A stretch of DNA of 64,000 nucleotides from positions 1 to 64,000 of the forward strand of contig NZ_PUIC01000009.1 of the NCBI RefSeq assembly GCF_022750545.1. Reading direction: 5' to 3'. Origin of the DNA: Caulobacter sp. CCUG 60055. GTDB taxonomy: Bacteria; Pseudomonadota; Alphaproteobacteria; Caulobacterales; Caulobacteraceae. Positions 1-64,000 of the stretch are shown piece by piece. Numbering within the stretch: position 1 is the first letter of the stretch; every line of letters begins with the position of its first letter. The notes under the pieces are model-generated. The model made no database searches. It worked only from the letters and a program-made list of their open reading frames with translations, and was not told the origin of the DNA. The position numbers were made by a program, and so were the translations under genes.

Positions 1-253
1 AGGCCGTCCACACCAACACATTTAATTCCGCGCCGGCGACGATCAAGAGCCCGCCCGGCGCCGTCCCGGCCGACCGCTTCGCGGGCGTGCGGCGGGAATG
101 CTTGCGCCAAAAGAAAAAGCCGCCGGAATCGAAGTCCAGGTTGGCGCCGCTCCCTGGCATGCACAAATATGTCCGTGGTATTGCACCGGCGGATCGGACC
201 TCGTCGGGGCCGCATCGCAGAAGCCGCCCATCCCAATCGGAAAGGCCAAGACT
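1..253. other. Left edge, no gene recognised
   Basis: The first 253 bases hold only overlapping short frames with no recognisable domain. They precede the PspA-like gene and probably contain its promoter, but I could not pick out a convincing -35/-10 pair. A purine-rich ribosome-binding stretch (GGAAAGG) lies about 8 bases before the ATG at 254. Confidence 0.4.
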
Positions 254-1075
254 ATGTGGGGTTTTGTTCGCGCGCTCGCCGGAGCCCACGGCAAGAAGGT
301 GATTCAAGAGGTGACCGACGCCATCGTCGCCACCGATCCGACCACCGCGTCCGCCGCGCAACTCGAAGTGATGGAGCGCGACCTCGACAAGGTGGGCCGC
401 GAGCTGGCCAAGTTCCGCGCCGAAGCCGCGCGCGAGCAGTCCGAGGCCGACGCCGTCCAGTCCCGTTTCGCGCGCATGCGCGCGGCCGGCGACCAGTTGC
501 TGGCCCGCTACAACGCCGAGACCGACCCGGCCAAGAAGGCCGACCTGGAAAAGAGCCTCAACGGCCTGCTGACCACCCTGGAAGAGGTCAAGCACGAGCT
601 GGACCAGGAAGCGCAGGAGGCCGTCGACGCCAACAAGCTGGTGGCCGAGACCGAGGCCATCTACCAGGAGAAGGCGACGGCCCTGCGCGAGGCCAAGACC
701 TCGCTGAGCAAGGCGGCGCGCGAGCTGGAGCGGGCCAAGACCGCCCAGGAGCACGCCAACATGCAGGCCGAGCGCGCCGCGCAGATCGCCGGCCTGCGCG
801 ACAACGAGGTGGGCGGGCTGAACGCCGCCCTGACCGCCATGACCCGCAAGGCCGAGGAGGCCCGCGGCGACGCCGAGGCCAAGCGCCTGAAGGCCGCCGT
901 CCTGACCAAGGCCGACCACGGCAGCATGGACGACCCCAACGTGCTGGAGGCGCTGGCCTCGGTGCAGGGAACCTCGCCCAGCCTGCCGTTCGCCGATCGC
1001 CTGGCCGCCCTCGGCGGTCCTAAGCCGGCGCCCGCCCCCCTGCAGATCGAGCACAAAGACGGTCCCGGTGCGTAA
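254..1075 (+). CDS. PspA/IM30-like coiled-coil protein
   Basis: A 273-residue protein that is almost entirely charged, alanine-rich helix with heptad-like spacing from about residue 35 to 220, as in PspA/IM30 (ESCRT-III-like) membrane-stress proteins. It begins MWGFVRAL, a short amphipathic start similar to that of PspA-type proteins, and ends in a proline-rich tail. I chose the ATG at 254 because a GGAAAGG site precedes it and the upstream extension looks non-coding. It overlaps the next gene, a DUF1190 lipoprotein, by 8 bases, and an ATP-grasp enzyme follows. From established knowledge, E. coli carries the same mix (yjfJ with yjfM and yjfC). A role in envelope maintenance is inferred; family membership rests on composition and context rather than a diagnostic motif. 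Confidence 0.7.
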   Translation: MWGFVRALAGAHGKKVIQEVTDAIVATDPTTASAAQLEVMERDLDKVGRELAKFRAEAAREQSEADAVQSRFARMRAAGDQLLARYNAETDPAKKADLEKSLNGLLTTLEEVKHELDQEAQEAVDANKLVAETEAIYQEKATALREAKTSLSKAARELERAKTAQEHANMQAERAAQIAGLRDNEVGGLNAALTAMTRKAEEARGDAEAKRLKAAVLTKADHGSMDDPNVLEALASVQGTSPSLPFADRLAALGGPKPAPAPLQIEHKDGPGA

Positions 1076-1643
1076 AAGCAAAGCGATCCCGCTGGTCCTG
1101 ACCACCTCCGTCAGCGCCTGGGCGCTGGCGGCCTGTTCGGACCCGGCCCCCAAGAACCAGAACGTCGCCGCCCAGCCGCCCAAGGTCTACAAGACCCTGG
1201 CCGAGTGCAAGGCCGACTCCGGCAACGACCCGGCCGCCTGCGACCGGGCGTTCTCGGGCGCCGTCCAGGCCCAGGCCGCCACCGCACCGCACTACACCGC
1301 CAAGGCGCAGTGCGAGGCCGAGTTCGGCAGCGGCAACTGCGAGTCGCGGACCAACAGCGAGGGCGGCAGCTTCTTCATGCCGGCCATGATGGGCTTCATG
1401 GTCGGGCAGATGCTGGCCAACCGCGGCGGCGGCTCCTACGCCGGTCAGCCGGTCTACATCAACCGCGGCGGCGAGATGTTCTCGGGCGGCCGGCCGCTGC
1501 CGACCGCGGTTCCGGTCGGCGGGGCCTCCACCGGCGCCTATGCTCCGGCCCGCTCGACCAGCTCGACCTCCAGCTACAACTCGACGGTCTCCCGCGGCGG
1601 CTTCGGCGCGACGGCCTCGCGCATGGGCGGCTGCTGCGGCTGA
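1068..1643 (+). CDS. DUF1190 (YgiB/YjfM-like) lipoprotein
   Basis: A 191-residue predicted lipoprotein. It starts at GTG 1068, inside the end of the preceding gene, giving a basic N terminus, a hydrophobic stretch and a lipobox (LAAC) with the acceptor cysteine near residue 23. The mature part has paired cysteines in a repeated pattern (TLAECKAD, CDRAF, AQCEAEFGSGNCES), then Gly/Ser-rich segments, and ends GGCCG. This matches the DUF1190 family, which in enterobacteria is encoded next to the glutathionylspermidine-synthase-like YgiC/YjfC, just as here. Its biochemical role is unknown. The overlap with the upstream gene implies translational coupling. Confidence 0.8.
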   Translation: MRKSKAIPLVLTTSVSAWALAACSDPAPKNQNVAAQPPKVYKTLAECKADSGNDPAACDRAFSGAVQAQAATAPHYTAKAQCEAEFGSGNCESRTNSEGGSFFMPAMMGFMVGQMLANRGGGSYAGQPVYINRGGEMFSGGRPLPTAVPVGGASTGAYAPARSTSSTSSYNSTVSRGGFGATASRMGGCCG

Positions 1644-1659
1644 CATCTCCCTTTGGTCC

Positions 1660-1682
1660 GGCCCGCCCCTTTCGGGGCGGCC
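1660..1682 (+). terminator. Intercistronic GC hairpin
   Basis: Arms GGCCCGCCCC and CGGGGCGGCC flank a TTT loop between the DUF1190 gene and the ATP-grasp gene. No clean T-run follows directly (TTCCCGCCTTTT). It is therefore more likely an attenuator or mRNA-processing element than a full terminator. Confidence 0.4.
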
Positions 1683-1710
1683 TTCCCGCCTTTTCAAGGA
1701 TCGCGTCCCT

Positions 1711-2916
1711 ATGCGCCGCATCAAGATCGCCCCGCGTGACGGCTGGCAGGCCAAGGCCGAGGCGCTCGGCTTCACCTGGCACACCATCGACGGCCAGACC
1801 TACTGGGACGAGAGCGCCTATTGGCGTTTCACCTCCGACGAGGTCGACCACCTGGAGGCGGTGACCAACGAGGGCTATCAGATGGCCCTGGAGGCCATCG
1901 GCCACGTCATCGAGAACCGGCACCTGCCCCTGTTCGGCTATGACGAGGACACCGCCGCCCTGATCGAGAAGAGCTGGGAGGAGAGCGACGCGCTTCCCCA
2001 CCTCTATGGCCGGTTCGACCTCGCCTATGACGGGACCCAGGCCAGGATCCTGGAGTTCAACGCCGACACGCCGACCTCGCTCTACGAGGCCAGCGTCGTG
2101 CAATGGTACTGGCTCGAAGACCAGAAGATCGACGGCGCCGACCAGTTCAATTCGATCCACGACCGGCTCGTGCGGCGCATGAAGCAGATCGAGTTCGCCA
2201 ACCGGGTGAAGGCCCAGGGCGGGGCCGGCTGGGACCCGACCGTGCACGTCACCTGCGTCACCCCGCACGAGGAGGACCAGGGCACGGTCGCCTATATGGA
2301 GATGTGCGCGCGCGAGGCCGGGGTGGCGGTGCAGTTCACGCCGCTGACCGACATCGGCTGGAAAGAGGAAAGCTACAACGGCGAGGTCCAGGACGGCTGG
2401 TTCGTCGATCTCGACGAGAAGCGCATCCACACCCTGTTCAAGCTGGTCCCGTGGGAGTGGCTGCTGGCCGACCCCTTCGGCCAGAAACTGCGCGACGAGG
2501 TGATGAACGACCGCCTGACGGTGATCGAGCCGGCGTGGAAGATGCTGGCGGCCAACAAGCGGCTGCTGGCGACGATGTGGGAGCTCAATCCCTACCACCC
2601 CAGCCTGCTGCCGACCTTCACCACCGCCGCCCCGCTGGCCGGCAAGGCCTATGTCCGCAAGCCGGTCTGGGGCCGCGAGGGCCAGAACGTCACCATCTTC
2701 GCCGCCGACGGCTCGGTGGCCGAGGAAGTCGGCGGCGCCTATGGCGACAACCAGTACGTCTATCAGGAAAAGGCGCAGCTGATGGAGGCCGACGGCAACT
2801 ACGCGGTCATCGGCAGCTGGCTGATCGACGGCGAATCCGCCGGGATCGGCATCCGGGAATCGACCCACGTCATCACCGACAACATGGGCCGCTTCGTCCC
2901 GCACATGTTCGCCTGA
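1711..2916 (+). CDS. Glutathionylspermidine synthase-like ATP-grasp protein
   Basis: A 401-residue protein of the preATP-grasp/ATP-grasp synthetase domain family (YgiC/YjfC type), without the N-terminal amidase of bifunctional E. coli Gss. Signatures include LEFNADTPTSL at 114-124, KLVPWEW at 244-250, KPVWGREGQNV at 317-327 and GIGIRES near 378-384, which in the family form the ATP-Mg and substrate sites. Gss joins glutathione to spermidine, but YgiC-type proteins have no proven substrate, so ligase activity on a peptide or polyamine is inference. It lies 67 bases after the DUF1190 gene, probably in the same operon behind a hairpin. The ATG at 1711 begins at a conserved-looking N terminus (MRRIKIAPRDGW). 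Confidence 0.9.
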   Translation: MRRIKIAPRDGWQAKAEALGFTWHTIDGQTYWDESAYWRFTSDEVDHLEAVTNEGYQMALEAIGHVIENRHLPLFGYDEDTAALIEKSWEESDALPHLYGRFDLAYDGTQARILEFNADTPTSLYEASVVQWYWLEDQKIDGADQFNSIHDRLVRRMKQIEFANRVKAQGGAGWDPTVHVTCVTPHEEDQGTVAYMEMCAREAGVAVQFTPLTDIGWKEESYNGEVQDGWFVDLDEKRIHTLFKLVPWEWLLADPFGQKLRDEVMNDRLTVIEPAWKMLAANKRLLATMWELNPYHPSLLPTFTTAAPLAGKAYVRKPVWGREGQNVTIFAADGSVAEEVGGAYGDNQYVYQEKAQLMEADGNYAVIGSWLIDGESAGIGIRESTHVITDNMGRFVPHMFA

Positions 2917-2934
2917 CCCTGGCGCCGGCGGGCG

Positions 2935-3750
2935 TCAGGACACGTTCCGGCCCAGCGGATGCAGCAGCCGGTCCCAGCGGATCGCCGTCCAGGGCCGCGC
3001 CAGGGACGCGTCTGCGTTCCAGGAGAACAGGATCAGGTCGGCCCGCCCGACCAGGTCGTCGAACGGCACGAAACCCATGCCCTCCTCGGGCGGCAGGTAG
3101 CGGTCGAGCTCGGCGTTCCAGGGGCAGCGCGCCTCGCCGGGCGCGACCTCGCCGGGATCGAAACGGCTGTCGAGCGAGTTGTCGCGGTTGTCGCCCATCA
3201 TGAAATAGCAGCCGGCCGGCACGACATAGACGCCGGTGTTGCCGGCGGGCGTGCCCGGCCCGTAACTGTTGGTCAGATAGCTGCGGCCGTTCGGCAGGGT
3301 CTCCTTGAAGCGCGACACCCTGATGGTTTCACCGGACGGCCCCTCGGCGCGCAGGCTCGACACCGCCCGCCGCTCGACCGGCCGGCCGTTGAGCCGCAGC
3401 ACGCCGCCGACCACCTGCAGCCGGTCGCCGGGCAGGCCGACCAGGCGCTTGATGATGTCGTTGCGGCCGTCGCTCGGGCGCTTGAAGACGACGATGTCGC
3501 CGCGATGGGGCTCGCGCCCCATCAGCCGCCCTTCGCCCAGCGGCGGGCTGAACGGCGCCGAGTGCCGGCTCCAGCCATAGGCGAACTTGGACACCAGCAC
3601 GTAGTCGCCGACCAGCAGCGTCGGCTCCATCGATCCCGACGGAATGGTGAAGGGCTGACAGAGCACCACCCGGGGCACGAGGGCCAGGGTCAGGGCGAAG
3701 GCCATCGTCTTCACGAAACCGGCCAGTTCGCCGCCAAGCTTGGATCGCAT
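2935..3750 (-). CDS. lepB: Signal peptidase I
   Basis: Type I signal peptidase (271 aa), which removes signal peptides from Sec and Tat substrates at the periplasmic face. One N-terminal membrane segment (about residues 12-31) precedes the catalytic serine in PSGSMEPTLL (S40) and the general-base lysine in DIIKRLVGLPGD (K101). The late family box GDNRDNSLDSR is intact. Length is typical for alphaproteobacteria. The start is supported by a GGGAGG site just upstream. It converges on the ATP-grasp gene with an 18-base gap. In many alphaproteobacteria lepB sits with rnc and era; here it appears alone, so it may be a second copy. Confidence 0.96.
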   Translation of the reverse strand: MRSKLGGELAGFVKTMAFALTLALVPRVVLCQPFTIPSGSMEPTLLVGDYVLVSKFAYGWSRHSAPFSPPLGEGRLMGREPHRGDIVVFKRPSDGRNDIIKRLVGLPGDRLQVVGGVLRLNGRPVERRAVSSLRAEGPSGETIRVSRFKETLPNGRSYLTNSYGPGTPAGNTGVYVVPAGCYFMMGDNRDNSLDSRFDPGEVAPGEARCPWNAELDRYLPPEEGMGFVPFDDLVGRADLILFSWNADASLARPWTAIRWDRLLHPLGRNVS

Positions 3751-3848
3751 CGGCTCCTCCCGCCGTCATCCTCTCGGCCATATTGCCCGAGGCCGGCGGC
3801 GACGCATGTTAAGGATCGGCAATCCAGGCGAGGGGGCCGGCCGCGCCC

Positions 3849-3941
3849 TCATCCGGCGTGGGCCTGCTCCAGCCTGGCGATGTCGAGCTTGCCCATCCGC
3901 ATCGTAGCTGTCGCCACCCGGTTGGCCCGGGCCTGACCGCT
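3849..3941 (-). pseudogene. C-terminal remnant of a VOC/PhnB-like protein
   Basis: The last 30 or so codons of this minus-strand frame read ARANRVATATMRMGKLDIAR and then LEQAHAG before a stop. That closely resembles the usual C terminus of PhnB-like VOC proteins (the 3-demethylubiquinone-9 3-methyltransferase-domain family), which end in a motif like RVMxAMLxMxKLDIAALExAY. Upstream the frame is random-looking Arg/Pro/Gly sequence with no VOC core, so this appears to be the tail of a deleted gene. The family match is from memory of the motif and is moderately certain. Confidence 0.45.
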
Positions 3942-3973
3942 GTCGATCCCAGCTTTCGCCGGCCGAACGGGCC

Positions 3974-4171
3974 CTAGCGCCGCCGCCAGTGGCGGAACAG
4001 GCGCTTGGCGCCCCATTGGACGGCCAGAGTCCACAATGCGATGGCGCAGACGCCGGCGGCGAAGCCGACCTCCGACAACTGGCCGCGCGGGATCAACACC
4101 GCGCCGCTGACGCTGGCGAACGCCAAAATAGCCGCGAAGGCCGCAGCCGCCACGAGATAGGACGCCCTCAC
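3974..4171 (-). CDS. Small two-TM membrane protein, unknown function
   Basis: A 65-residue hypothetical protein with two predicted membrane segments: AAAAFAAILAFASVSGAVLI near the N terminus, and about residues 35-53 (FAAGVCAIALWTLAVQWGA). It ends in a basic tail (KRLFRHWRRR). I prefer the GTG at 4171 because GGGGAG lies five bases upstream; an ATG at 4195 would add eight residues. It is divergent from the DUF1353 gene, and its stop lies next to the VOC remnant. The call rests on hydrophobicity pattern and start context only. Confidence 0.5.
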   Translation of the reverse strand: MRASYLVAAAAFAAILAFASVSGAVLIPRGQLSEVGFAAGVCAIALWTLAVQWGAKRLFRHWRRR

Positions 4172-4367
4172 GTTCGCTCCCCATCGGCGGCGCATTCTTC
4201 GCCGCTCCCAGGAACAACTGATCACGTACTGAGATGTCACACAAATGTCTTCGTGTCGCACCGTTGAAACATTAAACGACCAGGAATAGCTCTGTTTGGA
4301 ATATAAACTTACAGTTGTGTAAATAGCCAGCCTCGCTAGACTGCCTCCTCGTATGGAGGGCCAGCTC

Positions 4368-4952
4368 ATGCCGGGTCAGGCGTCGGGCCAGGGCGTCTAT
4401 GAGGGCGTGCTCGAAATCGTCCCGCTGGACGACGGGCGCCGCGTCCGACTGGGCGGCGCCTTCACCTATGTCGACAAGGCCGGCCTGCGCTGGACGGCCC
4501 CGGCCGGCGCCGTCGTCGACGGGGCCTCGGTTCCCCAGGCGTCCTGGACATTGACCGACGGCCCGTTCGGGGGCCGCTACCGCAACGCCTGGGTGATCCA
4601 CGACTGGTACTGCGACCGGCGCAGCCGCCCGTGGCGCGACGTCCACCGGATGTTCCATGAGGCGATGCTGGCCTCGGGGATCGAACCGATCCGCGCCAAG
4701 CTGATGTACGCGGCGGTCTATTGGGGCGGGCCGCGCTGGTCCGACGCCGGCGCCGCCCCGCCGCCGGCGGCCGGATCGCTGTTCAGGCCGGACCGCGCCT
4801 CCGCGTCGCAGGGCTCGCCGCGCCCCCCCGCCCGCTTCGCCTTCGACAGGCGCGACCTGGCCCAGCTTCAAGCCCTGATCGGCGGGCGCGATCCCGACCT
4901 CGCCCGCATCGACCGCCTGGTCGACGAAACCTTGCAACGGCGCGGCCGCTGA
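4368..4952 (+). CDS. DUF1353 family protein
   Basis: A 194-residue protein with the DUF1353 signature: a WTAPAGAVVDGASVPQ segment, then NAWVIHDWYCD and a HRMFHEAMLASGI helix, then an AKLMYAAVYWGGPRW segment. The acidic and histidine residues in this core are conserved in the family, whose function is unknown; members occur in phages and in chromosomes. I chose the ATG at 4368 because GGAGGG sits seven bases upstream; the ATG at 4353 lacks a site. The C-terminal 70 residues are proline/arginine-rich and then helical. The AT-rich 4240-4350 stretch upstream probably holds the promoter. No other phage genes are nearby. Confidence 0.8.
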   Translation: MPGQASGQGVYEGVLEIVPLDDGRRVRLGGAFTYVDKAGLRWTAPAGAVVDGASVPQASWTLTDGPFGGRYRNAWVIHDWYCDRRSRPWRDVHRMFHEAMLASGIEPIRAKLMYAAVYWGGPRWSDAGAAPPPAAGSLFRPDRASASQGSPRPPARFAFDRRDLAQLQALIGGRDPDLARIDRLVDETLQRRGR

Positions 4953-5062
4953 CCGCGCCCGCGCGGATTACGTCGAATTATCTTTGCTGAAGCCGGCGAA
5001 GGCGACAGAAGGAGACTTCGACGGACCGCGCCTCCGACGGCCGTCGCCGCGGAGTCCTACGC

Positions 5063-6919
5063 TTGATCGCCCTGCTTGCTGCCGCATCCCTGTTCGCGCC
5101 GGCGCCCGAGCTGCCGCGCCTGCCGGAAATCCGTCGCGACCCCCAGATCACCTATGTCGACCGCTCCGGCGCCGTGCTCGGCGTGCGCGGCGGCCGCTAC
5201 GCGCCGCCGACCGACCTGGCCAAGCTGCCGGCCTACGTGCCGGGCGCCTTCGTGGCCATCGAGGACCGCCGCTTCTATTCGCACACCGGTTTCGACGCCA
5301 TGGGCATCGCCCGGGCCATCGTCGCCGACCTGGGCCAGGGCCATGCGGCGCAGGGCGCCTCGACCATCACCCAGCAGCTGGCGCGCAACCTGTTCCTCAG
5401 CGCCGACCGCACCGTCGAACGCAAGGCGATGGAGCTGGTCTACGCCGTCCAGCTGGAGCGCACCTACACCAAGAAGCAGATCCTGGCGCTCTATCTCAGC
5501 CGCACCTATTTCGGCGCCGGGGCCTACGGGATCGAGGCGGCCTCGCAGCGGTACTTCAACAAGCCGGCCGCCAAGCTCACCGTCCGCGAGGCGGCGACCC
5601 TGGCCGGCATCCTGAAGTCTCCCACCAACTACAATCCGGCCGAAGAGCCGGAACGGTCCGCCCAGCGCACAGCCCTGGTCCTCGACGCCATGGCCGAGAC
5701 CGGCGTCATCACCCAGGCCCAGAAGGCCAAGGCCCTGGCCCAGCCGGCCAAGGTGTGGCGCGCCTCGCCCACCGCCCCCGCCCAGTACTTCATCGACTGG
5801 CTCGACGGCCAGACCCGCCAGATCGTCGGCCAGCCCAAGCAGGACCTCGTCGTCGAGACCACCCTCGACATGGCGGCCGAGACGGCCGCCGCCGAAGCCG
5901 CCAAGACCACGGTGGCCAAGCACGAGGCCCAGGGCGCGACCCAGGCCGCCGTGGTGGCGGTCGACGGCGCGGGCCGCATCCGCGCCATGGTCGGCGGCGT
6001 CGACTACGCCGCCAGCCCGTTCAACCGCGCCGTCGACGCCCACCGCCAGGCCGGTTCGGCCTGGAAGCCGTTCGTCTATCTGGCGGCGCTGGAGGCGGGG
6101 CGCACGCCCGACATGCCGGTGGTCGACGAGCCGGTCACCATCAACGGCTGGACGCCGCGCAACTACACCGAGGGCTATCTGGGCCAGATCACGCTCGAGC
6201 GCGCCCTCGCCCAGTCGATCAACACGGTGGCGGCGCGGCTGGCCGACGAGGTCGGGCGCGACGCCGTGGCCGGGGCCGCCAAGCGGATCGGCGTGGTCTC
6301 GCCGATCAACACCGACCCGGCCATGGCCCTCGGCACCACCCTGGTGACGCCGCTGGAGATGGCCCAGGCCTACGCCACCTTCTCCAACGGCGGCGTCCGG
6401 GCGCCGGCCTACGGGGTCGAGCGCATCCGCACCGGCGCCGGCGCCGTGGTCTATCAGCGCAAGGCCGCCCCGCCTGTCCAGGCGATCGCCAACCCGCCGC
6501 TCGGCGAACTGAACCGCATGCTGCGGACGGTCGTGGCCTCGGGCACCGGCGCCAAGGCGGCCATCCCCGGCTACGACATAGCCGGCAAGACCGGCACCAC
6601 CTCGGACTACAAGGACGCCTGGTTCTGCGGCTTCACCGGCGGCCTGACCGCCGTGGTGTGGATGGGGCGCGACGACGCCGCCCCCATGCGCAAGATCACC
6701 GGCGGGGCGGCCCCGGCCGAGGCCTGGCGCGGCTTCATGACCGCGGCGGTCCGCAAGCTGCCGGTCTCCGCCATTCCGCCGGGACCGCCCCCGCCCGCGC
6801 CGCCTCCGCCGCCGGCCGACATGGCCCCTGCGCTCCAGCAGCCAGGCCAGCCGCCGGCCCAGCCCGCCCCGGCCCAACCGGCTCCTGCTCAACCGGCCGC
6901 CAGCCAGCCGCCGTTCTGA
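5063..6919 (+). CDS. Class A penicillin-binding protein (PBP1A-type)
   Basis: A bifunctional peptidoglycan synthase (618 aa) that polymerises glycan strands and cross-links stem peptides in the periplasm. The GT51 transglycosylase part shows AIEDRRFYSH (E67), GASTITQQLARN and the RTVERK...LERTYTKKQILALYL helix. The transpeptidase part has SAWK (S332), SIN (S385) and KTGTTS (K509). The C-terminal 50 residues are a Pro/Ala/Gln-rich tail. Translation appears to start at TTG 5063 behind GGAG, because no ATG or GTG exists between there and the in-frame stop at 4988. This leaves an unusually short hydrophobic N terminus (IALLAAASLFAPAP) with almost no cytoplasmic tail. Confidence 0.93.
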   Translation: MIALLAAASLFAPAPELPRLPEIRRDPQITYVDRSGAVLGVRGGRYAPPTDLAKLPAYVPGAFVAIEDRRFYSHTGFDAMGIARAIVADLGQGHAAQGASTITQQLARNLFLSADRTVERKAMELVYAVQLERTYTKKQILALYLSRTYFGAGAYGIEAASQRYFNKPAAKLTVREAATLAGILKSPTNYNPAEEPERSAQRTALVLDAMAETGVITQAQKAKALAQPAKVWRASPTAPAQYFIDWLDGQTRQIVGQPKQDLVVETTLDMAAETAAAEAAKTTVAKHEAQGATQAAVVAVDGAGRIRAMVGGVDYAASPFNRAVDAHRQAGSAWKPFVYLAALEAGRTPDMPVVDEPVTINGWTPRNYTEGYLGQITLERALAQSINTVAARLADEVGRDAVAGAAKRIGVVSPINTDPAMALGTTLVTPLEMAQAYATFSNGGVRAPAYGVERIRTGAGAVVYQRKAAPPVQAIANPPLGELNRMLRTVVASGTGAKAAIPGYDIAGKTGTTSDYKDAWFCGFTGGLTAVVWMGRDDAAPMRKITGGAAPAEAWRGFMTAAVRKLPVSAIPPGPPPPAPPPPPADMAPALQQPGQPPAQPAPAQPAPAQPAASQPPF

Positions 6920-7022
6920 GGCCCGGCGAAAAAAGTTCGCAGCGGATGTCGGCTTGGCCGGCCCCGCCGCGTCCTGTGGCCGAGGACGGGAGCCCCCGTC
7001 GGTAAACCGAGGAGAGACGACC

Positions 7023-7442
7023 ATGCGGTTCATGGTTCTGGTGAAGGCGACGGCCCATTCCGAAGCCGGCGAGATGCCGAGCGCGGCGCTCATCGAGGAG
7101 ATGGGGCGGTTCAACGAGGAACTGGCGGCGGCGGGCATGCTGCTCGGCGCCGACGGCCTGCACCCCACCAGCAAGGCCACGCGGCTGACCTGGGCCGGCG
7201 GCCCGGCGATGATCACCGACGGGCCCTTCACGGAGACCAAGGAGCTGGTCTCCGGCTACTGGATGATCCAGGCCCCGTCGCTGGAGGCGGTGATCGAACA
7301 GTTCAAGCGCTGCCCGCCGCCGGGCGGCGACGGCGCGGGCGAGATCGAGATCCGCCCGCTGTTCGAGATGTCCGACTTCCCCGAGGACATCCTGCCGCCC
7401 GACGCCGCCGAGCGCCACAGAACCCTGCAAGAGCGTCTCTGA
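7023..7442 (+). CDS. YciI-like (DGPF domain) protein
   Basis: A 139-residue member of the YCII-related/DGPF family, recognised by MRFMVLVKA at the start, the GLHPTSKATRL stretch, ITDGPFTETKELVSGYWMIQ and a C-terminal EIEIRPLFEMSDF. The fold is a dimeric alpha/beta barrel; function is unknown in most members. In many bacteria these genes sit beside ECF sigma factors of the SigJ type, but none is present here. A GGAGAGACGACC ribosome-binding region supports ATG 7023. It is a single gene, convergent with the aldo/keto reductase. Confidence 0.88.
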   Translation: MRFMVLVKATAHSEAGEMPSAALIEEMGRFNEELAAAGMLLGADGLHPTSKATRLTWAGGPAMITDGPFTETKELVSGYWMIQAPSLEAVIEQFKRCPPPGGDGAGEIEIRPLFEMSDFPEDILPPDAAERHRTLQERL

Positions 7443-7478
7443 GCCGAAGGGGCGGCGCGCGCCTTCGGCCGCGCCGCC

Positions 7479-8513
7479 TCAGACCGGAGGCGGGTTCACC
7501 CGCTGGAAGCCGCCTTCCCGCCAGTACGGGAAATAGGGGTAGGCCGGCGTGACCGCGCTGGCCGCGTCCAGCCGGGCGACCTGATCGGCGGTCAGGGACC
7601 AGCCCGCCGCGTCCAGGTTCTGGCGAAGCTGGGCCTCGTCGCGGGCGCCCAGGATGACGCTGGCCACGGTCGGCCGCCCCAGCAGCCAGTTGATGGCGAT
7701 CTGCGGGACGGCGCGCCCGGTCTCGGCGGCCAGGGCGTCGAGCACCTCGACCACGGCGAACAGCCGCTCGTCGTCCACCGGCGGGCCCATGTCGGCGGTG
7801 TCGTGCAGGCGGCTGACCTTCGGCGCCGGCTGGCCGCGCCGGATCTTGCCGGTCAGCCGGCCCCAGCCCAGCGGGCTCCAGATCAGGCCGCCGACCTTCT
7901 GGTCCTGGCCGAGCGGCATCAGCTCCCATTCGTAGTCGCGGCCGATCAGGGAGTAATACGCCTGGTGCGCCACGTAGCGGGGAAAGCCGTAGCGGTCGGC
8001 GGCGGCCAGCGACTTCATCAGCTGCCAGCCGCTGAAGTTCGAGGCGCCGACATAGCGGACCTTGCCGTCGCGCACGAGGACGTCCAGGGCCGCCAGCGTC
8101 TCCTCGACCGGCGTGGCGGCGTCGAAGGCGTGCAGTTGCAGAAGGTCGATGCGGTCGGTGCGCAGCCGGCGCAGCGCCGCCTCGACGCCGCGCACCAGGC
8201 GCAGGCGCGAGGCGCCGGCGTCGTTGGGCCCTTCGCCGGTCGGCAGGCCGATCTTGGTCGAGATCAGAGCCTCGTCGCGACGGCCCTGCAGCGCCTCGCC
8301 CAGGATCTCCTCCGAGGCGCCGTCGGAATAGACGTCGGCGGTGTCGAAGAGGTTGACCCCGGCCTCCAGGCAGACGGCGATCAGCCGGCGGGCCTCGTCG
8401 ACGCCGGAATCGCCCCAGGCGCTGAACAGCGGCCCCTTGCCGCCGAACGTGCCGGCGCCGAAGCTCAGGACCGGGACCTTGAGCCCCGAGGCGCCGAGAG
8501 TTCTGTATTCCAT
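7479..8513 (-). CDS. Aldo/keto reductase
   Basis: A 344-residue NAD(P)H-dependent aldo/keto reductase of the YajO/Tas-like group. The catalytic tetrad is visible: D57 and Y62 in FDTADVYSDG, K87 in ISTKIGLP and H128 in LLQLHAFD. The segments GASNFSGWQLM and the C-terminal NADP-binding region (SVILGARDEAQLRQNL) are intact. The physiological carbonyl substrate cannot be told from sequence. The start lies 13 bases after the stop of the MFS gene on the same strand, so the two are likely cotranscribed. Confidence 0.93.
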   Translation of the reverse strand: MEYRTLGASGLKVPVLSFGAGTFGGKGPLFSAWGDSGVDEARRLIAVCLEAGVNLFDTADVYSDGASEEILGEALQGRRDEALISTKIGLPTGEGPNDAGASRLRLVRGVEAALRRLRTDRIDLLQLHAFDAATPVEETLAALDVLVRDGKVRYVGASNFSGWQLMKSLAAADRYGFPRYVAHQAYYSLIGRDYEWELMPLGQDQKVGGLIWSPLGWGRLTGKIRRGQPAPKVSRLHDTADMGPPVDDERLFAVVEVLDALAAETGRAVPQIAINWLLGRPTVASVILGARDEAQLRQNLDAAGWSLTADQVARLDAASAVTPAYPYFPYWREGGFQRVNPPPV

Positions 8514-8526
8514 GACAGGGTTCTCC

Positions 8527-9702
8527 TCAGTTGCAGAGTGCGGGTTGCGGGGCCGTGCGCCGCTCCAGGCGCAGGCTGAAGACGGCCAGGCCGAGGGCCG
8601 ACAGCGGCACCAGGCTGGCGGCCAGCGGCACCGCCGCCAGGCCGGGGCCGTGGGCGATGACCGCCCCGCCGAGCCAGGCGCCGAAGGCGTTGCCGAGGTT
8701 GAAGGCGGCGATGTTCAGGCTGGAGGCCAGGCCCTGGCCCGCGCCGCCGGCCTGTTGCAGCAGGCGCACCTGCAGCGGGGCCACGGTGGCGAAGGCCGCC
8801 GCGCCGAGCAGGGCGGTGAAGACCACGGCCGAGATCTTGTTGTGGAAGGCGAAGGCCGAGACGCCCAGCACCACGGCCAGCAGCGCCAGGCTGCCCAGCA
8901 GGGCCGGCGACAGGCTGCGGTCGGCCCAGCGGCCGCCGCCGAGGTTGCCGGCCACCAGCCCCGCGCCGAACACCAGCAGGATCGGCGACACCGCCGACTT
9001 CGAGAAGCCGGCCAGCTCGGTCAGGATCGGCTGGATGTAGGTGAACACCGCGAAGACGCCGCCGAAACCCAGCACGGTCATGGCCAAGCCCAGCAGCACC
9101 TGCGGCCGCGCCAGCACCGCCAGCTCCTCGCGCAGCGGCGCGGGCTCGGCGGCGGCCTGGGCGCGGGGCACGAAGGCCGCCAGCACGGCGAAGGCGACGA
9201 CGCCGATGGCCGCCACCGCCCAGAAGGTGGAGCGCCAGCCGAAGGCCAGGCCGAGCCAGGCACCGAACGGCACCCCGAGCAAGGTGGCCAGGGTCAGGCC
9301 GGTGAACATCACCGCGATGGCCGAGGCGCGCCGGTCGGGCGCCGCCAGGCTGGCGGCCACCAGCGAACCGACGCCGAAGAAGGTGCCGTGGGCCAGGGCG
9401 GTCAGCACCCGGGCCGCCATCAGGGCGCCGTAGGTCGGCGCGACGGCGCAGGCGATGTTGCCGAGGGTGAAGATGGCCATCAGCACCAGCAGCGTGGTCT
9501 TGCGCGGCAGGCGGCGGGTGGCCAGGGTCAGCAGCGGCGCGCCGGCGGTGACGCCCAGCGCATAGCCGGAGAGCAGCAGGCCGGTCGCCGGCAGCGACGC
9601 GCCCAGGTCGGCCGAGACCTGCAGGACCAGGCCCATGATGACGAATTCGGTGACGCCGATGCCGAAGGCGCCGACGGCGAGGGCGAGAAGGGCGACGGGC
9701 AT
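8527..9702 (-). CDS. MFS transporter (AraJ/DHA1 type)
   Basis: A 391-residue major facilitator with twelve predicted helices. The N terminus runs straight into TM1 (VGAFGIGVTEFVIMGLV), typical of the AraJ/YdhP drug-proton antiporter-1 subgroup. Motif A-like TRRLPRKTTLL follows TM2, and the motif-C-like GVPFGAWLGLAFGWRS is in the middle of the N-terminal half. It is likely an efflux permease for small molecules; the substrate is unknown. It precedes the aldo/keto reductase gene and is divergent from a LysR regulator, the classic layout for regulator-controlled export. Confidence 0.92.
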   Translation of the reverse strand: MPVALLALAVGAFGIGVTEFVIMGLVLQVSADLGASLPATGLLLSGYALGVTAGAPLLTLATRRLPRKTTLLVLMAIFTLGNIACAVAPTYGALMAARVLTALAHGTFFGVGSLVAASLAAPDRRASAIAVMFTGLTLATLLGVPFGAWLGLAFGWRSTFWAVAAIGVVAFAVLAAFVPRAQAAAEPAPLREELAVLARPQVLLGLAMTVLGFGGVFAVFTYIQPILTELAGFSKSAVSPILLVFGAGLVAGNLGGGRWADRSLSPALLGSLALLAVVLGVSAFAFHNKISAVVFTALLGAAAFATVAPLQVRLLQQAGGAGQGLASSLNIAAFNLGNAFGAWLGGAVIAHGPGLAAVPLAASLVPLSALGLAVFSLRLERRTAPQPALCN

Positions 9703-9797
9703 GGAGCCTCCACGGAAACGGACCGGCTCCAGATGGCGACGACGCCTAGGATGAATTAGTATGCCTTAAGGACAGTCATATATGAGATGAATTCACA
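9703..9797. promoter_or_regulatory. Divergent MFS/LysR control region
   Basis: This 95-base AT-rich gap between divergent genes carries a repeated GATGAATT at 9750-9757 and 9786-9793 and a perfect CCTTAAGG at 9764-9771. LysR proteins bind such shared promoters, so these are candidate contact sites. The assignment is by position only. Confidence 0.4.
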
Positions 9798-10724
9798 ATG
9801 GCGCGGATGGACGTCAACCGGTCCGGCGAGATGGAGGTGTTCACGCGGGTGGTCGAGTACGGCGGCTTCACCCACGCCGCGCGCAGCCTGCGCATGACGC
9901 CCTCGGCGGTCAGCAAGCTGGTCAGCCGCCTGGAGGCCCGCCTGGGCGCGCGGTTGATCAACCGCTCGACGCGCAAGCTGCAGCTCACCGCCGAGGGCGA
10001 GGCGTTCCACGCCCGGGCCGTGCGCGTGCTGGCCGACATCGACGAGGCCGAGAGCATGGCCGCCGCCGGATCGGCGCCGCGGGGACGGATCCGGGTCAAC
10101 GCCAACGTGTCGTTCGGCCTGCACCACCTGACGCCGTTGATTCCCGTCTTCCTGAAAAAGCATCCGCATATCTGCCTGGACCTGGTGCTGACCGACCAGG
10201 TGATCGACCTCTTGGACGAACGCACCGACGTGGCCATCCGCGTCGGCCCGATGCAGCCGTCGCAGCTGATGGCCCGCAAGCTCGGCGAGAGCCGGACGGC
10301 CGTGGTCGCCTCGCCGGACTATCTGGCCAGATGCGGCACGCCCCAGACCCTCGAGGACCTGCTCGCCCACAACCGCATCAGCTTCAACTTCGCCCGCATC
10401 TTCGACGAATGGCCCTTCCGCACGCCGGCCGGGCTCACCTCGGCCCCGGCCTGCGGCGACGTCAGCGTCGGCGACGGCGAGACGGCGCGCCGGCTGGCCC
10501 TGGCCGGTCACGGCCTGGCGCGGCTGGCGCTATTCCACATCGGGCCGGACATCGCCGCCGGCCGGCTGATTCCCGTGCTCGAGGCTTTCAATCCTGGGGA
10601 TGTCGAGGAGATCAACGCGGTCTATCTCGGCCAGGGCGGCTACCTGCCGGCGCGGGTGCGGGCCTTCATTGATTTTCTTGCCGAAACCTTGCGAACGAAA
10701 GGTTTCATGCCGCCTTCGGCGTGA
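9798..10724 (+). CDS. LysR-family transcriptional regulator
   Basis: A 308-residue LysR regulator. The N-terminal winged helix-turn-helix is clear (MEVFTRVVEYGGFTHAARSL, then TPSAVSKLVSRLEARLGARLINRSTRKLQLT), followed by the linker helix and a periplasmic-binding-like effector domain from about residue 90. It resembles the subgroup with RGRIRVNANVSFG, where effectors are small aromatic or quinone-like compounds, but the ligand cannot be read here. It is transcribed away from the MFS/aldo-keto reductase operon across 95 bases, so it most likely controls that operon and itself. Confidence 0.93.
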   Translation: MARMDVNRSGEMEVFTRVVEYGGFTHAARSLRMTPSAVSKLVSRLEARLGARLINRSTRKLQLTAEGEAFHARAVRVLADIDEAESMAAAGSAPRGRIRVNANVSFGLHHLTPLIPVFLKKHPHICLDLVLTDQVIDLLDERTDVAIRVGPMQPSQLMARKLGESRTAVVASPDYLARCGTPQTLEDLLAHNRISFNFARIFDEWPFRTPAGLTSAPACGDVSVGDGETARRLALAGHGLARLALFHIGPDIAAGRLIPVLEAFNPGDVEEINAVYLGQGGYLPARVRAFIDFLAETLRTKGFMPPSA

Positions 10725-10886
10725 AATGCGACTCAACCTCAGCCCATTTTTTCGCTCAGGAGGAGAAAAGGTCTTTTCCCCGCGTCAATGCGTCATACAC
10801 TCGCCAGTTGAACGGCATGGTAAATCGTTAGGCCGACGCCGACGGCGCACTTTGTAACGTGACCCAGTGACGTGAGAACCAAAACC

Positions 10887-11288
10887 ATGATTGAACGATC
10901 CGAGCCAGACCCCATCGACATCGCCATCGGCGCCCGTATCCGACTGCGGCGGCGGGGCTTGGGCATGACGCAGGAAGTCCTCGCCCAGCACCTCGGCCTG
11001 ACGTTCCAGCAGGTCCAGAAATATGAGAAGGGCGTGAACCGCGTTTCCGGATCCACCTTGGTGCGTGTCGCCCAGGCCCTGCGCATGCGGCCGGGCGTGC
11101 TGCTCGGCGACGACGACGTCGAGGCGGTCGAGGCCGTCGACTGGTCGAGCGTGGCCACGCCGGGGGCGGCCGAACTGATGTCGGCCTTCGCCGCGATAAA
11201 ATCTCCTCGCGTTCGCTCGTCGGTTCTGGCTTTGGTCAAGGCGGCCACCGCCGCGACCGAGGACCATGACCGGACAGACGAGCCCTAA
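10887..11288 (+). CDS. XRE-family helix-turn-helix regulator
   Basis: A 133-residue regulator with a Cro/C1-type HTH: IGARIRLRRRGLGMTQEVLA, then the recognition-helix segment LGLTFQQVQKYEKGVNRVS and GSTLVRVAQAL. The last 60 residues form a small alpha-helical tail without a known sensor domain. I use ATG 10887; an in-frame GTG at 10872 would add five residues. Its 3' end overlaps the LuxR gene by 23 bases, so the two are probably translationally coupled. Direct repeats of GTGAC lie just upstream (about 10858-10871) and could be an operator. A role in setting LuxR activity or level is inferred from linkage. Confidence 0.88.
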   Translation: MIERSEPDPIDIAIGARIRLRRRGLGMTQEVLAQHLGLTFQQVQKYEKGVNRVSGSTLVRVAQALRMRPGVLLGDDDVEAVEAVDWSSVATPGAAELMSAFAAIKSPRVRSSVLALVKAATAATEDHDRTDEP

Positions 11289-12012
11289 AGAAGCCGCCCT
11301 CGCATTCTTCAGCGCCGCCTCCACGGTCGAGACCCTGGAGGCGTTGCAGACAGCTTTCGCGTCCGTGGCCGGCGCGCATGGTTTTCAGCGCGGCGCCTGC
11401 GTCCATATCGCCACGCCGGGCGAGCCGGTGCAGCCCAAGGTGCTGTTCGGCTTCGGCGTCACGGCGTGGGCCGATCAGTACACGCGCGGCCGTTTGTCGC
11501 GCTACGACCCCGCCATCCAGGCGGTGTTCACCAACGTCCGTCCCGTCAGCTGGCGTGAGATCGAGGCCGGCGTGAAGTCGGCCGAGGGCCAGGCGGTGTT
11601 CGACGCCGCCCGCGCCGCCGGCGCCCGCGACGGCCTGATCGTGCCCGTACACGGACCGTTGGGCGAAGTGATGTCGGTCAGCCTCGTCAGCGAGGTCATC
11701 GACACCTTCGACGACCAGACCCGCAACACCATGCACGTGGCGGGCACCATCTTCGCCACGCGGGGCCTTTCCCTGCTTGAGATCGAGCGCGAGCGCACCG
11801 AGGGCCCGCAGCTGTCCCGGCGCGAGATCCAGTGCGTCTACTGGATCAACAAGGGCAAGACCGACTGGGAGATCGGCCGCATCCTCGGCATCGCCGAGGA
11901 CACCGTCGCGTTCCACATCCAGAACGCCAAGAAGAAGCTGGGCGTGACCACCCGCGCCCAGTTGCCGAACCGCGCCTGGTATCTGGGCGTTCTGCTCGAC
12001 GAGAACCCCTGA
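11266..12012 (+). CDS. LuxR-type quorum-sensing regulator
   Basis: A 248-residue LuxR/TraR-type regulator. The autoinducer-binding domain (about 1-165) holds the usual lactone-pocket residues by alignment with TraR: W68 and Y72 in VTAWADQYTRG, D81-P82 in SRYDPAIQ, and W96 in RPVSWREI. The C-terminal GerE-type HTH (about 180-240) shows LSRREIQCVYWINKGKTDWE and TVAFHIQNAKKKLGV. It should bind an acyl-homoserine lactone and then a lux-box operator; one lies 17 bases after its stop, ahead of the luxI-type gene. It starts inside the XRE gene. Confidence 0.94.
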   Translation: MTGQTSPKEAALAFFSAASTVETLEALQTAFASVAGAHGFQRGACVHIATPGEPVQPKVLFGFGVTAWADQYTRGRLSRYDPAIQAVFTNVRPVSWREIEAGVKSAEGQAVFDAARAAGARDGLIVPVHGPLGEVMSVSLVSEVIDTFDDQTRNTMHVAGTIFATRGLSLLEIERERTEGPQLSRREIQCVYWINKGKTDWEIGRILGIAEDTVAFHIQNAKKKLGVTTRAQLPNRAWYLGVLLDENP

Positions 12013-12029
12013 GCCGTCGCGGCGGCCCT

Positions 12030-12049
12030 ACCTACACGTTCGTGTAGGT
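12030..12049. promoter_or_regulatory. lux box (LuxR operator) before luxI
   Basis: A perfect inverted repeat with 9-base arms, ACCTACACG and CGTGTAGGT, and a TT centre makes 20 bp, the standard lux-box length and symmetry. It lies between the luxR-type and luxI-type genes, 64 bases before the luxI ATG, where a LuxR dimer would activate synthase transcription. Confidence 0.85.
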
Positions 12050-12113
12050 GACCGGGCCGGCGGCGGGGAGCAGGTTGCCGCTCCATTCGGCCCTCCCCGC
12101 CGACAGGTGCGCC

Positions 12114-12932
12114 ATGATCCATATCGTCACCCACGCCAACCGCGACCTCTACGCGGACGAACTGCTCCAGGCCCATCGCCAGCGTCGCGAGGCCTTTGTC
12201 GAACAGCGGGGCTGGCCCCTCTCGGTGCGCGAGGACGGCGGCGAGTACGACGAGGGCGACGACGAGCGCGCGATCTATTTCCTGGCCATCGACAAGGCCG
12301 GACAGGTCGAGGCCAGCATGCGCGCCCGCCCCACCGACGACTTCTGCGTGGTGGCCGACGTCTTCCCGCATTTCCTCGCCGACGGCCCGGCCTCGGCCAA
12401 GGCCCCGGACGTCTGGGAGATCGCCCGCTGGGTCGCCGTCGGCCGCACGCGAGGCCCCGAAGGCTTCAATCGCCGGGGCGAACTGCGTCTGGCCGTCATC
12501 GAGCAGGCCCTGGCCTGCGGCGTGCGCAAGATCGTCGGCATGACCGACCTCTACCTGCTGGGCCCGGCCATGCGTTCGGGCTGGCGGGTCAAGCCGATCG
12601 GCATCCCCGCCGACTACGGCCAGGGCCAGGGCGTCGCGGTCGAGGTCGAGGTGTCCGAAGGCGCCGTGGTCGAGCTGCGCGAGCGCCTGGCGCTCGACCG
12701 CTCGCCCCGCCTCCACATCCAGCCCGGCCATCCGCTGCAGGCGCTGCCGAAACCCGAGATCGAAGCGTTCGCCGAGACCTACGACCAATCCGCGTCCGAC
12801 ATCTCGCACTTCCTGCGCACGGTGGTCCGCCGCGTCGCCGAGATCGAGACCGCCGAGGGCGAGGAGGCCGCCGTGCGCCTGCTCGCCGACGCGCTCGACA
12901 TCGTCCGCGCGTCCAGCCGCCTCGATGCGTGA
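12114..12932 (+). CDS. Acyl-homoserine-lactone synthase (LuxI type) with C-terminal extension
   Basis: A 272-residue LuxI-family enzyme, which makes N-acyl-homoserine lactone from S-adenosylmethionine and an acyl-ACP or acyl-CoA. Family residues are intact: R24/R25, F28 and W34 in HRQRREAFVEQRGW, acidic residues D46 and D49 in EYDEGDD, R70 in ASMRARP, and E102/R105 in WEIARW. LuxI enzymes are usually about 190-230 residues; this one carries roughly 60 extra C-terminal residues (about 210-272), a proline break followed by predicted helices. A lux box precedes it, so positive autoregulation by the upstream LuxR is likely. It converges with selO nine bases later. Confidence 0.94.
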   Translation: MIHIVTHANRDLYADELLQAHRQRREAFVEQRGWPLSVREDGGEYDEGDDERAIYFLAIDKAGQVEASMRARPTDDFCVVADVFPHFLADGPASAKAPDVWEIARWVAVGRTRGPEGFNRRGELRLAVIEQALACGVRKIVGMTDLYLLGPAMRSGWRVKPIGIPADYGQGQGVAVEVEVSEGAVVELRERLALDRSPRLHIQPGHPLQALPKPEIEAFAETYDQSASDISHFLRTVVRRVAEIETAEGEEAAVRLLADALDIVRASSRLDA

Positions 12933-12941
12933 GGCCGCCGG

Positions 12942-14363
12942 CTAGGGCGCCCCCCAGCCCTGGCCGGCGGTCCGGATCGCCGCGATCTTGGCCGTGAACG
13001 GTCGCCAGTCGTCCTCGTCGGCGATCGCCGACCAGATCGCCTCGATCTCGTCGTAGAGCAGCTCCTCGGGCTCGGCCCTGGCGAAGTACGGGTGGGCCAG
13101 CCGTTCCGGCCGCGCGGGCGCCCGCTCGGCCAGCAGCGCGCGGAACGCAACGAACGCCTCGCCGGCGTAGAGCCTCGCCCGCGGACCGGACATCGCGCGC
13201 GCCTCCGACGCCGCGCCGCCGAACCAGTCGAAGAAAAACGGCTCCCAGCGCAGCGTCTCGCCGCCGGCGGCCAGGGCGCGGAAAGCGGCGTTGACCAGCG
13301 CGACATCTTCCTCCGCCCCGCCCTGGGCCAGCCCCAGCCGGTCGAGCATCGCCCCCCGCAACGCGTCGCGATAGGCCGGGCCGAAGCCGTTCAGGGCCGC
13401 CGCCAGCGCCCCCTCGTCGGCGACCAGGGTGAGGCAGCCGGCCAGCTGCTGCAGGTTCCAGAACACCGCCTCCGGCTGGCGGCCGAAACTGTAGAGGCCG
13501 GTCTGGTCGAAATAGGCGGCGACGAAGTTGGGATCGTTGCGGGGCAGGAACCGATAGGGCCCGTAGTCGAAGCTCTCGCCGGTGATGTTCATGTTGTCGG
13601 TGTTGAGCACGCCGTGCACGAACCCGGCCGCCATCCAGCGCGCCGCCAGCCGCGCCGCCCGCTCGACCACCGCCGCCAGCAGGGCCGACGGCAGGTCCTC
13701 CGCGCCGTCCAGCTCGGGATAATAGTTCTCGACCACATGCTCGACGAGGCGGCCGATCAGGTCGGCCCGCTCGAAATAGGCGTGGCGCTGGAAGGAGCCG
13801 AAGCGGATGTGGCTCCACGACAGCCGCGTCAGCACGGCCGAGCGGGTCGGGCTCGGCTCGTCGTTGCGGGCCAGGGCCTCGCCGGTCTCGATCAGCGAGA
13901 ACGAGCGCGAGGTCGGAACGCCCAGCGCCTCCAGCATCTCGGTGGCCAGCACCTCGCGCACGCCGCCCTTCAGCGTCAGCCGGCCGTCGCCCTGACGGGA
14001 GAAGGGCGTCTGGCCCGACCCCTTCGTGCCGAGATCGAGCAGGCGCCCGCCGGGGCTTTCGCGCAGCTGGGCGAACAGAAAGCCCCGGCCGTCGCCGAGG
14101 TCGGGGTTGTAGACCCTGAACTGATGGCCGTGATAGCGCATCGCCAGCGGCCCGGGCTGGTTGCCGGGCAACGGCTCGAAGCGGGCGAAGGCCGCCCGCC
14201 ACTCGGCGTCGGTCAGGCCCTCCAGCCCCACCGCCGCGGCGGCTCGGTCGTTGCGGAAGCGAATGTCGGCCCTGGGGAAATCGGCCGGCGCGACCGGGTC
14301 GGAAAAGTCCGGCCCCAGAGCCATGAAGCGCGGATCGGGCCGATAGGAGGGGGAGACGGGCAT
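12942..14363 (-). CDS. selO: SelO pseudokinase protein AMPylase
   Basis: A 473-residue YdiU/SelO protein, which uses an inverted-ATP protein-kinase-like fold to transfer AMP to Ser/Thr/Tyr of partner proteins in redox stress. Visible motifs are LGTKGSGQTPFSR (K114), the GVREVLATEMLEALGVPTSRS stretch, FVHGVLNTDNMNITG with the catalytic Asp at 256 and N257, and SFDYGPYRFL with the metal-binding Asp at 266. Length matches bacterial SelO. No selenocysteine-type C terminus is seen; it ends GWGAP. It is convergent with luxI and otherwise stands alone. Confidence 0.95.
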   Translation of the reverse strand: MPVSPSYRPDPRFMALGPDFSDPVAPADFPRADIRFRNDRAAAAVGLEGLTDAEWRAAFARFEPLPGNQPGPLAMRYHGHQFRVYNPDLGDGRGFLFAQLRESPGGRLLDLGTKGSGQTPFSRQGDGRLTLKGGVREVLATEMLEALGVPTSRSFSLIETGEALARNDEPSPTRSAVLTRLSWSHIRFGSFQRHAYFERADLIGRLVEHVVENYYPELDGAEDLPSALLAAVVERAARLAARWMAAGFVHGVLNTDNMNITGESFDYGPYRFLPRNDPNFVAAYFDQTGLYSFGRQPEAVFWNLQQLAGCLTLVADEGALAAALNGFGPAYRDALRGAMLDRLGLAQGGAEEDVALVNAAFRALAAGGETLRWEPFFFDWFGGAASEARAMSGPRARLYAGEAFVAFRALLAERAPARPERLAHPYFARAEPEELLYDEIEAIWSAIADEDDWRPFTAKIAAIRTAGQGWGAP

Positions 14364-14464
14364 GCCTTCCCTTCTAGAGCTTCATCGGCGCCCGTCGAGC
14401 GGATTTGGCCGGGGGCCCCAGGCCAGCCCCGTCGAGACGGGACCGGCCTGGAACGATCCTGGAC

Positions 14465-17400
14465 CTACAGGCGGTCGACCGGAGCGGCCTGGACCGGCTC
14501 CTCGCGCGGGGTGACCCAGCGCGCCAGCTTGGGCGCCAGCCAGCGTTCGACGTCGTCGATGATCTCGTAGACCACCGGCACCAGCACCAGCGACAGCACC
14601 GTCGAGGTGATCAGGCCGCCGATCACCGCCACCGCCATCGGCTGGCGGAACTCCGAGCCCTTGCCGATGCCGAGCGCCGTGGGCAGCATGCCCGCCATCA
14701 TCGCCAGGCTGGTCATCACGATCGGCCGCGCCCGCTCGCGGCAGGCCTCGATGATCGCCTCGCGCTGGGTCAAGCCGGCGCGCTCGCGCTCGATGGCGTA
14801 CTCGACCAGCAGGATCGAGTTCTTGGCCGCCAGCCCCATCAGCATCAGGAAGCCGATCATCGACGGGATCGACAGCGACATGCCGCCGACCAGCAGGCCG
14901 GCGAAGGCGCCGCCGATGGCCAGCGGCAGGGCCGACATGATCGTCACCGGCTTGAAGAAGCTGCGGAACAGCAGGACCATGACGCCGTAGACTAGCCCCA
15001 CCGCCGCCAGCAGGGCGGCGGCGAAGCCGCCGAACAGTTCGGCCATCGCCTCCTGGTCGCCCGCCTGGGCCTGGGTGACGCCGGCCGGCAGGTTCTGCAT
15101 GATCGGCAGCTTGTTGATCTCCTGCGCCGCCTCGCCGAGCTGGGCGCCGTGGCTCAGGTCCGACTCGATCGTCAGCTGCCGCTTGCGGCCGAAACGGTCG
15201 ATCTTGGCCGGCCCGGCCTGGAACTCCACGTCGGCGACGCTGGACAGCGGCGTGGTCCCGCCCCCGGCGATGGGAACCTGCAGGGCCTTGATCGCCTCAA
15301 GGTCGGTGCGGGCGCTCTCGGGCAGACGCGCCCGGATGGGGATGCGCCGCTCGCCCTGGGTCATCTTGGCGACATTGGCGTCGATGTCGCCCACCGTGGC
15401 CACCCGGGCGATGGAGGCGATGTCGGCCGAGCTGACGCCCCGGCGCGAGGCCTCGTCGGACTTGGGCCGGATGACGATCTCCGGGCCGCTGGGCGGCGCC
15501 GACGGACGCGGGTCGGCGATCGTCTTCAGGGTGCGCATCTGGCGCTCCAGCTCCAGGGCGGCCCGTTCCAGGGCCACGCCGTCGTTGCTGGTCAGGATGG
15601 TCTGCACGTCCGAGGCGCCGAAGTCGCCGAGCAGGTTGACCCGCGCGTCCGGAATGGCGTGCAGCCTGTCGCGCATCTTCTGCTTGATCTGGGTGACCGT
15701 CAGGTGGCGCTTGTCCTTCAGCACCACGGTGACCGTGCCGTCGGTCAGGTCGCTGCCGCCCGCGCCGCCGCCCGGTCCGCTCGCCGCCACGGTCGAGCCG
15801 ATCTGGACGAAGACGTGCTCGGTCTCCGGCTCCTTGGCGAACAGCTCGGTGATGGCGCGGGCGGTGCGGTCCATGTCGGCCACGGTCGAGCCGGGCGGCC
15901 CCTGCACCTTGATATAGTAATAGTTGTTGTTGGCCGGGGGCTGGAACCCGGTCGGCAGGAAGACGGCCAGCGACACCGAGCCGATGAAGATGACCCCGCC
16001 GATGACGCAGGCGACGATGCGGTGGTCGAGCGCCCAGTCCAGCGTGTTGCGGTAGAAGCCCTTGAACACCTTGCGCGGGTGCGGATGGCGGGCGGGCTTG
16101 AGGAAGTAGGCGGCGAGCAGCGGCGTCAGCAGGCGGGCCACCACCAGCGAAAACAGCACCGCCATGGCGACGGTCAGGCCGAACTCCTTGAAGAACTGGC
16201 CCGCCACCCCCGGCATGAACGACACCGGCGTGAACACCAGCACGATGGTGAAGGTGGTCGCCACCACGGCCAGGCCGATGGAATCGGCGCCCTCCATGGC
16301 CGCGCGGTAGGGCCTGGCCCCGGCCGCCACCCGTTTTTCGATGTTCTCGATCTCGACGATGGCGTCGTCGACCAGGATGCCGATGACCAGGGTCAGGGCC
16401 AGCAGGGTGACGACGTTGAGCGAGAAGCCCATGACCGCCATAAAGGCGAAGGTCGGGATGAGCGACACGGGCATGGCGATGGCGGTGATCGCCGTCGCCC
16501 GCCATTCCTTCAGGAACAGCAACACCACCAGCGCCGCCAGCACCATGCCCTCTAAAAGGGTGTGCTCGGTGGCGGCGAAGCTGGCGCGGGTGTCGTCCAC
16601 CGTCGAGAAGATCTTGGTGAACTTCACCTGGGGATTGTTGGTCTCCAGCGTCTTCAGCGCGACCCGGACCCGGTCCTCGACCTGGACGTCGCTAGACTGC
16701 TTGGTCTTCATCACTTGGAAGGCGACCACCGGCTGGTTGTCCAGCCGGGCGAAGCCCCGCTCCTCGGCCTGGCCGTCGCCGATCTGGGCCACGTCGATCA
16801 GCTTGACGAAGCGGCCGCCCGTGGTGGGGATGCTGAGGTCGCGCAGCCGGCTGATGGTGTCGGCGGCGCCGAGCACGCGCAGGGTCTGTTCGCGGTCGCC
16901 GATCCGCACCCGTCCGCCGGGCGCGTCGATGCTGAAGCCGGCCAGGGCGTTGTTGAGCTGGGGCGCGGTCAACCCCACCGCCGCCATGCGGTCGGGGTCG
17001 ATGATGATGTTGACCTCGCGGTTGACGCCGCCGACGCGGGCCACCTGGGCCACGCCCTTCTGGCCCTGCAACGCGCGGGTCACCGTGTCGTCGATGAACC
17101 ATGACAGGTCGGCGTTGGACATCTGCGGCGCCGAGACCGCGTAGGTCAGGATCGGCGCGGAATCGATCTCCAGCCGCTGCACCACCGGCGGGTCGATCTC
17201 GCGCGGCAGCTGGGCGCGGGCCTGGTCGACCTTGGAGCGCACCTCGTCGGTGACCTTCTGCAGGTCTTCGCCGATCTCGAACTCGACGGTGGTGACCGAG
17301 GCGCCCTGGGTCACCGTAGAGCGCAGGGTCTTGACGTTGGAGATGCCGGCGATCGCGTCCTCGACCGGCCGGGTGATCTGGGTCTCCATCTCGCCCGGCG

Positions 17401-17572
17401 CGGCCCCGCTCTGCGTCACCGTCACCAGCACGGCCGGGAACGAGACATTGGGGAACTGCTTGACCGGAAGGGCGGCGTAGGCCGCCAGCCCGGCGATCAC
17501 CAGGGCGATGAACAGCACCGCGACCGGGATCGGGTTCCTGATCGCCCAGGCGGATACGCGAAGCTCGGCCAT
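14465..17572 (-). CDS. RND efflux transporter, inner-membrane subunit
   Basis: A 1035-residue AcrB/MexF-like HAE1-type RND pump, the proton-driven trimer of a tripartite multidrug exporter. It has TM1 near the N terminus (NPIPVAVLFIALVIAG), two large periplasmic loops, and the TM4 proton-relay aspartates in GILVDDAIVEIENIEK. The typical MxxSLIPTF and GLAAKNSILLVEYA segments are present. The N terminus (ITRPVEDAIAGISNVKTLRS) fits drug rather than heavy-metal exporters. Its ATG overlaps the adaptor-gene stop by one base (TGATG), making it the third gene of an outer-membrane factor, adaptor, pump operon next to a divergent two-component system. Confidence 0.95.
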   Translation of the reverse strand: MAELRVSAWAIRNPIPVAVLFIALVIAGLAAYAALPVKQFPNVSFPAVLVTVTQSGAAPGEMETQITRPVEDAIAGISNVKTLRSTVTQGASVTTVEFEIGEDLQKVTDEVRSKVDQARAQLPREIDPPVVQRLEIDSAPILTYAVSAPQMSNADLSWFIDDTVTRALQGQKGVAQVARVGGVNREVNIIIDPDRMAAVGLTAPQLNNALAGFSIDAPGGRVRIGDREQTLRVLGAADTISRLRDLSIPTTGGRFVKLIDVAQIGDGQAEERGFARLDNQPVVAFQVMKTKQSSDVQVEDRVRVALKTLETNNPQVKFTKIFSTVDDTRASFAATEHTLLEGMVLAALVVLLFLKEWRATAITAIAMPVSLIPTFAFMAVMGFSLNVVTLLALTLVIGILVDDAIVEIENIEKRVAAGARPYRAAMEGADSIGLAVVATTFTIVLVFTPVSFMPGVAGQFFKEFGLTVAMAVLFSLVVARLLTPLLAAYFLKPARHPHPRKVFKGFYRNTLDWALDHRIVACVIGGVIFIGSVSLAVFLPTGFQPPANNNYYYIKVQGPPGSTVADMDRTARAITELFAKEPETEHVFVQIGSTVAASGPGGGAGGSDLTDGTVTVVLKDKRHLTVTQIKQKMRDRLHAIPDARVNLLGDFGASDVQTILTSNDGVALERAALELERQMRTLKTIADPRPSAPPSGPEIVIRPKSDEASRRGVSSADIASIARVATVGDIDANVAKMTQGERRIPIRARLPESARTDLEAIKALQVPIAGGGTTPLSSVADVEFQAGPAKIDRFGRKRQLTIESDLSHGAQLGEAAQEINKLPIMQNLPAGVTQAQAGDQEAMAELFGGFAAALLAAVGLVYGVMVLLFRSFFKPVTIMSALPLAIGGAFAGLLVGGMSLSIPSMIGFLMLMGLAAKNSILLVEYAIERERAGLTQREAIIEACRERARPIVMTSLAMMAGMLPTALGIGKGSEFRQPMAVAVIGGLITSTVLSLVLVPVVYEIIDDVERWLAPKLARWVTPREEPVQAAPVDRL

Positions 17573-18666
17573 CAGCGGGCGCTCGCGCTAGGGGCGGCCG
17601 CGGCCGGCGCTTCCTGCGGCTTGACCACGTCGCCTTCCAGCGCGAAGGACGCCGCGCCCAGCAGGATGCGCGATCCGGCCGGCGGGCCGTCCAGCAGTTC
17701 GACGAAGCCGCCGCCGCGTTGGCCGGTCTTGACCGGGGTCTGCCGCACGCGGTTGTCGGGCCCGACGATCACCACAGAGGCGCCGTTGGCGTCATAGCGA
17801 ACGGCCTTCTCCGGCGCGACGAGCACCGGCCGGCTGAGGTCGGTGAACGAGGCGCGGCCGAATCCGCCCGGCCGCAGGTCGTCGCGCACCGGCAGGCGGA
17901 TGCGCACCTTGCCGAGCTTGGTCTGCGCGTCGACGGTAGGGTCGATCAGGCGCACTGTCCCCTCGATCGTCTGGCCGCCGGGCAAGGTCACCTTGGCCGC
18001 GTCGCCGACATGGATGCGGAACAGGTCGTTTTCGGCGACCTGGGCCTCCAGTTCGACCAGGCTGTCGCGGGCGATGCGGAACATCGGCGTCGTGCCGCCC
18101 CCCGCCACGTCGCCGGGCCGGGCATTGCGCTCCAGCACCAGGCCGCCCACCGGCGCGGTGATGGTCATGCGGCTCTCGCGGGTCTTCAGCTCGGCCAGGG
18201 CCGCGGCCTGGGCCTTGGCCTGGAAGCGGCGGGTCTCGATCTGCTCCTGCGACAGCACGCCCTGGCCGTCGAGGCCGACCACGCGCTTGGCCTGGTCCTC
18301 GGACTGGGCGGTCTGGGCCGCCTGCTGGGCGATCTGGGCGCGCAGCAGGGTGTCGTCGAGCTGGACCAGCGGCTGGCCGGCGCGCACGCGCGCGCCCTGC
18401 TCGACCAGCACGCGGGCGATGCGATAGCCGCTCAGCTCCGAGCCGACCGCCGCCTCCTCGCGCGAGACCAGCACCCCGGACGCCTCGACCCCGCCGGTCA
18501 GCGGCCGCTGCTCGATGCGCACGACGGTGGCCGCGCGTGCGGCGGCGGCCGGCGCGGCCTTCTTGGCGGCGTCCTTGCCGCCGCATCCGGCCAGGCCGAC
18601 GGCCAGGGCCAGCGCGGCCGTCGAGGCGATCAAGGCTTTCGTCTTGGTCATGCGGGGCGTTCTCAT
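17572..18666 (-). CDS. RND efflux periplasmic adaptor (MFP) lipoprotein
   Basis: A 364-residue membrane-fusion protein linking the RND pump to the outer-membrane channel. It has a lipoprotein signal (LAVGLAGCGG), a biotinyl-lipoyl half motif (GSELSGYRIARVLVEQGARV), a short helical hairpin (residues about 110-165), then beta-barrel and membrane-proximal domains. I start it at ATG 18666, which overlaps the upstream stop as ATGA; ATG 18651 is an alternative five codons in. The long frame extending further upstream is the outer-membrane factor gene read in another frame. It is the second gene of the efflux operon. Confidence 0.93.
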   Translation of the reverse strand: MRTPRMTKTKALIASTAALALAVGLAGCGGKDAAKKAAPAAAARAATVVRIEQRPLTGGVEASGVLVSREEAAVGSELSGYRIARVLVEQGARVRAGQPLVQLDDTLLRAQIAQQAAQTAQSEDQAKRVVGLDGQGVLSQEQIETRRFQAKAQAAALAELKTRESRMTITAPVGGLVLERNARPGDVAGGGTTPMFRIARDSLVELEAQVAENDLFRIHVGDAAKVTLPGGQTIEGTVRLIDPTVDAQTKLGKVRIRLPVRDDLRPGGFGRASFTDLSRPVLVAPEKAVRYDANGASVVIVGPDNRVRQTPVKTGQRGGGFVELLDGPPAGSRILLGAASFALEGDVVKPQEAPAAAAPSASAR

Positions 18667-20141
18667 CGGGAGGATTTGGGAGCCGCGGGCGCGGCGGGCT
18701 GTTGGGCGAGGCCGGCCGGCGACCAGCCGCCGCCCAGCGCCTTGAAGGTCTGGACCGAGCGGCGCAGGGCCTGCACCTGGGCGCCGGTCAGGGCGGTGCG
18801 CGCGGCGCGCCACTGCTGTTCGGCCTGCAAGGCCGAGGTCAGGTCGGAAAGGCCGGCGCCGTATCCCTTGCGCGCCGCGTCGTAGGCGCTGCGGGCCTTG
18901 GCTTCGCCGGCGGTCAGCAGGCGCACGCCGTTCTCGTCCGCATTGAGGCCGACCAGGGCGTTCTCGGCCTCGGAATAGGCGGTCTGCACCGCCTTTTCGT
19001 AAGCGATCCCCGCCTGCTCGGCGCGGGCGTTCTGGGCGCGGACCTCGGCCAGGAGCTTGGGCAGGTCGAGCACGGGCACGGTGAGGCCGGCGCCCAGGGT
19101 CCAGTTCGAGGTGGTCGAATCCAGCCCGGGGATGACGCCGACGCCTGGGATGTTGCTGCCGGGCTGAACGTTGCGCGTCAGGCCGACGCCGGGCTTCAGG
19201 GTGAAGCTCGGGAACAGCGCGCGCTTGTCGTAGCTCAGCCTGCCGAGGGCGGATTCGAAACGGGTCTGGGCCTGGCGCACGTCCGGCCGGCGCGCCAGGA
19301 GGTCGCCGGGAACGGCGGCCGGCGGCGGCGGCGCGGTTCCAACCGCGGCTGCGGCCGGCAGGCTGTCGAGCGGGTCGGCGCCCCGGCCGACCAGAACCAG
19401 CAGCGTCCGGCGCGCGGCCTGGAGCTGGGCGGCGAGCGACGCGGCCTGGGCCTCGGACTGGGCGACGTCGGCCGCCGTGCGGTCGGCGTCAGACGACGGC
19501 GCGAGGCCCAGGCCGGCCTTCTTGGCGGCGACGTCGTGCAGCGCACGCTGGATGCGCAGGGTCTCGCGGGCGTCGTCGAGCTGGACGGCCAGGCCGCGCG
19601 CCTGGAACAGGCTGTCGGCGACGCTGGCGGCCAGGGCGGCGCGGCTGCTTTCATAGTCGAAGCGGGCGCCGGCGAGGTCGGCGTTGGCCGCCCGGCGGGC
19701 GGCGCGGAGCTTGCCCCACAGGTCGAGCTCCCAGCTGACGTTGAAGTTCAGCGTCTCGCTCTCGCTTTCGCCTAACCCGGAGACGAACCCGGTCTGGGCG
19801 CCGGAGACCTGGTCGGTGCGGGTCTTGGCGGCCGAGCCCTGGATGTCGCCCTGCGGCAGGGTGGCCCACAGGGCCTGGCGGCGCACGGCCTGGGCCTCGC
19901 GCAGCTTGGCGGCCGCCGTGCGGGCGTCGGGCGCCTCGGCCAAGGCCCGCTCGACCAGGCTCTCCAGCTGCGCGTCGCCGTACAGCGTCCACCAGCGGTC
20001 GAGCGCCTGGGCGGCGAGCGGCTGTCCCGCCGGCGCCTCATAGGCGGCGGGGGTGCGCAGGTCGGGCGCCGGCGGGGCCGCGCCCAGGGCGCAGGCGCCG
20101 AGGGGCGTAAGCATCAGGCCGCCGATCAGCAGACGTTTCAT
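18663..20141 (-). CDS. Outer-membrane efflux channel (NodT/OprM family)
   Basis: A 492-residue outer-membrane factor lipoprotein of the NodT/OprM family, forming the trimeric exit duct of the RND pump. It starts MKRLLIGGLMLTPLGACALG, giving a lipobox cysteine near residue 18. The mature protein shows the duplicated TolC-type layout, with DRWWTLYGDAQLESLVERAL and repeated long helices with LARRPDVRQAQ in the middle. ATG 20141 is preferred over an upstream frame start at 20264 because it begins the signal peptide and has GGTGA before it. First gene of the operon; its promoter must lie in 20142-20374, shared with the divergent kinase gene. Confidence 0.93.
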   Translation of the reverse strand: MKRLLIGGLMLTPLGACALGAAPPAPDLRTPAAYEAPAGQPLAAQALDRWWTLYGDAQLESLVERALAEAPDARTAAAKLREAQAVRRQALWATLPQGDIQGSAAKTRTDQVSGAQTGFVSGLGESESETLNFNVSWELDLWGKLRAARRAANADLAGARFDYESSRAALAASVADSLFQARGLAVQLDDARETLRIQRALHDVAAKKAGLGLAPSSDADRTAADVAQSEAQAASLAAQLQAARRTLLVLVGRGADPLDSLPAAAAVGTAPPPPAAVPGDLLARRPDVRQAQTRFESALGRLSYDKRALFPSFTLKPGVGLTRNVQPGSNIPGVGVIPGLDSTTSNWTLGAGLTVPVLDLPKLLAEVRAQNARAEQAGIAYEKAVQTAYSEAENALVGLNADENGVRLLTAGEAKARSAYDAARKGYGAGLSDLTSALQAEQQWRAARTALTGAQVQALRRSVQTFKALGGGWSPAGLAQQPAAPAAPKSSR

Positions 20142-20374
20142 CAGTTCACCAGTACGAGCGGGATCGTCCCGCCTCGGGAAGGGCGCCGGGATGGATGGGG
20201 TGATCCCTGACGACTGCAAACACGTTTTCGTCGATGACAGCCGCCGTTCCCTCCCCATGAACACCCCATAGACCTCGGATGAATAATAGAAGACACGGAA
20301 CAGCCGCCATCCTCGTCATGGGATTTTCATCGCTCGACCACGCCGACTTCATGCCACGGCGTCGAGACTGTAGC

Positions 20375-22027
20375 ATGAGCGACACGCGCCACAGGGCGTC
20401 CGTCATCCACGCCGCCGCCATGCCCCCCTTTCGAAGATCCTTGCGCCTGAAATTCGCCGTCGTCGCCGTGGTCGGCTTCGTGCTCATCGCCCTGAGCGGG
20501 GCGGTCTATCTGCACGCCGCCCACGCCGCCCGCGACGCGGTCGACATGGTGCGCGAAACCCACCGCCTGACCGCGTCCTACACCCGGCTCTACTATCAAT
20601 CCGCCGCCCTCGAGCAGGCCAACTGGCGGGTGGCCACCGGCGTCGGCCCCGAGGCCGAGCGCGACCGAGCCGAGGCCCTGAGCCGTTTCCGCATCAGCCT
20701 GGCCGAGACGGCGGTCCTGGCCAAGGCGGCCGGCGGCCGGCGGGCGGCGGCCAACGCCGTCATTCAGACCAGCGCCGAGAACAGCCTGGTGGTGTTCCAC
20801 GACTATCCGCGGTTCTTCGCCGACCTGCCCAGGCTGCAGTCCGAGCGCGGCCCGGTCGGCATGGCCCACGCCGCCGACGCGTTCTTCGCGCCGCAAGAGC
20901 GGTTCAAGAAGCTGATCGAGACCGAGATCATCACCGGTGACCAGGCCATCCAGGCCGCCGCCGCCCGCGCCTCGACCCTGGCCCGGGCGGCCTCGACCAC
21001 GGCGGCGGTGTCGGTGGTGGTGGGCTTCGTCCTGGCCCTACGCATCTTCACCCTGACCTTCTGGCGGCTGCGGCGGGGCCTGGAGCGGCTGGAGCGCGGC
21101 GCGCGCGACGTCGGCGCGGGCGACCTGTCGCGACGCATCTGCCTCGGCGGCGACGACGAGCTGGCCCGGCTGTCCGACGCCTTCGACAGCATGACCCGCG
21201 AGCTGGCCGAGAAGCAGGCGGCGCTGATCCGCGCCAAGACGGGGCTGGAGAGCGCCGTGGCCAACCGCACCGCCGAGCTGGAGGCCGCCAACGCCGCCCT
21301 CGCCGCCGAGGACGAGCGCCGGCGGCGCTTCCTGGCCGACGTCGGGCACGAGCTGCGCACGCCGCTGACCATCATCCGAGGCGAGGCCCAGGTGGCGCTG
21401 CGCGCCGTGGAGCGCGGCGAGGTCGACGCCGCCACGGCGTTCGGCCGCATTCTGGAGCAGACTCAGGGCATGGGCCGGCTGGTCGACGACCTGTTCCTGA
21501 TCGCGCGCGCCGAGGCCGGCGGCCTGCCGCTCAGGCGCGAGCGCGTCGACCTGCAGGAGCTGGTCCAGCGCGTGGCGGCCGATTTCGACGCCCTGGCCGG
21601 GGAGAAGAGCGCCAGCATCGGCGTGGCGCCGGGCCTGGCGGCCGAGGTCGACGCCGACCCCGACCGGCTGCGGCAGATCGTGACCGCCCTGGTCGACAAC
21701 GCCCTGCGCCACACCTGGCCGGGCGTGGCCATCACCCTGCGCGCCGGCGCCGACGAGGCCGAGGCCTGGATCGCGGTCGACGACGACGGCCCCGGCGTCC
21801 CGGCCGGCCTCGAAGGCGAGCTGTTCGCGCGCTTCCGCCGCGGCGAGACCCGCGGCGACGGTTCGGGCCTGGGCCTGTCGGTGGTCCGCGCCCTCATTGA
21901 AGCCCAGGGCGGAACCGCCAGCCTGGAGAACCGCCCCGACGGCGGCGCCCGGGCCCTGATCCGCCTGCCCCGCCGCGCCAAGGCGCATCCCGCCGACGCC
22001 AACACCAACGCCTCCGAGGCCGCCTGA
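20375..22027 (+). CDS. Sensor histidine kinase
   Basis: A membrane-bound histidine kinase of about 550 residues. TM1 (FAVVAVVGFVLIALSGAVYL), a roughly 160-residue helical extracytoplasmic sensor with no named domain, and TM2 (TTAAVSVVVGFVLALRIF) are followed by a HAMP region and a short coiled coil. The HisKA H-box is DVGHELRTPLTIIRGEAQ; the ATPase domain has VDNALRH, DDDGPGVP and GDGSGLGLSVV. The start is uncertain: ATG 20375 is used, with ATG 20420 (MPPFRRSLRLK) equally plausible. It overlaps the response regulator by one base and is divergent from the efflux operon, which it probably controls. Confidence 0.92.
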   Translation: MSDTRHRASVIHAAAMPPFRRSLRLKFAVVAVVGFVLIALSGAVYLHAAHAARDAVDMVRETHRLTASYTRLYYQSAALEQANWRVATGVGPEAERDRAEALSRFRISLAETAVLAKAAGGRRAAANAVIQTSAENSLVVFHDYPRFFADLPRLQSERGPVGMAHAADAFFAPQERFKKLIETEIITGDQAIQAAAARASTLARAASTTAAVSVVVGFVLALRIFTLTFWRLRRGLERLERGARDVGAGDLSRRICLGGDDELARLSDAFDSMTRELAEKQAALIRAKTGLESAVANRTAELEAANAALAAEDERRRRFLADVGHELRTPLTIIRGEAQVALRAVERGEVDAATAFGRILEQTQGMGRLVDDLFLIARAEAGGLPLRRERVDLQELVQRVAADFDALAGEKSASIGVAPGLAAEVDADPDRLRQIVTALVDNALRHTWPGVAITLRAGADEAEAWIAVDDDGPGVPAGLEGELFARFRRGETRGDGSGLGLSVVRALIEAQGGTASLENRPDGGARALIRLPRRAKAHPADANTNASEAA

Positions 22028-22710
22028 TGTCCATCCTCCTGGTCGAAGACGACCTGCGCGTCGCCGACTTCCTGATCCGCGGGCTCGAAGCCGAAGGGCA
22101 CAGCGTCGCCCACGCCAAGGACGGCCCGGAAGGCTACGCGCGGGCGACCAGCGAGAACTTCGACGTCCTCGTCCTCGACGTCATGCTGCCCGGCTTCTCG
22201 GGCAAGGAGCTGTGCCGCAAGCTGCGCCTGCGCGGCCTGGCCACGCCGATCCTGATGCTGACCGCGATGGACGCCACCGAGGACAAGATCGACGGGCTGC
22301 GTGGCGGCGCCGACGACTATCTGACCAAGCCCTTCGATTTCGACGAGCTGCTGGCGCGGGTCGAGGCGCTGGCCCGGCGCGGGCGCGGCTTCGACGCCGG
22401 ACCGCCGCCCCGGGTGGTGATCGGCGAGGTCTCGCTCGACCGCGACGCCATGGAGATCCGCAAGAGCGGCCGGGTGGTCGAACTGACCGCCAAGGAATAC
22501 CAGCTGCTCGACCTGCTGATGAGCGCCCCCGGCAAGGTGATGAGCCGCACGCGCATCCTGAACAAGGTCTGGGGCTACGACAGCGACCCGCTGACCAACG
22601 TCGTCGACGTCTATATCCGCCGCATCCGCGCCAAGCTGGAGCTCGACCCCGAGGCCGGACTGATCCGCACCGTGCGCGGCTACGGCTACAAGATCGACGC
22701 GGGCGACTGA
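22027..22710 (+). CDS. OmpR-family response regulator
   Basis: A 227-residue two-domain response regulator. The receiver has the acidic pocket (VEDD), phosphoacceptor D51 in LVLDVMLPG, T79 and K101 in YLTKPFD. The C-terminal winged helix has ELTAKEYQLLDLLM, SRTRILNKVWGYD, VDVYIRRIRAKL and the wing TVRGYGYKI. It starts on the stop codon of the kinase gene (TGATG), so the two are cognate partners. The likely target is the divergent RND operon, inferred from placement. It converges with tadC after a 21-base gap. Confidence 0.95.
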   Translation: MSILLVEDDLRVADFLIRGLEAEGHSVAHAKDGPEGYARATSENFDVLVLDVMLPGFSGKELCRKLRLRGLATPILMLTAMDATEDKIDGLRGGADDYLTKPFDFDELLARVEALARRGRGFDAGPPPRVVIGEVSLDRDAMEIRKSGRVVELTAKEYQLLDLLMSAPGKVMSRTRILNKVWGYDSDPLTNVVDVYIRRIRAKLELDPEAGLIRTVRGYGYKIDAGD

Positions 22711-22731
22711 TCCGACCGCGCCGGCGCAGAT

Positions 22732-23715
22732 CTAGTGATGGAAGGCGTCCTGCACCTTCATCACCGCCGGTCCGAGGATGACGATGAACAGCACCGGCAG
22801 GAAGAACAGGATCATCGGCACGGTGAGCTTGGCCGGCAGGGCCGCCGCCTTCTTCTCGGCCGCCGACAGGCGCAGCTCGCGGTTCTCCTTGGCCATCACC
22901 CGCAACGCCGAACCCAGCGGCGTGCCATAGCGTTCGGCCTGGATCATCGCCGTGACCACGGACTTGACCCCCGGGTGGTTGGTCCGCCTGCCGAGGCCTT
23001 CGTAAGCCAGGCGGCGTTCGGGCAGGTAGGACAGCTCGGCGACCAGCAGGCCGAGCTCCTCGGCGAGTTCGATCGAGGAAGCTCCGACCTCGGCGCCGAC
23101 TTTCTGAAGGGCGGCCTCGATCGACATGCCGGACTCGACGCAGATCAGCAGCAGGTCGAGCGCGTCCGGGAACGCCTCCATGATCGACTGGCGGCGCTTC
23201 TGGGCGGCGTTGGTGATGTAGACGTTGGGCGCGTAGTAGCCCAGCGTCAGGCCGGCGATCGAGAAAGCGAAACGGGTGAAGCCGGGCAAGCCGAAACCGT
23301 TGATCACGAACAGATAGAAGGCGATCAGCGCCGCGAACACGAACGGCGTGACAAAGCGGAAGAAATAGAAGGTGGTCACCGGCCGCGGCCCGCGAAACCC
23401 GGCCTGGGCCAGCTTGTCGACCACCTTCGGGTCCTCGAGCAGACGCGAGAGCTGCAGGCGCTCGACTACCCGCTTGTAGAGCCCCTCGTCGGCGTGGCGA
23501 AGGCCCGCGCCCGCCGAAGAGCCGCGCGCGGCCAAGGCCTCGCGCGAGCGCCGGCGAAGCTGCTCCTTGCGGTCGGCCACCGACTTCATCCGGCTCTCGA
23601 GGCCCGACCTGTTCAGCATCGGCCCGACGATAGTGACGATGGTGGCGAAGCAGATGGCGGCGACCACCACCGCCAGGATGTTGTCGGGGTTGGTCAAGAT
23701 CTGGACGAGGTTCAT
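22732..23715 (-). CDS. tadC: TadC-like pilus assembly membrane protein
   Basis: A 327-residue type II secretion F-domain protein (TadC; CpaH in Caulobacter), one of two inner-membrane platform proteins of the Tad pilus. Membrane segments flank the T2SSF domain: one near residues 12-30, two around 105-150 and a C-terminal pair. The F-domain core shows AFPDALDLLLICVESGMSIEAALQKV and a second ESLxxAL-like repeat. It follows tadB by 13 bases and is the last gene of the minus-strand pilus operon. Confidence 0.93.
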   Translation of the reverse strand: MNLVQILTNPDNILAVVVAAICFATIVTIVGPMLNRSGLESRMKSVADRKEQLRRRSREALAARGSSAGAGLRHADEGLYKRVVERLQLSRLLEDPKVVDKLAQAGFRGPRPVTTFYFFRFVTPFVFAALIAFYLFVINGFGLPGFTRFAFSIAGLTLGYYAPNVYITNAAQKRRQSIMEAFPDALDLLLICVESGMSIEAALQKVGAEVGASSIELAEELGLLVAELSYLPERRLAYEGLGRRTNHPGVKSVVTAMIQAERYGTPLGSALRVMAKENRELRLSAAEKKAAALPAKLTVPMILFFLPVLFIVILGPAVMKVQDAFHH

Positions 23716-23728
23716 GGCGAGGCCCCGG

Positions 23729-24718
23729 CTAGAACTTGAAATTGATCATCTTGCGCATGACCACGATGCCGACGGTCATCCACACGGCGGCGACCATCAG
23801 CATCAGATGGCCGCGATTGTCGGTGAACAGAGGCGCGATGTAGGTGGGCGCCACGGCCGAGATCAGCGCCATCACGCCCGGCGGCAGGCAGCCGATGATG
23901 AAGGCCGAGGCCGTGGCTTCCGCGGAAAGGGCCTTGATCTTCTCGCGCATGAGCTTGCGCGAACGCAGCACGGCCGACAGGTTGCCCAGCGCCTCGGCCA
24001 GGTTGCCGCCAGTCTTCTGCTGGATGTTGAGGACGATGGTGAAGAAGCGCAGCTCGGAGGTGGGCATGCGCTCGTACATCCGCTCCAGAGCCTGGTCGAT
24101 AGTCATGCCCATGCCGACATTCTCGACCAGCCGCTTGAACTCGCCGCCCAGGGGCTCGGGACTTTCGACCGAGATGATGCGCAGGCAGTCATGCACCGGC
24201 AGGCCCGACTTGATGCCGCGCACGATGATGTCGATGGCGTCCGAGAAGGCCTCGGTGAATTTCTTGGTCCGCCGCTTGGCCAGGAATCCAACCACCCAGC
24301 GCGGCAGGCCGCCGCCTGCCGCGAAGGCCGCCCCGATCGCAATCAGCGGGTGGGCCCGCAGAACCAGGGCCGCGACCAGCACCAGCATGGCCAGCGCGGC
24401 GCTGGCGATCCAGAACTGGCGGACGGTGACGTCCAGCCCGGCCTGGCGCAGGCGCGCCTCCAGGGTCAGCGACACCTTGCGCTGCTGCTTCTCCTGTTCC
24501 TTCAGGGTGCGCAGGATCTGCTTGCGACGCGCCAGCGGATCATTGGCCGCCGGACGGCCGCGGCCCCCGGCGTCCCTGCGGGCGTTGTCTCCCGTCACCG
24601 ACTGCGCCCGCTTGACGACCTTGTTCGAGCCGTCGCCACCGGCGAAGGCCAGGCCGACGCCGGCCACCATCACGAAAGCCAGGACGGCGACCAGGATGAG
24701 GGCCAGCGTCTGGTCCAT
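23729..24718 (-). CDS. tadB: TadB-like pilus assembly membrane protein
   Basis: A 329-residue T2SSF-domain protein (TadB; CpaG in Caulobacter), partner of TadC in the platform that works with the CpaF ATPase. An N-terminal membrane segment (LALILVAVLAFVMVAGVGLA) is followed by a basic linker, a second pair of helices near residues 105-145, and the F domain with AFSDAIDIIVRGIKSGLPVHD. The C-terminal helices include GHLMLMVAAVWMTVGIVVMR. It lies two bases after the cpaF stop, indicating tight coupling. Confidence 0.94.
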   Translation of the reverse strand: MDQTLALILVAVLAFVMVAGVGLAFAGGDGSNKVVKRAQSVTGDNARRDAGGRGRPAANDPLARRKQILRTLKEQEKQQRKVSLTLEARLRQAGLDVTVRQFWIASAALAMLVLVAALVLRAHPLIAIGAAFAAGGGLPRWVVGFLAKRRTKKFTEAFSDAIDIIVRGIKSGLPVHDCLRIISVESPEPLGGEFKRLVENVGMGMTIDQALERMYERMPTSELRFFTIVLNIQQKTGGNLAEALGNLSAVLRSRKLMREKIKALSAEATASAFIIGCLPPGVMALISAVAPTYIAPLFTDNRGHLMLMVAAVWMTVGIVVMRKMINFKF

Positions 24719-24720
24719 GC

Positions 24721-26241
24721 CTATTCCGCCGCGTCGAGGGCTTCGGCCAGCTCACGCTCCAGGCCGTAATAGCGGGCGCGGTCCCAGAAGCGCGGGCGGG
24801 CGATGCCGGTCGAACGGTGGCGGCCGACCACCCCGCCCTGCGGGTCCTCGCCGGTGATGTCGTAAACGAACAGGTCCTGGGTGATGATCACCTCGCCCTC
24901 GAGGCCGAGAACCTCGGTGACGTGGGTGATCCGGCGCGAGCCGTCGCGCAGGCGGGCGGCCTGGATGATGATGTCGACCGAGCCGACGATCATCTCGCGG
25001 ATGGTCTTGGACGGCAGGCCGTAGCCGCCCATGGTGATCATCGATTCCAGGCGGCTGATCGCCTCGCGCGGGCTATTGGCGTGCAAGGTGCCCATCGACC
25101 CGTCGTGGCCGGTGTTCATCGCCTGCAGGAGGTCGAACGCTTCGGAGCCGCGCACCTCGCCGACGATGATCCGCTCAGGGCGCATCCGCAGGCAGTTCTT
25201 GACCAGGTCGCGCATGGTGATCTGGCCCTGGCCTTCCAGGTTGGGCGGCCGGGTCTCCAGGCGCACCACGTGCGGCTGCTGCAGTTGCAGCTCGGCGGCG
25301 TCCTCGCAGGTGATCACCCGCTCGGTCGGGTCGATGAACGCCGTCATGGTGTTGAGCAGGGTGGTCTTGCCCGAACCGGTGCCGCCCGAGATCAGCACAT
25401 TGCAGCGGCTGGCGCCGATCACGCCGAGAACCCGCGCTCCCTCCGGGCTGACCGAGCCGAACTCGACCAGGTTGCGCATGGTCAGCTTGTCCTTCTTGAA
25501 CTTCCGGATGGTCAGGGTCGGACCGTCCAGAGCCAAGGGAGGGGCGATGACGTTGACGCGCGAACCGTCGGGCAGGCGCGCGTCGCAGATCGGCGAGCTT
25601 TCGTCGACGCGGCGGCCGACCTGGCTGACGATCCGCTGACAGATGTTCATCAGCTGGCCGTTGTCGCGGAAGCGGACATTGGTCAGCTGCACCTTGCCGC
25701 CGACTTCGATGAACACCCGGCCGGCGCCGTTGACCATGATGTCGGCGATGTCGTCGCGGGCCAGCAGGGGCTCCAGCGGGCCATAGCCGAGGACGTCGTT
25801 GATGATGTCCTGGACGAGGTGCTCCTGCTCGGCCACCGACATCGAGACGTTCTTGATCGCCACCAGTTCGGCGACGATGTCGCGGATCTCCTCGGCGGCG
25901 GTCTTGGCGTCGAGCTGGGCCAGCTGCGCCAGATCGATGGTGTTGATCAGCGCGTTGAAGATCGTCGTCTTGGTGGCGTGATAGTAGTCGCTCTGCTCAC
26001 GAACGATCTGGGCCGGCGCGGCCGGCGGCGCGGCGGCGGCCTGGGCGGCTTTCAGCTGTTCGAAGGCGCTGGTCTGGCGCGGTCCGCCGCCCGGCTTGCC
26101 GGCGGCCGGCGTCGGCGCGGACGCGACGGCGGGATCGACGCGCTGGGGCCGCGTGGCGATGGCGACGCCGGCCGCCGCCGGCGGCGGCCGCTCGCCCCGC
26201 GCCGGCCCGGCCTCGCCATCCTGGGAGCGTCTTCCGAACAC
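24721..26241 (-). CDS. cpaF: Tad pilus ATPase CpaF/TadA
   Basis: A 506-residue secretion ATPase (GspE/VirB11 superfamily) that powers pilin assembly and, in Tad systems, retraction. A disordered Pro/Ala-rich N terminus of about 95 residues precedes the N-terminal domain (IVAELVAIKNVSMSVAEQEH). The Walker A motif GGTGSGKTTLLN is near residue 285, followed by Asp-box and Walker B-like CLRMRPERIIVGEVRG and the His-box GHDGSMGTLHANSPREA. The start is GTG 26241, six bases after the cpaE stop. It is central in the operon between cpaE and tadB. Confidence 0.96.
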   Translation of the reverse strand: MFGRRSQDGEAGPARGERPPPAAAGVAIATRPQRVDPAVASAPTPAAGKPGGGPRQTSAFEQLKAAQAAAAPPAAPAQIVREQSDYYHATKTTIFNALINTIDLAQLAQLDAKTAAEEIRDIVAELVAIKNVSMSVAEQEHLVQDIINDVLGYGPLEPLLARDDIADIMVNGAGRVFIEVGGKVQLTNVRFRDNGQLMNICQRIVSQVGRRVDESSPICDARLPDGSRVNVIAPPLALDGPTLTIRKFKKDKLTMRNLVEFGSVSPEGARVLGVIGASRCNVLISGGTGSGKTTLLNTMTAFIDPTERVITCEDAAELQLQQPHVVRLETRPPNLEGQGQITMRDLVKNCLRMRPERIIVGEVRGSEAFDLLQAMNTGHDGSMGTLHANSPREAISRLESMITMGGYGLPSKTIREMIVGSVDIIIQAARLRDGSRRITHVTEVLGLEGEVIITQDLFVYDITGEDPQGGVVGRHRSTGIARPRFWDRARYYGLERELAEALDAAE

Positions 26242-26247
26242 CGCGCC

Positions 26248-27738
26248 CTACTTCTTAAACAGGCCGCCGAGCAGCGTCTTCTTCGGCGCCGGCGGCGGGT
26301 CCCTGCGGCTGATGATCTGGGCCAGCTGCTCCAGGCCCTCGACCGCCTTGGCCTTGGCGTTGACCTCGGCCAGCATCTGGCCGTTGTTGGCGGCCTGGCC
26401 GAACAGCTTGGGATCGAAGGCCACGATCAGCGACGGGTCCAGGCCGAGGGCGGCGGCGAAGTCCTTGGGCGGAATCTCGGGCCGGCCGGGCACGCCCACC
26501 TGGTTGAGGACCAGTCGCGGCGGCGCGTCGTTCGGGCGGGCCTGGCGGATGACGTCGACCATGTTCTTGGCGTTGCGCAGCGAGGCGAGATCGGGCGTGG
26601 CCACCACCACCACCTCGTCGGCCGCCAGCAAGGTGCGACGCATCCAGCCCGACCACAGATGCGGCAGGTCCATGACGACGAACGGCGCCGCCGTGCGGAT
26701 CTTGCTGGCCACCTCCTCGAACGCCTCGGGCGCGATGTCGTAGTCGTCCTCCAGCGTGGCCGGCGCGGCGAACAGGCTGAGCCGCTCGGTGCAGCGGGCC
26801 ATCATCCGCTCCAGCAGAACGGGATCGAGGCGTTCGGGCTGCGACAGAGCGTCGGCGACGCCGTGTAGCGGGTCCTGGTTGAAATCGAGCCCGGCGGTGC
26901 CGAACGGCAGGTCGAAGTCGGCGATGACGCCGTTGGTCTGCATCCGCTCGGTCAGGGTGTAGGCGAAGTTGTGAGCGATGGTCGACGCCCCAACCCCGCC
27001 CTTGGCGCCCACGAAGGCGATGGAGCGGCCGATGAACGGCGCCGAGGGGTCGGCGTAGAGCGAGGTCACCGCATTGATCAGGCCGAGCACCTGCAGGGGC
27101 GGCACGATGTACTCGCTGACGCCGCGCCGCATCAGTTCGCGATAGAGGGCGATATCGTTGGAATCGCCGACCACCACCACCTTGGTGCCGGAATCGCAGA
27201 CCTCGGCGAGGTCGTCGAGCAGGCCCAGCAGGACCGGCCCCGGATCGAGACTTTCGACGATCAGCAGGGATGGGGTCGGATGGTTCTGGTAGTGTTCGAC
27301 GGCGGCGGCCAGACCGCCGGACAGGATCGTCGTCGACGCCCGCGCCATGCGGCGGTCGGCCGCGGCGCGCTCCGCCGTCTCGGCGGTTTCGGCCTTGGCG
27401 CAGAAGATGTGGATGGTGATGCGCGGAACGCCGGCCTCTCCGGGCGCGCCGCCGGCCGCGGCGGAAGGCGGAACCCCGCCGCCAAGGGCCACCTCGGCGT
27501 CGGCGATCAGGTCGCCGATCGGATTGGCGGCCGCCCCGCCCTCATGGTCGAAATCGGCCTCGCCCAGCGCGATCAGGGGATCGTCCAGCCGATGGCTCTC
27601 GTCGGCGGGCGACAGGAAGGCGTCGGGGTGGCCCGCGGCCGGTTCGCTCCACGGGTCGACGGCCGGATGCGGCGCGAACTCGTCCTCGGCGTCGAAACCG
27701 GGGTCGAAGGGATCGTCATGCAGGGTCTTGGGGTTCAT
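26248..27738 (-). CDS. cpaE: Pilus polar-localisation ATPase CpaE/TadZ
   Basis: A 496-residue protein with an acidic, low-complexity N terminus, a receiver-like domain (about residues 110-235) and a ParA/MinD-type domain. The P-loop reads VGAKGGVGASTIAHNFA: the second lysine of the usual KGGVGK(S/T) is alanine, as is common for CpaE/TadZ. CpaE/TadZ targets the pilus machine to the cell pole. ATG 27738 is chosen as the start of MNPKTLHDD; an earlier frame start at 27774 would overlap cpaD. It is followed six bases later by cpaF. Confidence 0.94.
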   Translation of the reverse strand: MNPKTLHDDPFDPGFDAEDEFAPHPAVDPWSEPAAGHPDAFLSPADESHRLDDPLIALGEADFDHEGGAAANPIGDLIADAEVALGGGVPPSAAAGGAPGEAGVPRITIHIFCAKAETAETAERAAADRRMARASTTILSGGLAAAVEHYQNHPTPSLLIVESLDPGPVLLGLLDDLAEVCDSGTKVVVVGDSNDIALYRELMRRGVSEYIVPPLQVLGLINAVTSLYADPSAPFIGRSIAFVGAKGGVGASTIAHNFAYTLTERMQTNGVIADFDLPFGTAGLDFNQDPLHGVADALSQPERLDPVLLERMMARCTERLSLFAAPATLEDDYDIAPEAFEEVASKIRTAAPFVVMDLPHLWSGWMRRTLLAADEVVVVATPDLASLRNAKNMVDVIRQARPNDAPPRLVLNQVGVPGRPEIPPKDFAAALGLDPSLIVAFDPKLFGQAANNGQMLAEVNAKAKAVEGLEQLAQIISRRDPPPAPKKTLLGGLFKK

Positions 27739-27751
27739 CGCCCGGCCGTCC

Positions 27752-28432
27752 TCACTGCACGACCTTGGAGACATAGCCCGAGGCCTGGCTGTCCTTCTGC
27801 GAGGACGTCACGTCGCCCTTGCGATACTTGTCGAACACCGTCGCGCGGCGCTGGCCGTCGGCGGGGTCCATGGCGCGCGGATGGTCGATGTCGGCCGGAT
27901 TGGCGATCTGCGCGGCCATGTTGGCGGTCACCGCGCAGCCGAAGTTCTGCTGGGCCTGATTCTTCCGCGTGGAGGTCAGATTGCCCCAACTTTGGTTGCA
28001 TTTGTCGACCACCGCCTCGAAGCGGGCGTAGCCCACCCGCGCTGGCGCGCCCGGCTCGCCGTCATAGGTGCTCAGGCGGACACGGGCCGGCGGCACGCCG
28101 AGCGACAGCAGCGCCGCCCCAATGTTGCGACCCGTGCGCGAGGCCGGCTCTCCGCCCCGATCGGGCGTCAGCACGACGATGTCGCCGCCTTGCTCCTCGG
28201 ACCAACGCCCCGCGAAGCCGGCCAGGGCCGCCTGCTGGTTCTGGGACAGGTCCATGTGCAGGGCGAGCAGCATCTCGTCGGAGCTCGGCTCGGCGCGCAA
28301 CGGATACTGCTCGGTCGGCGTCGCCGGATTGGCGACCTTGCCCGGTGGAGGAGCCGACGTGGCGCACGCGGTCAGAAACAGGGCGCAGCCGCTCACGGCG
28401 ATGACGGCGCAAGGGAGCCTATTGGATGACAT
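27752..28432 (-). CDS. cpaD: Pilus lipoprotein CpaD
   Basis: A 226-residue CpaD-family lipoprotein of the Tad apparatus, thought to help place or stabilise the CpaC secretin. The signal peptide ends in a lipobox (FLTACATS). The family core is seen in the WGNLT segment, QNFGCAVTANMAAQIANPAD and DGQRRATVFDKYRKG. It overlaps the end of cpaC by 14 bases and precedes cpaE by 13 bases. Confidence 0.94.
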   Translation of the reverse strand: MSSNRLPCAVIAVSGCALFLTACATSAPPPGKVANPATPTEQYPLRAEPSSDEMLLALHMDLSQNQQAALAGFAGRWSEEQGGDIVVLTPDRGGEPASRTGRNIGAALLSLGVPPARVRLSTYDGEPGAPARVGYARFEAVVDKCNQSWGNLTSTRKNQAQQNFGCAVTANMAAQIANPADIDHPRAMDPADGQRRATVFDKYRKGDVTSSQKDSQASGYVSKVVQ

Positions 28433-30050
28433 AGCCCACCGGTCCTTGATAGCTGCGCCCGGCGGTGGCGGCGGCCGGCGCTTTATAGGCCTTGTTGAGA
28501 CGGCCCAGCAGCAGGGTCTCGGCGTCGCTGGCGACCTGCAGGCCGTCGACCGGCGTCTGGAACTTGTTGGGGCTGGTGGGCGAGACGATATAGGCCGTCA
28601 CCAGCACGACCAGCTCGGTCTCGCCGCTCTGGAAATCGCGCGAGCGCGCCAAAGCCCCCAGCACCGGCAAAGCGTTCATGCCGGGCAGGGAATCGAGGTT
28701 CTCCTTGGTCTTCTCCTGCAGCAGGCCGGCCATCATCAGCGACCCGCCGGAAGGCAGCTCCACGGTGCTCTCGGCACGACGCACGCTCAGTCCCGGCACG
28801 ACCAATGTCGGCGCGCTGGTGGTGCTCGTCGTGCCGCCTGACGTCGTGCTGTTCGTCTGCGTCAACGAATAGGCGCCGATGCTCGTCAGTTCGGAAACCT
28901 CCGTGGAAACCTTCAGCGAAATGCGCCCGCCGGACAGAACCACCGGCGTGAAGCCGAGACCGACGCCATAGGGCTTGAAATCCAGGGTTACGCGGCCGGT
29001 AGTGTCTTGTCCGACGGGCACTGGGTACTCGCCGCCGGCGAGGAACTTGGCGCTTTCTCCCGAAACCGCTGTCAGATTCGGCTCGGCGAGGGTGCGAACC
29101 AGACCCACCCGTTCGAACGCCTGCAGTGTCGCGGCGGCCTTGTTTAATCCCGACGAGCCGACGACATTGGCCAGCTGCGCCGCCTTGTAGTTCGCCGCAT
29201 CGGCGGCGCTGTGCACCACGGTAGGACACATGTGCGAGTAGTCGCCAGGCACGCAAGGCATCTGCAGGACAGGCTGCTGGGTCGTATCCAGGGAATAGCC
29301 GCCGCTCATGCCGCCGACCAATCCGTTGTTGATGGCGTAGCTGGCGGCGTTGCTGAAATTGTACTGCACGCCGCCTATCTGTCCCAGAACCGCGCTGGTG
29401 TTGACGCCGAACTGCTTGATGATGTTGCGCTGCATCTCGACGACGCGCACCTTGAGCATCACCTGGTCCTTGCCGGTGAGCGAGAGCATGTTCAGCACCT
29501 GCTCCGGCTTGGACACGAAGCGCGCGGCGACCTGGTTGGCCCGGTCGGAATCCGAGGCGCTGGCCACCTGGCCGGTCAGGATGACGCTGTCGTTGATCGC
29601 CTCGACGTGCACGCTGGAGCCGGGCAGGACGCGGGCGAGGGTCTCAGCCAGCGCGCCGACATCCTGGTCCACCCGGACATTGAGCGACAGGATTCGCCGC
29701 CCGGCGGCGTCGAAGAACACCGCGTCCGTCTGGCCGGCGGCGACGCCGAGCACATAGATGCGGCGCGGCGAGCGCAGCACGGCGTCGGCCACCTGCGGAT
29801 TGGTGACCAGCACGTCGCGCGCGTCGGTGGGCAGTTCGACGATCGCGGACTTGCCGCGCGGAATGGAAAGGTTCTGCGCACCCCGGCCTAGGTTGGCCAG
29901 GTCGACCCGCATGACGCCGGCCGGCGCCGGGCCCGAAAGGTCGCTCGCGGCGGAAAGCGGCTGGGCGACGGCCTGCCGCGCGCCTCCCGCAAGCAGCAGG
30001 ACGGCCGCGCAGGCGGCCCAGGTCCGGATCATGCGTCCCCGTCCCCTCAT
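28419..30050 (-). CDS. cpaC: Tad pilus secretin CpaC/RcpA
   Basis: A 543-residue outer-membrane secretin through which the Flp pilus exits. After a signal peptide (WAACAAVLLLAGGARQAVAQ) comes the pilus-assembly N domain (IVELPTDARDVLVTNPQVAD, RIYVLGVAAGQTDAVFFD), a BON-like segment (VHVEAINDSVILTGQVAS), and the secretin core with VRTLAEPNLTAVSGESAKFL and the VELPSGGSLMMAGLLQE element. It starts at ATG 30050 overlapping the cpaB stop (ATGA); ATG 30032 is an alternative. Fourth gene of the operon counting pilA. Confidence 0.95.
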   Translation of the reverse strand: MRGRGRMIRTWAACAAVLLLAGGARQAVAQPLSAASDLSGPAPAGVMRVDLANLGRGAQNLSIPRGKSAIVELPTDARDVLVTNPQVADAVLRSPRRIYVLGVAAGQTDAVFFDAAGRRILSLNVRVDQDVGALAETLARVLPGSSVHVEAINDSVILTGQVASASDSDRANQVAARFVSKPEQVLNMLSLTGKDQVMLKVRVVEMQRNIIKQFGVNTSAVLGQIGGVQYNFSNAASYAINNGLVGGMSGGYSLDTTQQPVLQMPCVPGDYSHMCPTVVHSAADAANYKAAQLANVVGSSGLNKAAATLQAFERVGLVRTLAEPNLTAVSGESAKFLAGGEYPVPVGQDTTGRVTLDFKPYGVGLGFTPVVLSGGRISLKVSTEVSELTSIGAYSLTQTNSTTSGGTTSTTSAPTLVVPGLSVRRAESTVELPSGGSLMMAGLLQEKTKENLDSLPGMNALPVLGALARSRDFQSGETELVVLVTAYIVSPTSPNKFQTPVDGLQVASDAETLLLGRLNKAYKAPAAATAGRSYQGPVGYVIQ

Positions 30051-30979
30051 CGCGTGCTCACCTCGCTGACCTGATCGCCGCGGAAGATGCGCACCACCCG
30101 CCCGTGATCGGCGTCCTCGTCGAAGACCGTGTGGGCCCGCTCGGACGGCCCCTTGGAATCGGCCAGGGAGCGCAGGGCCAGCGAGAGCCCGCCCTGCCCC
30201 TGACCCTGGGCCTGGGCGCGCGCCAGGGCCTCAGCCGCGCTGGCCGCCACCTCCAGGGTGGCGACGGCGCCGACCATGGCCTGGGCGTTCTTGTCCGCGG
30301 TGGTCTTCTGGTCGATCGCCAGCACGCGGACATTGCGCAGCAGGGTGTCGGACACCATGGTCGGCCGCGTCTGCGGGCCGACGCCGGCCAGTTCGCGGCT
30401 CTGGATCACATCGACATGGTCGCCGGGCAGGATGAAGCCGCCGGCCGCCTTGTCGACGCTGATCGGCACCGACATGGCCCGCATGCCGGGATCGAGCACC
30501 ACGGCCATGTAGCCGCCCTCGCCGCCCCGCACCAGCTTGCCGGAGACCACGGGCTCGCCCTTGACCAGGGCCTGCTTGACGATGGCGCCATAGAGCGCGC
30601 CCATCCGGTCCTGGCCGACCGTCACGGCCCGCGCGGTCTGGGCGACCTTCTGTTCGGCCTTGGCGGCGACGCCGGCGGAAGCAGCGACCGGCGCGCCGCC
30701 GTCGGTGATGTAGTTGGGATTGAGGTCGCCCGCAGGCCAGGCCTGCCAGCCGAGGTCGCCCTGGGCCAAGCGCTCGCCGACGCCGAGATCGCGCTGGGCG
30801 ACCAGCACCTGGGTGGTCGGCGCCTTGGCGGCGATGATCGGCGCGGCGGCGGTCGGGGTCTTATGGCCGAAGGCGCCGCGCACGATCACGGCCAATGCGA
30901 TCGCCGCGAAGGCGGCGACGATCAGCAGGATGATGGCGCGTGGCGAACCCATGGGCGGCGGAACTCCATCCGAGGACAT
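30047..30979 (-). CDS. cpaB: Pilus assembly protein CpaB/RcpC
   Basis: A 310-residue CpaB protein: an N-terminal membrane anchor (AIILLIVAAFAAIALAVIVR), then a periplasmic SAF-like domain (TTQVLVAQRDLGVGERLAQG, and PISVDKAAGGFILPGDHVDV) that in the family contributes to the secretin complex and may bind peptidoglycan. The C-terminal region (AVATLEVAASAAEALARAQ) is typical. The ATG at 30979 is used; ATG 30952 is possible. It is separated from cpaA by 133 bases, which could hold an internal promoter. Confidence 0.93.
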   Translation of the reverse strand: MSSDGVPPPMGSPRAIILLIVAAFAAIALAVIVRGAFGHKTPTAAAPIIAAKAPTTQVLVAQRDLGVGERLAQGDLGWQAWPAGDLNPNYITDGGAPVAASAGVAAKAEQKVAQTARAVTVGQDRMGALYGAIVKQALVKGEPVVSGKLVRGGEGGYMAVVLDPGMRAMSVPISVDKAAGGFILPGDHVDVIQSRELAGVGPQTRPTMVSDTLLRNVRVLAIDQKTTADKNAQAMVGAVATLEVAASAAEALARAQAQGQGQGGLSLALRSLADSKGPSERAHTVFDEDADHGRVVRIFRGDQVSEVSTR

Positions 30980-31112
30980 CGGAAGGCGCGAAACATCGAT
31001 CGATCGCCGCCCCCGAACAGAATCGTCGCCCCTTCTGGACGCCGCGCCAAATTGCTCAGGTCTTGGTTAACGGCGCGCTAATCCTTGGGGCGGCGGAGCG
31101 GCGGCGGCGCTC

Positions 31113-31625
31113 CTAGAAGCCGGAGAACAGCGCCATCATCGGGCTGTCGGGAAAGGCGAACAGGGCGCCGACGGCGATGGCGACGCCATAGGGCGCAGCG
31201 GCGCCCGGTTCGGCCAGGCGCGCCGTCCAACCGTACCCGGCGAGGAACGGGCGGACGCTGTCGCGTCGAAGGTTCAGCAGAAGCAGCGCCAAGGCGCCTC
31301 CGGCCAGGCCGGTGATCAGGACAAAGTTCAACGACGCCGGCCAACCGAGCCAGAGCGCCGCTCCGGCGAACAGCTTGGCGTCGCCGCCGCCGATCCAGCC
31401 CAAGGCGAACATGGCCATGCCGAGGACCAGGGCGGACGCGCCCACGGCGACATGCCATCCGATCGCGGAAAGCGGCATCCCCATGCAGAGCGCCGCGAGG
31501 AAGAAGGCGCCGATCACGGCCGCGCTGATGCGGTTGGGGATGGTGAAGGAGGTCGCGTCGCTCAAGGCTCCCAGGATCATCAGCCCCGGAAAGGCGAGCA
31601 GCAGCAGAATCTGAAGCGCGTGCAT
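31113..31625 (-). CDS. cpaA: Prepilin peptidase CpaA/TadV
   Basis: A 170-residue A24-type prepilin peptidase, short because it lacks the N-methylase domain, as usual for the TadV/CpaA group. The two catalytic aspartates are D23 in LSDATSFTIPNR and D82 in the GxGD-type motif GGGDAKLF. Six membrane segments are predicted. It cleaves the leader of PilA and probably of the TadE-like pseudopilins encoded nearby. ATG 31625 has a GAGGATTG site upstream. It sits downstream of the pilA terminator, so it needs readthrough or its own promoter. Confidence 0.94.
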   Translation of the reverse strand: MHALQILLLLAFPGLMILGALSDATSFTIPNRISAAVIGAFFLAALCMGMPLSAIGWHVAVGASALVLGMAMFALGWIGGGDAKLFAGAALWLGWPASLNFVLITGLAGGALALLLLNLRRDSVRPFLAGYGWTARLAEPGAAAPYGVAIAVGALFAFPDSPMMALFSGF

Positions 31626-31713
31626 CAATCCTCATCTCGCCCTGGCCCGCGATGGACAGTTCATTCTGCCGCATCGACGTGAACAAAGTCCTGCAAACCC
31701 GCCCCAAAAGCAG

Positions 31714-31747
31714 AAGGGCTGCGACCGCTCCAGCGGTCGCAGCCCTT
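31714..31747 (-). terminator. Strong hairpin terminator after pilA
   Basis: A perfect 16-base-pair stem (minus strand: AAGGGCTGCGACCGCT paired with AGCGGTCGCAGCCCTT, two-base loop), followed on the minus strand by CTGCTTTT. It lies 24 bases past the pilA stop and before cpaA, so it should end most pilA transcripts and limit the rest of the operon. Confidence 0.85.
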
Positions 31748-31770
31748 GCATCACCGTTAGGCGATAGCTC

Positions 31771-31953
31771 TTAGCTGGCGGTGGTCGCCGGCTGCAGCTT
31801 GGTGTTCGCGTTGCTGAACACGGTCTTCAGCGAACCGCCCAGCGTGGTCACCGCGCCGATGATGACGACGGCGATCATGGCGACGATCAGGCCGTATTCG
31901 ATGGCCGTGGCGCCCGACTCGTCCTTCAGGAAGCGCGAGAAAAACTTGGTCAT
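31771..31953 (-). CDS. pilA: Flp/Fap-type major pilin PilA
   Basis: A 60-residue Flp pilin, the major subunit of the Tad pilus. The leader MTKFFSRFLKDESG ends in glycine at 14; the mature part starts ATAIEYGLIVAMIAVVIIGA, with the conserved Glu-Tyr pair at mature positions 5-6 inside the hydrophobic helix. The predicted mature subunit is 46 residues. GGAGATCTGAC precedes the ATG as ribosome-binding site. It has its own terminator, fitting much higher expression than the assembly genes. Confidence 0.97.
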   Translation of the reverse strand: MTKFFSRFLKDESGATAIEYGLIVAMIAVVIIGAVTTLGGSLKTVFSNANTKLQPATTAS

Positions 31954-32258
31954 GTCAGATCTCCATTCAGCAAGCAGTGATTAGGGCGGATCAAGCCGCA
32001 CTGGCCTGCTTGCCCCCGAAAACACGAGCAATTTCGCAGCACTCACTTAATGGGCAGTAAACAGCGAAGTATTGCTAGATATTTTTCTATAGTTTACATG
32101 CATTTACTATTTACAACGATTAACTGTTCGCGAGAAAGTTCAATTTATTCAAACCGGCGGCGCCGCAATTGCCCCTCACCCAGGCCGAACGTTCAGATTT
32201 TATTGACCAATCCCGACCATCCTGGGCGTGCTCTCCAGAATATAAGGCGTCGCCCGAC
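31954..32258. other. AT-rich divergent pilA promoter region
   Basis: This 305-base gene-free stretch separates pilA from the divergent secretin-N-domain gene. It is clearly AT-rich between 32040 and 32160 and must contain both promoters. Apart from a CtrA-like site (listed separately) I see no RNA gene or repeat. Confidence 0.6.
32047..32061 (-). promoter_or_regulatory. CtrA-like site upstream of pilA
   Basis: On the minus strand the sequence reads TTTA, seven bases, TTAA, one mismatch from the CtrA consensus TTAA-N7-TTAA. It lies about 95 bases before the pilA ATG. CtrA activates pilA in Caulobacter crescentus, so cell-cycle control is plausible here, but a single near-match in AT-rich DNA is weak evidence. 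Confidence 0.35.
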
Positions 32259-32693
32259 ATGCGCCGTTCCGCCCTCTTCACGCCCTGCCTTCTCGCCGCC
32301 GCCGCCCTCGCCTCGGCCGCCTCGGCCGCCAGCTTGGCCATTCCGATAGATCAGAGCCGCCCCATCGCTCTGCGCGGAGACGCCGCCAGCGTTGTCGTCG
32401 GCAACCCGGCGGTGGCCGACGTCAACCTGATCGACAAGCGCAACGTCCTGGTGCTGGGCAAGGGGTACGGCGTCACCAACCTGCTGGTCCTGGACAAGGC
32501 TGGCCGTCCGCTTTTCAGCGGGCAGATCACCGTGTCCAGCGACGACGTCGGCCGCATGTCACTCTATCGGGGCGCCAAGCCTGTACAGTACGCGTGTTCG
32601 CCCCGTTGCGAACAGATCTCCAAAAGCGACGCCTCAGGATCTCCCCCAAGCCCGCCTGCGGGGCCAGCCGCCCTGCCCGTCTCGCCGCCGTAA
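32259..32693 (+). CDS. Stand-alone pilus-assembly N-domain protein (CpaI-like)
   Basis: A 144-residue exported protein: signal peptide (LLAAAALASAASAASLA), then one copy of the N-terminal domain found in CpaC-type secretins (RPIALRGDAASVVVGNPAVA, then RNVLVLGKGYGVTNLLVLDK). No secretin core follows; the C terminus has a possible disulfide pair (ACSPRCEQ) and a Pro/Ser-rich tail. A comparable small protein occurs in Caulobacter cpa clusters (CpaI, from memory). It probably works in the periplasm with the secretin. ATG 32259 begins the signal peptide. It heads the divergent arm with two TadE-like genes. Confidence 0.82.
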   Translation: MRRSALFTPCLLAAAALASAASAASLAIPIDQSRPIALRGDAASVVVGNPAVADVNLIDKRNVLVLGKGYGVTNLLVLDKAGRPLFSGQITVSSDDVGRMSLYRGAKPVQYACSPRCEQISKSDASGSPPSPPAGPAALPVSPP

Positions 32694-32744
32694 AAATTGG
32701 CCTGGCTTAAACGTCGATTAGGGACAGGCCGCTAGGCTTCGACC

Positions 32745-33320
32745 ATGGGGATTTGCATCAAGGAACTGCGGGCGCGGATCGCCGCCGCCCCCACCGCGAA
32801 CGGCGGCGCGACGGCTGTCGAGTTCGCCATCATCGCCGCGCCGTTCCTGTTCTTCCTGTTCGTTCTGTTCGATCTCGGGCTGCTCTATTCGATCTCGGCC
32901 TCGCTCGACAACGCCATCGCACAGACGGCGCGGCAGATCCGCACCGGCTCCGCCCAGACCCAGGGCATGGGCCCGACCGATTTCAAGAACGCCGTGTGCG
33001 GCAACCTGGCCATCCCCAGCGCCAATTGCGGCGCAAACCTCAGCCTCGACGTCCGCGCTTTCAGCTGCTTTCGCGACGTGACCACGCCGACAGCGCCTGT
33101 GACCAATCAGACCGTCGACCCGACCAAGCTGGTCTTCAACATGGGCGGGCCGGGAGACATCATCGTCGTTCGCGCCTACTACAAATGGGGGCTGCTGGCG
33201 CCGCTCCTTGAGAACGCGGTGACTCCGCTCAAGCCGGGCCAGGTTCTCGTCACCGCCTCGACGGCGTTCCGCAACGAGCCTTACGGCCAAACCACGCCGA
33301 CGCCGCCGTCATGCAACTGA
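32745..33320 (+). CDS. TadE-like pseudopilin
   Basis: A 191-residue TadE/TadG-like minor pilin. The N terminus holds the pseudopilin leader and helix: GGATAVEFAIIAAPFLFFLF followed by VLFDLGLLYSISASLD, where the Glu after the small-residue cleavage site matches the TadE motif. The periplasmic part contains four cysteines and ends PPSCN. CpaA should process it. It overlaps the following paralogous gene by 10 bases. Such pseudopilins are thought to prime or cap the Flp pilus. Confidence 0.88.
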   Translation: MGICIKELRARIAAAPTANGGATAVEFAIIAAPFLFFLFVLFDLGLLYSISASLDNAIAQTARQIRTGSAQTQGMGPTDFKNAVCGNLAIPSANCGANLSLDVRAFSCFRDVTTPTAPVTNQTVDPTKLVFNMGGPGDIIVVRAYYKWGLLAPLLENAVTPLKPGQVLVTASTAFRNEPYGQTTPTPPSCN

Positions 33321-33910
33321 TCCCTCGCCTCGCGTCCCTGCTTCGGACCTTCCATCGAGACCGCAGCGGAGTCTCGGCGGTCGAGTTCGCCCTGCTCGCG
33401 CCCCTGATGGTCCTGCTCTACTGCGGCATGACCGAACTGACCCAGGGCTATCTGGCCAAGCGACGCGCCGATCACGTGTCGGCCACGTTGGGCGATCTCA
33501 CCGCTCAGGTCAGCAGCATCAACCAGGCCAATCTCAGCGACGTCTTCAAGGCTGCGGCCCTGATCATGGCGCCTTATCCGGCCACCGACGCCAATCTCAG
33601 CATGAAGATCACCAGCGTGGTCTCCGACCCGACCACCGGATCGCTGAAAGTAGTCTGGAACGCCACGCAGGGTTCGGGCGCGGGCTGGCGCACCCTCAGC
33701 CAGATCCAGTCGGACATCACCGATCCGACCACCAAGACCGTGACCATGATCGGCAAGGGCGACGGCGTCATCGTCGCCGAGGCCAAGTATCGGTACAGCC
33801 CCTTCACCAAATACTTCATCTCGACGCCGGTGACGTTCAGCAACGTCTTCTATCTGCGGCCGCGCCGGTCGTCGGCGGTCGCCTGCACCGACTGCCCGCC
33901 GCCCTCGTAG
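33311..33910 (+). CDS. Second TadE-like pseudopilin
   Basis: A 199-residue TadE-family protein. The leader and membrane helix read SGVSAVEFALLAPLMVLLYC with the following GMTELTQGYLAKRRAD; the Val-Glu-Phe after the processing site is the family hallmark. The soluble part (residues 60-180) is beta-rich, and the C terminus has ACTDCPPPS. It starts inside the preceding tadE-like gene, implying coupling. Its last 61 bases overlap the 3' end of pabC on the other strand. Confidence 0.88.
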   Translation: MQLIPRLASLLRTFHRDRSGVSAVEFALLAPLMVLLYCGMTELTQGYLAKRRADHVSATLGDLTAQVSSINQANLSDVFKAAALIMAPYPATDANLSMKITSVVSDPTTGSLKVVWNATQGSGAGWRTLSQIQSDITDPTTKTVTMIGKGDGVIVAEAKYRYSPFTKYFISTPVTFSNVFYLRPRRSSAVACTDCPPPS

Positions 33911-34692
33911 AGCGTCCAGGCGGCGCCCGCCAGGCGCTCCGCCATGTCATGGCGCGGCGCGGCCGGCGCGCCGGCGAGGACGGCCGCCCGGACGCCGATC
34001 AGGCTGTTGCTGAGGAACACGGCCTCGGCCTGGGCGAGTTCGGAAAGGTCGGCGACCGCCTCGACCGTCTCGATCCCCAAGCCGGCGGCGGCGTCGAGGA
34101 CGGCGTGACGCATGATCCCGTCGAGCACGCCGCAGGCCAGGGCCGGCGTGAACAGGCGCCCTTCGCGCATCCAGAACAGATTGGCGGCCGTGGCGCAGGC
34201 CGGCGCGCCCGCCAGGTTCAGCATCACCGCGTCGTCCGCTCCGGCGGCGCGGGCCTGCCGGCGGGCCAGGAGGTTGTCGAGATAGGCCAGCGTCTTGCAC
34301 CGCGCGGCGGGCGAGGTTTCGTTGCGGCGGATCGTGGCGACCGCCAGGCGGACCGGCGGCGCGTCCGCGGGCGGGGCGGGCGACGGCGAAGCCGTCGCGA
34401 CCACGCGCGGGGCCGGCTCCATGGGCCGGTCGAGCCCCCGGCCGCCGGACCCGGCGGTGACCGACACCCGAACCGCCGCCCGCCCGCGCGTCAGGCCGGC
34501 CTGCGCCAGCGCCTCGGCCGCGGCGGCGAGAACGACGGCGAGGTCGGGCGCGGGCAGGTCCAGCGCCGCGCAGCCTCGCCGCAGCCGCGCCATGTGCTCG
34601 CCCCAACGGATCAGCCGGCCGTCCAGGGCCAGGACGGTCTCGAACAGGCCGTCGCCGAGGGCGAAGCCGCGATCGTCCGCCGGCAGGTTCAT
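33850..34692 (-). CDS. pabC: Aminodeoxychorismate lyase / class IV aminotransferase
   Basis: A 280-residue class IV PLP enzyme, most likely 4-amino-4-deoxychorismate lyase, which releases pyruvate to give p-aminobenzoate for folate. It shows DDRGFALGDGLFETVLALDG, the PLP lysine in RCKTLAYLDNLLARRQA, NLFWMREGRLFTPALACGVL and the late EAVFLSNSLIGVR. The start at ATG 34692 overlaps the pabB stop (ATGA), so the pair is one operon. A D-amino-acid or branched-chain aminotransferase is the alternative by family, but the pabB linkage decides. Its 3' end overlaps the convergent tadE-like gene. Confidence 0.92.
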   Translation of the reverse strand: MNLPADDRGFALGDGLFETVLALDGRLIRWGEHMARLRRGCAALDLPAPDLAVVLAAAAEALAQAGLTRGRAAVRVSVTAGSGGRGLDRPMEPAPRVVATASPSPAPPADAPPVRLAVATIRRNETSPAARCKTLAYLDNLLARRQARAAGADDAVMLNLAGAPACATAANLFWMREGRLFTPALACGVLDGIMRHAVLDAAAGLGIETVEAVADLSELAQAEAVFLSNSLIGVRAAVLAGAPAAPRHDMAERLAGAAWTLYEGGGQSVQATADDRRGRR

Positions 34693-36041
34693 GCGCGCCG
34701 GTCCGTCAGCGCGCCGAGCAGGGCCGCGATCTTGGCCTCGGTCTCCATCCGCTCGGCGACGGGGTCGCTGTCGGCGACGATCCCGGCCCCGGCCCGCAGC
34801 TCCACCCGCCATCCCGCCCCGTCGCGGACGAGGGCCGCCGTGCGGATCAGCACGCTCGAATCGAACGCGCCGTCGAAGCCGGCCCAGAACATCGAGCCGC
34901 AATAGGGGCCGCGCGGCGGCTCCAGCCCCGCGATGATCGTCATCGCCTGCACCTTGGGCGCGCCGGTGATCGATCCGGGCGGGAACGACGCCGCCAGCAG
35001 GTCGGCCGCGTCCCGGCCCTCGGCCAGGACGCCGGTCACGGTCGAGACCAGATGATGGACGTTGGCGAAACTCTCCAGGCGAAACAGCTCCGGCGCCGCC
35101 ACCGCCCCCGGCGGGCAGACCCGGGCCAGGTCGTTGCGCATCAGGTCGACGATCATCAGGTTCTCGGCGCGGTCCTTGACGCTGGCCGTCAGCTCGGCGG
35201 CCAGGGCCGCGTCCTCGCCCGCGTCTCGCCCGCGCGGGCGCGTGCCCTTGATCGGCCGGGTCTCGACGCGCAGCCCCCCGGCCGCCGCCTCGACGGCGAC
35301 GAACCGCTCCGGCGAGTTCGACACCACCGCCCGGTCGTCCAGCCGCAGATAGGCCGCGAACGGCGCGGGGCTGGGCCCGGCCAGCCGGGCGAACAGGTGA
35401 TAGGGAGACGCCCCTTCCCCCAGGCGGCCCGACCAGACGCGGGCGATGTTGGCCTGGAAGATTTCGCCGGCGGCGATGCGGCCGACCACCTCGGCGACAG
35501 CCGCCTCGTAGGCGGCGGCCGACGCGGCCTCGATCCGTTCGGCCAACGGCCCCGACGGCGGCGCGGGCGACGGGCCAAAAGCCGCCCAGCCCAGGGCTTC
35601 GCGGGCGCGGTCCTTCGCCTCCGGTCCGGCCGCGCCGCGGCCGACCGCCAGCATCCGGCGGCGGCGATGGTCGAACGCGAGCAGCGCGGCGTAGCGACCG
35701 ACGACGAGATCGGGCCAGCCGGCGCAGCGGGCGAGCGCGACGGGCTCGAACCGGGCCCCCAGCTCATAGGCCGCCAATCCGGCCAGACCGCCCTGGAACG
35801 GCGGGCCGTCGGGGTCGACGGCCAGCGGCGGTCCCAGCAGATCGCGAAGCGCGGCGGCGGGATCGCGCGGATCGTCCCGCGTCAGGGCCAGGACGGCGTC
35901 CGGCCGCCGCGCCACATAGGACCAGCGCCCCCGTTCGCCGCCGTCCGACAGCAGGGCGAGCGCGAAGGGTTCGTCGGCGAAGCCCCCCAGCACCTCGACC
36001 GGGTCGCGCCAAGGGCCCTCAAGTATGGAAACCGCCTGCAT
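34689..36041 (-). CDS. pabB: Aminodeoxychorismate synthase component I
   Basis: A 450-residue chorismate-using enzyme that, with a glutamine amidotransferase (PabA/TrpG), makes 4-amino-4-deoxychorismate. The C-terminal chorismate-binding domain has GEIFQANIARVWSG, SPERFVAVE, TRPIKGTRPRGRD, ENLMIVDLMRNDLARVCPPG, HHLVSTVTG and FPPGSITGAPKVQAM. The PIKGT motif with lysine is characteristic of PabB rather than TrpE. No PabA is encoded in this window, so the amidotransferase must be elsewhere. Coupled by ATGA to pabC. Confidence 0.94.
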   Translation of the reverse strand: MQAVSILEGPWRDPVEVLGGFADEPFALALLSDGGERGRWSYVARRPDAVLALTRDDPRDPAAALRDLLGPPLAVDPDGPPFQGGLAGLAAYELGARFEPVALARCAGWPDLVVGRYAALLAFDHRRRRMLAVGRGAAGPEAKDRAREALGWAAFGPSPAPPSGPLAERIEAASAAAYEAAVAEVVGRIAAGEIFQANIARVWSGRLGEGASPYHLFARLAGPSPAPFAAYLRLDDRAVVSNSPERFVAVEAAAGGLRVETRPIKGTRPRGRDAGEDAALAAELTASVKDRAENLMIVDLMRNDLARVCPPGAVAAPELFRLESFANVHHLVSTVTGVLAEGRDAADLLAASFPPGSITGAPKVQAMTIIAGLEPPRGPYCGSMFWAGFDGAFDSSVLIRTAALVRDGAGWRVELRAGAGIVADSDPVAERMETEAKIAALLGALTDRRA

Positions 36042-36128
36042 CGCGCCCCAATAGCGCCGATGCGGTCACCGCGCCATCGACGCCCTCTGTCGCGCCAGTC
36101 GGGGCGCGCCTGCCAAGGAGCACGCCGG

Positions 36129-37583
36129 TCAGGCCTCCCGCCCGCCGCCGCGCACGAACGAGAGCCCGATGAACCCGAGCGCCAGCAGCAGGGCGGTCAT
36201 GGAGAAGCCGATCTGCTGGCTGTGGAACACCTCGGTCGCCACGTGCACCAGGGTCGAGCCCAGGAACAGCGTCACCGTGCCGGAAAGGGCGTAGAGCCCG
36301 AAGAACACGCCGGTCTGGTCGGGCGGCGTCAGCCGGGTGAGCAGGGTGCGGCTCGACGCGTACTGGGCGGTGATGAAGATGGCGTTGAAGAAGCCGATGA
36401 AGATATAGAGCGCTTCGGGCAGGGTGCGGAACAACGGCCCGTTCCACAGCGGCGGGTGGGCCGACGCGTCATAGGCCCAGAAGTAGAAGATTCTGTCGGG
36501 CGCCATGCCCAGCATGCCGGCGATGCCGACCAGGGTGACGAGCAGCTCGATCTGCACCGCCCGCTTCGGGCCGAGCCAGTGATCCAGCGCGCCGCCGATG
36601 AAGCCGCCCGCCACCGCGAAGACGGACAGCGAGACGCCGTAGGCCAGCATCTCCAGCGCGCCCCACTTCATCACCCCCGCCGCATAGACGCCGGCGAAGA
36701 ACAGGATGGCGGTCATGCCGTCGACATAGAGCATGCGCGAGCCGAGGAAGATCGCCGCGTCGCGATGATCCTTCAGCCGCTTGACCATGCTCCACAGCTG
36801 CATCACCCCGTCCTTGAAGGCGTGCAGGACCGGAACGCGGCTACGGTCGGCGTCCGGCGTGAACAGGAACATCGGAATGGCGCCGATAATGAAGATCAGC
36901 GCCGAGATCGGCCCGACGATGCGGTCGGGTTCGTGCTGGGCCGGGTCCAGGCCGAACAGCGGCGCGTGCGGCAGGAACGACCACGGCACCTTCCCCGGCA
37001 GGGCGAAGGCCCACATGATGAAGATCAGCGCGGTCACCGCCAGGAAGTTGCTGAGCGACAGCGCCAGGCCCGAGGCCTTGTGCACGTTCTTCAGTCCGGC
37101 GGCGCGCACCAGCAGCGAGTTGAGCAGCACCTCGCTGTAGGCGAACAGCACGTTGATGACGGTGGCGATGACGATCACGGCGTTGACGCTGAGGCCGCTG
37201 CGGTCGGGCCTCGTCCACCACAGGGCCCAGATCAGCGGAACCATGCCGGCCACGCACAGGAACAGCCAGGGCTTTCGCCGCCCGAGCTTGTCGATCGAGG
37301 CGCCCAGCAAGGGCGCGGTCGGGGCGACGATGAAGCCGACGTACATGGCGTAGGCGGCCACCGCCGCCTGGCCCCTGACCGGATCGCCGACGACCACGGT
37401 CGAGAAGTACGGCATGAACACGTAGATGGTGACGAGGATGACGTAGGGGTTGCGCGCGCCCTCGAACAGCGCCCAGGCCAGTCCCCCGAGAGACAGCTTC
37501 GAGGGAGTCTGGTTCTCCGCGGCGACGGGCGCCGACGAATCGGATGCTGCCGGCGATATCCCGGCGTGAACGGCCTCGGTCAT
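36129..37583 (-). CDS. MFS transporter (GPH/UMF1-like)
   Basis: A 484-residue major facilitator with about twelve helices after a 35-residue cytoplasmic N terminus. Features include RNPYVILVTIYVFMPYFSTV in TM1, the motif-A-like DKLGRRKPWLFL after TM2, and a central basic loop (MVKRLKDHRDAAIFLGSRML). The C-terminal half (LLTRLTPPDQTGVFFGLYAL) closely resembles the UMF1 family (Atg22-like vacuolar effluxer relatives). Substrate unknown; UMF1 proteins have been linked to amino-acid or peptide export. It is monocistronic in appearance. Confidence 0.88.
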   Translation of the reverse strand: MTEAVHAGISPAASDSSAPVAAENQTPSKLSLGGLAWALFEGARNPYVILVTIYVFMPYFSTVVVGDPVRGQAAVAAYAMYVGFIVAPTAPLLGASIDKLGRRKPWLFLCVAGMVPLIWALWWTRPDRSGLSVNAVIVIATVINVLFAYSEVLLNSLLVRAAGLKNVHKASGLALSLSNFLAVTALIFIMWAFALPGKVPWSFLPHAPLFGLDPAQHEPDRIVGPISALIFIIGAIPMFLFTPDADRSRVPVLHAFKDGVMQLWSMVKRLKDHRDAAIFLGSRMLYVDGMTAILFFAGVYAAGVMKWGALEMLAYGVSLSVFAVAGGFIGGALDHWLGPKRAVQIELLVTLVGIAGMLGMAPDRIFYFWAYDASAHPPLWNGPLFRTLPEALYIFIGFFNAIFITAQYASSRTLLTRLTPPDQTGVFFGLYALSGTVTLFLGSTLVHVATEVFHSQQIGFSMTALLLALGFIGLSFVRGGGREA

Positions 37584-37680
37584 ACTTCCTCCCGGTGGGC
37601 CGTCTGATACGCGACCGCTACCGGGCGGTAAGCTGAACCGAATTCAAACAGTTGTCAGCATGGTTTGCGTGACGCGGCGA

Positions 37681-37983
37681 TTAACGCTCCGCGCCGGTCC
37701 GCACCCACTGGATGGCCAGGGGTTCGCGGAAGGCGAACCGTTCGAGATGGCGGGCGACGACGTCTTCGAGCTGGACCAGCTCCATCTCGTTCCGGGCGAG
37801 GACGTTGAGACGCAACATCGAGCCCTCCGCCGCCAGGTAGCAGACCCCGGTGGGGAAGGAGATGCGGCCGAGATCGGGGGTGAACTCCACCGGCAGCTTG
37901 TGGGCGAAGTGCTTGCACAGCTGCTGGAGGTAGCGCCCCCCCGGACGCTCCGTCTCGATGTGGGCGTGAGACACGTGGCTCAT
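37681..37983 (-). CDS. DUF2218 family protein
   Basis: A 100-residue DUF2218 protein, recognised by AHIETERPGGRYLQQLCKHF, AHKLPVEFTPDLGRISFPTG and DVVARHLERFAFREPL. The family is of unknown function and is often encoded near siderophore uptake genes. It contains several histidines that could bind metal. Its ATG overlaps the stop of the PadR gene by one base (TGATG), so regulator and DUF2218 protein are made from one transcript. Fur-like and palindromic sites lie upstream of the pair. Confidence 0.88.
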   Translation of the reverse strand: MSHVSHAHIETERPGGRYLQQLCKHFAHKLPVEFTPDLGRISFPTGVCYLAAEGSMLRLNVLARNEMELVQLEDVVARHLERFAFREPLAIQWVRTGAER

Positions 37984-38558
37984 CAGGCTTCCTCCACGGC
38001 TTTGGCGGCGGCGTCGAGCGCCGCGGCGATGGCGACGATCTGTTCGTCGGTCAGGGGCCCGCGCGACAGGCGAAGCCGCAGGGCCGTCTTCAGGTTCTCG
38101 CGGGCGCGCATGATCGGCATGGAGACGCCGCCGCCGAAGCGGGCGCTGATGTCGCGGATGCGTTCGAAGATGGCGTCGATGGACGGCTGGTTGTCGCGCA
38201 GCGCCTGCCGGCCGGCTTCGGTGATGGTGTAGAGCTTCTTGACCCCGTCCGCCTCGGCGGTGACGTAGCCCAGCTCCTCCAGCAGGGTCAGGGTCGGATA
38301 GACCACCCCGGGGCTCGGCGCGTAGGCGCCGCCGAGGCGCTCCTCGATCTCCTTGATGATCTCGTAGCCGTGGGCCGGCTTCTCGGAGATCAGCTGCAGG
38401 ATGACGAAGCGCAGGTCGCCCTGGTCGAAGAAGCGGCCGCGACGTCCCGGCCCGTGCCCGTGGCCGCGCCCGCCGAAACCGCGGCCGCCGAAGCCGAACT
38501 CACGCGGGCCGAAACGGGCGTGCGGATGATGGTGGTGATGATGGTGATGTCTGAACAT
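37983..38558 (-). CDS. PadR-family regulator with N-terminal poly-histidine
   Basis: A 191-residue PadR regulator. The winged helix spans about residues 47-120 (DLRFVILQLISEKPAHGYEI, then LGGAYAPSPGVVYPTLTLLE and ADGVKKLYTITEAGRQAL), followed by a C-terminal dimerisation helix region. The first 45 residues are unusual: MFR, eight histidines in a row, PHARFG, then a Phe/Gly/His/Arg-rich segment. This looks like a natural metal-binding arm (Ni, Zn or Fe), inferred from composition. ATG 38558 is preferred over GTG 38579. It is coupled to the DUF2218 gene, and a perfect inverted repeat lies just upstream. Confidence 0.92.
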   Translation of the reverse strand: MFRHHHHHHHHPHARFGPREFGFGGRGFGGRGHGHGPGRRGRFFDQGDLRFVILQLISEKPAHGYEIIKEIEERLGGAYAPSPGVVYPTLTLLEELGYVTAEADGVKKLYTITEAGRQALRDNQPSIDAIFERIRDISARFGGGVSMPIMRARENLKTALRLRLSRGPLTDEQIVAIAAALDAAAKAVEEA

Positions 38559-38570
38559 GGGTCTCTTTCT

Positions 38571-38597
38571 TTCCGACACAATTTCGATATGTCGGAA
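38571..38597. promoter_or_regulatory. Inverted repeat, candidate PadR operator
   Basis: Perfect 8-base arms TTCCGACA and TGTCGGAA are separated by 11 bases, beginning 13 bases upstream of the PadR ATG. PadR proteins bind dyads of the ATGT/ACAT type in their own promoters, so this is a good candidate for autorepression. Assignment to PadR is by position. Confidence 0.6.
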
Positions 38598-38674
38598 TTA
38601 CAGATATATCTAAATCGTATCGCGTCAAGCCTGCTCCCCGCATTTTCAGCGACCCGCCGCTCGGGATCAGTCTA

Positions 38675-38700
38675 TGATATTGAGAATCGTTTGCAAATCA
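38675..38700. promoter_or_regulatory. Fur-like box
   Basis: TGAGAATCGTTTGCA at 38681-38695 matches the 7-1-7 Fur consensus TGATAATnATTATCA in most informative positions, inside a longer TGATATTG...CAAATCA dyad. It lies about 120 bases before the PadR-DUF2218 operon, suggesting iron control. Pattern match only. Confidence 0.5.
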
Positions 38701-38891
38701 ACAGTTCGAGACGCCCGGCGACTTTCACACGCTGTTGATTGGAGCGACGCCGGAGGCGCGCGCACTATTCGGTCTTCTGGATGGAGGTCCAAGCGCCTTA
38801 CGCGTCCGCAGACGGCCCAGGGCCGGTCGGCGGGCGCGTTTCTTTATCCGGCGGGGGCGGCTATCGGCGGATAGGGCCGGCCGCCCGGCGG

Positions 38892-39668
38892 TCAGGCCAG
38901 CAGGCGCGCCTCGATCGACGAACGCATGGCGCCGTCGACGCCCAGGACGGTCTCGATATAGGCGTCCACCGAGCCGCTGGTCGCAGCCATGGCGGCCAGG
39001 GCGATCTCAAGATAACGGGCCTCGACCCCCATCGCCACGCGCACGGCCTGGTCGCTCGGCGCGTGGCCGGCGACCTCGGCGATCAGTCTGGCGACATGCG
39101 GCGCCCGCGCCTCGATACGGGCGGAATCGTTGGTGAGCAGGTAGTCGGCGATCAGGTCGTCGTCGGCGACGCCGGCGAGGTGGTGGGTCAGCGCCGCCAG
39201 GATGCCGGTGCGGTCCTTGCCGGCCGCGCAATGGATCAGCAGCGGCCCCTCGGCCCGGGCCAGGGCCGCGAAATAGCGGGCGTAGAGGTCGATATGCCGC
39301 TGCTCGTAGGGCGCGCGCTCGTAGAATTCGTGGGCGTGCCCCCGGAAGGATTCCGCCGTCAGGTCCGATGTGCGGATGAACTCCATCCACGGGTCCTCGG
39401 TCGACTCGCCGATGTCATTGTCGATGACCTCGGCGTCGAAACCCGTCCAGCGCCGGCTGGGGTCGCGCTGGCGTTCGTTGACGCGGCGCAGGTCGACGAT
39501 GGTCCGCAGGCCGAGCCCGGCCATCGCCTCGAGATCGGCCTCGGTCGCGTGGGCGTGGTGGGCCGAGCGGTAGAGGAAACCCTTCCGCAGCCGGCCCCTG
39601 CCCGCGCCGTAGTCGCCGAAATCCCGAAAATTCTCTACGCCGTCGAACGGAAGGATGCGCTGGGTCAT
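38892..39668 (-). CDS. Tyrosine-specific protein phosphatase
   Basis: A 258-residue phosphatase of the bacterial DSP/PTP-like group. The signature P-loop is IHCAAGKDRTG with nucleophile C147 and R153 (CX5R). The N terminus GVENFRDFGDYG, then LRKGFLYRSAHHAHATEAD and IVDLRRVNERQRDP, is typical of the family that includes Listeria LipA and mycobacterial PtpB, enzymes acting on phosphotyrosine or phosphoinositides. No signal peptide is seen, so it is cytoplasmic. It stands alone; the substrate is unknown. Confidence 0.93.
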   Translation of the reverse strand: MTQRILPFDGVENFRDFGDYGAGRGRLRKGFLYRSAHHAHATEADLEAMAGLGLRTIVDLRRVNERQRDPSRRWTGFDAEVIDNDIGESTEDPWMEFIRTSDLTAESFRGHAHEFYERAPYEQRHIDLYARYFAALARAEGPLLIHCAAGKDRTGILAALTHHLAGVADDDLIADYLLTNDSARIEARAPHVARLIAEVAGHAPSDQAVRVAMGVEARYLEIALAAMAATSGSVDAYIETVLGVDGAMRSSIEARLLA

Positions 39669-39794
39669 GCGCCGTTGTTAGCGCCGGCCTGCGACAAAAG
39701 CGAGACGAAGCCGCCCCGGACAACAGGGTTTGATTCGACCGCCGCGCCCGGCGAGCCTAACCTTCGTCTTCTTGCGCAAATCCGGGAGGCCGCC

Positions 39795-40145
39795 ATGCAT
39801 CCCCTGTCCGCCCAGGACCTGACCCGCGCCCTGGAAGGGCGTGACGCCGAGACCCTGCTGTCGTTCTACACCGAGGACGCCGTCGTGCGTTTCATCGATC
39901 GCGACCACCCGCCCAGCCGACCGCTGGAGCTTCGCGGCCGCGGCCAGATCGCGCGCTATTACGAGGACGTCTGCGGCCGCGCCATGACCCATCATGTCGA
40001 CGCGATCTCGGCGGACGAAAGCCACATCGCCTTCCTCGAATCCTGCGCCTATGCCGACGGGCTAAAGGTGTCGTGCTCGGCCATGCTCACCCTGTCGGGC
40101 GGCCGCATCGTCGAGCAGACCAACGTCCAGGCCTGGGACTGCTGA
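39795..40145 (+). CDS. SnoaL-like/NTF2-fold protein
   Basis: A 116-residue protein of the NTF2-like superfamily (SnoaL-like domain): LTRALEGRDAETLLSFYTED, AVVRFIDRDHPPSRPLELRG, RGQIARYYEDVCGRAMTHHV and a final strand GGRIVEQTNVQAWD. Such proteins form cone-shaped barrels that bind or convert small ligands; the function here cannot be assigned. GGGAGGC precedes ATG 39795. It is divergent from the phosphatase gene across about 125 bases and convergent with amn. Confidence 0.85.
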   Translation: MHPLSAQDLTRALEGRDAETLLSFYTEDAVVRFIDRDHPPSRPLELRGRGQIARYYEDVCGRAMTHHVDAISADESHIAFLESCAYADGLKVSCSAMLTLSGGRIVEQTNVQAWDC

Positions 40146-40184
40146 ACGGACGGGCCGCCGGGCGGCCGCGTCCGTCCCCGCGCC

Positions 40185-41639
40185 TCACCGGAACGGCGGC
40201 TCGTCGAAGGCGCGCAGCTTGCGCGAATGCAGGCGCGGCCCTTCCTGGCGCAGGATGTCCATGGTGGTCAGGCCGATGGCCAGGTGTTGGCTGATCGCCT
40301 GCTCGTAGAAGCGGTTGGCCTGTCCCGGCAGCTTGATCTCGCCGTGGATCGGCTTGTCCGACACGCACAGCAGGGTCCCGTAGGGCACGCGGAAGCGATA
40401 GCCCTGGGCGGCGATGGTCGCCGATTCCATGTCGATGCCGACCGCCCGGCTCTGGTTGAAGCGCAGGGCCGACAGGGTGTAGCGCAGCTCCCAGTTGCGG
40501 TCGTCGGTGGTGACGATGGTGCCAGTGCGCAGCCGCTTCTTGAGCTGGTCGCCGGTCTCGCCGCTGACCAGTTCGGCCGCCCGGTAGAGCGCCTGCTGGA
40601 TTTCGGCGATCGGCGGGATCGGGATCTCCGGCGGCAGCACGTCGTCGAGCACGTGGTCGTCGCGCAGATAGGCGTGGGCCAGCACGTAGTCGCCGATGGT
40701 CTGGCTGGGGCGCAGGCCGCCGCAGTGGCCGATCATCAGCCAGGCCTGGGGCCGCAGAACCGCCAGATGGTCGGTGATGGTCTTGGCGTTGGACGGGCCG
40801 ACGCCGATGTTGACCAGGGTCACGCCTTTGCCGTCCCGCGCCATCAGGTGATAGGCCGGCATCTGGTGCTTGCGCCAGGTTCCGTTGGCGACGGCCGCCT
40901 CGGGGTTCTCGGTCTCGGCGGTGACCACCACGCCGCCGGCGCAGGACAGGGCCGTGTAACGGCTGTCCGGCTTGCGCAGCTCCTCGCACGCCCAGCGCAC
41001 GAACTCGTCGACATAGCGGTGGTAGTTGGTGAACAGCACATAGGGCTGCACGTGCTCGGCCGGGGCGCCGCTGTAGTGCTTCAGCCGGGCCAGCGAGAAG
41101 TCGACGCGCAGGGCGTCGAACAGCGACAGCGGCCGCGTCTCCTCCAGCGCCGGCTCCCAGAAGCCGTCGGCGACCTCGTCGCCGATATGGGCGAGGTCGG
41201 TGGCCGGGAACCAGCGGGCGAGCTCCTGCGACGACACCGCGTCCAGGGCCAGGTCCTCGGCGCCGTCCAGCACGTAGGGATAGGGGATTTCCTGCTGCGA
41301 GCGGCCGACCTCGATGTCGACCTCGAAGTCCTCGACCAGCAGCGACAGTTGCTCGATCAGATAGCCGCGGAAGAAATCCGGCTTGGTGATCGTCGCCGAA
41401 TAGACGGCGGGGGTGGTCAGGCGGGCGTAGGCGCGGCTGAGCCGGGCGGTCTTGCGCTCGCCGGTATAGACGATGCGCAGTTCGGGATAGGTGAACGCGC
41501 CTTCCAGCCGGGCGCCCGCATCGGGCTTTTCGCCCTTGGTCAGGTAGGCCTGAAGCGCTCGGCGCAGGGTCTGGACGGATTGCAGGTACAGTTCATTGAG
41601 CCGGTCTACGATCGCCGGCAGATCTTCTTTCCTAGTCAT
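40185..41639 (-). CDS. amn: AMP nucleosidase
   Basis: A 484-residue AMP nucleosidase, hydrolysing AMP to adenine and ribose 5-phosphate. The N-terminal AMP-binding domain (about 1-180) is followed by a phosphorylase-fold domain with MARDGKGVTLVNIGVGPSNA, MIGHCGGLRPSQTIGDYVLA, VGIDMESATIAAQGYRFRVP and GTLLCVSDKPIHGEIKLPGQ, the active-site segments of the family. Length agrees with E. coli Amn. It appears monocistronic and balances the adenylate pool under energy stress. Confidence 0.96.
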   Translation of the reverse strand: MTRKEDLPAIVDRLNELYLQSVQTLRRALQAYLTKGEKPDAGARLEGAFTYPELRIVYTGERKTARLSRAYARLTTPAVYSATITKPDFFRGYLIEQLSLLVEDFEVDIEVGRSQQEIPYPYVLDGAEDLALDAVSSQELARWFPATDLAHIGDEVADGFWEPALEETRPLSLFDALRVDFSLARLKHYSGAPAEHVQPYVLFTNYHRYVDEFVRWACEELRKPDSRYTALSCAGGVVVTAETENPEAAVANGTWRKHQMPAYHLMARDGKGVTLVNIGVGPSNAKTITDHLAVLRPQAWLMIGHCGGLRPSQTIGDYVLAHAYLRDDHVLDDVLPPEIPIPPIAEIQQALYRAAELVSGETGDQLKKRLRTGTIVTTDDRNWELRYTLSALRFNQSRAVGIDMESATIAAQGYRFRVPYGTLLCVSDKPIHGEIKLPGQANRFYEQAISQHLAIGLTTMDILRQEGPRLHSRKLRAFDEPPFR

Positions 41640-41759
41640 GCGCGAGCGTCATAACGCAGATCGGTGAAACTTTCGAGGCGCCGCGCGCCGGAGCCTTCCC
41701 CGACACGCCGGAACATGCCAAACGGCGGCCACGGGACCAACCTTCGGCGACGGGCGCTC

Positions 41760-42629
41760 ATGACGGAATCCCGATCGACCGAAAGAGGCGTCATCGGCCT
41801 CGCGTCCGGAAGTCTGCTGCGGCCCATCGCCGACCGCACGCCGGCCGTCGTGCGCCGAATTTGCGCGGGCGCCTGGCTCGACGTCAGCAGCCTGCCGGCG
41901 CGCCTGCGCGATCCTGGCCGCTGGAACGAGCCCTGGCAGACCTTCCACAATGTCGGCGGCGGCGACTTCCGCGCCTCGGGCGAGGCCATTCTGCGTCAGC
42001 TCGTCGATATCGCCGGCCTGCGGCGGGACTGGCGCGTGCTCGACATCGGTTGCGGCACCGGGCGGGCGGCCGCGCCCCTGGCGGAGTTCCTGGCCCCCGA
42101 GGGCGGCTATGTCGGCTTCGACGTCTCGCGGATCGCGGTCGACTCCTGCCGCCGCCGCTTTCGCCGCCGACGCCCCGACTTCGCCTTTCACCACGCCGAC
42201 GTGGCCAACCCTGTCTACAACGTCAGAGGCTCGGCGGCGCCCGAGCAATACGTCTTTCCCTGCCCCGACCAGAGCATCGACCTGGTGTTCGCCACCTCGG
42301 TCTTCACCCATCTGCGCCTGCCGGTGGTGGCCCGGCAGCTGCGCGAGAGCGCGCGGGCGCTCAAGCCCGGCGGCCGTTTCCTGTTCACCGCCTACACGCT
42401 GATCCCGGGACGGGGCGAGCCGGCCCTGTCGCCGTTCGAGCCGGGGGTCATGGTCCTCGACCCTAAGGCGCCGGAACGGGCCATCGCCTTCGACGAGACC
42501 TTGCTGCGCGCCGTCGTCGCCGAGGCCGGCCTCGACGTAGTCGAGCCGGTCCGCCTGGGCGCGTGGCTCGGTGAGGCGACCTATGAGGGCGGCCAGGACC
42601 TGTGGCTGGTCGAGAAGCCGGTGCGCTGA
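41760..42629 (+). CDS. Class I SAM-dependent methyltransferase
   Basis: A 289-residue methyltransferase. The SAM-binding fold shows motif I VLDIGCGTGRAAAPLA, the acidic YVGFDVS, a DVANP segment, and IDLVFATSVFTHLRL before ARALKPGGRFLFTAYTLIPG. The C-terminal part (EAGLDVVEPVRLGAW) is typical of type 11/12 methyltransferases; the substrate is unknown. ATG 41760 is the preferred start, with 41715 and 41664 as in-frame alternatives. Its last 49 bases overlap the 3' end of the convergent zinc-ribbon gene. Confidence 0.9.
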   Translation: MTESRSTERGVIGLASGSLLRPIADRTPAVVRRICAGAWLDVSSLPARLRDPGRWNEPWQTFHNVGGGDFRASGEAILRQLVDIAGLRRDWRVLDIGCGTGRAAAPLAEFLAPEGGYVGFDVSRIAVDSCRRRFRRRRPDFAFHHADVANPVYNVRGSAAPEQYVFPCPDQSIDLVFATSVFTHLRLPVVARQLRESARALKPGGRFLFTAYTLIPGRGEPALSPFEPGVMVLDPKAPERAIAFDETLLRAVVAEAGLDVVEPVRLGAWLGEATYEGGQDLWLVEKPVR

Positions 42630-42937
42630 CGGCGGGTCTCCCCCGACCCCGGAGGGCCGTCGTCGTCGTCGGCCTCCAGCTTGGCCAAGCCGCAATGGCG
42701 GCAGGCGCGCGCGTCCAGGTTCGTCCAAAGACCGGTGCGCGCATCGCGACCGATGTTGAACAGCCCGCCGCATCGTGGGCAGCGCCAGAAGTGCTGGACC
42801 AGGCTGACGACCAGCAGCGCCCCGCCCGACCACAGCATCACCGGAACGCCGGCGCCCGCGAGCGCCAGCCCCACGAAGGCGAAGAACGCCAGCGCCCAGA
42901 CCCAACTCAGCAGTTTGAACAGACGCCAGTCGCGCAC
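42581..42937 (-). CDS. Zinc-ribbon two-TM membrane protein
   Basis: A 118-residue hypothetical protein. Starting at GTG 42937 (VRDWRLFKLLSW), it has two membrane helices (WVWALAFFAFVGLALAG, VMLWSGGALLVVSLVQHFW), then a four-cysteine zinc ribbon (CPRCGGLF...CRHCGLAK) and an acidic DDDDG tail. It begins 14 bases after the nrdB stop, so it may be cotranscribed with nrdB. No known function; the start codon is inferred since there is no ATG in this part of the frame. Confidence 0.68.
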   Translation of the reverse strand: MRDWRLFKLLSWVWALAFFAFVGLALAGAGVPVMLWSGGALLVVSLVQHFWRCPRCGGLFNIGRDARTGLWTNLDARACRHCGLAKLEADDDDGPPGSGETRRQRTGFSTSHRSWPPS

Positions 42938-42951
42938 GGACGCGATCGCCG

Positions 42952-43986
42952 CTATTCGGCCGGCAGCACGTTCTCGGAACGCTTGGTCATCATGCGGTCG
43001 AACTCGCTCCACACGCCGGCGTCGCCCTGCCACTGGCCGCGGGTGGCGGCCTTGGAATATTCGGTGGCGCGCGCCTCGAAGAAGTTGGCGTGCTCGACGC
43101 CCGACAGCAGGGCCTGCAGCCAGGGCAGCGGGTTCTCGGTGACGCCGTAGACCGCCGGCAGGTCGAGCTGCCGCAGACGCCAGTCGGCGATGAAGCGGAT
43201 ATAGGCCTTGATGTCCTCGGGCGTCATGCCCTCGACCGAGCCCATCTCGAAGGCCAGGTCGATGAACTTGTCCTCGAGGCTCACCACCGTCTTGCAGCAG
43301 TCGACGATGTCGTCCGCCACCGCCTTGGTCACCGCGCCGGTCTCCTTGTTGAAGGCGTGGTAGAGCTTGATGATGCCTTCGCAGTGCAGGCTCTCGTCGC
43401 GCACCGACCACGACACGATCTGGCCCATGCCCTTCATCTTGTTGAAGCGCGGGAAGTTCATCAGCATGGCGAAGCTGGCGAACAGCTGCAGGCCTTCGGT
43501 GAAGCCGCCGAACATGGCCAGGGTGCGGGCGATGTCGGCGTTGGTGTCGACCCCGAACTTCTGCATGAAGTCGTGCTTGTCGCGCATCGCCTGGTATTCG
43601 AGGAACGCGCCGAACTCGCTCTCGGGCATGCCGATGGTTTCGAGCAGCAGGGCGTAGGCCGCGATATGGACGGTCTCCATGTTCGCGAACGACGACAGCA
43701 TCATCTTCACTTCGGTCGGTTTGAACACCCGGCCGTAGCGCTCCATGTAGTTGTCGGCGACCTCGATGTCCGACTGGGTGAAGAAGCGGAAGATCTGGGT
43801 CAGCAGGTTGCGTTCGCCGTCCGACAGCTTGGTCGCCCAGTCCTTGCAGTCCTCTCCGAGCGGCACCTCTTCCGGCAGCCAGTGGACCTGCTGCTGGCGC
43901 TTCCAGAACTCGTAGGCCCAGGGATAGCGGAACGGCTTGTAGGCGGCTGAGGGGGTGAGCAGGCCGGTCAGTTTGGCGGCGGTCAT
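42952..43986 (-). CDS. nrdB: Ribonucleotide reductase class Ia, beta subunit
   Basis: A 344-residue radical-generating subunit of aerobic ribonucleotide reductase. Ferritin-like helices carry the diiron and radical residues: DWATKLSDGERNLLTQIFRF, FANMETVHIAAYALLLETIG with candidate Glu/His ligands and radical Tyr, and SVRDESLHCEGIIKLYHAF with late Glu/His ligands. The C terminus ends SENVLPAE. The alpha subunit is not in the window. Two NrdR-like boxes lie between its start and the divergent GST gene, consistent with dNTP-responsive repression. Confidence 0.95.
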   Translation of the reverse strand: MTAAKLTGLLTPSAAYKPFRYPWAYEFWKRQQQVHWLPEEVPLGEDCKDWATKLSDGERNLLTQIFRFFTQSDIEVADNYMERYGRVFKPTEVKMMLSSFANMETVHIAAYALLLETIGMPESEFGAFLEYQAMRDKHDFMQKFGVDTNADIARTLAMFGGFTEGLQLFASFAMLMNFPRFNKMKGMGQIVSWSVRDESLHCEGIIKLYHAFNKETGAVTKAVADDIVDCCKTVVSLEDKFIDLAFEMGSVEGMTPEDIKAYIRFIADWRLRQLDLPAVYGVTENPLPWLQALLSGVEHANFFEARATEYSKAATRGQWQGDAGVWSEFDRMMTKRSENVLPAE

Positions 43987-44058
43987 GGCGGCGTCCTCAG
44001 GCGAATCGAGCGGTCGGGTCTAGACTGGCGTCACGGTAAGCAGCGAAGGGCTCGCTGA

Positions 44059-44105
44059 CCACCATATGTAGTGTGAACTAGGCCTCAATTCACAAGATAA
44101 GGTTA
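44059..44105. promoter_or_regulatory. Tandem NrdR-like boxes upstream of nrdB
   Basis: On the minus strand 44074-44059 reads ACACTACATATGGTGG, a near match to the NrdR box acaCwAtATaTwGtgt. A weaker copy (TAACCTTATCTTGTGA) lies at 44105-44090, exactly 31 bases away, the usual three-helical-turn spacing of paired NrdR boxes. Confidence 0.6.
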
Positions 44106-44110
44106 CCGCT

Positions 44111-44773
44111 GTGGATAAGCCATTCACGATTTACGGCGCGCGCGGGGCCGGCTCCGTACCTGTCGAGGCGGCGCTGACCCTGGCGGGCGCGCCCTATCGC
44201 CTGATCGAGGAGCCGTCGCTGTCCGCCCCCCTGCGCGACCGGCGCGCCGGGGCGGTGAACCCGCTGCGCCAGGTGCCGGCCCTGGTGCTGCCGGACGGCG
44301 GGGTGATGACCGAGAGCGCGGCCATCCTGATCTGGCTGGCCGAGCGTTTCCCCGAGGCCCGCCTCGCCCCGCCGCCGGGCGATCCGGCGCGGCCGGCCTT
44401 CCTGCGCTGGATGGCCTATGTCTCGGCGGCGATCTATTCGCTCTACTGGATTCGGGACGACCTCTCGCGGCTGGCCGCCGACGAAGCGCACGAGGCCGTG
44501 CTCGCCGAACGCACCGCCGAGCGCATCGCCTTCTGCTGGGCCCAGATGGACGCCCAGGTCGCGCCGGCCCCCTTCATCCTGGGCGAGACGCTGGGCGTGC
44601 TCGACCTCTATGTCGCCGTGGTCTCGCGCTGGGGTCCCAGGCGCGCGCGCTTCTATCGCGAGGCGCCCAGGCTGGCCGAGGTCGTGCGGCGGGTCGACGC
44701 CGAGCCGCGCCTCCAGGCGTTCTGGGCCGAACGCTTCCCCTTCGCGCCGGGCTGGGAGGGGTCGGCCCCATGA
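44111..44773 (+). CDS. Glutathione S-transferase family protein
   Basis: A 220-residue GST-fold protein. The N-terminal thioredoxin-like domain (FTIYGARGAGSVPVEAALTL, NPLRQVPALVLPDGGVMTES, AAILIWLAERFPEA) is followed by the all-helical C-terminal domain with FILGETLGVLDLYVAVVSRW. The glutathione-contacting Pro-Ala and Glu-Ser pairs are intact. It starts at GTG 44111; the nearest NrdR-like half overlaps its upstream region, so it may share the nrdB control region by divergence. The substrate is unknown. Confidence 0.88.
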   Translation: MDKPFTIYGARGAGSVPVEAALTLAGAPYRLIEEPSLSAPLRDRRAGAVNPLRQVPALVLPDGGVMTESAAILIWLAERFPEARLAPPPGDPARPAFLRWMAYVSAAIYSLYWIRDDLSRLAADEAHEAVLAERTAERIAFCWAQMDAQVAPAPFILGETLGVLDLYVAVVSRWGPRRARFYREAPRLAEVVRRVDAEPRLQAFWAERFPFAPGWEGSAP

Positions 44774-44804
44774 CAAGCCCCCGCGCCGGGTGTTCAATGA
44801 CGCC

Positions 44805-45215
44805 ATGAAGCGCGCCGCCCTCATCGCCTGCCTCGCGCTGGCGGCCCTGCCCGTCCGGCCCGCCGCCGCCCAGGACCGCGACGGCGCCAGGGACCAGGTC
44901 CTGGCCGAGCTCGCCGCCGTGATCGGCGAAAGCCACGCCCTGCGCCAGGCCTGCCGGGGAACCGGCGACCAGTTCTGGCGCGGCCGGATGCAGCGGCTGC
45001 TGGACAACGAGCATGCGCCGCAGGACCAGGAGATCGACCTCAAGGAGGCGTTCAACGCCGGCTATCGCCGGGCCCAGGTCCGCTATCCCCGTTGCGACGA
45101 CGACAGTCGCGCGGCCCTGGCGGCGGCGGCCGAGCGCGGCCGCGACCTCGCCGCCGAGCTCGGCCGCACGACAACCCATGCGGCGGCGGTGGCGAACGAC
45201 GCAACCCCGCGCTAG
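44805..45215 (+). CDS. TIGR02301-family periplasmic protein
   Basis: A 136-residue exported protein: signal peptide (AALIACLALAALPVRPAAAQ) and a helical mature part with ELAAVIGESHALRQACRGTG, DQFWRGRMQRLLDNEH and FNAGYRRAQVRYPRCDD. This pattern is the alphaproteobacterial TIGR02301 family of unknown function. Two cysteines (in RQACRG and YPRCDD) may pair. It lies 31 bases after the GST gene and 33 before the SPFH gene, so it could belong to one transcript with them. Confidence 0.85.
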   Translation: MKRAALIACLALAALPVRPAAAQDRDGARDQVLAELAAVIGESHALRQACRGTGDQFWRGRMQRLLDNEHAPQDQEIDLKEAFNAGYRRAQVRYPRCDDDSRAALAAAAERGRDLAAELGRTTTHAAAVANDATPR

Positions 45216-45248
45216 GGTGTGGGCCTGGCATCGCTTGGGAGGGCGTCC

Positions 45249-46208
45249 ATGTCTCTGTTCGTCGCGGTCGCGTTTCTGCTCCTCGCCGCTTTCGTGCTGT
45301 TCAATGTCATCAAGATCGTGCCCCAGGGGCGCGAGTTCACCGTCGAACGGTTCGGCCGGTTCACCCGCACGCTGAAGCCGGGCATGAGCATCCTGACCCC
45401 GTTCGTGGAGGCCATCGGCCGCCGCGTGAACATGATGGAGCAGGTGCTGGAGATCCCGCGCCAGGACGTCATCACCAAGGACAACGTCACCGTCCAGATC
45501 GACGGCATCGTGTTCATCCAGGTGATCGACGCCGCCCAGGCCGCCTATCGGGTCGACAACCTCAACTACGCCATCGGCCAGCTGGCCATGACCAACCTGC
45601 GCACCGTGGTCGGCTCGATGGACCTCGACGACGTGCTGTCGCAGCGCGACGCCATCAACACCCGCCTCTTGACCACCATCGACCAGGCGACCCATCCCTG
45701 GGGCGTCAAGTGCACGCGCATCGAGATCAAGGACCTGCAGCCGCCGCCGGACATCACCAACGCCATGGCCCGCCAGATGAAGGCCGAGCGTGAAAAGCGG
45801 GCGGCGATCACCGAGGCCGACGGCGAGAAGCAGGCCGCCATCCTGCGCGCCGAAGGCGGCAAGCAGTCGACGGTGCTGGAGGCCGAGGGCCGCAAGGAGG
45901 CCGCCTTCCGCACCGCCGAGGCCCGCGAGCGCCAGGCCGAGGCCGAGGCCAAGGCCACAGCCTACGTCTCGGAGGCCATCGCCAAGGGCGACGTCAAGGC
46001 CGTCAACTACTTCATCGCCCAGAAATACGTCGAGGCCTTCGCCGCCCTCGCCTCCTCGCCCCAGCAGAAGACCGTGATCGTGCCCGCCGACATGGCCGGC
46101 CTGGTCGGATCGATCGCCGGCGTGACGGAACTGGTCAAGGCGGCGCAGAATGCGCCCCATACGCCGCCCGCGCCGGGCGGCCGGGGGGCGGTCCCCCCAG
46201 TGAAATAG
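45249..46208 (+). CDS. SPFH/Band 7 membrane protein (QmcA-like)
   Basis: A 319-residue stomatin/prohibitin-family protein: N-terminal membrane segment (LFVAVAFLLLAAFVLFNVI), the SPFH domain (IVPQGREFTVERFGRFTRTL to TRIEIKDLQPPPDI), then a coiled coil rich in Glu/Ala/Arg and a Pro-rich end. QmcA-type proteins build large cage-like membrane microdomain complexes and may modulate FtsH-type proteolysis. The partner NfeD gene follows 19 bases later, the standard pairing. Confidence 0.94.
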   Translation: MSLFVAVAFLLLAAFVLFNVIKIVPQGREFTVERFGRFTRTLKPGMSILTPFVEAIGRRVNMMEQVLEIPRQDVITKDNVTVQIDGIVFIQVIDAAQAAYRVDNLNYAIGQLAMTNLRTVVGSMDLDDVLSQRDAINTRLLTTIDQATHPWGVKCTRIEIKDLQPPPDITNAMARQMKAEREKRAAITEADGEKQAAILRAEGGKQSTVLEAEGRKEAAFRTAEARERQAEAEAKATAYVSEAIAKGDVKAVNYFIAQKYVEAFAALASSPQQKTVIVPADMAGLVGSIAGVTELVKAAQNAPHTPPAPGGRGAVPPVK

Positions 46209-46227
46209 ACGGAGCGCGAACGCCTAG

Positions 46228-46692
46228 ATGCATGGCTTGATGGTGTTCTATCTGGGTCATCCGATGTGGGTGTGGCTGGCGGTCGGCGCGTTGCTGCTCG
46301 CCGCCGAGGTCGCCACCGGCTCGGGCTACCTGCTGTGGCCGGCCGCCTCGGCCGTGGTCGTCGGCCTGTTCACCCTGACCGGGCTCGACCTCGGCCTGCC
46401 GGGCGAGCTGGCGCTGTTCGCGGTCCTGACCCTGGTCTCGACCTTCCTCGCCCGCCGCTACCTGCCGCCCAAGCGCCTGCAGCCCGGGCCCGACATCAAC
46501 GACCGCGCCGCCAGCCTGATCGGCCGCGAGGGCCAGGCCACGAACGACTTCTCGCTGGGCCACGGCCGGGTGCTGGTCGACGGCGCCGAATGGATCGCCG
46601 AGGTCGACGGGGACGCCCAGCCGGCCGCCGGCCAGACGGTGCAGGTGGTCGGCGTGCTGGGCGGAGCGCGGCTGAAGGTGCGCCCGGCCTGA
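46228..46692 (+). CDS. NfeD-like membrane protein
   Basis: A 154-residue short NfeD (YbbK-like) protein. Two or three membrane helices (WVWLAVGALLLAAEVATGSG, LLWPAASAVVVGLFTLTG, ELALFAVLTLVSTFLARR) precede a C-terminal OB-fold domain (ASLIGREGQATNDFSLGHGR, then VDGAEWIAEVDGD). It works with the upstream SPFH protein, whose gene ends 19 bases earlier. It is convergent with the MarR gene. Confidence 0.93.
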   Translation: MHGLMVFYLGHPMWVWLAVGALLLAAEVATGSGYLLWPAASAVVVGLFTLTGLDLGLPGELALFAVLTLVSTFLARRYLPPKRLQPGPDINDRAASLIGREGQATNDFSLGHGRVLVDGAEWIAEVDGDAQPAAGQTVQVVGVLGGARLKVRPA

Positions 46693-46705
46693 GCCTGCGG
46701 CCCGG

Positions 46706-47146
46706 TCAGCGGTTGTCGTCCAGCCACGCCCGCAGCGCGCGCAGGAACGGCAGGGCCGCCGCGAAGTCGGCGTCCGCGAACGCGGCCCGCAGGCGCTCCA
46801 GGTAAGGACGCATGGCGATCAACCCGGCCTCGTGAGCGGCCAATCCCGCCGGGGTGATCGAGACCAGCTTCCTGCGGCCGTCGGCCGGATCGCCGGCGAC
46901 CGTGACGAAGCCTCGCGCCTCCAGGCGTTGCAGGGTGTTGGTCATCGCCCCCCTGGTCACCTGGAAGGCCGAGGCCAGCTGCGCCGGGCTCTCCATCCCG
47001 CCCCGGCGGGCGAAGTGGTTGAGCACCGTGAACTGGGCCTCGCTCAGGCCGGGCGGCAGCACCCGCTCGAGCTGGGTCCGCGCCAACTGATCGATGATGC
47101 CGATCTCGGTGAAGACCTGGACGTCGGGCCGATCCTTGGCCGACAT
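46706..47146 (-). CDS. MarR-family regulator
   Basis: A 146-residue MarR regulator with the winged-helix core LSEAQFTVLNHFARRGGMES, PAQLASAFQVTRGAMTNTLQ and RLEARGFVTVAGDPADGRRK, where the DGRR wing is diagnostic. Its ATG overlaps the stop of the nitroreductase gene by one base, so it is the second gene of that operon and a probable autoregulator through the two inverted repeats upstream of the first gene. The ligand is unknown; nitroaromatic, quinone or oxidant signals are plausible. Confidence 0.93.
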   Translation of the reverse strand: MSAKDRPDVQVFTEIGIIDQLARTQLERVLPPGLSEAQFTVLNHFARRGGMESPAQLASAFQVTRGAMTNTLQRLEARGFVTVAGDPADGRRKLVSITPAGLAAHEAGLIAMRPYLERLRAAFADADFAAALPFLRALRAWLDDNR

Positions 47147-48276
47147 CAGGCGCTCCGGATCTGGGCGGCCAGGCCCCGGCGCGGCGCCGGGCGTACAGGC
47201 TTGGCGTAGCCGATGCGCACGAACATCTGCACCCGGCCGCCCTGCGGCGCCAGCTCCCGGTGCGTCTCGTCGAGCAGGTTCGCCATGGCCGGATACTCCT
47301 CCAGGCACTGGCTCCAGGGGTGCATGGCCACGCCCTCGGCGGCGGCCTGGGCGTTGACGCGGAAATAGTCCCGCCCGGCGCCGATCTGGTCGGCGCGGCG
47401 GTTCTGCGCCGTGGTCAGCCACACGAACCCGCGCGCGGTGTCGGCCAGGCCCTTCAGAAAGGCGAGCGACTGGCCGTAGGCCCAGGTCCCCGGCGTCTCC
47501 AGCTTCTCCCGCGTCAGAAGGCCGACGGCGTGGGCCGCGTCGATCGCCGCCCCGTCCAGCGGCACGCCCCAAGGATGGGCGGCGACGTCGCGCGAACCGA
47601 TGAAGGTGCGCTCGCAGCTTTCGCGGTGGGCCGCCGGCGTATGCGCCTCGATCTCCGCCCCCCGATAGGCCAGGGCCTTAAGGCGCGCCGTCCGACCAGG
47701 CTCCAGGGTGAAACCGGCCGTCGCGCCGGACCGCGCGGCGCCGGCGATCCTGCGGGCCGCCGCCTCGGCCACCGGCCTGTCGTCGAACGGGGCGCGGGTG
47801 GTGCGCCGCGCCAGGGCGTGGCCGAACAGCGGGTCGGCGACGCCCCCTGGAGCGAACGTCACCCGCGCGAACGGCCTGCCGTCGAGGCGGTCGGCCTCCC
47901 CCTCGGGGAAAGGCGCGATGCGAGCGTCGAGCCCGCCCTGGGCCGCCGCCAGCCGTAAAAGCTCCAGGAAAGCCCCGCAGCCGACGACGATCTGGCGGTT
48001 GAAGGGATCGGTCTGCGGCAGCAGCCGCGCGGGATCGGCGTACAGGGTGACGACGCCCGGCTCGCGCAGGTCGGCCATCCACGGCTGCATGTTGTGGGGA
48101 TTGGGCGCCAGCAGGGCCCAGGCCAGGGCGCGGCGGCGCGGGTCGGCCTCGCCGGCGCCGGGATCGACCCAGGCGGCCCGGACGTCGGGAAGCGGCGCGC
48201 ATCCGGCCAAGGGAACGGCGGCGGCCACCGCCCCGCCCCCGACCAGGCGGATGACATCGCGGCGAGACGAGGACAC
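47146..48276 (-). CDS. Tat-exported nitroreductase-family lipoprotein (Acg-like)
   Basis: A 376-residue protein of the nitroreductase superfamily (Acg-like double-domain type). The N terminus carries a twin-arginine signal (SSSRRDVIRLVGG) and a lipobox (PLAGC, C26), so it is probably exported folded with flavin and then lipidated. Family segments include LLAPNPHNMQPWMADLREPG, DPFNRQIVVGCGAFLELLRL, HALARRTTRAPF and AEGVAMHPWSQCLEEYPAMA. I start it at GTG 48276, because GGAGG lies five bases upstream; a TTG four codons earlier is less likely. It heads a two-gene operon with MarR. Confidence 0.86.
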   Translation of the reverse strand: MSSSRRDVIRLVGGGAVAAAVPLAGCAPLPDVRAAWVDPGAGEADPRRRALAWALLAPNPHNMQPWMADLREPGVVTLYADPARLLPQTDPFNRQIVVGCGAFLELLRLAAAQGGLDARIAPFPEGEADRLDGRPFARVTFAPGGVADPLFGHALARRTTRAPFDDRPVAEAAARRIAGAARSGATAGFTLEPGRTARLKALAYRGAEIEAHTPAAHRESCERTFIGSRDVAAHPWGVPLDGAAIDAAHAVGLLTREKLETPGTWAYGQSLAFLKGLADTARGFVWLTTAQNRRADQIGAGRDYFRVNAQAAAEGVAMHPWSQCLEEYPAMANLLDETHRELAPQGGRVQMFVRIGYAKPVRPAPRRGLAAQIRSA

Positions 48277-48287
48277 GGCGGCCTCCA

Positions 48288-48331
48288 ATGGTTCAACGAT
48301 AAACCATCGTATTAGTTTAATGCTGAACTAT
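48288..48331. promoter_or_regulatory. Two tandem MarR-type operators
   Basis: Site 1 (48288-48307) is ATGGTT, eight bases, AACCAT; site 2 (48312-48331) is TTAGTT, eight bases, AACTAT. Both share the GTT-N8-AAC core, with centres 24 bases apart. They end just before the ribosome-binding site of the nitroreductase-MarR operon, where MarR binding would block transcription. Confidence 0.7.
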
Positions 48332-48430
48332 CAACGCCGCCCGCTCCCCCGTCCCCGCACGACTTGAAGCCGCTCGCCACGCCTGCGCAGAACGGGACGC
48401 CAACATCGCCGGCGCTCAGGTCCGGCTTCA

Positions 48431-49945
48431 CTATTGGCGGCAAAGGACGTCCACCGCCTCTCCACCGCCGACAAAACGCTGATGCACGGTATAATGCCCC
48501 TCGCCGAGACGCTCGGGCAGGCGCACGAGGGTTTCCTGCTCACAAGCCATTCGCCGACGACTCGCCGCCAACACAAGACAGCGCGGCCGGCTGGCCATGA
48601 TTCGGATGATTTCCTGATCCGCCTGGACGCCGGAGGCGGGAAATGGACAGACCAAATGCTGCGGCAGAACGAAACGGGTCGGCGCCGTCGCGCCCGCAAG
48701 CAGATAAACGACGGGCTCATAGTCCACCACATAGATGCTGTCGCCAGGCGCCAGCGCCTCATGGCGGAGATAGGCTCCGATCTCCCGAGGCGTCCGATTG
48801 GCGATCAGGCGGTGCTCTTGCGAAACCTGCAAGAAGACCATCGGGTAGGCAATCGCGCAGACCGCCAGGACGACCGCTGTCGCCGTCCTTGCCCGCCCGG
48901 TCAGCGCAGGCCAGATTCCAAGCATCAGAAACGCCGCCGTCAGGAGCGTCAGCGTGGGCAGCAGCGGCTGGAAATAGGCTGCATACATCGCGCGCATGAC
49001 GAACGCCCCCGCCGCGCTGGCTCCGGCCCAACCCGCGATGAAGCTCAGCTCGGCGCGGCACCCCTCAGAGACCAGCCGTCGACGTTCGCACCACGCCAGC
49101 CCGGCCCCGATAACCAGGGGCAACACCGGCTTGAGCATCGCCAGGAACCTGACGGGCGTCTCCGTGAAGGCGACGCCGTCGCCGCCGAGCCGTTGAAACG
49201 CCGATAGAACAGCGCCCTGAAACAGGGCGTTCACCAACCCGAGCTTCGTAAACCAGAAGACGAAGAGCATCGGCGCGAAGGCGCAACCAGCTACGAAAGC
49301 CATAGCACGCCGGCCAAGACCCTTGTCAGCGATAGCCAGGGCGAAAAAGAAATAAGCGGCCTCGAACGCGGCCGTCTGCTTCACCATGCCCGCGCATCCC
49401 ACGAGCAGGCCCGCGGCAAGCGCGACAGCCGACCGGTTGTTCCGCGAACGCAAGCTGGCGAACGCCGCGACCGCCCCCCAGGCCAGGAACGGCGTCATCA
49501 ACAGGTCCGGCTTGCTGGCCAATCCGTCCAGCACCAGGGTCATCGGCGGGTAGAGCAGCAGGGCCGCCACGCCCGTTCTTCGGCTCTTTAGGAACCAAGC
49601 CGCAAAAACGTAGAGCCCCAAGCTGGTGGCGATGACCGCCGCCAAGCAGGCGACCTTGGGGCCGACCAGATCGTCCCCGAACATCGACCATACGGCGGCG
49701 TAGATCAGGTAGAGCCCCGGCGGCTTCAGATCCCAAATGACGGTATAGGGCGGATGGCCCGACGCCCAGGCCTTGCCGATCATCAAGAACAGCGCCTCAT
49801 CGCCATCCAGGGCGACCACATCAAGGTACGGCCCGCGAACGACGAGGGTCCACAGCGCCGCGAGGCCCGCGACCGCCAGCCAGACAGCCGCCTGACGACC
49901 TGAAATCGAGCGGCGGTGATCGCTGCATAAAATTGGCTTGGCCAT
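48431..49945 (-). CDS. GT-C type membrane glycosyltransferase (GT39/ArnT-like)
   Basis: A 504-residue polytopic protein of the dolichyl-phosphate-mannose/ArnT-like glycosyltransferase superfamily. The first periplasmic loop has the acidic catalytic motif VALDGDEALFLMIGKAWASG, followed by PYTVIWDLKPPGLYLIYAAV, and about ten membrane helices fill residues 70-380. The C-terminal periplasmic part (VVDYEPVVYLLAGATAPTRF) is typical. It should transfer a sugar from a polyprenyl-phosphate donor to an envelope acceptor. Its base composition looks less GC-rich than its neighbours and it has no obvious partners, which hints at later acquisition. Confidence 0.88.
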   Translation of the reverse strand: MAKPILCSDHRRSISGRQAAVWLAVAGLAALWTLVVRGPYLDVVALDGDEALFLMIGKAWASGHPPYTVIWDLKPPGLYLIYAAVWSMFGDDLVGPKVACLAAVIATSLGLYVFAAWFLKSRRTGVAALLLYPPMTLVLDGLASKPDLLMTPFLAWGAVAAFASLRSRNNRSAVALAAGLLVGCAGMVKQTAAFEAAYFFFALAIADKGLGRRAMAFVAGCAFAPMLFVFWFTKLGLVNALFQGAVLSAFQRLGGDGVAFTETPVRFLAMLKPVLPLVIGAGLAWCERRRLVSEGCRAELSFIAGWAGASAAGAFVMRAMYAAYFQPLLPTLTLLTAAFLMLGIWPALTGRARTATAVVLAVCAIAYPMVFLQVSQEHRLIANRTPREIGAYLRHEALAPGDSIYVVDYEPVVYLLAGATAPTRFVLPQHLVCPFPASGVQADQEIIRIMASRPRCLVLAASRRRMACEQETLVRLPERLGEGHYTVHQRFVGGGEAVDVLCRQ

Positions 49946-50093
49946 GTCGCCCCTGCTGCACCCTGCGCGTGCAAGGTAGGCGGACTATCGACGATTCATG
50001 CAACCATAAGCCATGCCGCTTGGGCGCACGGCTGTCCTACAAGCCCTCGGCGTCGGGCGACGCGAACCATCAAGGACGAGCCGCCGCCGGCGG

Positions 50094-50555
50094 TCAGGCC
50101 TCGCCCAGCACCTGCAGCATGCCCTTGCGCGCCAGACCGTCGGCGCGTTCGTTCAGGGGGTGGCCGGCGTGGCCCTTGACCCAGCGCCAATCGACTTCGT
50201 GCCGGGCGCGGGCGGCGTCGAGGCGGCGCCACAGGTCCTCGTTCTTGACCGGGCTCTTGTCGGCGGTCTTCCAGCCGCGCGCCTTCCAGCCGTGGATCCA
50301 CTGGGTGACGCCGTTGCGCACGTACTGGCTGTCGGTGTGCAGCTCGACCTTGCACGGCCGCTTCAGCGCCTCCAGCGCCTGGATGGCCGCCATCAGCTCC
50401 ATGCGGTTGTTGGTGGTCGACAGCTCGCCGCCGCACATCTCCTTTTCGAGCCCGCCCCAGATCAGGATCAGGCCCCAGCCGCCCGGACCAGGATTCCCCC
50501 GGCAGGCGCCGTCCGTGTAGATGATGACCTTGGGCTCGCCCAGGCTCGCGCTCAC
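50094..50555 (-). CDS. rnhA: Ribonuclease HI
   Basis: A 153-residue RNase HI, which cuts RNA in RNA-DNA hybrids. The four catalytic acids are visible in [44 protein letters not shown] and [14 protein letters not shown], and [10 protein letters not shown] supplies the conserved histidine. It starts at GTG 50555 overlapping the thrB stop as GTGA. It is the third gene after ispH and thrB, an order common in alphaproteobacteria. Confidence 0.96.
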
Positions 50556-51529
50556 GCCTCGGCCTCGAACAGCATCAGGCCGCGCGCGTGGCCCTGGGCC
50601 TCGCGGTGGACGGCCAGCTTGCGTTCGTATTCCAGCGGGTCCTTGGGGCGGACCAGCGCGCCCGACGGGGTGGCGCCCCAGTCGGCCAGCCGGGTGATGA
50701 AGAAGCGCATCGCCGCGCCCCAGGCCAGGATGGGCAGGGCCTCGCGCTCGGCCGGGGCCAGCGGCCGGCGGCGCTCGTACCCGGCGACGAAGGCGCGGGC
50801 GTTGGTGACGTTGAACGTGCCGTCGGCCTCGAAGCACCAGGCGTTGAGGGCGGCGGCGACGTCGTAGGCCAGGGCGTCCTCGCAGGCGAAGTAGAAATCG
50901 ATGGCGGCGGCGAACCGGCCGTCGCGGAAGAAGACGTTGTCGGGGAAGTAGTCGGCGTGGACGACGCCGACCGGCAGGTCGCGCGGCCAGGTCAGGGCCA
51001 GGGTGGCGAGGTCCTTCTCGATCACCGCGGCCAGCCCGGGCTTCAGCGCCTCGGCCGCGCCGCGCAGGCCGGCGAACATCGGCGCCCAGGCGGCGTGGCC
51101 CAGGTCGTTTGGCCGTCGCCCCGGATAGCCTTCGGCGGCCAGGTGCAGGCGGGCCAGCCCCTCGCCCGCCTCGCGGCAGTGCTGGACGCCGGGCTTGCGC
51201 ACCGAGACCCCGGTGAGGAAGTCGGCGATGGCGGCCGGCTTGCCCCGCAGGGTCTTGAGCGCCCGGCCCCGGCGGTCCTCGACCGGCGCCGCCGACGGGA
51301 AATCGTGGTCGGCCAGCCAGCGCATCAGGCCCAGGAAATAGGGCAGGTCCTCGCTGCGCACCCGCCGCTCATAGACCGTCAGGATGAAACGCCCCGCCTC
51401 GGTCTCCAGCAGGAAGTTGGAGTTCTCGACGCCCTCGGCGATGCCCTTGAACGCCAGGGGCCGCCCAAGGTCGTAGTCGGCGAGGAACGCGTCGAGCTCA
51501 GCGTCGGTGATGTCGGTGTAGACGGCCAT
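50552..51529 (-). CDS. thrB: Homoserine kinase (APH-fold type)
   Basis: A 325-residue homoserine kinase of the aminoglycoside-phosphotransferase fold, the form used by many alphaproteobacteria instead of the GHMP enzyme. It phosphorylates homoserine on the way to threonine. Evidence: [20 protein letters not shown] in the N lobe, the catalytic loop [14 protein letters not shown], metal site [11 protein letters not shown], and an [20 protein letters not shown] helix typical of the family. It lies 57 bases after ispH and is coupled to rnhA. Confidence 0.95.
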
Positions 51530-51586
51530 GGCGCGGGGATGCGGTAGCCGCGCGCCAAGGTCAAGCCGCCAGTCGGAAGGCGGGCG

Positions 51587-52564
51587 TCAGGCCGGCTCGG
51601 TCAGCACCCGGGGCAGCTTGAAACTGACCGCCTCGCGGGTGGGCGACACCTCCTCCACCGTCAGGTCGAAGCGTTCGCGCAGGGCCTCGATCACCCCCTC
51701 GACCAGGGTCTCGGGCGCCGAGGCGCCGGCGGTCAGGCCGACGACGCCCACGCCGGCGAACCAGGCCAGGTCCAGCCCCGCCGCGTCGTCGATCAGGCGC
51801 GCCTCGGCGACGCCGGCGCGATGGCCGACCTCGACCAGCCGCACCGAGTTGGAGGAATTCTTCGAACCGACCACCAGCAGCAGCTCGCACCGTTCGGCCA
51901 GCCGCTTCACCGCTTCCTGGCGGTTGGTGGTGGCGTAGCAGATGTCTTCCTTGTGCGGCGCGGCGACCCCGGGGAAGCGCGCCTGCAGGGTGGCGATGAT
52001 CTCGGCCGTGTCGTCCACCGACAGGGTGGTCTGGGTCACGAAGGCGAGATTGGCCGCGTCGCGCGGCTGGAAGGCCGCCGCGTCGGCCACGGTCTCGATC
52101 AGCGCCACGGCCCCGGCCGGCAGCTGGCCCATGGTGCCGATCACCTCCGGGTGGCCGGCATGGCCGATCAGCACGATCTCGCGGCCGGCGTCGTGATGGC
52201 GCTCGGCTTCGACGTGGACCTTGGAGACCAGCGGGCAGGTGGCGTCCAGATAGAGCATCTGGCGACGGGAGGCCTCGGCCGGCACCGACTTGGGCACGCC
52301 GTGAGCGGAGAAGATCACCGGCCGGTCGGTCGGCGCCTCGTCCAGCTCCTCGACGAACACCGCGCCCAGGGCGCGTAGGCGCTCGACCACGTGGCGGTTG
52401 TGGACGATCTCATGGCGCACATAGACCGGGGCGCCGTATTTCTCGATGGCGCGCTCGACGATCTGGATGGCCCGATCGACGCCGGCGCAGAAGCCGCGCG
52501 GACTGGCCAGCAGCACGGTCAGGGGCGGACGGGGCGCGGCGGCGGCGGGAATCTGGGCGCTCAT
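51587..52564 (-). CDS. ispH: 4-hydroxy-3-methylbut-2-enyl diphosphate reductase
   Basis: A 325-residue IspH (LytB) enzyme, the last step of the MEP isoprenoid pathway, yielding IPP and DMAPP. The [4Fe-4S] cysteines are in [40 protein letters not shown] and [20 protein letters not shown]; the substrate-binding histidines ([30 protein letters not shown]) and [13 protein letters not shown] are intact. First gene of ispH-thrB-rnhA. It is divergent from the hypothetical-argS operon over about 137 bases. Confidence 0.97.
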
Positions 52565-52701
52565 GGCGCGGAACTTAAGCCTTCCGCGGGGCGATCGCCA
52601 CGCGCCGTTTGCATTGCGACGTCAAACAGAAGCCTTTATTCAGGCTCTAGTCGATGCGCGCCGCAGTCTCGCGGCCCGCTCCTTACAATTCCGGACCGTC
52701 C

Positions 52702-53385
52702 ATGCGCCGCTCGTTCCTGCTGGTTTCCGCCGTGATCGCGGCTCTCGTCGCGAGCGCTCCCGCCGCCTACGCCCAGAGCCGCGGCGGCCGAGGCCAGGGC
52801 GGCCAGGACCAGGGCGCCGACGACGCCAAGAAGAAGAAGCGCGACCAGGAATGGGGCAACGGCCAGGCCCCGCTGAAGCAGCTGCGCAACGCCGGCCCCT
52901 GCCCCTACGTCAAGGTGCTCTACGACGCCGGCCGCTATGTCGAGTTCAAGGACAACAAGACCGCCTCGGCCCAGGCCGGCTACACCGGCGAGATCCAGAA
53001 GCTGGGCTCGGGCTGCGAGTACAAGTCGGACGAGCCGATCAAGCTGGCCCTCGAGGTCCTGTTCGAGTTCGGGCGCGGCCCGCAAGCCGAGGGCTCGGCC
53101 CACGCCTATCGCTACTGGGTGGCGGTCACCGACCGCAACCGCTCGGTGCTGGCCAAGCAGTATTTCGACGTGAAGGCCGACTTCCCCGCCGGTCAGGACC
53201 GCGTCTACGTCACCGACACCATCAACGAGATCGTCATCCCCCGCGCCAAGGCCACCATCAGCGGCAACAATTTCGAGGTCCTGGTCGGCTTCGACGTCAC
53301 GCCCGAGATGGCTCAGTTCAACCGCGAGGGCAAACGCTTCCGCGTCAACGCCAGCGGAACCCAGCAGGCCGCCGCCAAGCCATGA
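52702..53385 (+). CDS. Conserved secreted protein of unknown function upstream of argS
   Basis: A 227-residue exported protein I do not recognise as a named family. A signal peptide ([20 protein letters not shown], cleavage likely before QSRGG) precedes a Gly/Gln/Lys-rich linker and a beta-rich domain with two cysteines ([40 protein letters not shown]) and repeated strands such as [20 protein letters not shown]. It ends four bases into argS (ATGA), so it is translated with an essential tRNA synthetase. ATG 52702 starts the signal peptide; an earlier frame start at 52654 is unlikely. Confidence 0.8.
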
Positions 53386-55142
53386 GCGATCTGAAAACGG
53401 CCCTCGGCGAAGCGGTCAGCGCCGCCTTCGCCGCCGAGGGCCTGCCTGCCGACCTGGGACGGGTCACGCCTTCCGACCGCCCCGACCTCGCCGACTTCCA
53501 ATGCAACGGCGCCCTGGCCGCCGCCAAGGCCGCCAAGCGCAACCCGCGCGAGATCGCCGCCGCCGTGGTCGCGCGCCTGGCCGGGAGCCCCATGCTGGCC
53601 GGGATCGAGATCGCCGGCCCCGGCTTCGTCAACCTGAAGATCAGCGACCAGGCCCTGTCGGCCCGCGCCCGCCAGATCGCCGCCGACGCGCGCGCCGGCG
53701 CCGAGATCGTCGCCCGGCCGCGCCGGGTGATCGTCGACTACGCCGGCCCCAACGTGGCCAAGCCGCTGCACGTCGGCCACCTGCGCGCCGCGATCATCGG
53801 CGAATCGATCAAGCGCATCTACCGCTTCCGCGGCGATACCGTCTGGGGCGACGCCCACTTCGGCGACTGGGGCTTCCAGATGGGCCTCCTGATCGTCGCC
53901 GCCGGCGACGAGGACCCGCGCTGGGCCGCCCTCGGCGAAGGCGCCGACGACGCCGAGGCCCTGGCGCGGATCGACCTGGCGATGCTGGACCGGCTCTATC
54001 CGATGGCCGCCGCCAAGGCCAAGGAAGACCCCGCCTACCGCGACCGCGCCCGCAAGGCGACCGCCGAACTGCAGGCCGGCAAGCCCGGCTACCTGACCCT
54101 GTGGCGGCGCTTCATCGAGGTCAGCCGCGTGGCCCTGGAGCGCGAGTTCCACGCCCTGGGCGTCGACTTCGACCTGTGGAAGGGCGAGAGCGACGCCGAC
54201 CCGCTGATCCCCGGCATGGTCGAGGACCTCAAGGCCAAGGGCCTGCTGGTCGAGGACCAGGGCGCCCAGATCGTCCGGGTGACGCGCGAGGGCGACAAGC
54301 GCGAGCTGCCGCCGCTGCTGGTGATCTCGTCGGAAGGCTCGGCCATGTACGGCACGACCGACCTGGCCACCATCCTCGACCGCCGCCGCAGCCAGGACCC
54401 GCACCTGATGCTGTATTGCGTCGACCAGCGGCAGGCCGACCACTTCGAGCAGGTGTTCCGCGCCGCCTACCTGGCCGGCTACGCCGAGGACGGCGCGCTG
54501 GAGCACATCGGCTTCGGCACCATGAACGGGACGGACGGCAAGCCGTTCAAGACCCGCGCCGGCGGCGTGCTCAAGCTGCACGACCTGATCTCGATGACCA
54601 CGGACAAGGCGCGCGAGCGCCTGCGCGAGGCCGGCCTGGGCGAGGCGCTGCCCCAGGACGAGTTCGAGGAGATCGCCCGCAAGGTGGCGGTGGCGGCGCT
54701 GAAGTTCGCCGACCTGTCGAACTATCGCGGCACCAGCTACATCTTCGACCTCGACCGCTTCACCAGCTTCGAGGGCAAGACCGGTCCCTATCTGCTGTAC
54801 CAGGCGGTGCGGATCAAATCCCTGCTGCGCAAGGGTGCGGCCGAGGGCGCGACGCCCGGAGCGATCACCGTCGTCGAGCCCGCCGAGCGCGAGCTGGCCC
54901 TGATGCTCGACGCCTTCGAGGCCGCGCTCGGCGAGGCCTACGACAAGAAGGCGCCGAACCTGATCGCCGAGCACGCCTACAAGCTGGCCCAGGCCTTCTC
55001 CAAGTTCTACGCCGCCTGCCCGGTGCTGATCGCCAAGGACGAGGCGGTGAAGGCCTCGCGCCTGGGCCTGGCCCAGGCCGCGCTGGCCCAGTTGGAGACC
55101 GCGCTCGACCTGCTCGGAATCGAGACTCCGGAACGGATGTAG
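53382..55142 (+). CDS. argS: Arginyl-tRNA synthetase
   Basis: A 586-residue class I aminoacyl-tRNA synthetase. The N-terminal additional domain (about 1-110) is followed by [20 protein letters not shown] with the HIGH-type motif, [16 protein letters not shown], the connective region, [20 protein letters not shown] and the C-terminal DALR anticodon-binding domain ([36 protein letters not shown]). Like many ArgS proteins it has no canonical KMSKS. It overlaps the preceding secreted-protein gene as ATGA. The long frame reading into it from 52446 is coincidental. Confidence 0.97.
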
Positions 55143-55189
55143 CCGGCGGGGCGTCAGGCCGCGCTTGACTCCCCCGCCCGGCTCGCACA

Positions 55190-55400
55190 GTTTCCGGCCA
55201 CTCTCGCGGGAGAGACCGGCGTCCAAGTGATTTGGCGCGCCGGCGCCGAAGGCGCAACCGCCCCGGAAACGCTCAGGCAAAAGGACCGCGGAGTGACTAG
55301 AACGCTGGAAAGCAGCGCCGCCTAGGCGCTCGCCGAAGGAGCAAGGGTTCGCGGCGATCTATCGCGGCCCGGAATCTCTCAGGCTTCAGGACAGCGGGGG
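55190..55400 (+). promoter_or_regulatory. Tandem glycine riboswitch
   Basis: Two adjacent glycine aptamers lie ahead of gcvT within the 324-base gene-free stretch 55143-55466. Aptamer 1 shows GCGGGAGAGACCGG, CGCCGAAGGCGCAACCGCC and CGGAAACGCTCAGGCAAAAG plus GACCGC. Aptamer 2 shows CGCTGGAAAGCAGCG, TCGCCGAAGGAGCAAGGGTT and CGGAATCTCTCAGGCTTCAG plus GACAGCGG. The GCCGAAGG...CAA and CUCAGGC...AGGAC cores are diagnostic. Glycine binding is expected to switch on the cleavage operon. Confidence 0.93.
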
Positions 55401-55466
55401 CGCGCACGGTTTCGACGGACCTTGTCCGCGGGCCTCGCGTTCTCGTCCCTGCGTTCTGGAGCCGTC

Positions 55467-56588
55467 ATGACCGACACCGCCCAAGCCGACCTGAAGCGGA
55501 CCCCGCTTTACGACGCCCATGTCGCGCTGGGCGCGCGCATGGTGCCCTTCGCCGGCTACGCCATGCCCGTGCAGTACAAGCTGGGCGTGATGGGCGAGCA
55601 CAAGTGGACGCGCGAGAACGCCGGCCTGTTCGACGTCTCGCACATGGGCCAGGCCCGCCTGCGCGGCGTCGCCCCCCAGGCCGCCTTCGAGGAGGTGGTC
55701 CCCGGCGACATCATCGGCCTCAAGCCGGGCAAGCAGCGCTATTCCATGCTGCTGAACAAGAAGGGCGGCATCATCGACGACCTGATGGTCGCGCGGCCCG
55801 ACGCCGACGGCCTGTTCGTGGTGGTCAACGGCGCCTGCAAGGAGAACGACTTCAAGGTCATCGACGCCGAGCTGGCCGGCCAGGTGACCATCGAGCGCCT
55901 GGAGAACCGCGCCCTGCTGGCCCTGCAGGGCCCCAAGGCCGCCGAGGTCCTGGCCGCCCATCTTCCCGCCGCCGCCGACATGGCGTTCATGGACAGCGCC
56001 GCGCTGACCGCCTTCGGCGTCGACGCGATCGTCTCGCGCTCGGGCTACACCGGCGAGGACGGCTATGAGATCTCCGTCCCGGCCGAGGCGGCCGAGGCGG
56101 TGTGGAGCCTGCTGCTGTCGGACGAGCGGGTGCGGCCGATCGGCCTGGGCGCCCGCGACAGCCTTCGGCTGGAAGCCGGCCTGCCGCTCTATGGCCACGA
56201 CTGCGACGAGACCACCAGCCCGGTCGAGGCGGCCCTGACCTTCGCCCTGTCCAAGCGCCGCCGCGAGGCCGGCGACTTCCCCGGCGCGGCCCGCGTCCGG
56301 ACCGAGCTGGCCGGCGAGCTTTCCCGCGTCCGCGTCGGCCTCAAGGTGCTGGAGGGCGCGCCCGCCCGCGAAGGCGCCGAGATCGCCGACCAGGGCGGCG
56401 CCGTGGTCGGCGTGATCACCAGCGGCGGCTTCTCGCCCTGCCTCGGCCAGGCCATCGCCATGGGCTATGTTCCCCCCGCCCTCGCCGCCGCCGGGACCGC
56501 GTTGAAGGTCATCGTGCGCGGCAAGCCCCAGGCGGCCGAGGTGGTCGCCATGCCGTTCGTTCCCAATCGTTATCATCGCAAAGCCTGA
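55467..56588 (+). CDS. gcvT: Glycine cleavage T-protein (aminomethyltransferase)
   Basis: A 373-residue GcvT, which takes the aminomethyl group from lipoyl-GcvH to tetrahydrofolate, releasing ammonia. It shows [94 protein letters not shown] and [20 protein letters not shown], covering the folate-binding site (Asp in [12 protein letters not shown]) and the C-terminal barrel. ATG 55467 follows TGGAG and the riboswitch. First gene of the gcv operon. Confidence 0.96.
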
Positions 56589-56601
56589 AAGGGTCAGACT
56601 G

Positions 56602-56967
56602 ATGCGCTTCACCAAAGATCATGAATGGGTCGCCCTCGACGGCGACGTCGCCACCGTCGGCATCACCGCCTACGCCGCCGAGCAGCTCGGCGACGTGGTG
56701 TTCGTCGAGGTCCCCGAGGTCGGCAAGGTCGTCAAGACCGGCGACGGCCTGGCCGTGGTCGAGAGCGTCAAGGCCGCCTCCGACGTCTACGCGCCGATCG
56801 CCGGCGAGGTGGTCGAGGCCAACGGCGCCCTGTCCGACACGCCCGAGACGGTCAACCACGCCCCCGAGGGCGACGGCTGGTTCGCCAAGCTCAAGGTCGC
56901 CGACAAGGCCGCCGTCGAGGCCCTGATGGACCGCGACGCCTACGAAGCCTTCCTTCAGACCCTGTAA
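56602..56967 (+). CDS. gcvH: Glycine cleavage H-protein
   Basis: A 121-residue lipoyl carrier that shuttles the aminomethyl group among P, T and L proteins. The lipoylation lysine is K57 in [14 protein letters not shown]; the start [20 protein letters not shown] and [19 protein letters not shown] are standard. It is 13 bases after gcvT. A perfect hairpin follows the stop, separating it from gcvPA. Confidence 0.97.
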
Positions 56968-56974
56968 CTTTCTT

Positions 56975-57015
56975 CCGTCTTCCCGGGCGGCCCGAGGGCC
57001 GATCCGGGAAGACGG
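56975..57015 (+). terminator. Hairpin between gcvH and gcvPA
   Basis: Perfect 12-base arms CCGTCTTCCCGG (56975-56986) and CCGGGAAGACGG (57004-57015) enclose a 17-base loop. Only GTTTGG follows, so it is likely an attenuator or 3'-end stabiliser that lets gcvT-gcvH messenger exceed gcvPA-gcvPB. Confidence 0.6.
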
Positions 57016-57030
57016 GTTTGGATTGCAAGA

Positions 57031-58389
57031 ATGCGCTACCTGCCCCTCACCCCCGCCGATCGCGCCGAGATGCTGGGCGTCGTCGGCGTCTCGTCCGTGG
57101 ACGACCTGTTCCGCGACGTGCCGCAGACCGCCCGCCGCGACGGCACGGTCGACCTGCCGAACCATCTCGGCGAGCTGGAGGTGGAGCAGGAGCTGCGCGC
57201 CCTGGCCGGCCGCAACCGCGCCGCCGGCGACGGCCTGTTCTTCTGCGGCGCCGGGGCCTACCGCCACCATGTGCCGGCGACGGTGGACCACATCATCCAG
57301 CGGTCGGAGTTCCTGACCAGCTACACGCCCTATCAGCCCGAGATCGCCCAGGGCACGCTGCAGTACCTCTACGAGTTCCAGACCCAGGTCGCCGCCCTGA
57401 CCGGCATGGATGTGGCCAACGCCTCGATGTACGACGGCTCCACCGCCGCCGGCGAGGCGGTGATGATGGCCCACCGGGTCACCAAGCGTCCCAAGGCGGT
57501 GCTGTCGGGCGGCCTGCATCCCCACTACGCCGAGACCATCAAGACCCTGGCCCACGTCGCCGGCGTCGACATCGTCCGCCAGCCGGCCGCCATCGACGGC
57601 GAGGCCGCGGTGGTCGACGCCCTGGACGCCGACGTCGCCTGCGTGGTGGTCCAGACGCCGAACGTGTTCGGCACGGCGACCGACGTCGCCAAGATCGCCG
57701 CCGCCGCCCAGGCCGCCGGCGCCCTGCTGATCGTCGTGACGACGGAAGTGGTCTCGCTGGGCCTGCTCAAGTCGCCGGGCGAGATGGGCGCCGACATCGT
57801 GGTGGCCGAGGGCCAGTCGATCGGCAACGGCCTGAACTTCGGCGGCCCCTATGTCGGCCTGTTCGCCGCCCGCGAGAAGTTCCTGCGCCAGATGCCCGGC
57901 CGCCTGACCGGCGAGACCGTCGACGCCGACGGCCGCCGCGGCTTCGTGCTGACCCTGTCGACCCGCGAGCAGCACATCCGCCGCGACAAGGCCACCTCGA
58001 ACATCTGCACCAATTCGGGCCTGTGCGCCCTGGCCTTCACCATCCACATGTCGCTGCTGGGCGAGGCGGGGCTGCGCAAGCTGGCCGCGCTGAACCACCA
58101 GAAGGCCCGCGCCCTGCGCGCCGAGCTGGCCGCCGTTCCCGGGGTCGAGGTGCTGACCCCGCGCTTCTTCAACGAGTTCGCCATCCGCCTGCCCGCCGAC
58201 GCCGCCGAGGTGGTCGAGACCCTGGCCGGCAACGGCGTCCTCGCCGGCGTGCCCTATTCGCGCCTCGACCCGGCCGCCGGCCTCGACGACGTGCTGCTGG
58301 TCGCCGCCACCGAAATGACGCCGGACAACGACATCCGCTTCCTGCCCAGGGCCCTGGCCCGGGTTCTGGGCGCGAAGGAGCAAGGCTGA
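57031..58389 (+). CDS. gcvPA: Glycine dehydrogenase (decarboxylating) subunit 1
   Basis: A 452-residue N-terminal half of the split P-protein. With GcvPB it decarboxylates glycine and loads the aminomethyl group on GcvH. Features: [80 protein letters not shown] and [20 protein letters not shown]. This half lacks the PLP lysine, as expected. It overlaps gcvPB by one base (TGATG). Confidence 0.97.
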
Positions 58390-59966
58390 TGAGCATGAAT
58401 TCCGTCGGCCGTCCCACCCGGCCCGAAGCCGCCGCCCCGGCCCAGGCCGCCGGCGTTCCCGCCACCCTGAGCGGCGGGCGCGGCCTGTTGCAGGACGAGG
58501 CCCTGATCTTCGAGCTGGGCGGCTGGGAGAAGACCGGCGTCGACCTGCCCAACGTCGACCCTGACGGCCTCGACCTCGGCGACCTGGTCCGCACCGCGCC
58601 GATCGGCCTGCCCGGCCTGTCCGAGCCCGAAGCCATGCGCCACTACGTGCGCCTGAGCCAGAAGAACCACGCCATCGACCTGGCGCTCTATCCGCTGGGC
58701 TCGTGCACCATGAAGCACAACCCGCGCCTGAACGAGAAGATGGCGCGCCTGCCCGGCTTCTCCGACATCCACCCGCTGCAGCCGCAGTCGACGGTGCAGG
58801 GCGCGCTGGCGCTGATGGACCGGCTGGCCCACTGGCTGAAGACCCTGACCGGCATGCCGGCCGTGGCCCTGTCGCCCAAGGCCGGCGCCCATGGCGAGCT
58901 GTGCGGCCTGCTGGCCATCCGCGCCGCCCACGAGGCCAAGGGCGACGCCCGCAAGCGGGTCCTGGTCCCGACCAGCGCCCACGGCACCAACCCCGCCACC
59001 GCCGCCTTCGTCGGCTATGCCGTGGAAGAGATCGCCCAGACCGAGGACGGCCGCGTCGACCTCGCCGACCTCGAGGCCAAGCTCGGCCCCGACGTCGCCG
59101 CGATCATGGTCACCAACCCCAACACCTGCGGCCTGTTCGAGCGCGACATCGTCGAGATCGCCAGGCTGACCCACGCCGCCGGGGCCTATTTCTACTGCGA
59201 CGGCGCCAACTTCAACGCCATCGTCGGCCGGGTGCGCCCGGCGGACCTCGGCGTCGACGCCATGCACATCAACCTGCACAAGACCTTCTCGACGCCGCAC
59301 GGCGGCGGCGGGCCGGGCGCGGGCCCGGTGGTGCTGTCCGACGCCCTGGCCCCCTACGCGCCGACGCCGTGGATCGTGCACGGCGAGGACGGCTTCGCCC
59401 TGGTCGAGGCCCCGGAAGGCCCCGCCGAGCGCGCCTTCGGCCGCATGAGCGCCTTCCATGGCCAGATGGGCATGTATGTCCGCGCCCTGGCCTACATGAT
59501 GAGCCACGGCGCCGACGGCCTGCGCCAGGCGGCCGAGGACGCCGTGCTGAACGCCAACTACATCAAGGCCCGCCTGCAGGACGTCATGACCCCGGCCTTC
59601 CCCGAGGGGCCGTGCATGCACGAAGCGCTGTTCGACGACGCCTGGCTGGACGGCACCGGCGTGACCACGCTCGACTTCGCCAAGGCGATGATCGACGAGG
59701 GCTTCCACCCGATGACCATGTACTTCCCGCTGGTCGTCCACGGGGCGATGCTGATCGAGCCGACCGAGACCGAGCCGAAGCACGAGCTGGACCGGTTCTG
59801 CGACACCCTGCGCCTGCTGGCCGAGGCCGCCAAGGCGGGCGACGCCGAGCGGTTCAAGGGCGCGCCGTTCCACGCCCCGCTGCGGCGCCTCGACGAGACC
59901 CTGGCGGCCCGCAAGCCCAAGCTTCGCTGGCGGCCGGAGGCGGCGCTGGCCCAGGCGGCTGAATAG
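58389..59966 (+). CDS. gcvPB: Glycine dehydrogenase (decarboxylating) subunit 2
   Basis: A 525-residue C-terminal half of the split P-protein. The PLP lysine is K298 in HINLHKTFSTPHGGGGPG; SCTMKHNPRLNEKMARLPGF, HPLQPQSTVQGALALMDRLA and PTSAHGTNPATAAFVGYAVE are family hallmarks. The first 45 residues are a proline/alanine-rich extension before LIFELGGWEKTG. Last gene of gcvT-gcvH-gcvPA-gcvPB; a weak GCCGGCG/CGCCGGC dyad near 59992-60014 could mark the end of the transcript. Confidence 0.97.
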   Translation: MSMNSVGRPTRPEAAAPAQAAGVPATLSGGRGLLQDEALIFELGGWEKTGVDLPNVDPDGLDLGDLVRTAPIGLPGLSEPEAMRHYVRLSQKNHAIDLALYPLGSCTMKHNPRLNEKMARLPGFSDIHPLQPQSTVQGALALMDRLAHWLKTLTGMPAVALSPKAGAHGELCGLLAIRAAHEAKGDARKRVLVPTSAHGTNPATAAFVGYAVEEIAQTEDGRVDLADLEAKLGPDVAAIMVTNPNTCGLFERDIVEIARLTHAAGAYFYCDGANFNAIVGRVRPADLGVDAMHINLHKTFSTPHGGGGPGAGPVVLSDALAPYAPTPWIVHGEDGFALVEAPEGPAERAFGRMSAFHGQMGMYVRALAYMMSHGADGLRQAAEDAVLNANYIKARLQDVMTPAFPEGPCMHEALFDDAWLDGTGVTTLDFAKAMIDEGFHPMTMYFPLVVHGAMLIEPTETEPKHELDRFCDTLRLLAEAAKAGDAERFKGAPFHAPLRRLDETLAARKPKLRWRPEAALAQAAE

Positions 59967-60098
59967 CGGATTAAACCTTGTCCATGCACAGGCCGGCGCC
60001 TTTAAGCCGCCGGCTTGTGGTCCTATCTCCGCTTTGCGTCCGGCGTGAAGGCTCGGGATCTCCAGGGTAGGCGGCGTGCGCGCCCCTGTTCGAGGATC

Positions 60099-60506
60099 AT
60101 GACCTACGCCCCCGCCCTGCGCCTTGCGCCCCGCGCCCGCCTCTCGTCCCGCTCCGGCGGGATGATGCGTCGCGCGCTGCGCCTGGGCCTGATGGCGGTC
60201 GGCGGCGTGCTGGTCGTCGCCGGCGTGCTGATCGCGCCGCTGCCCGGTCCGTTCGGCCTGCCGCTGGTGGTGGTCGGCCTGGTGCTGGTGCTGCGCAACT
60301 CGATGGGCGCGCGGCGGGCCTTCATCAAGGCCCAGCGTCGCCATCCGAAGATGGTGTTTCCGCTACGCCGGCTGCTGCGGCGCGAGCCTGAAGTGCTCCC
60401 CGTGGCCTGGCAGCAGGTGCTGCGCGCCGAGCGCCTGGTGCTGCCGCGCCGGTGGCGTCCGGCGCGCGGCCTGCGCCGGCGTCTGTTCCGCAGACAGGGA
60501 GGCTGA
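60099..60506 (+). CDS. Small PGPGW-like membrane protein, copy A
   Basis: A 135-residue protein with a basic N terminus, two adjacent membrane helices (LMAVGGVLVVAGVLIAPLPG, FGLPLVVVGLVLVLRNS) and a long arginine-rich tail containing FPLRRLLRREPEVLPVAWQQ. The helix-turn LPGPFGLPLVVVGL resembles the PGPGW putative-transmembrane family. GAGG precedes ATG 60099. A close paralogue follows 151 bases downstream with the same layout and length. Function unknown. Confidence 0.8.
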   Translation: MTYAPALRLAPRARLSSRSGGMMRRALRLGLMAVGGVLVVAGVLIAPLPGPFGLPLVVVGLVLVLRNSMGARRAFIKAQRRHPKMVFPLRRLLRREPEVLPVAWQQVLRAERLVLPRRWRPARGLRRRLFRRQGG

Positions 60507-60657
60507 GACGGAATTGTCACGCCGCCCTGCAATTGAGCCGCATGACGGCGATTTAACTGGAACGACGCCTGTTCGTCGCCGTTTGATTTCACATATAGCC
60601 CTGTATGGCCGGCCGACGCCCCCCCACGTCGGCGCCAGCGGTCACCCAAGAACAGCC

Positions 60658-61065
60658 ATGTCAGACGTCCTCACCTTGCGCTCCGCGCAACGCGCCGAAT
60701 TCGCCGCCTCCGTCCGCGAGGCGATGCGTCGCCTCGCCCGCTGGACCGTGATCGGCGTGGGGATCGCCCTGATGGTGGTCGGGGTGCCCATGGCGTTGCT
60801 GCCCGGGCACCTAGGCCTGCCGATTCTGGTGGTCGGGCTGATCATCGTGCTGCGCAACTCGATGGAGGCGCGCCGCACCTTCATCCGCTACCAGCATCGG
60901 CATCCGAACGTGATCTTCCCGCTCCGCCGCCTGCTGCGGCGCGAGCCGGAAGTCCTGCCGGTCGCCTGGCAGCAGGCCCTGCGCGTCGAGCGCCTGATCC
61001 TGCCCCGCCGCTGGCGCAGGGCCGGTTCGCTGCGCCGCCGCTACCTGCGCCGCAAGCGGGGCTGA
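60658..61065 (+). CDS. Small PGPGW-like membrane protein, copy B
   Basis: A 135-residue paralogue of the preceding protein: two membrane helices (VIGVGIALMVVGVPMALLPG, LGLPILVVGLIIVLRNSMEA) and the near-identical tail RRTFIRYQHRHPNVIFPLRR then LLRREPEVLPVAWQQ and ERLILPRRWR. The 5' 25 codons differ from copy A. The gap between the copies is AT-richer with TTGATTT and CATATAG elements, suggesting its own promoter. Function unknown. Confidence 0.8.
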   Translation: MSDVLTLRSAQRAEFAASVREAMRRLARWTVIGVGIALMVVGVPMALLPGHLGLPILVVGLIIVLRNSMEARRTFIRYQHRHPNVIFPLRRLLRREPEVLPVAWQQALRVERLILPRRWRRAGSLRRRYLRRKRG

Positions 61066-61195
61066 TCCCCTCGGCGCGCAGCCCCGCGGAGCGGCCGGCT
61101 GCGGCCACGCCCCGCACGTCGCGCGGGATCGCCGGCGCGCACCACCGCCCCTCCAAACCGCTCCGCCCGTCGGGCGCGCGGCGGATGGCCCAAGC

Positions 61196-61226
61196 AAAAA
61201 GGGCGTCCGGTCTCCCGGACGCCCTT
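61196..61226 (-). terminator. Terminator of the atp F0 operon
   Basis: On the minus strand a 12-base-pair stem (AAGGGCGTCCGG / CCGGACGCCCTT, GAGA loop) is followed by TTTTT. It lies 32 bases beyond the atpF stop: a standard intrinsic terminator for the F0 operon. Confidence 0.9.
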
Positions 61227-61257
61227 CCGCAATTCTGCTGAGGCCTGAGCCCCAAGC

Positions 61258-61749
61258 CTATTGCAGCTTGGCCGACATCTGCTTGACCGCTTCGTCCACC
61301 AGCGGATCGGCCTTGGCGCCGGCGAGGCGGGCGGAGAGCACGTCCTCGGCGATGGCGGCGGCCAGGTCGGCGGCGGCGGCCTTGACCTCGGCCGCGGCGG
61401 CGGCTTCGGCGTTGGCGATCTTGCGCTCGGCCAGCTCGGCCCGGCGCTTGATCTGCTCCTTCAGCTTGGCCTCGGCCTCGACTTCGAGGCGCTTGGCCTC
61501 AAGCTCGGCGTTGGCCAGCATCTCGGCGGCGGTGCGCTCGGCGTCCTCGCGCTGGTTCTTGATCTGGGCGAGCAGGGCCTGGGCCTCCTCGCGCAGGCGC
61601 TTGGCCTCGTCCAGCTCGGCCTGGATCTTGGCCGCGCGGGAATCCAGCGCCTTGGCGGCGGCGCCCGGGACCTTCAGATAGACCAAGAGGCCGATGAAGA
61701 TCAGCAGGGCGATTCCGACCCAGAATTCGGCGTCCTTGAGCAGTTCCAT
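61258..61749 (-). CDS. atpF: ATP synthase F0 subunit b
   Basis: A 163-residue F0 b subunit of the peripheral stalk. One N-terminal membrane helix ([20 protein letters not shown]) is followed by a long right-handed coiled coil ([20 protein letters not shown] to the end) reaching the F1 delta subunit. Phototrophic and alphaproteobacterial synthases use a b/b' heterodimer; the b' gene lies 13 bases upstream. Last gene of the operon, followed by an intrinsic terminator. Confidence 0.96.
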
Positions 61750-61762
61750 CTCGAACGCCTCC

Positions 61763-62311
61763 TTAGGCCAGCTTCGCCGCGGCCGCCTGGGCCTGAGCGG
61801 CGGTCGCCGCCTGGCCAGTCAGCCTCTCGGTGATCGCCTGGGCCGTCTCGACCGCGATCGAGCGCACGTTGCCCATGGCCTCGTCGCGCGCGGCCTTGAT
61901 GCGGGTCTCGGCGGCCGACAGCTTCTCGTGCAGGACGGCTTCTTCCTTGGCCTGACGCTTGGCGGTTTCCGCCGCGGCGTGGGCCTTGGCGTCAGCCGCC
62001 AGTTTCTGCGAGCGCGCACGGGCCTCGGCCATTTCGGACGCGGCGGCCTGGGCTTGCGCCTCGGCCTCGTCCTTCATGCGCCGGGCCTCGGCGATGTCGC
62101 CCTCGATCCGCCCGGCCCGCTCGTCGATGGCCTTGCCGACCTTGGGCAGCAGCGCCTTGGACAGCACGACATAGAGCGCGACGAAGATGATCAGCAGCCA
62201 GATGATCTGGCCGGGCCACCACTGAGGGTCGAACTGCGGCAGGCCGCCGGAGGCGTGCCCGCCGGCCGCTTCGGTTCCCTCGTGAGTCGCTTGTTTAGGC
62301 GTCTCCGCCAT
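61763..62311 (-). CDS. ATP synthase F0 subunit b'
   Basis: A 182-residue b' subunit. A Gly/His-rich N-terminal region of about 30 residues ([20 protein letters not shown]) precedes the membrane helix ([20 protein letters not shown]) and a coiled coil beginning [20 protein letters not shown]. It pairs with subunit b in the peripheral stalk. It lies between atpE and atpF (symbol atpG or atpX in some genomes), the usual alphaproteobacterial order. Confidence 0.95.
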
Positions 62312-62333
62312 CGAACGATCTCTGACCTGAGGT

Positions 62334-62558
62334 TTAGACGAACAGGATCATGAAGGCGATGACGAGGGCGAAGATGCCCAGCGCTTCGGTCAGCGCCATG
62401 CCGAGGAACAGCATCGGGCGCTCGCCGGCGGCGGCCGACGGATTGCGCATGGCGCCGGACAGGTAGTTGCCGAACAGGATGCCGAGGCCGATGCCGGCGC
62501 CGATCATGCCGAGCATCGCGAGGCCGGCGCCGATGTACTTGGCGGCTTGAACTTCCAT
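62334..62558 (-). CDS. atpE: ATP synthase F0 subunit c
   Basis: A 74-residue c subunit. Two membrane helices form the rotor ring; helix 1 holds the glycine-rich IGAGLAMLGMIGAGIGLGIL and helix 2 the proton-carrying Glu in MALTEALGIFALVIAFM. The polar loop (RNPSAAAGERPM) is standard. It lies between atpB and the b' gene. Confidence 0.97.
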   Translation of the reverse strand: MEVQAAKYIGAGLAMLGMIGAGIGLGILFGNYLSGAMRNPSAAAGERPMLFLGMALTEALGIFALVIAFMILFV

Positions 62559-62603
62559 TGGAGAATTCCCCTTGAAGAAACGTGGTTTGGGTTGGTCAGG
62601 ACG

Positions 62604-63404
62604 TCAGTGAGCGTGCAGGTTCACGACGTCGTTGATGTAGACGCAAGCCAGCGCCGCGAAGACGAAGGCCTGCAGGAAGGCGACGATGAACTCCAGGGCG
62701 GTCAGGGCGACCACCGTGCCGAGCGACAGGGCCGAGCCCACGAAGCCCAGGCTGGCGAGGCCGCCGGTGAGCGCGAAGGCGCCGAGGCCGATCACGAAGC
62801 TGGCGAAGATCTTCAGCACCACGTGACCGCCCAGCATGTTGCCGAACAGACGCAGCGACAGGGTGACCGGACGGACCATGAACGAGATGAACTCGATCGG
62901 CACCAGAAGGAACAGCAGCGGCCACGGAACGCCCGATGGGACGAACAGCTTGAAGAAGCCGAAGCCGTTGCGGATGAAACCGATGACGATGACGGTGATG
63001 AAGGTCACCAGGGCCAGCGTCAGGGTGACCGCCAGTTGCGAGGTCGCCGTGAACGGCGCGCCGACGCCGGGAATGGCGATCAGGCCGAACAGGTTCATCA
63101 CCAGGATGAAGCTGAAAAGGGTGAAGACGAACGGCAGGAACTTGCGGCCCTCGTGGCCGATCATCGACGAGGTCAGGTTGTCGACGAGGCCGTAGAGCGA
63201 CTCGCCCAGCGACTGCAGGCGGCCGGGCACGACCGCGCCGCGGGCCGAAGCCAGCAGGAAGCCGCAGACCACCAGGGCGGCGATGCCCATCCACAGCACG
63301 GAATTGGTGATCGACAAATTGACCAGACCCAGACCCGGGACGTTGACCGGATCGATATGCACGACCTCGTGGATCGCGAACTGGTGCATCGGATCGATGG
63401 CCAT
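62604..63404 (-). CDS. atpB: ATP synthase F0 subunit a
   Basis: A 266-residue a subunit, the stator of the proton half-channels. The essential arginine is in GHVVLKIFASF's preceding helix (RPVTLSLRLFGNMLGGH), and the C-terminal helix ALEFIVAFLQAFVFAALACV carries the conserved Glu/Gln. Five to six membrane helices are predicted. It follows atpI by 73 bases and precedes atpE. Confidence 0.97.
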   Translation of the reverse strand: MAIDPMHQFAIHEVVHIDPVNVPGLGLVNLSITNSVLWMGIAALVVCGFLLASARGAVVPGRLQSLGESLYGLVDNLTSSMIGHEGRKFLPFVFTLFSFILVMNLFGLIAIPGVGAPFTATSQLAVTLTLALVTFITVIVIGFIRNGFGFFKLFVPSGVPWPLLFLLVPIEFISFMVRPVTLSLRLFGNMLGGHVVLKIFASFVIGLGAFALTGGLASLGFVGSALSLGTVVALTALEFIVAFLQAFVFAALACVYINDVVNLHAH

Positions 63405-63477
63405 CGGCCGTCACGCCCCTTCCGTTCCGGCCAAACGCGCCGGGAGTGATTGTCCACGGCCCGATATGGCGGGCCGA

Positions 63478-63852
63478 TCAGGTGTCGTCTTCGTCCTCTT
63501 CGAAGGGAGCCGATTTCGCCGGCCCGGCCTTCTCGGAAGCCCCCCTCGCGGAGGATGCGGCGCTCATGCGCGATGCTTGCCGCACCATCATGAACACCGA
63601 CAGCCCCGTCCCGATCAGCACGCCGCCGATCAGGCCCATGGGCTTGGTGTGCGCGATCTGATCAAACCCCCAGCCGAGGCCGAGGCCGCACAGAACGCCG
63701 CCGATCAGTTCCGCCAAAAGGCGGTAGCCGTCCCCGACCTGCCGCTCCCCCCCGAAGGGCGCGGGCTTCTTCGCACGATCCGCCTCGAAAGCCTTGAGGC
63801 GGTCGTCGAGGCGGGAAAGCGCCTCTTCGCGTTGGTCGTCCGGCTGCGGCAT
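63478..63852 (-). CDS. atpI: ATP synthase assembly protein AtpI
   Basis: A 124-residue AtpI-type protein. The acidic/basic N terminus (MPQPDDQREEALSRLDDRLK) precedes two membrane helices (LIGGVLCGLGLGWGFDQ, MGLIGGVLIGTGLSVFMMV) and a charged tail ending EEDEDDT. It assists c-ring assembly. ATG 63852 is used; GTG 63876 would add eight residues (MVAIDLTS). First gene of the F0 operon, with a promoter just upstream. Confidence 0.93.
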   Translation of the reverse strand: MPQPDDQREEALSRLDDRLKAFEADRAKKPAPFGGERQVGDGYRLLAELIGGVLCGLGLGWGFDQIAHTKPMGLIGGVLIGTGLSVFMMVRQASRMSAASSARGASEKAGPAKSAPFEEDEDDT

Positions 63853-63911
63853 GCTGGTCAGGTCAATAGCGACCACGACGTAGCCGCCGCGGCCCGGCTT
63901 GATCGCGGCGG

Positions 63912-63940
63912 AACCTATAGATGCGGGTGCGGTGCGTCAA
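63912..63940 (-). promoter_or_regulatory. Candidate promoter of the atp operon
   Basis: On the minus strand TTGACG (63940-63935) is followed by TATAGG (63919-63914) at 15 bases or TAGGTT (63917-63912) at 17 bases, a housekeeping-sigma type arrangement about 60 bases before atpI. Confidence 0.5.
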
Positions 63941-64000
63941 GATTTGCTTCAGGATCGATAAGCCTCGGAGATCGTGAAGCTTTTTCCGGCGGCCGGGCGC

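Follow-up and report, generated by a model that had tools for sequence, protein, structure and literature searches.

Comparative genomics links the ATP-grasp ligase encoded by gene 3 of the operon described here to a conserved C-terminal tail, marked by the motif RGGFG, on the lipoprotein encoded by gene 2. Because the operon pairs a predicted spermidine-joining enzyme with a lipoprotein carrying such a tail, the tail is probably what the ligase modifies, and the reading we lean towards, by a modest preference, is a lipoprotein-capping system in which the ligase would join a polyamine to the tail of a neighbor-encoded lipoprotein before its export. The tail of gene 2 is the new observation; a related operon and this class of ligase were already known.

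Operon organization

ORF calls in the window (the whole stretch of 64,000 nucleotides that was analyzed) agree with an earlier note on this DNA in that the three genes are real, overlapping or closely spaced, and located as first described (Table 1). The ORFs of genes 1 and 2 overlap by 8 nt and a spacer of 67 nt precedes gene 3; terminator prediction called none in this gap, and a GC hairpin lying there is no stronger than those of shuffled sequences (z -1.28). Only 253 nt of contig precede gene 1, and they contain neither a DUF350 gene nor the dyad of DUF2170 (YjfI) and PspA; the sole PF03994 match of the genome in a profile search is on another contig (C3:280645). The two loci closest by gene 1 (L055 and L060) have DUF350 directly upstream.

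Table 1. Features of the operon in the window.
Feature	Coordinates	Strand	Description
Gene 1	254..1075	+	ORF, 273 aa; helical-hairpin protein of an unnamed family
Gene 2	1068..1643	+	ORF, 191 aa, GTG start; DUF1190 lipoprotein (PF06693)
Gene 2 C-terminal tail, residues 176-191	1593..1640	+	RGGFG and 11 further residues, the last three Cys-Cys-Gly; candidate recognition motif with acceptor carboxylate
Gene 3	1711..2916	+	ORF, 401 aa; predicted YgiC/YjfC-type ATP-grasp peptide--spermidine ligase (PF03738), without amidase domain

Identity of the ligase

In a Pfam profile search gene 3 matched PF03738 over residues 12-400 of 401 (E 2.6e-133) and no CHAP amidase domain was found in it, while a sequence search placed it closest, among solved proteins, to YgiC (7uk8, E 1.4e-85) and YjfC (7uk6, E 8.9e-72). 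Alignment with glutathionylspermidine synthetase (Gss) showed that positions R316, D318, E330, N332, E391, K498, K533 and R598 are retained and that E392 is replaced by Asp; residues R101, D103, E115, N117, E188, D189, K283, K317 and R382 of gene 3 align with Gss and, where covered, with YgiC/YjfC, and we take them to be the catalytic Mg/ATP and carboxylate residues. The ATP-grasp fold and these residues are common to gene 3, Gss and trypanothione synthetase, whereas bifunctional Gss carries the CHAP amidase and Gss-type loci lack tail proteins. Judged by its sequence, gene 3 is a YgiC/YjfC-type ATP-grasp ligase and not a glutathionylspermidine synthetase, so that of its former description as a glutathionylspermidine-synthase-like ligase the PF03738 ATP-grasp family stands and the Gss identity does not. 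The accompanying remark that a substrate has yet to be established has been overtaken, since the E. coli homologues YjfC and YgiC are named peptide--spermidine ligases in RefSeq annotation. Pederick et al. 2023 is reportedly the source for this peptide--spermidine ligation, being cited as such by other papers. The two enzymes are termed peptidylpolyamine synthetases in the available part of a 2025 paper.

The DUF1190 lipoprotein and its C-terminal tail

PF06693 matches gene 2 with 119.3 bits against a cut-off of 22 (E 2.5e-34). The co-occurrence expected by the earlier note was found: DUF1190 and the ligase family PF03738 (GSP_synth) are together far beyond chance, the latter being present in 61 of 63 DUF1190 genomes vs 91 of 398 across the whole sample (hypergeometric P 3e-46, with kinship ignored), and the pair is a conserved unit. 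Gene 2 has cysteines at positions 23 (lipobox LAAC), 47, 58, 82, 91, 189 and 190; in an alignment of 10 relatives C47 and C58 never vary and C82 and C91 hardly do. The structural model is folded at about residues 39-112, has a pLDDT below 50 at 153-191, and predicts a disordered tail; a Foldseek search with it found nothing (best E 1.3).

The tail was sought as the strict motif R[GS]G[FYL]G. Of 80 named ligase loci, which span many phyla, 66 have it close to the C-terminal end of the gene immediately preceding the ligase, vs 10 of 7733 other ORFs; in a sample of Pseudomonadota it lies near 67 of 86 YgiC-type ligases. Most of the strict misses (14/80 named loci and 19/86 Pseudomonadota loci) have degenerate tails, as judged post hoc; no tail at all was found at L121 (a contig edge), L132, L165, L359, L366, L406 and L412. 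Seventeen of the 18 Caulobacteraceae loci examined have the tail, including divergent operons; there, as at L153, L168 and L171, the tail gene lies elsewhere than upstream of the ligase. Tail-bearing loci were seen in Proteobacteria, Bacteroidetes, Actinobacteria, Acidobacteria, Armatimonadetes and Verrucomicrobia. No credible tail gene was found in 12 Gss-type loci of amidase size (all 10 Gss-type homologues that were tested for CHAP have it), and the tail is absent from DUF1190 genes without a neighboring ligase (0/5), these orphans being few and divergent. Ten ligase-free coil-DUF350 loci had no comparable tail gene, short unlabelled RGGLG or RSGLG frames occurring in two of them only.

The tails are rich in Gly/Ser and their alignment is weak except at the motif, which lies at a variable distance from the end (mostly 7-26 residues). 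The final residue is Gly or Ser in 111 of 119 tails, and sometimes Glu, Ala or Thr; a comparison of 110 of 118 at the end vs 47% Gly/Ser within the tail indicates that the very last residue is selected beyond the composition of the tail. Among 119 tail proteins, 105 have a hydrophobic stretch and 78 a lipobox near it; many match no Pfam family, and their bodies differ greatly in length. Three short ones (at L173, L175 and L152) have little beyond anchor and tail. The idea that unrelated bodies are united by the tail alone was rejected, 112 of the 119 falling in one single-linkage cluster; the bodies would form one very diverse group or be linked by low complexity. Conservation at the RNA level, as a hairpin or ribosome site at the end of the lipoprotein gene, was rejected given the 57 different 15-mers that encode 110 RGGFG sites and the tail gene not always being upstream. 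A whole-genome scan for the RGGFG codon pattern was too loose and was discarded. An RGGFG tail as ligase partner is not mentioned in the passages available from PMC11237479, PMC10948618, PMC12270671, PMC12568646, PMC4850422 and PMC2731931, and an earlier publication is possible.

Gene 1 and the PspA question

Gene 1 had been called PspA-like and the trio equated with yjfJ/yjfM/yjfC, neither of which was borne out for this gene. No family passed the cut-off in Pfam or NCBIfam, a profile search gave no match to PF04012 (the best match in the genome, E 0.022, is at another place), and no locus of the set examined has both the gene 1 family and YjfJ. From an alignment of eight sequences of this family, which adjoins DUF350, we obtained a profile that found no PspA/Vipp1 chain or other relative in the PDB, and profile-profile comparison with PspA/YjfJ (hhalign) gave a probability of 6-32% and a weak alignment limited to the C-terminal half (best P 5e-4). 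A single-sequence AlphaFold2 model (mean pLDDT 77) has a short N-terminal helix (6-26) and two long ones (34-88 and 92-221), a topology of N-terminal helix plus hairpin that fits an ESCRT-III-type arrangement; in structure comparison (Foldseek, VIA-align) its match to PspA 4whe (Z 11.3 over 132 residues) and the Vipp1 matches are tied with those to unrelated helical hairpins, a tie that does not disprove kinship. We classify gene 1 as a helical-hairpin protein of an unnamed family that sequence methods do not place in PspA. That it is a true PspA/IM30, the operon being the published PspA-polyamine operon minus some genes, is unlikely although compatible with capping: the likeness to 4whe, the C-terminal alignment and the DUF350 and DUF2491 neighbors in common point that way, whereas the missing PF04012 and PDB matches and the tied Z score argue against it.

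Possible roles of the tail

In the capping reading, the cytosolic gene 3 ligase would recognize RGGFG in the disordered tail of gene 2 and use ATP to couple the carboxylate at the end of this tail to spermidine, or to a related polyamine, through an amine group. Modification would have to precede export, because the enzyme depends on ATP in the cytosol whereas the tail finally lies outside; the capped lipoprotein would then be exported and anchored via its N-terminal cysteine, displaying a positively charged polyamine tail in the envelope, perhaps to the benefit of the latter. As the C-terminal residue is not fixed, a tolerant active site would be required. The product expected in the window, whose tail ends Cys-Cys-Gly, would have a Cys-Gly-spermidine end resembling glutathionylspermidine. 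Gene 1 might act at the inner membrane with DUF350, in the slot taken by the PspA-like YjfJ in related operons. The earlier note had also proposed that the ATP-grasp enzyme modifies the lipoprotein, with the repeated cysteines as possible targets; polyamine modification is our best reading, and the cysteines are probably not the target, because the RGGFG tail tracks the ligase and most tails end in Gly/Ser. Cysteine modification was placed second as a main idea, a minority of tails carrying cysteine; Cys-Cys-Gly ends occur in the window, Asticcacaulis and a few relatives.

Among other roles, RGGFG could be a docking site through which the ligase or another partner is recruited or regulated, the enzyme's own substrate being a different peptide. 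Binding alone can suffice to conserve a linear motif, and the loose spacing between motif and end would suit this; it is nevertheless improbable, given that a docking motif does not need the selected last residues and that enzymes of this class link carboxylates to amines. Somewhat less probable still is that a protease frees a small peptidyl-spermidine from the modified tail; the lipoprotein would then be the precursor of a metabolite, by analogy with modified peptides of ribosomal origin. The three short tail proteins, the predicted disorder and the variable body lengths are consistent with such release, but the DUF1190 body, with its conserved cysteines and folded part, is unlike a throwaway leader, and a non-systematic look across loci noted no protease as a steady neighbor. 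A signal for sorting, DUF350 interaction or envelope assembly, with the ligase co-occurring through a common process, is the least probable, since the tail, although borne by exported proteins (lipobox 78/119, hydrophobic stretch 105/119) with DUF350 as a frequent neighbor, follows the ligase rather than DUF350, is kept in E. coli ygiBC and Bacteroidetes loci that lack DUF350, and has no comparable gene in DUF350-coil loci without ligase.

If capping of the gene 2 lipoprotein is extended to other loci, RGGFG would be the address tag and YgiC/YjfC-type enzymes the ligases of a widespread bacterial system that covalently caps the C-termini of envelope proteins with polyamine, DUF1190 being its best-known tagged member; we regard this broader proposal as tentative, slightly short of an even chance. 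It would define a bacterial protein modification by polyamine, assign DUF1190 proteins, together with many short lipoproteins that lack a name, a function as its targets, help to explain the recurrent polyamine enzymes beside envelope-stress genes, and set YgiC-type ligases, whose partner is a tagged protein, apart from the Gss type, whose product is a free thiol metabolite.

Related operons

The operon had been regarded as uncharacterized, which is only partly so: mSystems 2024 (PMC11237479) describes a related operon in which an ATP-grasp peptide ligase accompanies PspA, DUF350 and DUF1190. The passages available from that paper call DUF1190 metal-chelating and propose polyamine monitoring; the third group of its CesT/Tir-PspA operons with polyamine genes shares with the window the ATP-grasp peptide ligase, the DUF1190 lipoprotein and the polyamine link, and these passages make no mention of a C-terminal tail or a lipoprotein substrate. 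The literature examined names no natural peptide for E. coli YgiC/YjfC, and Pederick et al. 2023 may name or exclude the tail.

The gene 2 tail offers a specific, encoded candidate substrate, testable in E. coli K-12 via YgiB and YjfM. In E. coli yjfIJKLMC, the DUF1190 gene yjfM (tail RGGYG) is followed by the ligase gene yjfC, as in the window, whereas yjfI, yjfK and yjfL are not found beside the operon in the window and profile-profile comparison did not group gene 1 with YjfJ. E. coli ygiBC combines the same two families, again with DUF1190 (YgiB) ahead of the ligase (YgiC); no PspA gene was seen in the stretch examined, whereas gene 1 stands in front in the window, and the RGGFG tail of YgiB ends in MGG, the window having a shorter post-motif tail and a Cys-Cys-Gly end.

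The three-gene unit and its products

The three genes lie at the start of the window, which opens contig C9 of the genome (4.09 Mb in 27 contigs). As they share one strand and are followed by a convergent signal peptidase I gene, they seem to form a unit of their own. Promoter prediction on the window called no sigma-70-like promoter for it. A GC-rich hairpin at 1660-1682, within the 67-nt gap between genes 2 and 3, was no stronger than those of shuffled sequences (z -1.28); it could set the ratio of substrate to enzyme.

Coordinates of the three-gene unit and the neighboring genes
Feature	Positions	Strand	Basis and remarks
Gene 1	254-1075	+	ORF call
Gene 2	1068-1643	+	ORF call; GTG start, 8-nt overlap with gene 1
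Gene 3	1711-2916	+	ORF call
Signal peptidase I gene	2935-3750	-	Family search; convergent with the ligase gene, 18 nt away
PBP1A/PbpC-like transglycosylase-transpeptidase gene	5063-6919	+	Family search; close to the three-gene unit

A Pfam scan showed that PF03738 spans the full length of gene 3, which lacks an amidase domain. Among solved proteins, E. coli YgiC (7uk8/7uka, E 1.4e-85) and YjfC (7uk6/7uk7, E 8.9e-72), both named peptide--spermidine ligase in RefSeq, match it best, trypanothione synthetase and Gss being much weaker matches in the same search; the ligase activity of YgiC/YjfC was reportedly described by Pederick et al. in 2023. When gene 3 was aligned with Gss, eight of the positions which we take to be catalytic (R316, D318, E330, N332, E391, K498, K533 and R598) were conserved and the ninth, E392, was Asp, while S335, S337, C338, K607 and D610 were changed; at S335 and S337 gene 3 shares a Thr with both YgiC and YjfC.

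The Pfam scan identified gene 2 as a DUF1190 lipoprotein. Among 10 aligned relatives C47 and C58 are invariant and C82 and C91 almost so; near the C-terminus R176, G178, F179 and G180 never vary. AlphaFold2, run with these 10 sequences, gave a model of mean pLDDT 61 in which approximately residues 39-112 are folded and the tail, 153-191, has pLDDT values below 50; one of the protein's few invariant stretches is thus in a C-terminal tail that is probably disordered according to the model. A structure search found no solved fold similar to this model.

A C-terminal tail encoded beside YgiC-type ligases

The RGGFG tail was first noticed in an early set of 37 DUF1190 entries (the window being present three times), almost all of which have it, including E. 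coli YgiB and YjfM. We then used 80 named ligase loci, the top-ranking 80 among 582 confirmed relatives and hence a sample close to the window's ligase rather than a census, from Proteobacteria, Bacteroidetes, Actinobacteria, Acidobacteria, Verrucomicrobia, Armatimonadetes and other phyla. The strict motif, R[GS]G[FYL]G in the last 40 residues, was found in the ORF directly upstream of the ligase in 66 of the 80 loci and in 10 of 7733 other ORFs of the same loci, among which those of L149 and L163 look genuine. A relaxed expression, framed once the strict misses were known and asking for a permitted last residue and for adjacency on the same strand, whether upstream or downstream, raised this to 73/80 vs 31/6708 other frames. 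As for its misses, no tail gene was found at L121 (a contig edge), L132 or L165; L149 has one about 5 kb from the ligase, L156 an EGFG form, and L153 and L168 a GGFG tail gene directly downstream that fails the distance or end rule.

Tail statistics were taken from 119 non-redundant tail windows, pooled from this sample and the Pseudomonadota sample described below. Phe occupies the fourth motif position in 109, the preceding residue is mostly Ser, Thr or Gln, and 7-13 residues follow the motif in most tails (16-26 in a second group). Gly or Ser is the final residue in 111/119; counted at the very end they make up 110/118 vs 672/1440 inside the tail (P 2e-27, by a binomial test ignoring kinship). 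Since 110 RGGFG sites are encoded by 57 different 15-mers, selection acts on the protein. A hydrophobic stretch was present in 105 of the 119 proteins, with a lipobox near it in 78, so the tail is carried by exported, membrane-anchored proteins. Ten tail proteins seemingly outside DUF1190 matched no Pfam family over the cut-off. In Micromonospora a short protein directly before the ligase (L173 and L175, both 6634-6996; L172, 5601-5930) bears an RGGFG tail with Cys-Gly-Gly and resembles a minimal tagged protein or a precursor peptide.

PF03738 is present in 52 of 119 Caulobacteraceae genomes, and 17 of the 18 of these loci viewed with wide flanks encode an RGGFG-tail protein (the miss is L247). 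In seven of the 18 (L241-L246, L255) a DUF2491-DUF350-DUF1190 operon and a YjfI-YjfJ-ligase operon form a divergent pair; in others a short, unnamed protein with the tail is encoded immediately before the ligase. Cys-Cys-Gly closes the tail in the window, in Asticcacaulis and in some relatives; the addition of spermidine to it would yield a Cys-Gly-spermidine end as in glutathionylspermidine.

Tail distribution where the ligase differs or is missing

A co-occurrence survey of DUF1190 and PF03738, proposed in the earlier note, upheld their association: among 398 Pseudomonadota genomes both were found in 61 of the 63 having DUF1190, PF03738 being present in 91 overall. Of the 102 PF03738 places, two were fragments and were dropped; 86 reached E <=1e-130 (YgiC-type) and the other 14 were weaker (Gss-type). 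The strict motif lay within 4.5 kb of the ligase at 67 of the 86 YgiC-type places. Twelve of the 19 strict misses have a DUF1190 gene whose tail is degenerate (SGGFG, RQGFG, RRGFG or RGGFT, for instance), three (L368, L387, L400) have such a tail on a neighboring protein, and at four (L359, L366, L406, L412) no tail was found. An adjacent, same-strand, relaxed tail was seen at 72/86 YgiC-type places vs 20/3644 other frames, part of the shortfall coming from loci whose lipoprotein and ligase genes are not same-strand neighbors (for example Caulobacteraceae loci L241, L244, L377, L379 and L382). Near the DUF350-DUF1190-ligase operon of L300 there is a second DUF1190-like gene, without a tail, at 6669-7547.

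Gss-type places had amidase-sized frames in 12 of 14 cases (CHAP in 10/10 tested), and none of these 12 had a credible tail gene, the hits at L417 and L421 being short chance frames of 49-66 residues. The sole exception among the 14, L415 (G669:C160, 1960-5281), encodes, in this order, DUF350, the gene-1 family, a short divergent GSP_synth ligase and DUF1190 with an RGGFG tail; it is a variant of the window's operon with another gene order, and its ligase falls on the Gss-like side of the family.

As a reciprocal control, five DUF1190 genes without an adjoining ligase (L295, L413, L428, L429, L430) all lacked an RGGFG-type tail; a sixth match, in G571, is outside this count. Genomes G309 and G735 gave no PF03738 match. 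Because the five DUF1190 matches are weak and divergent, this control is no more than suggestive. In ten loci that have the gene-1 family but neither DUF1190 nor a ligase (L085-L088, L090-L095), the strict motif occurred only in one short unlabelled frame each of L088 and L090, which argues that the tail tracks the ligase, not DUF350.

Identity of gene 1

Gene 1 belongs to a real family, eight members being alignable end to end. Of 230 alphaproteobacterial genomes 14 carry it, and a few other Pseudomonadota have weak matches (8/224 in all, two at E near 1e-3). Its neighborhoods are DUF350-gene 1-DUF1190-ligase (L055, L060; the window shows the same without DUF350, on a contig that begins 253 nt before gene 1) or DUF2491-DUF350-gene 1; a few loci (L085, L093-L095) have none of DUF350, DUF2491, DUF1190 or ligase beside it. 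DUF2491 matches lie at the C-terminal end of far longer frames, counted stop to stop, in L086 (2419-4965, 849 aa) and L092 (3343-4992, 550 aa), either a fusion or an N-terminal part that went unrecognised.

The earlier note had described gene 1 as PspA-like, a placement that Pfam, profile and profile-profile searches did not establish, and no PF04012 protein exceeded the cut-off anywhere in the window's genome. Modelled from its single sequence, the protein has a short helix at the N-terminus and a long hairpin; PspA (4whe) aligns with the model over 132 residues at an rmsd of 2.2 and Z 11.3, a score that unrelated helical proteins equal. Nor did the equation of the trio with yjfJ/yjfM/yjfC hold, as the gene-1 family and YjfJ never shared a locus in our set (33 entries with gene 1 and 40 with YjfJ, overlapping fetches counted separately). 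We read gene 1 as taking the place of YjfJ, to which it may be very distantly related.

Proposed role of the tail

Four observations make the gene 2-type tail the probable substrate of the neighboring ligase: the reported reaction type of YgiC/YjfC, termed bacterial peptidylpolyamine synthetases in PMC12568646; the conserved tail with its selected last residue; the loss of the tail without the ligase; and the lack of a tail beside Gss. The ligase would couple spermidine to the lipoprotein tail ahead of export, because it is cytosolic while the tail ends up outside. The resulting charged cap might serve as a bridge to lipopolysaccharide or peptidoglycan, as protection against proteases or as a signal.

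PMC11237479 associates PspA, DUF350, DUF1190 and DUF2491 with an ATP-grasp peptide ligase, terms DUF1190 metal-chelating and proposes a polyamine link. As far as the literature searched shows, the tail is new, and so are its cross-phylum tie to YgiC-type ligases, the way in which Gss differs from these, and the family of gene 1. In E. coli, ygiB and ygiC are located behind tolC, and they turn up together with tolC in expression lists.
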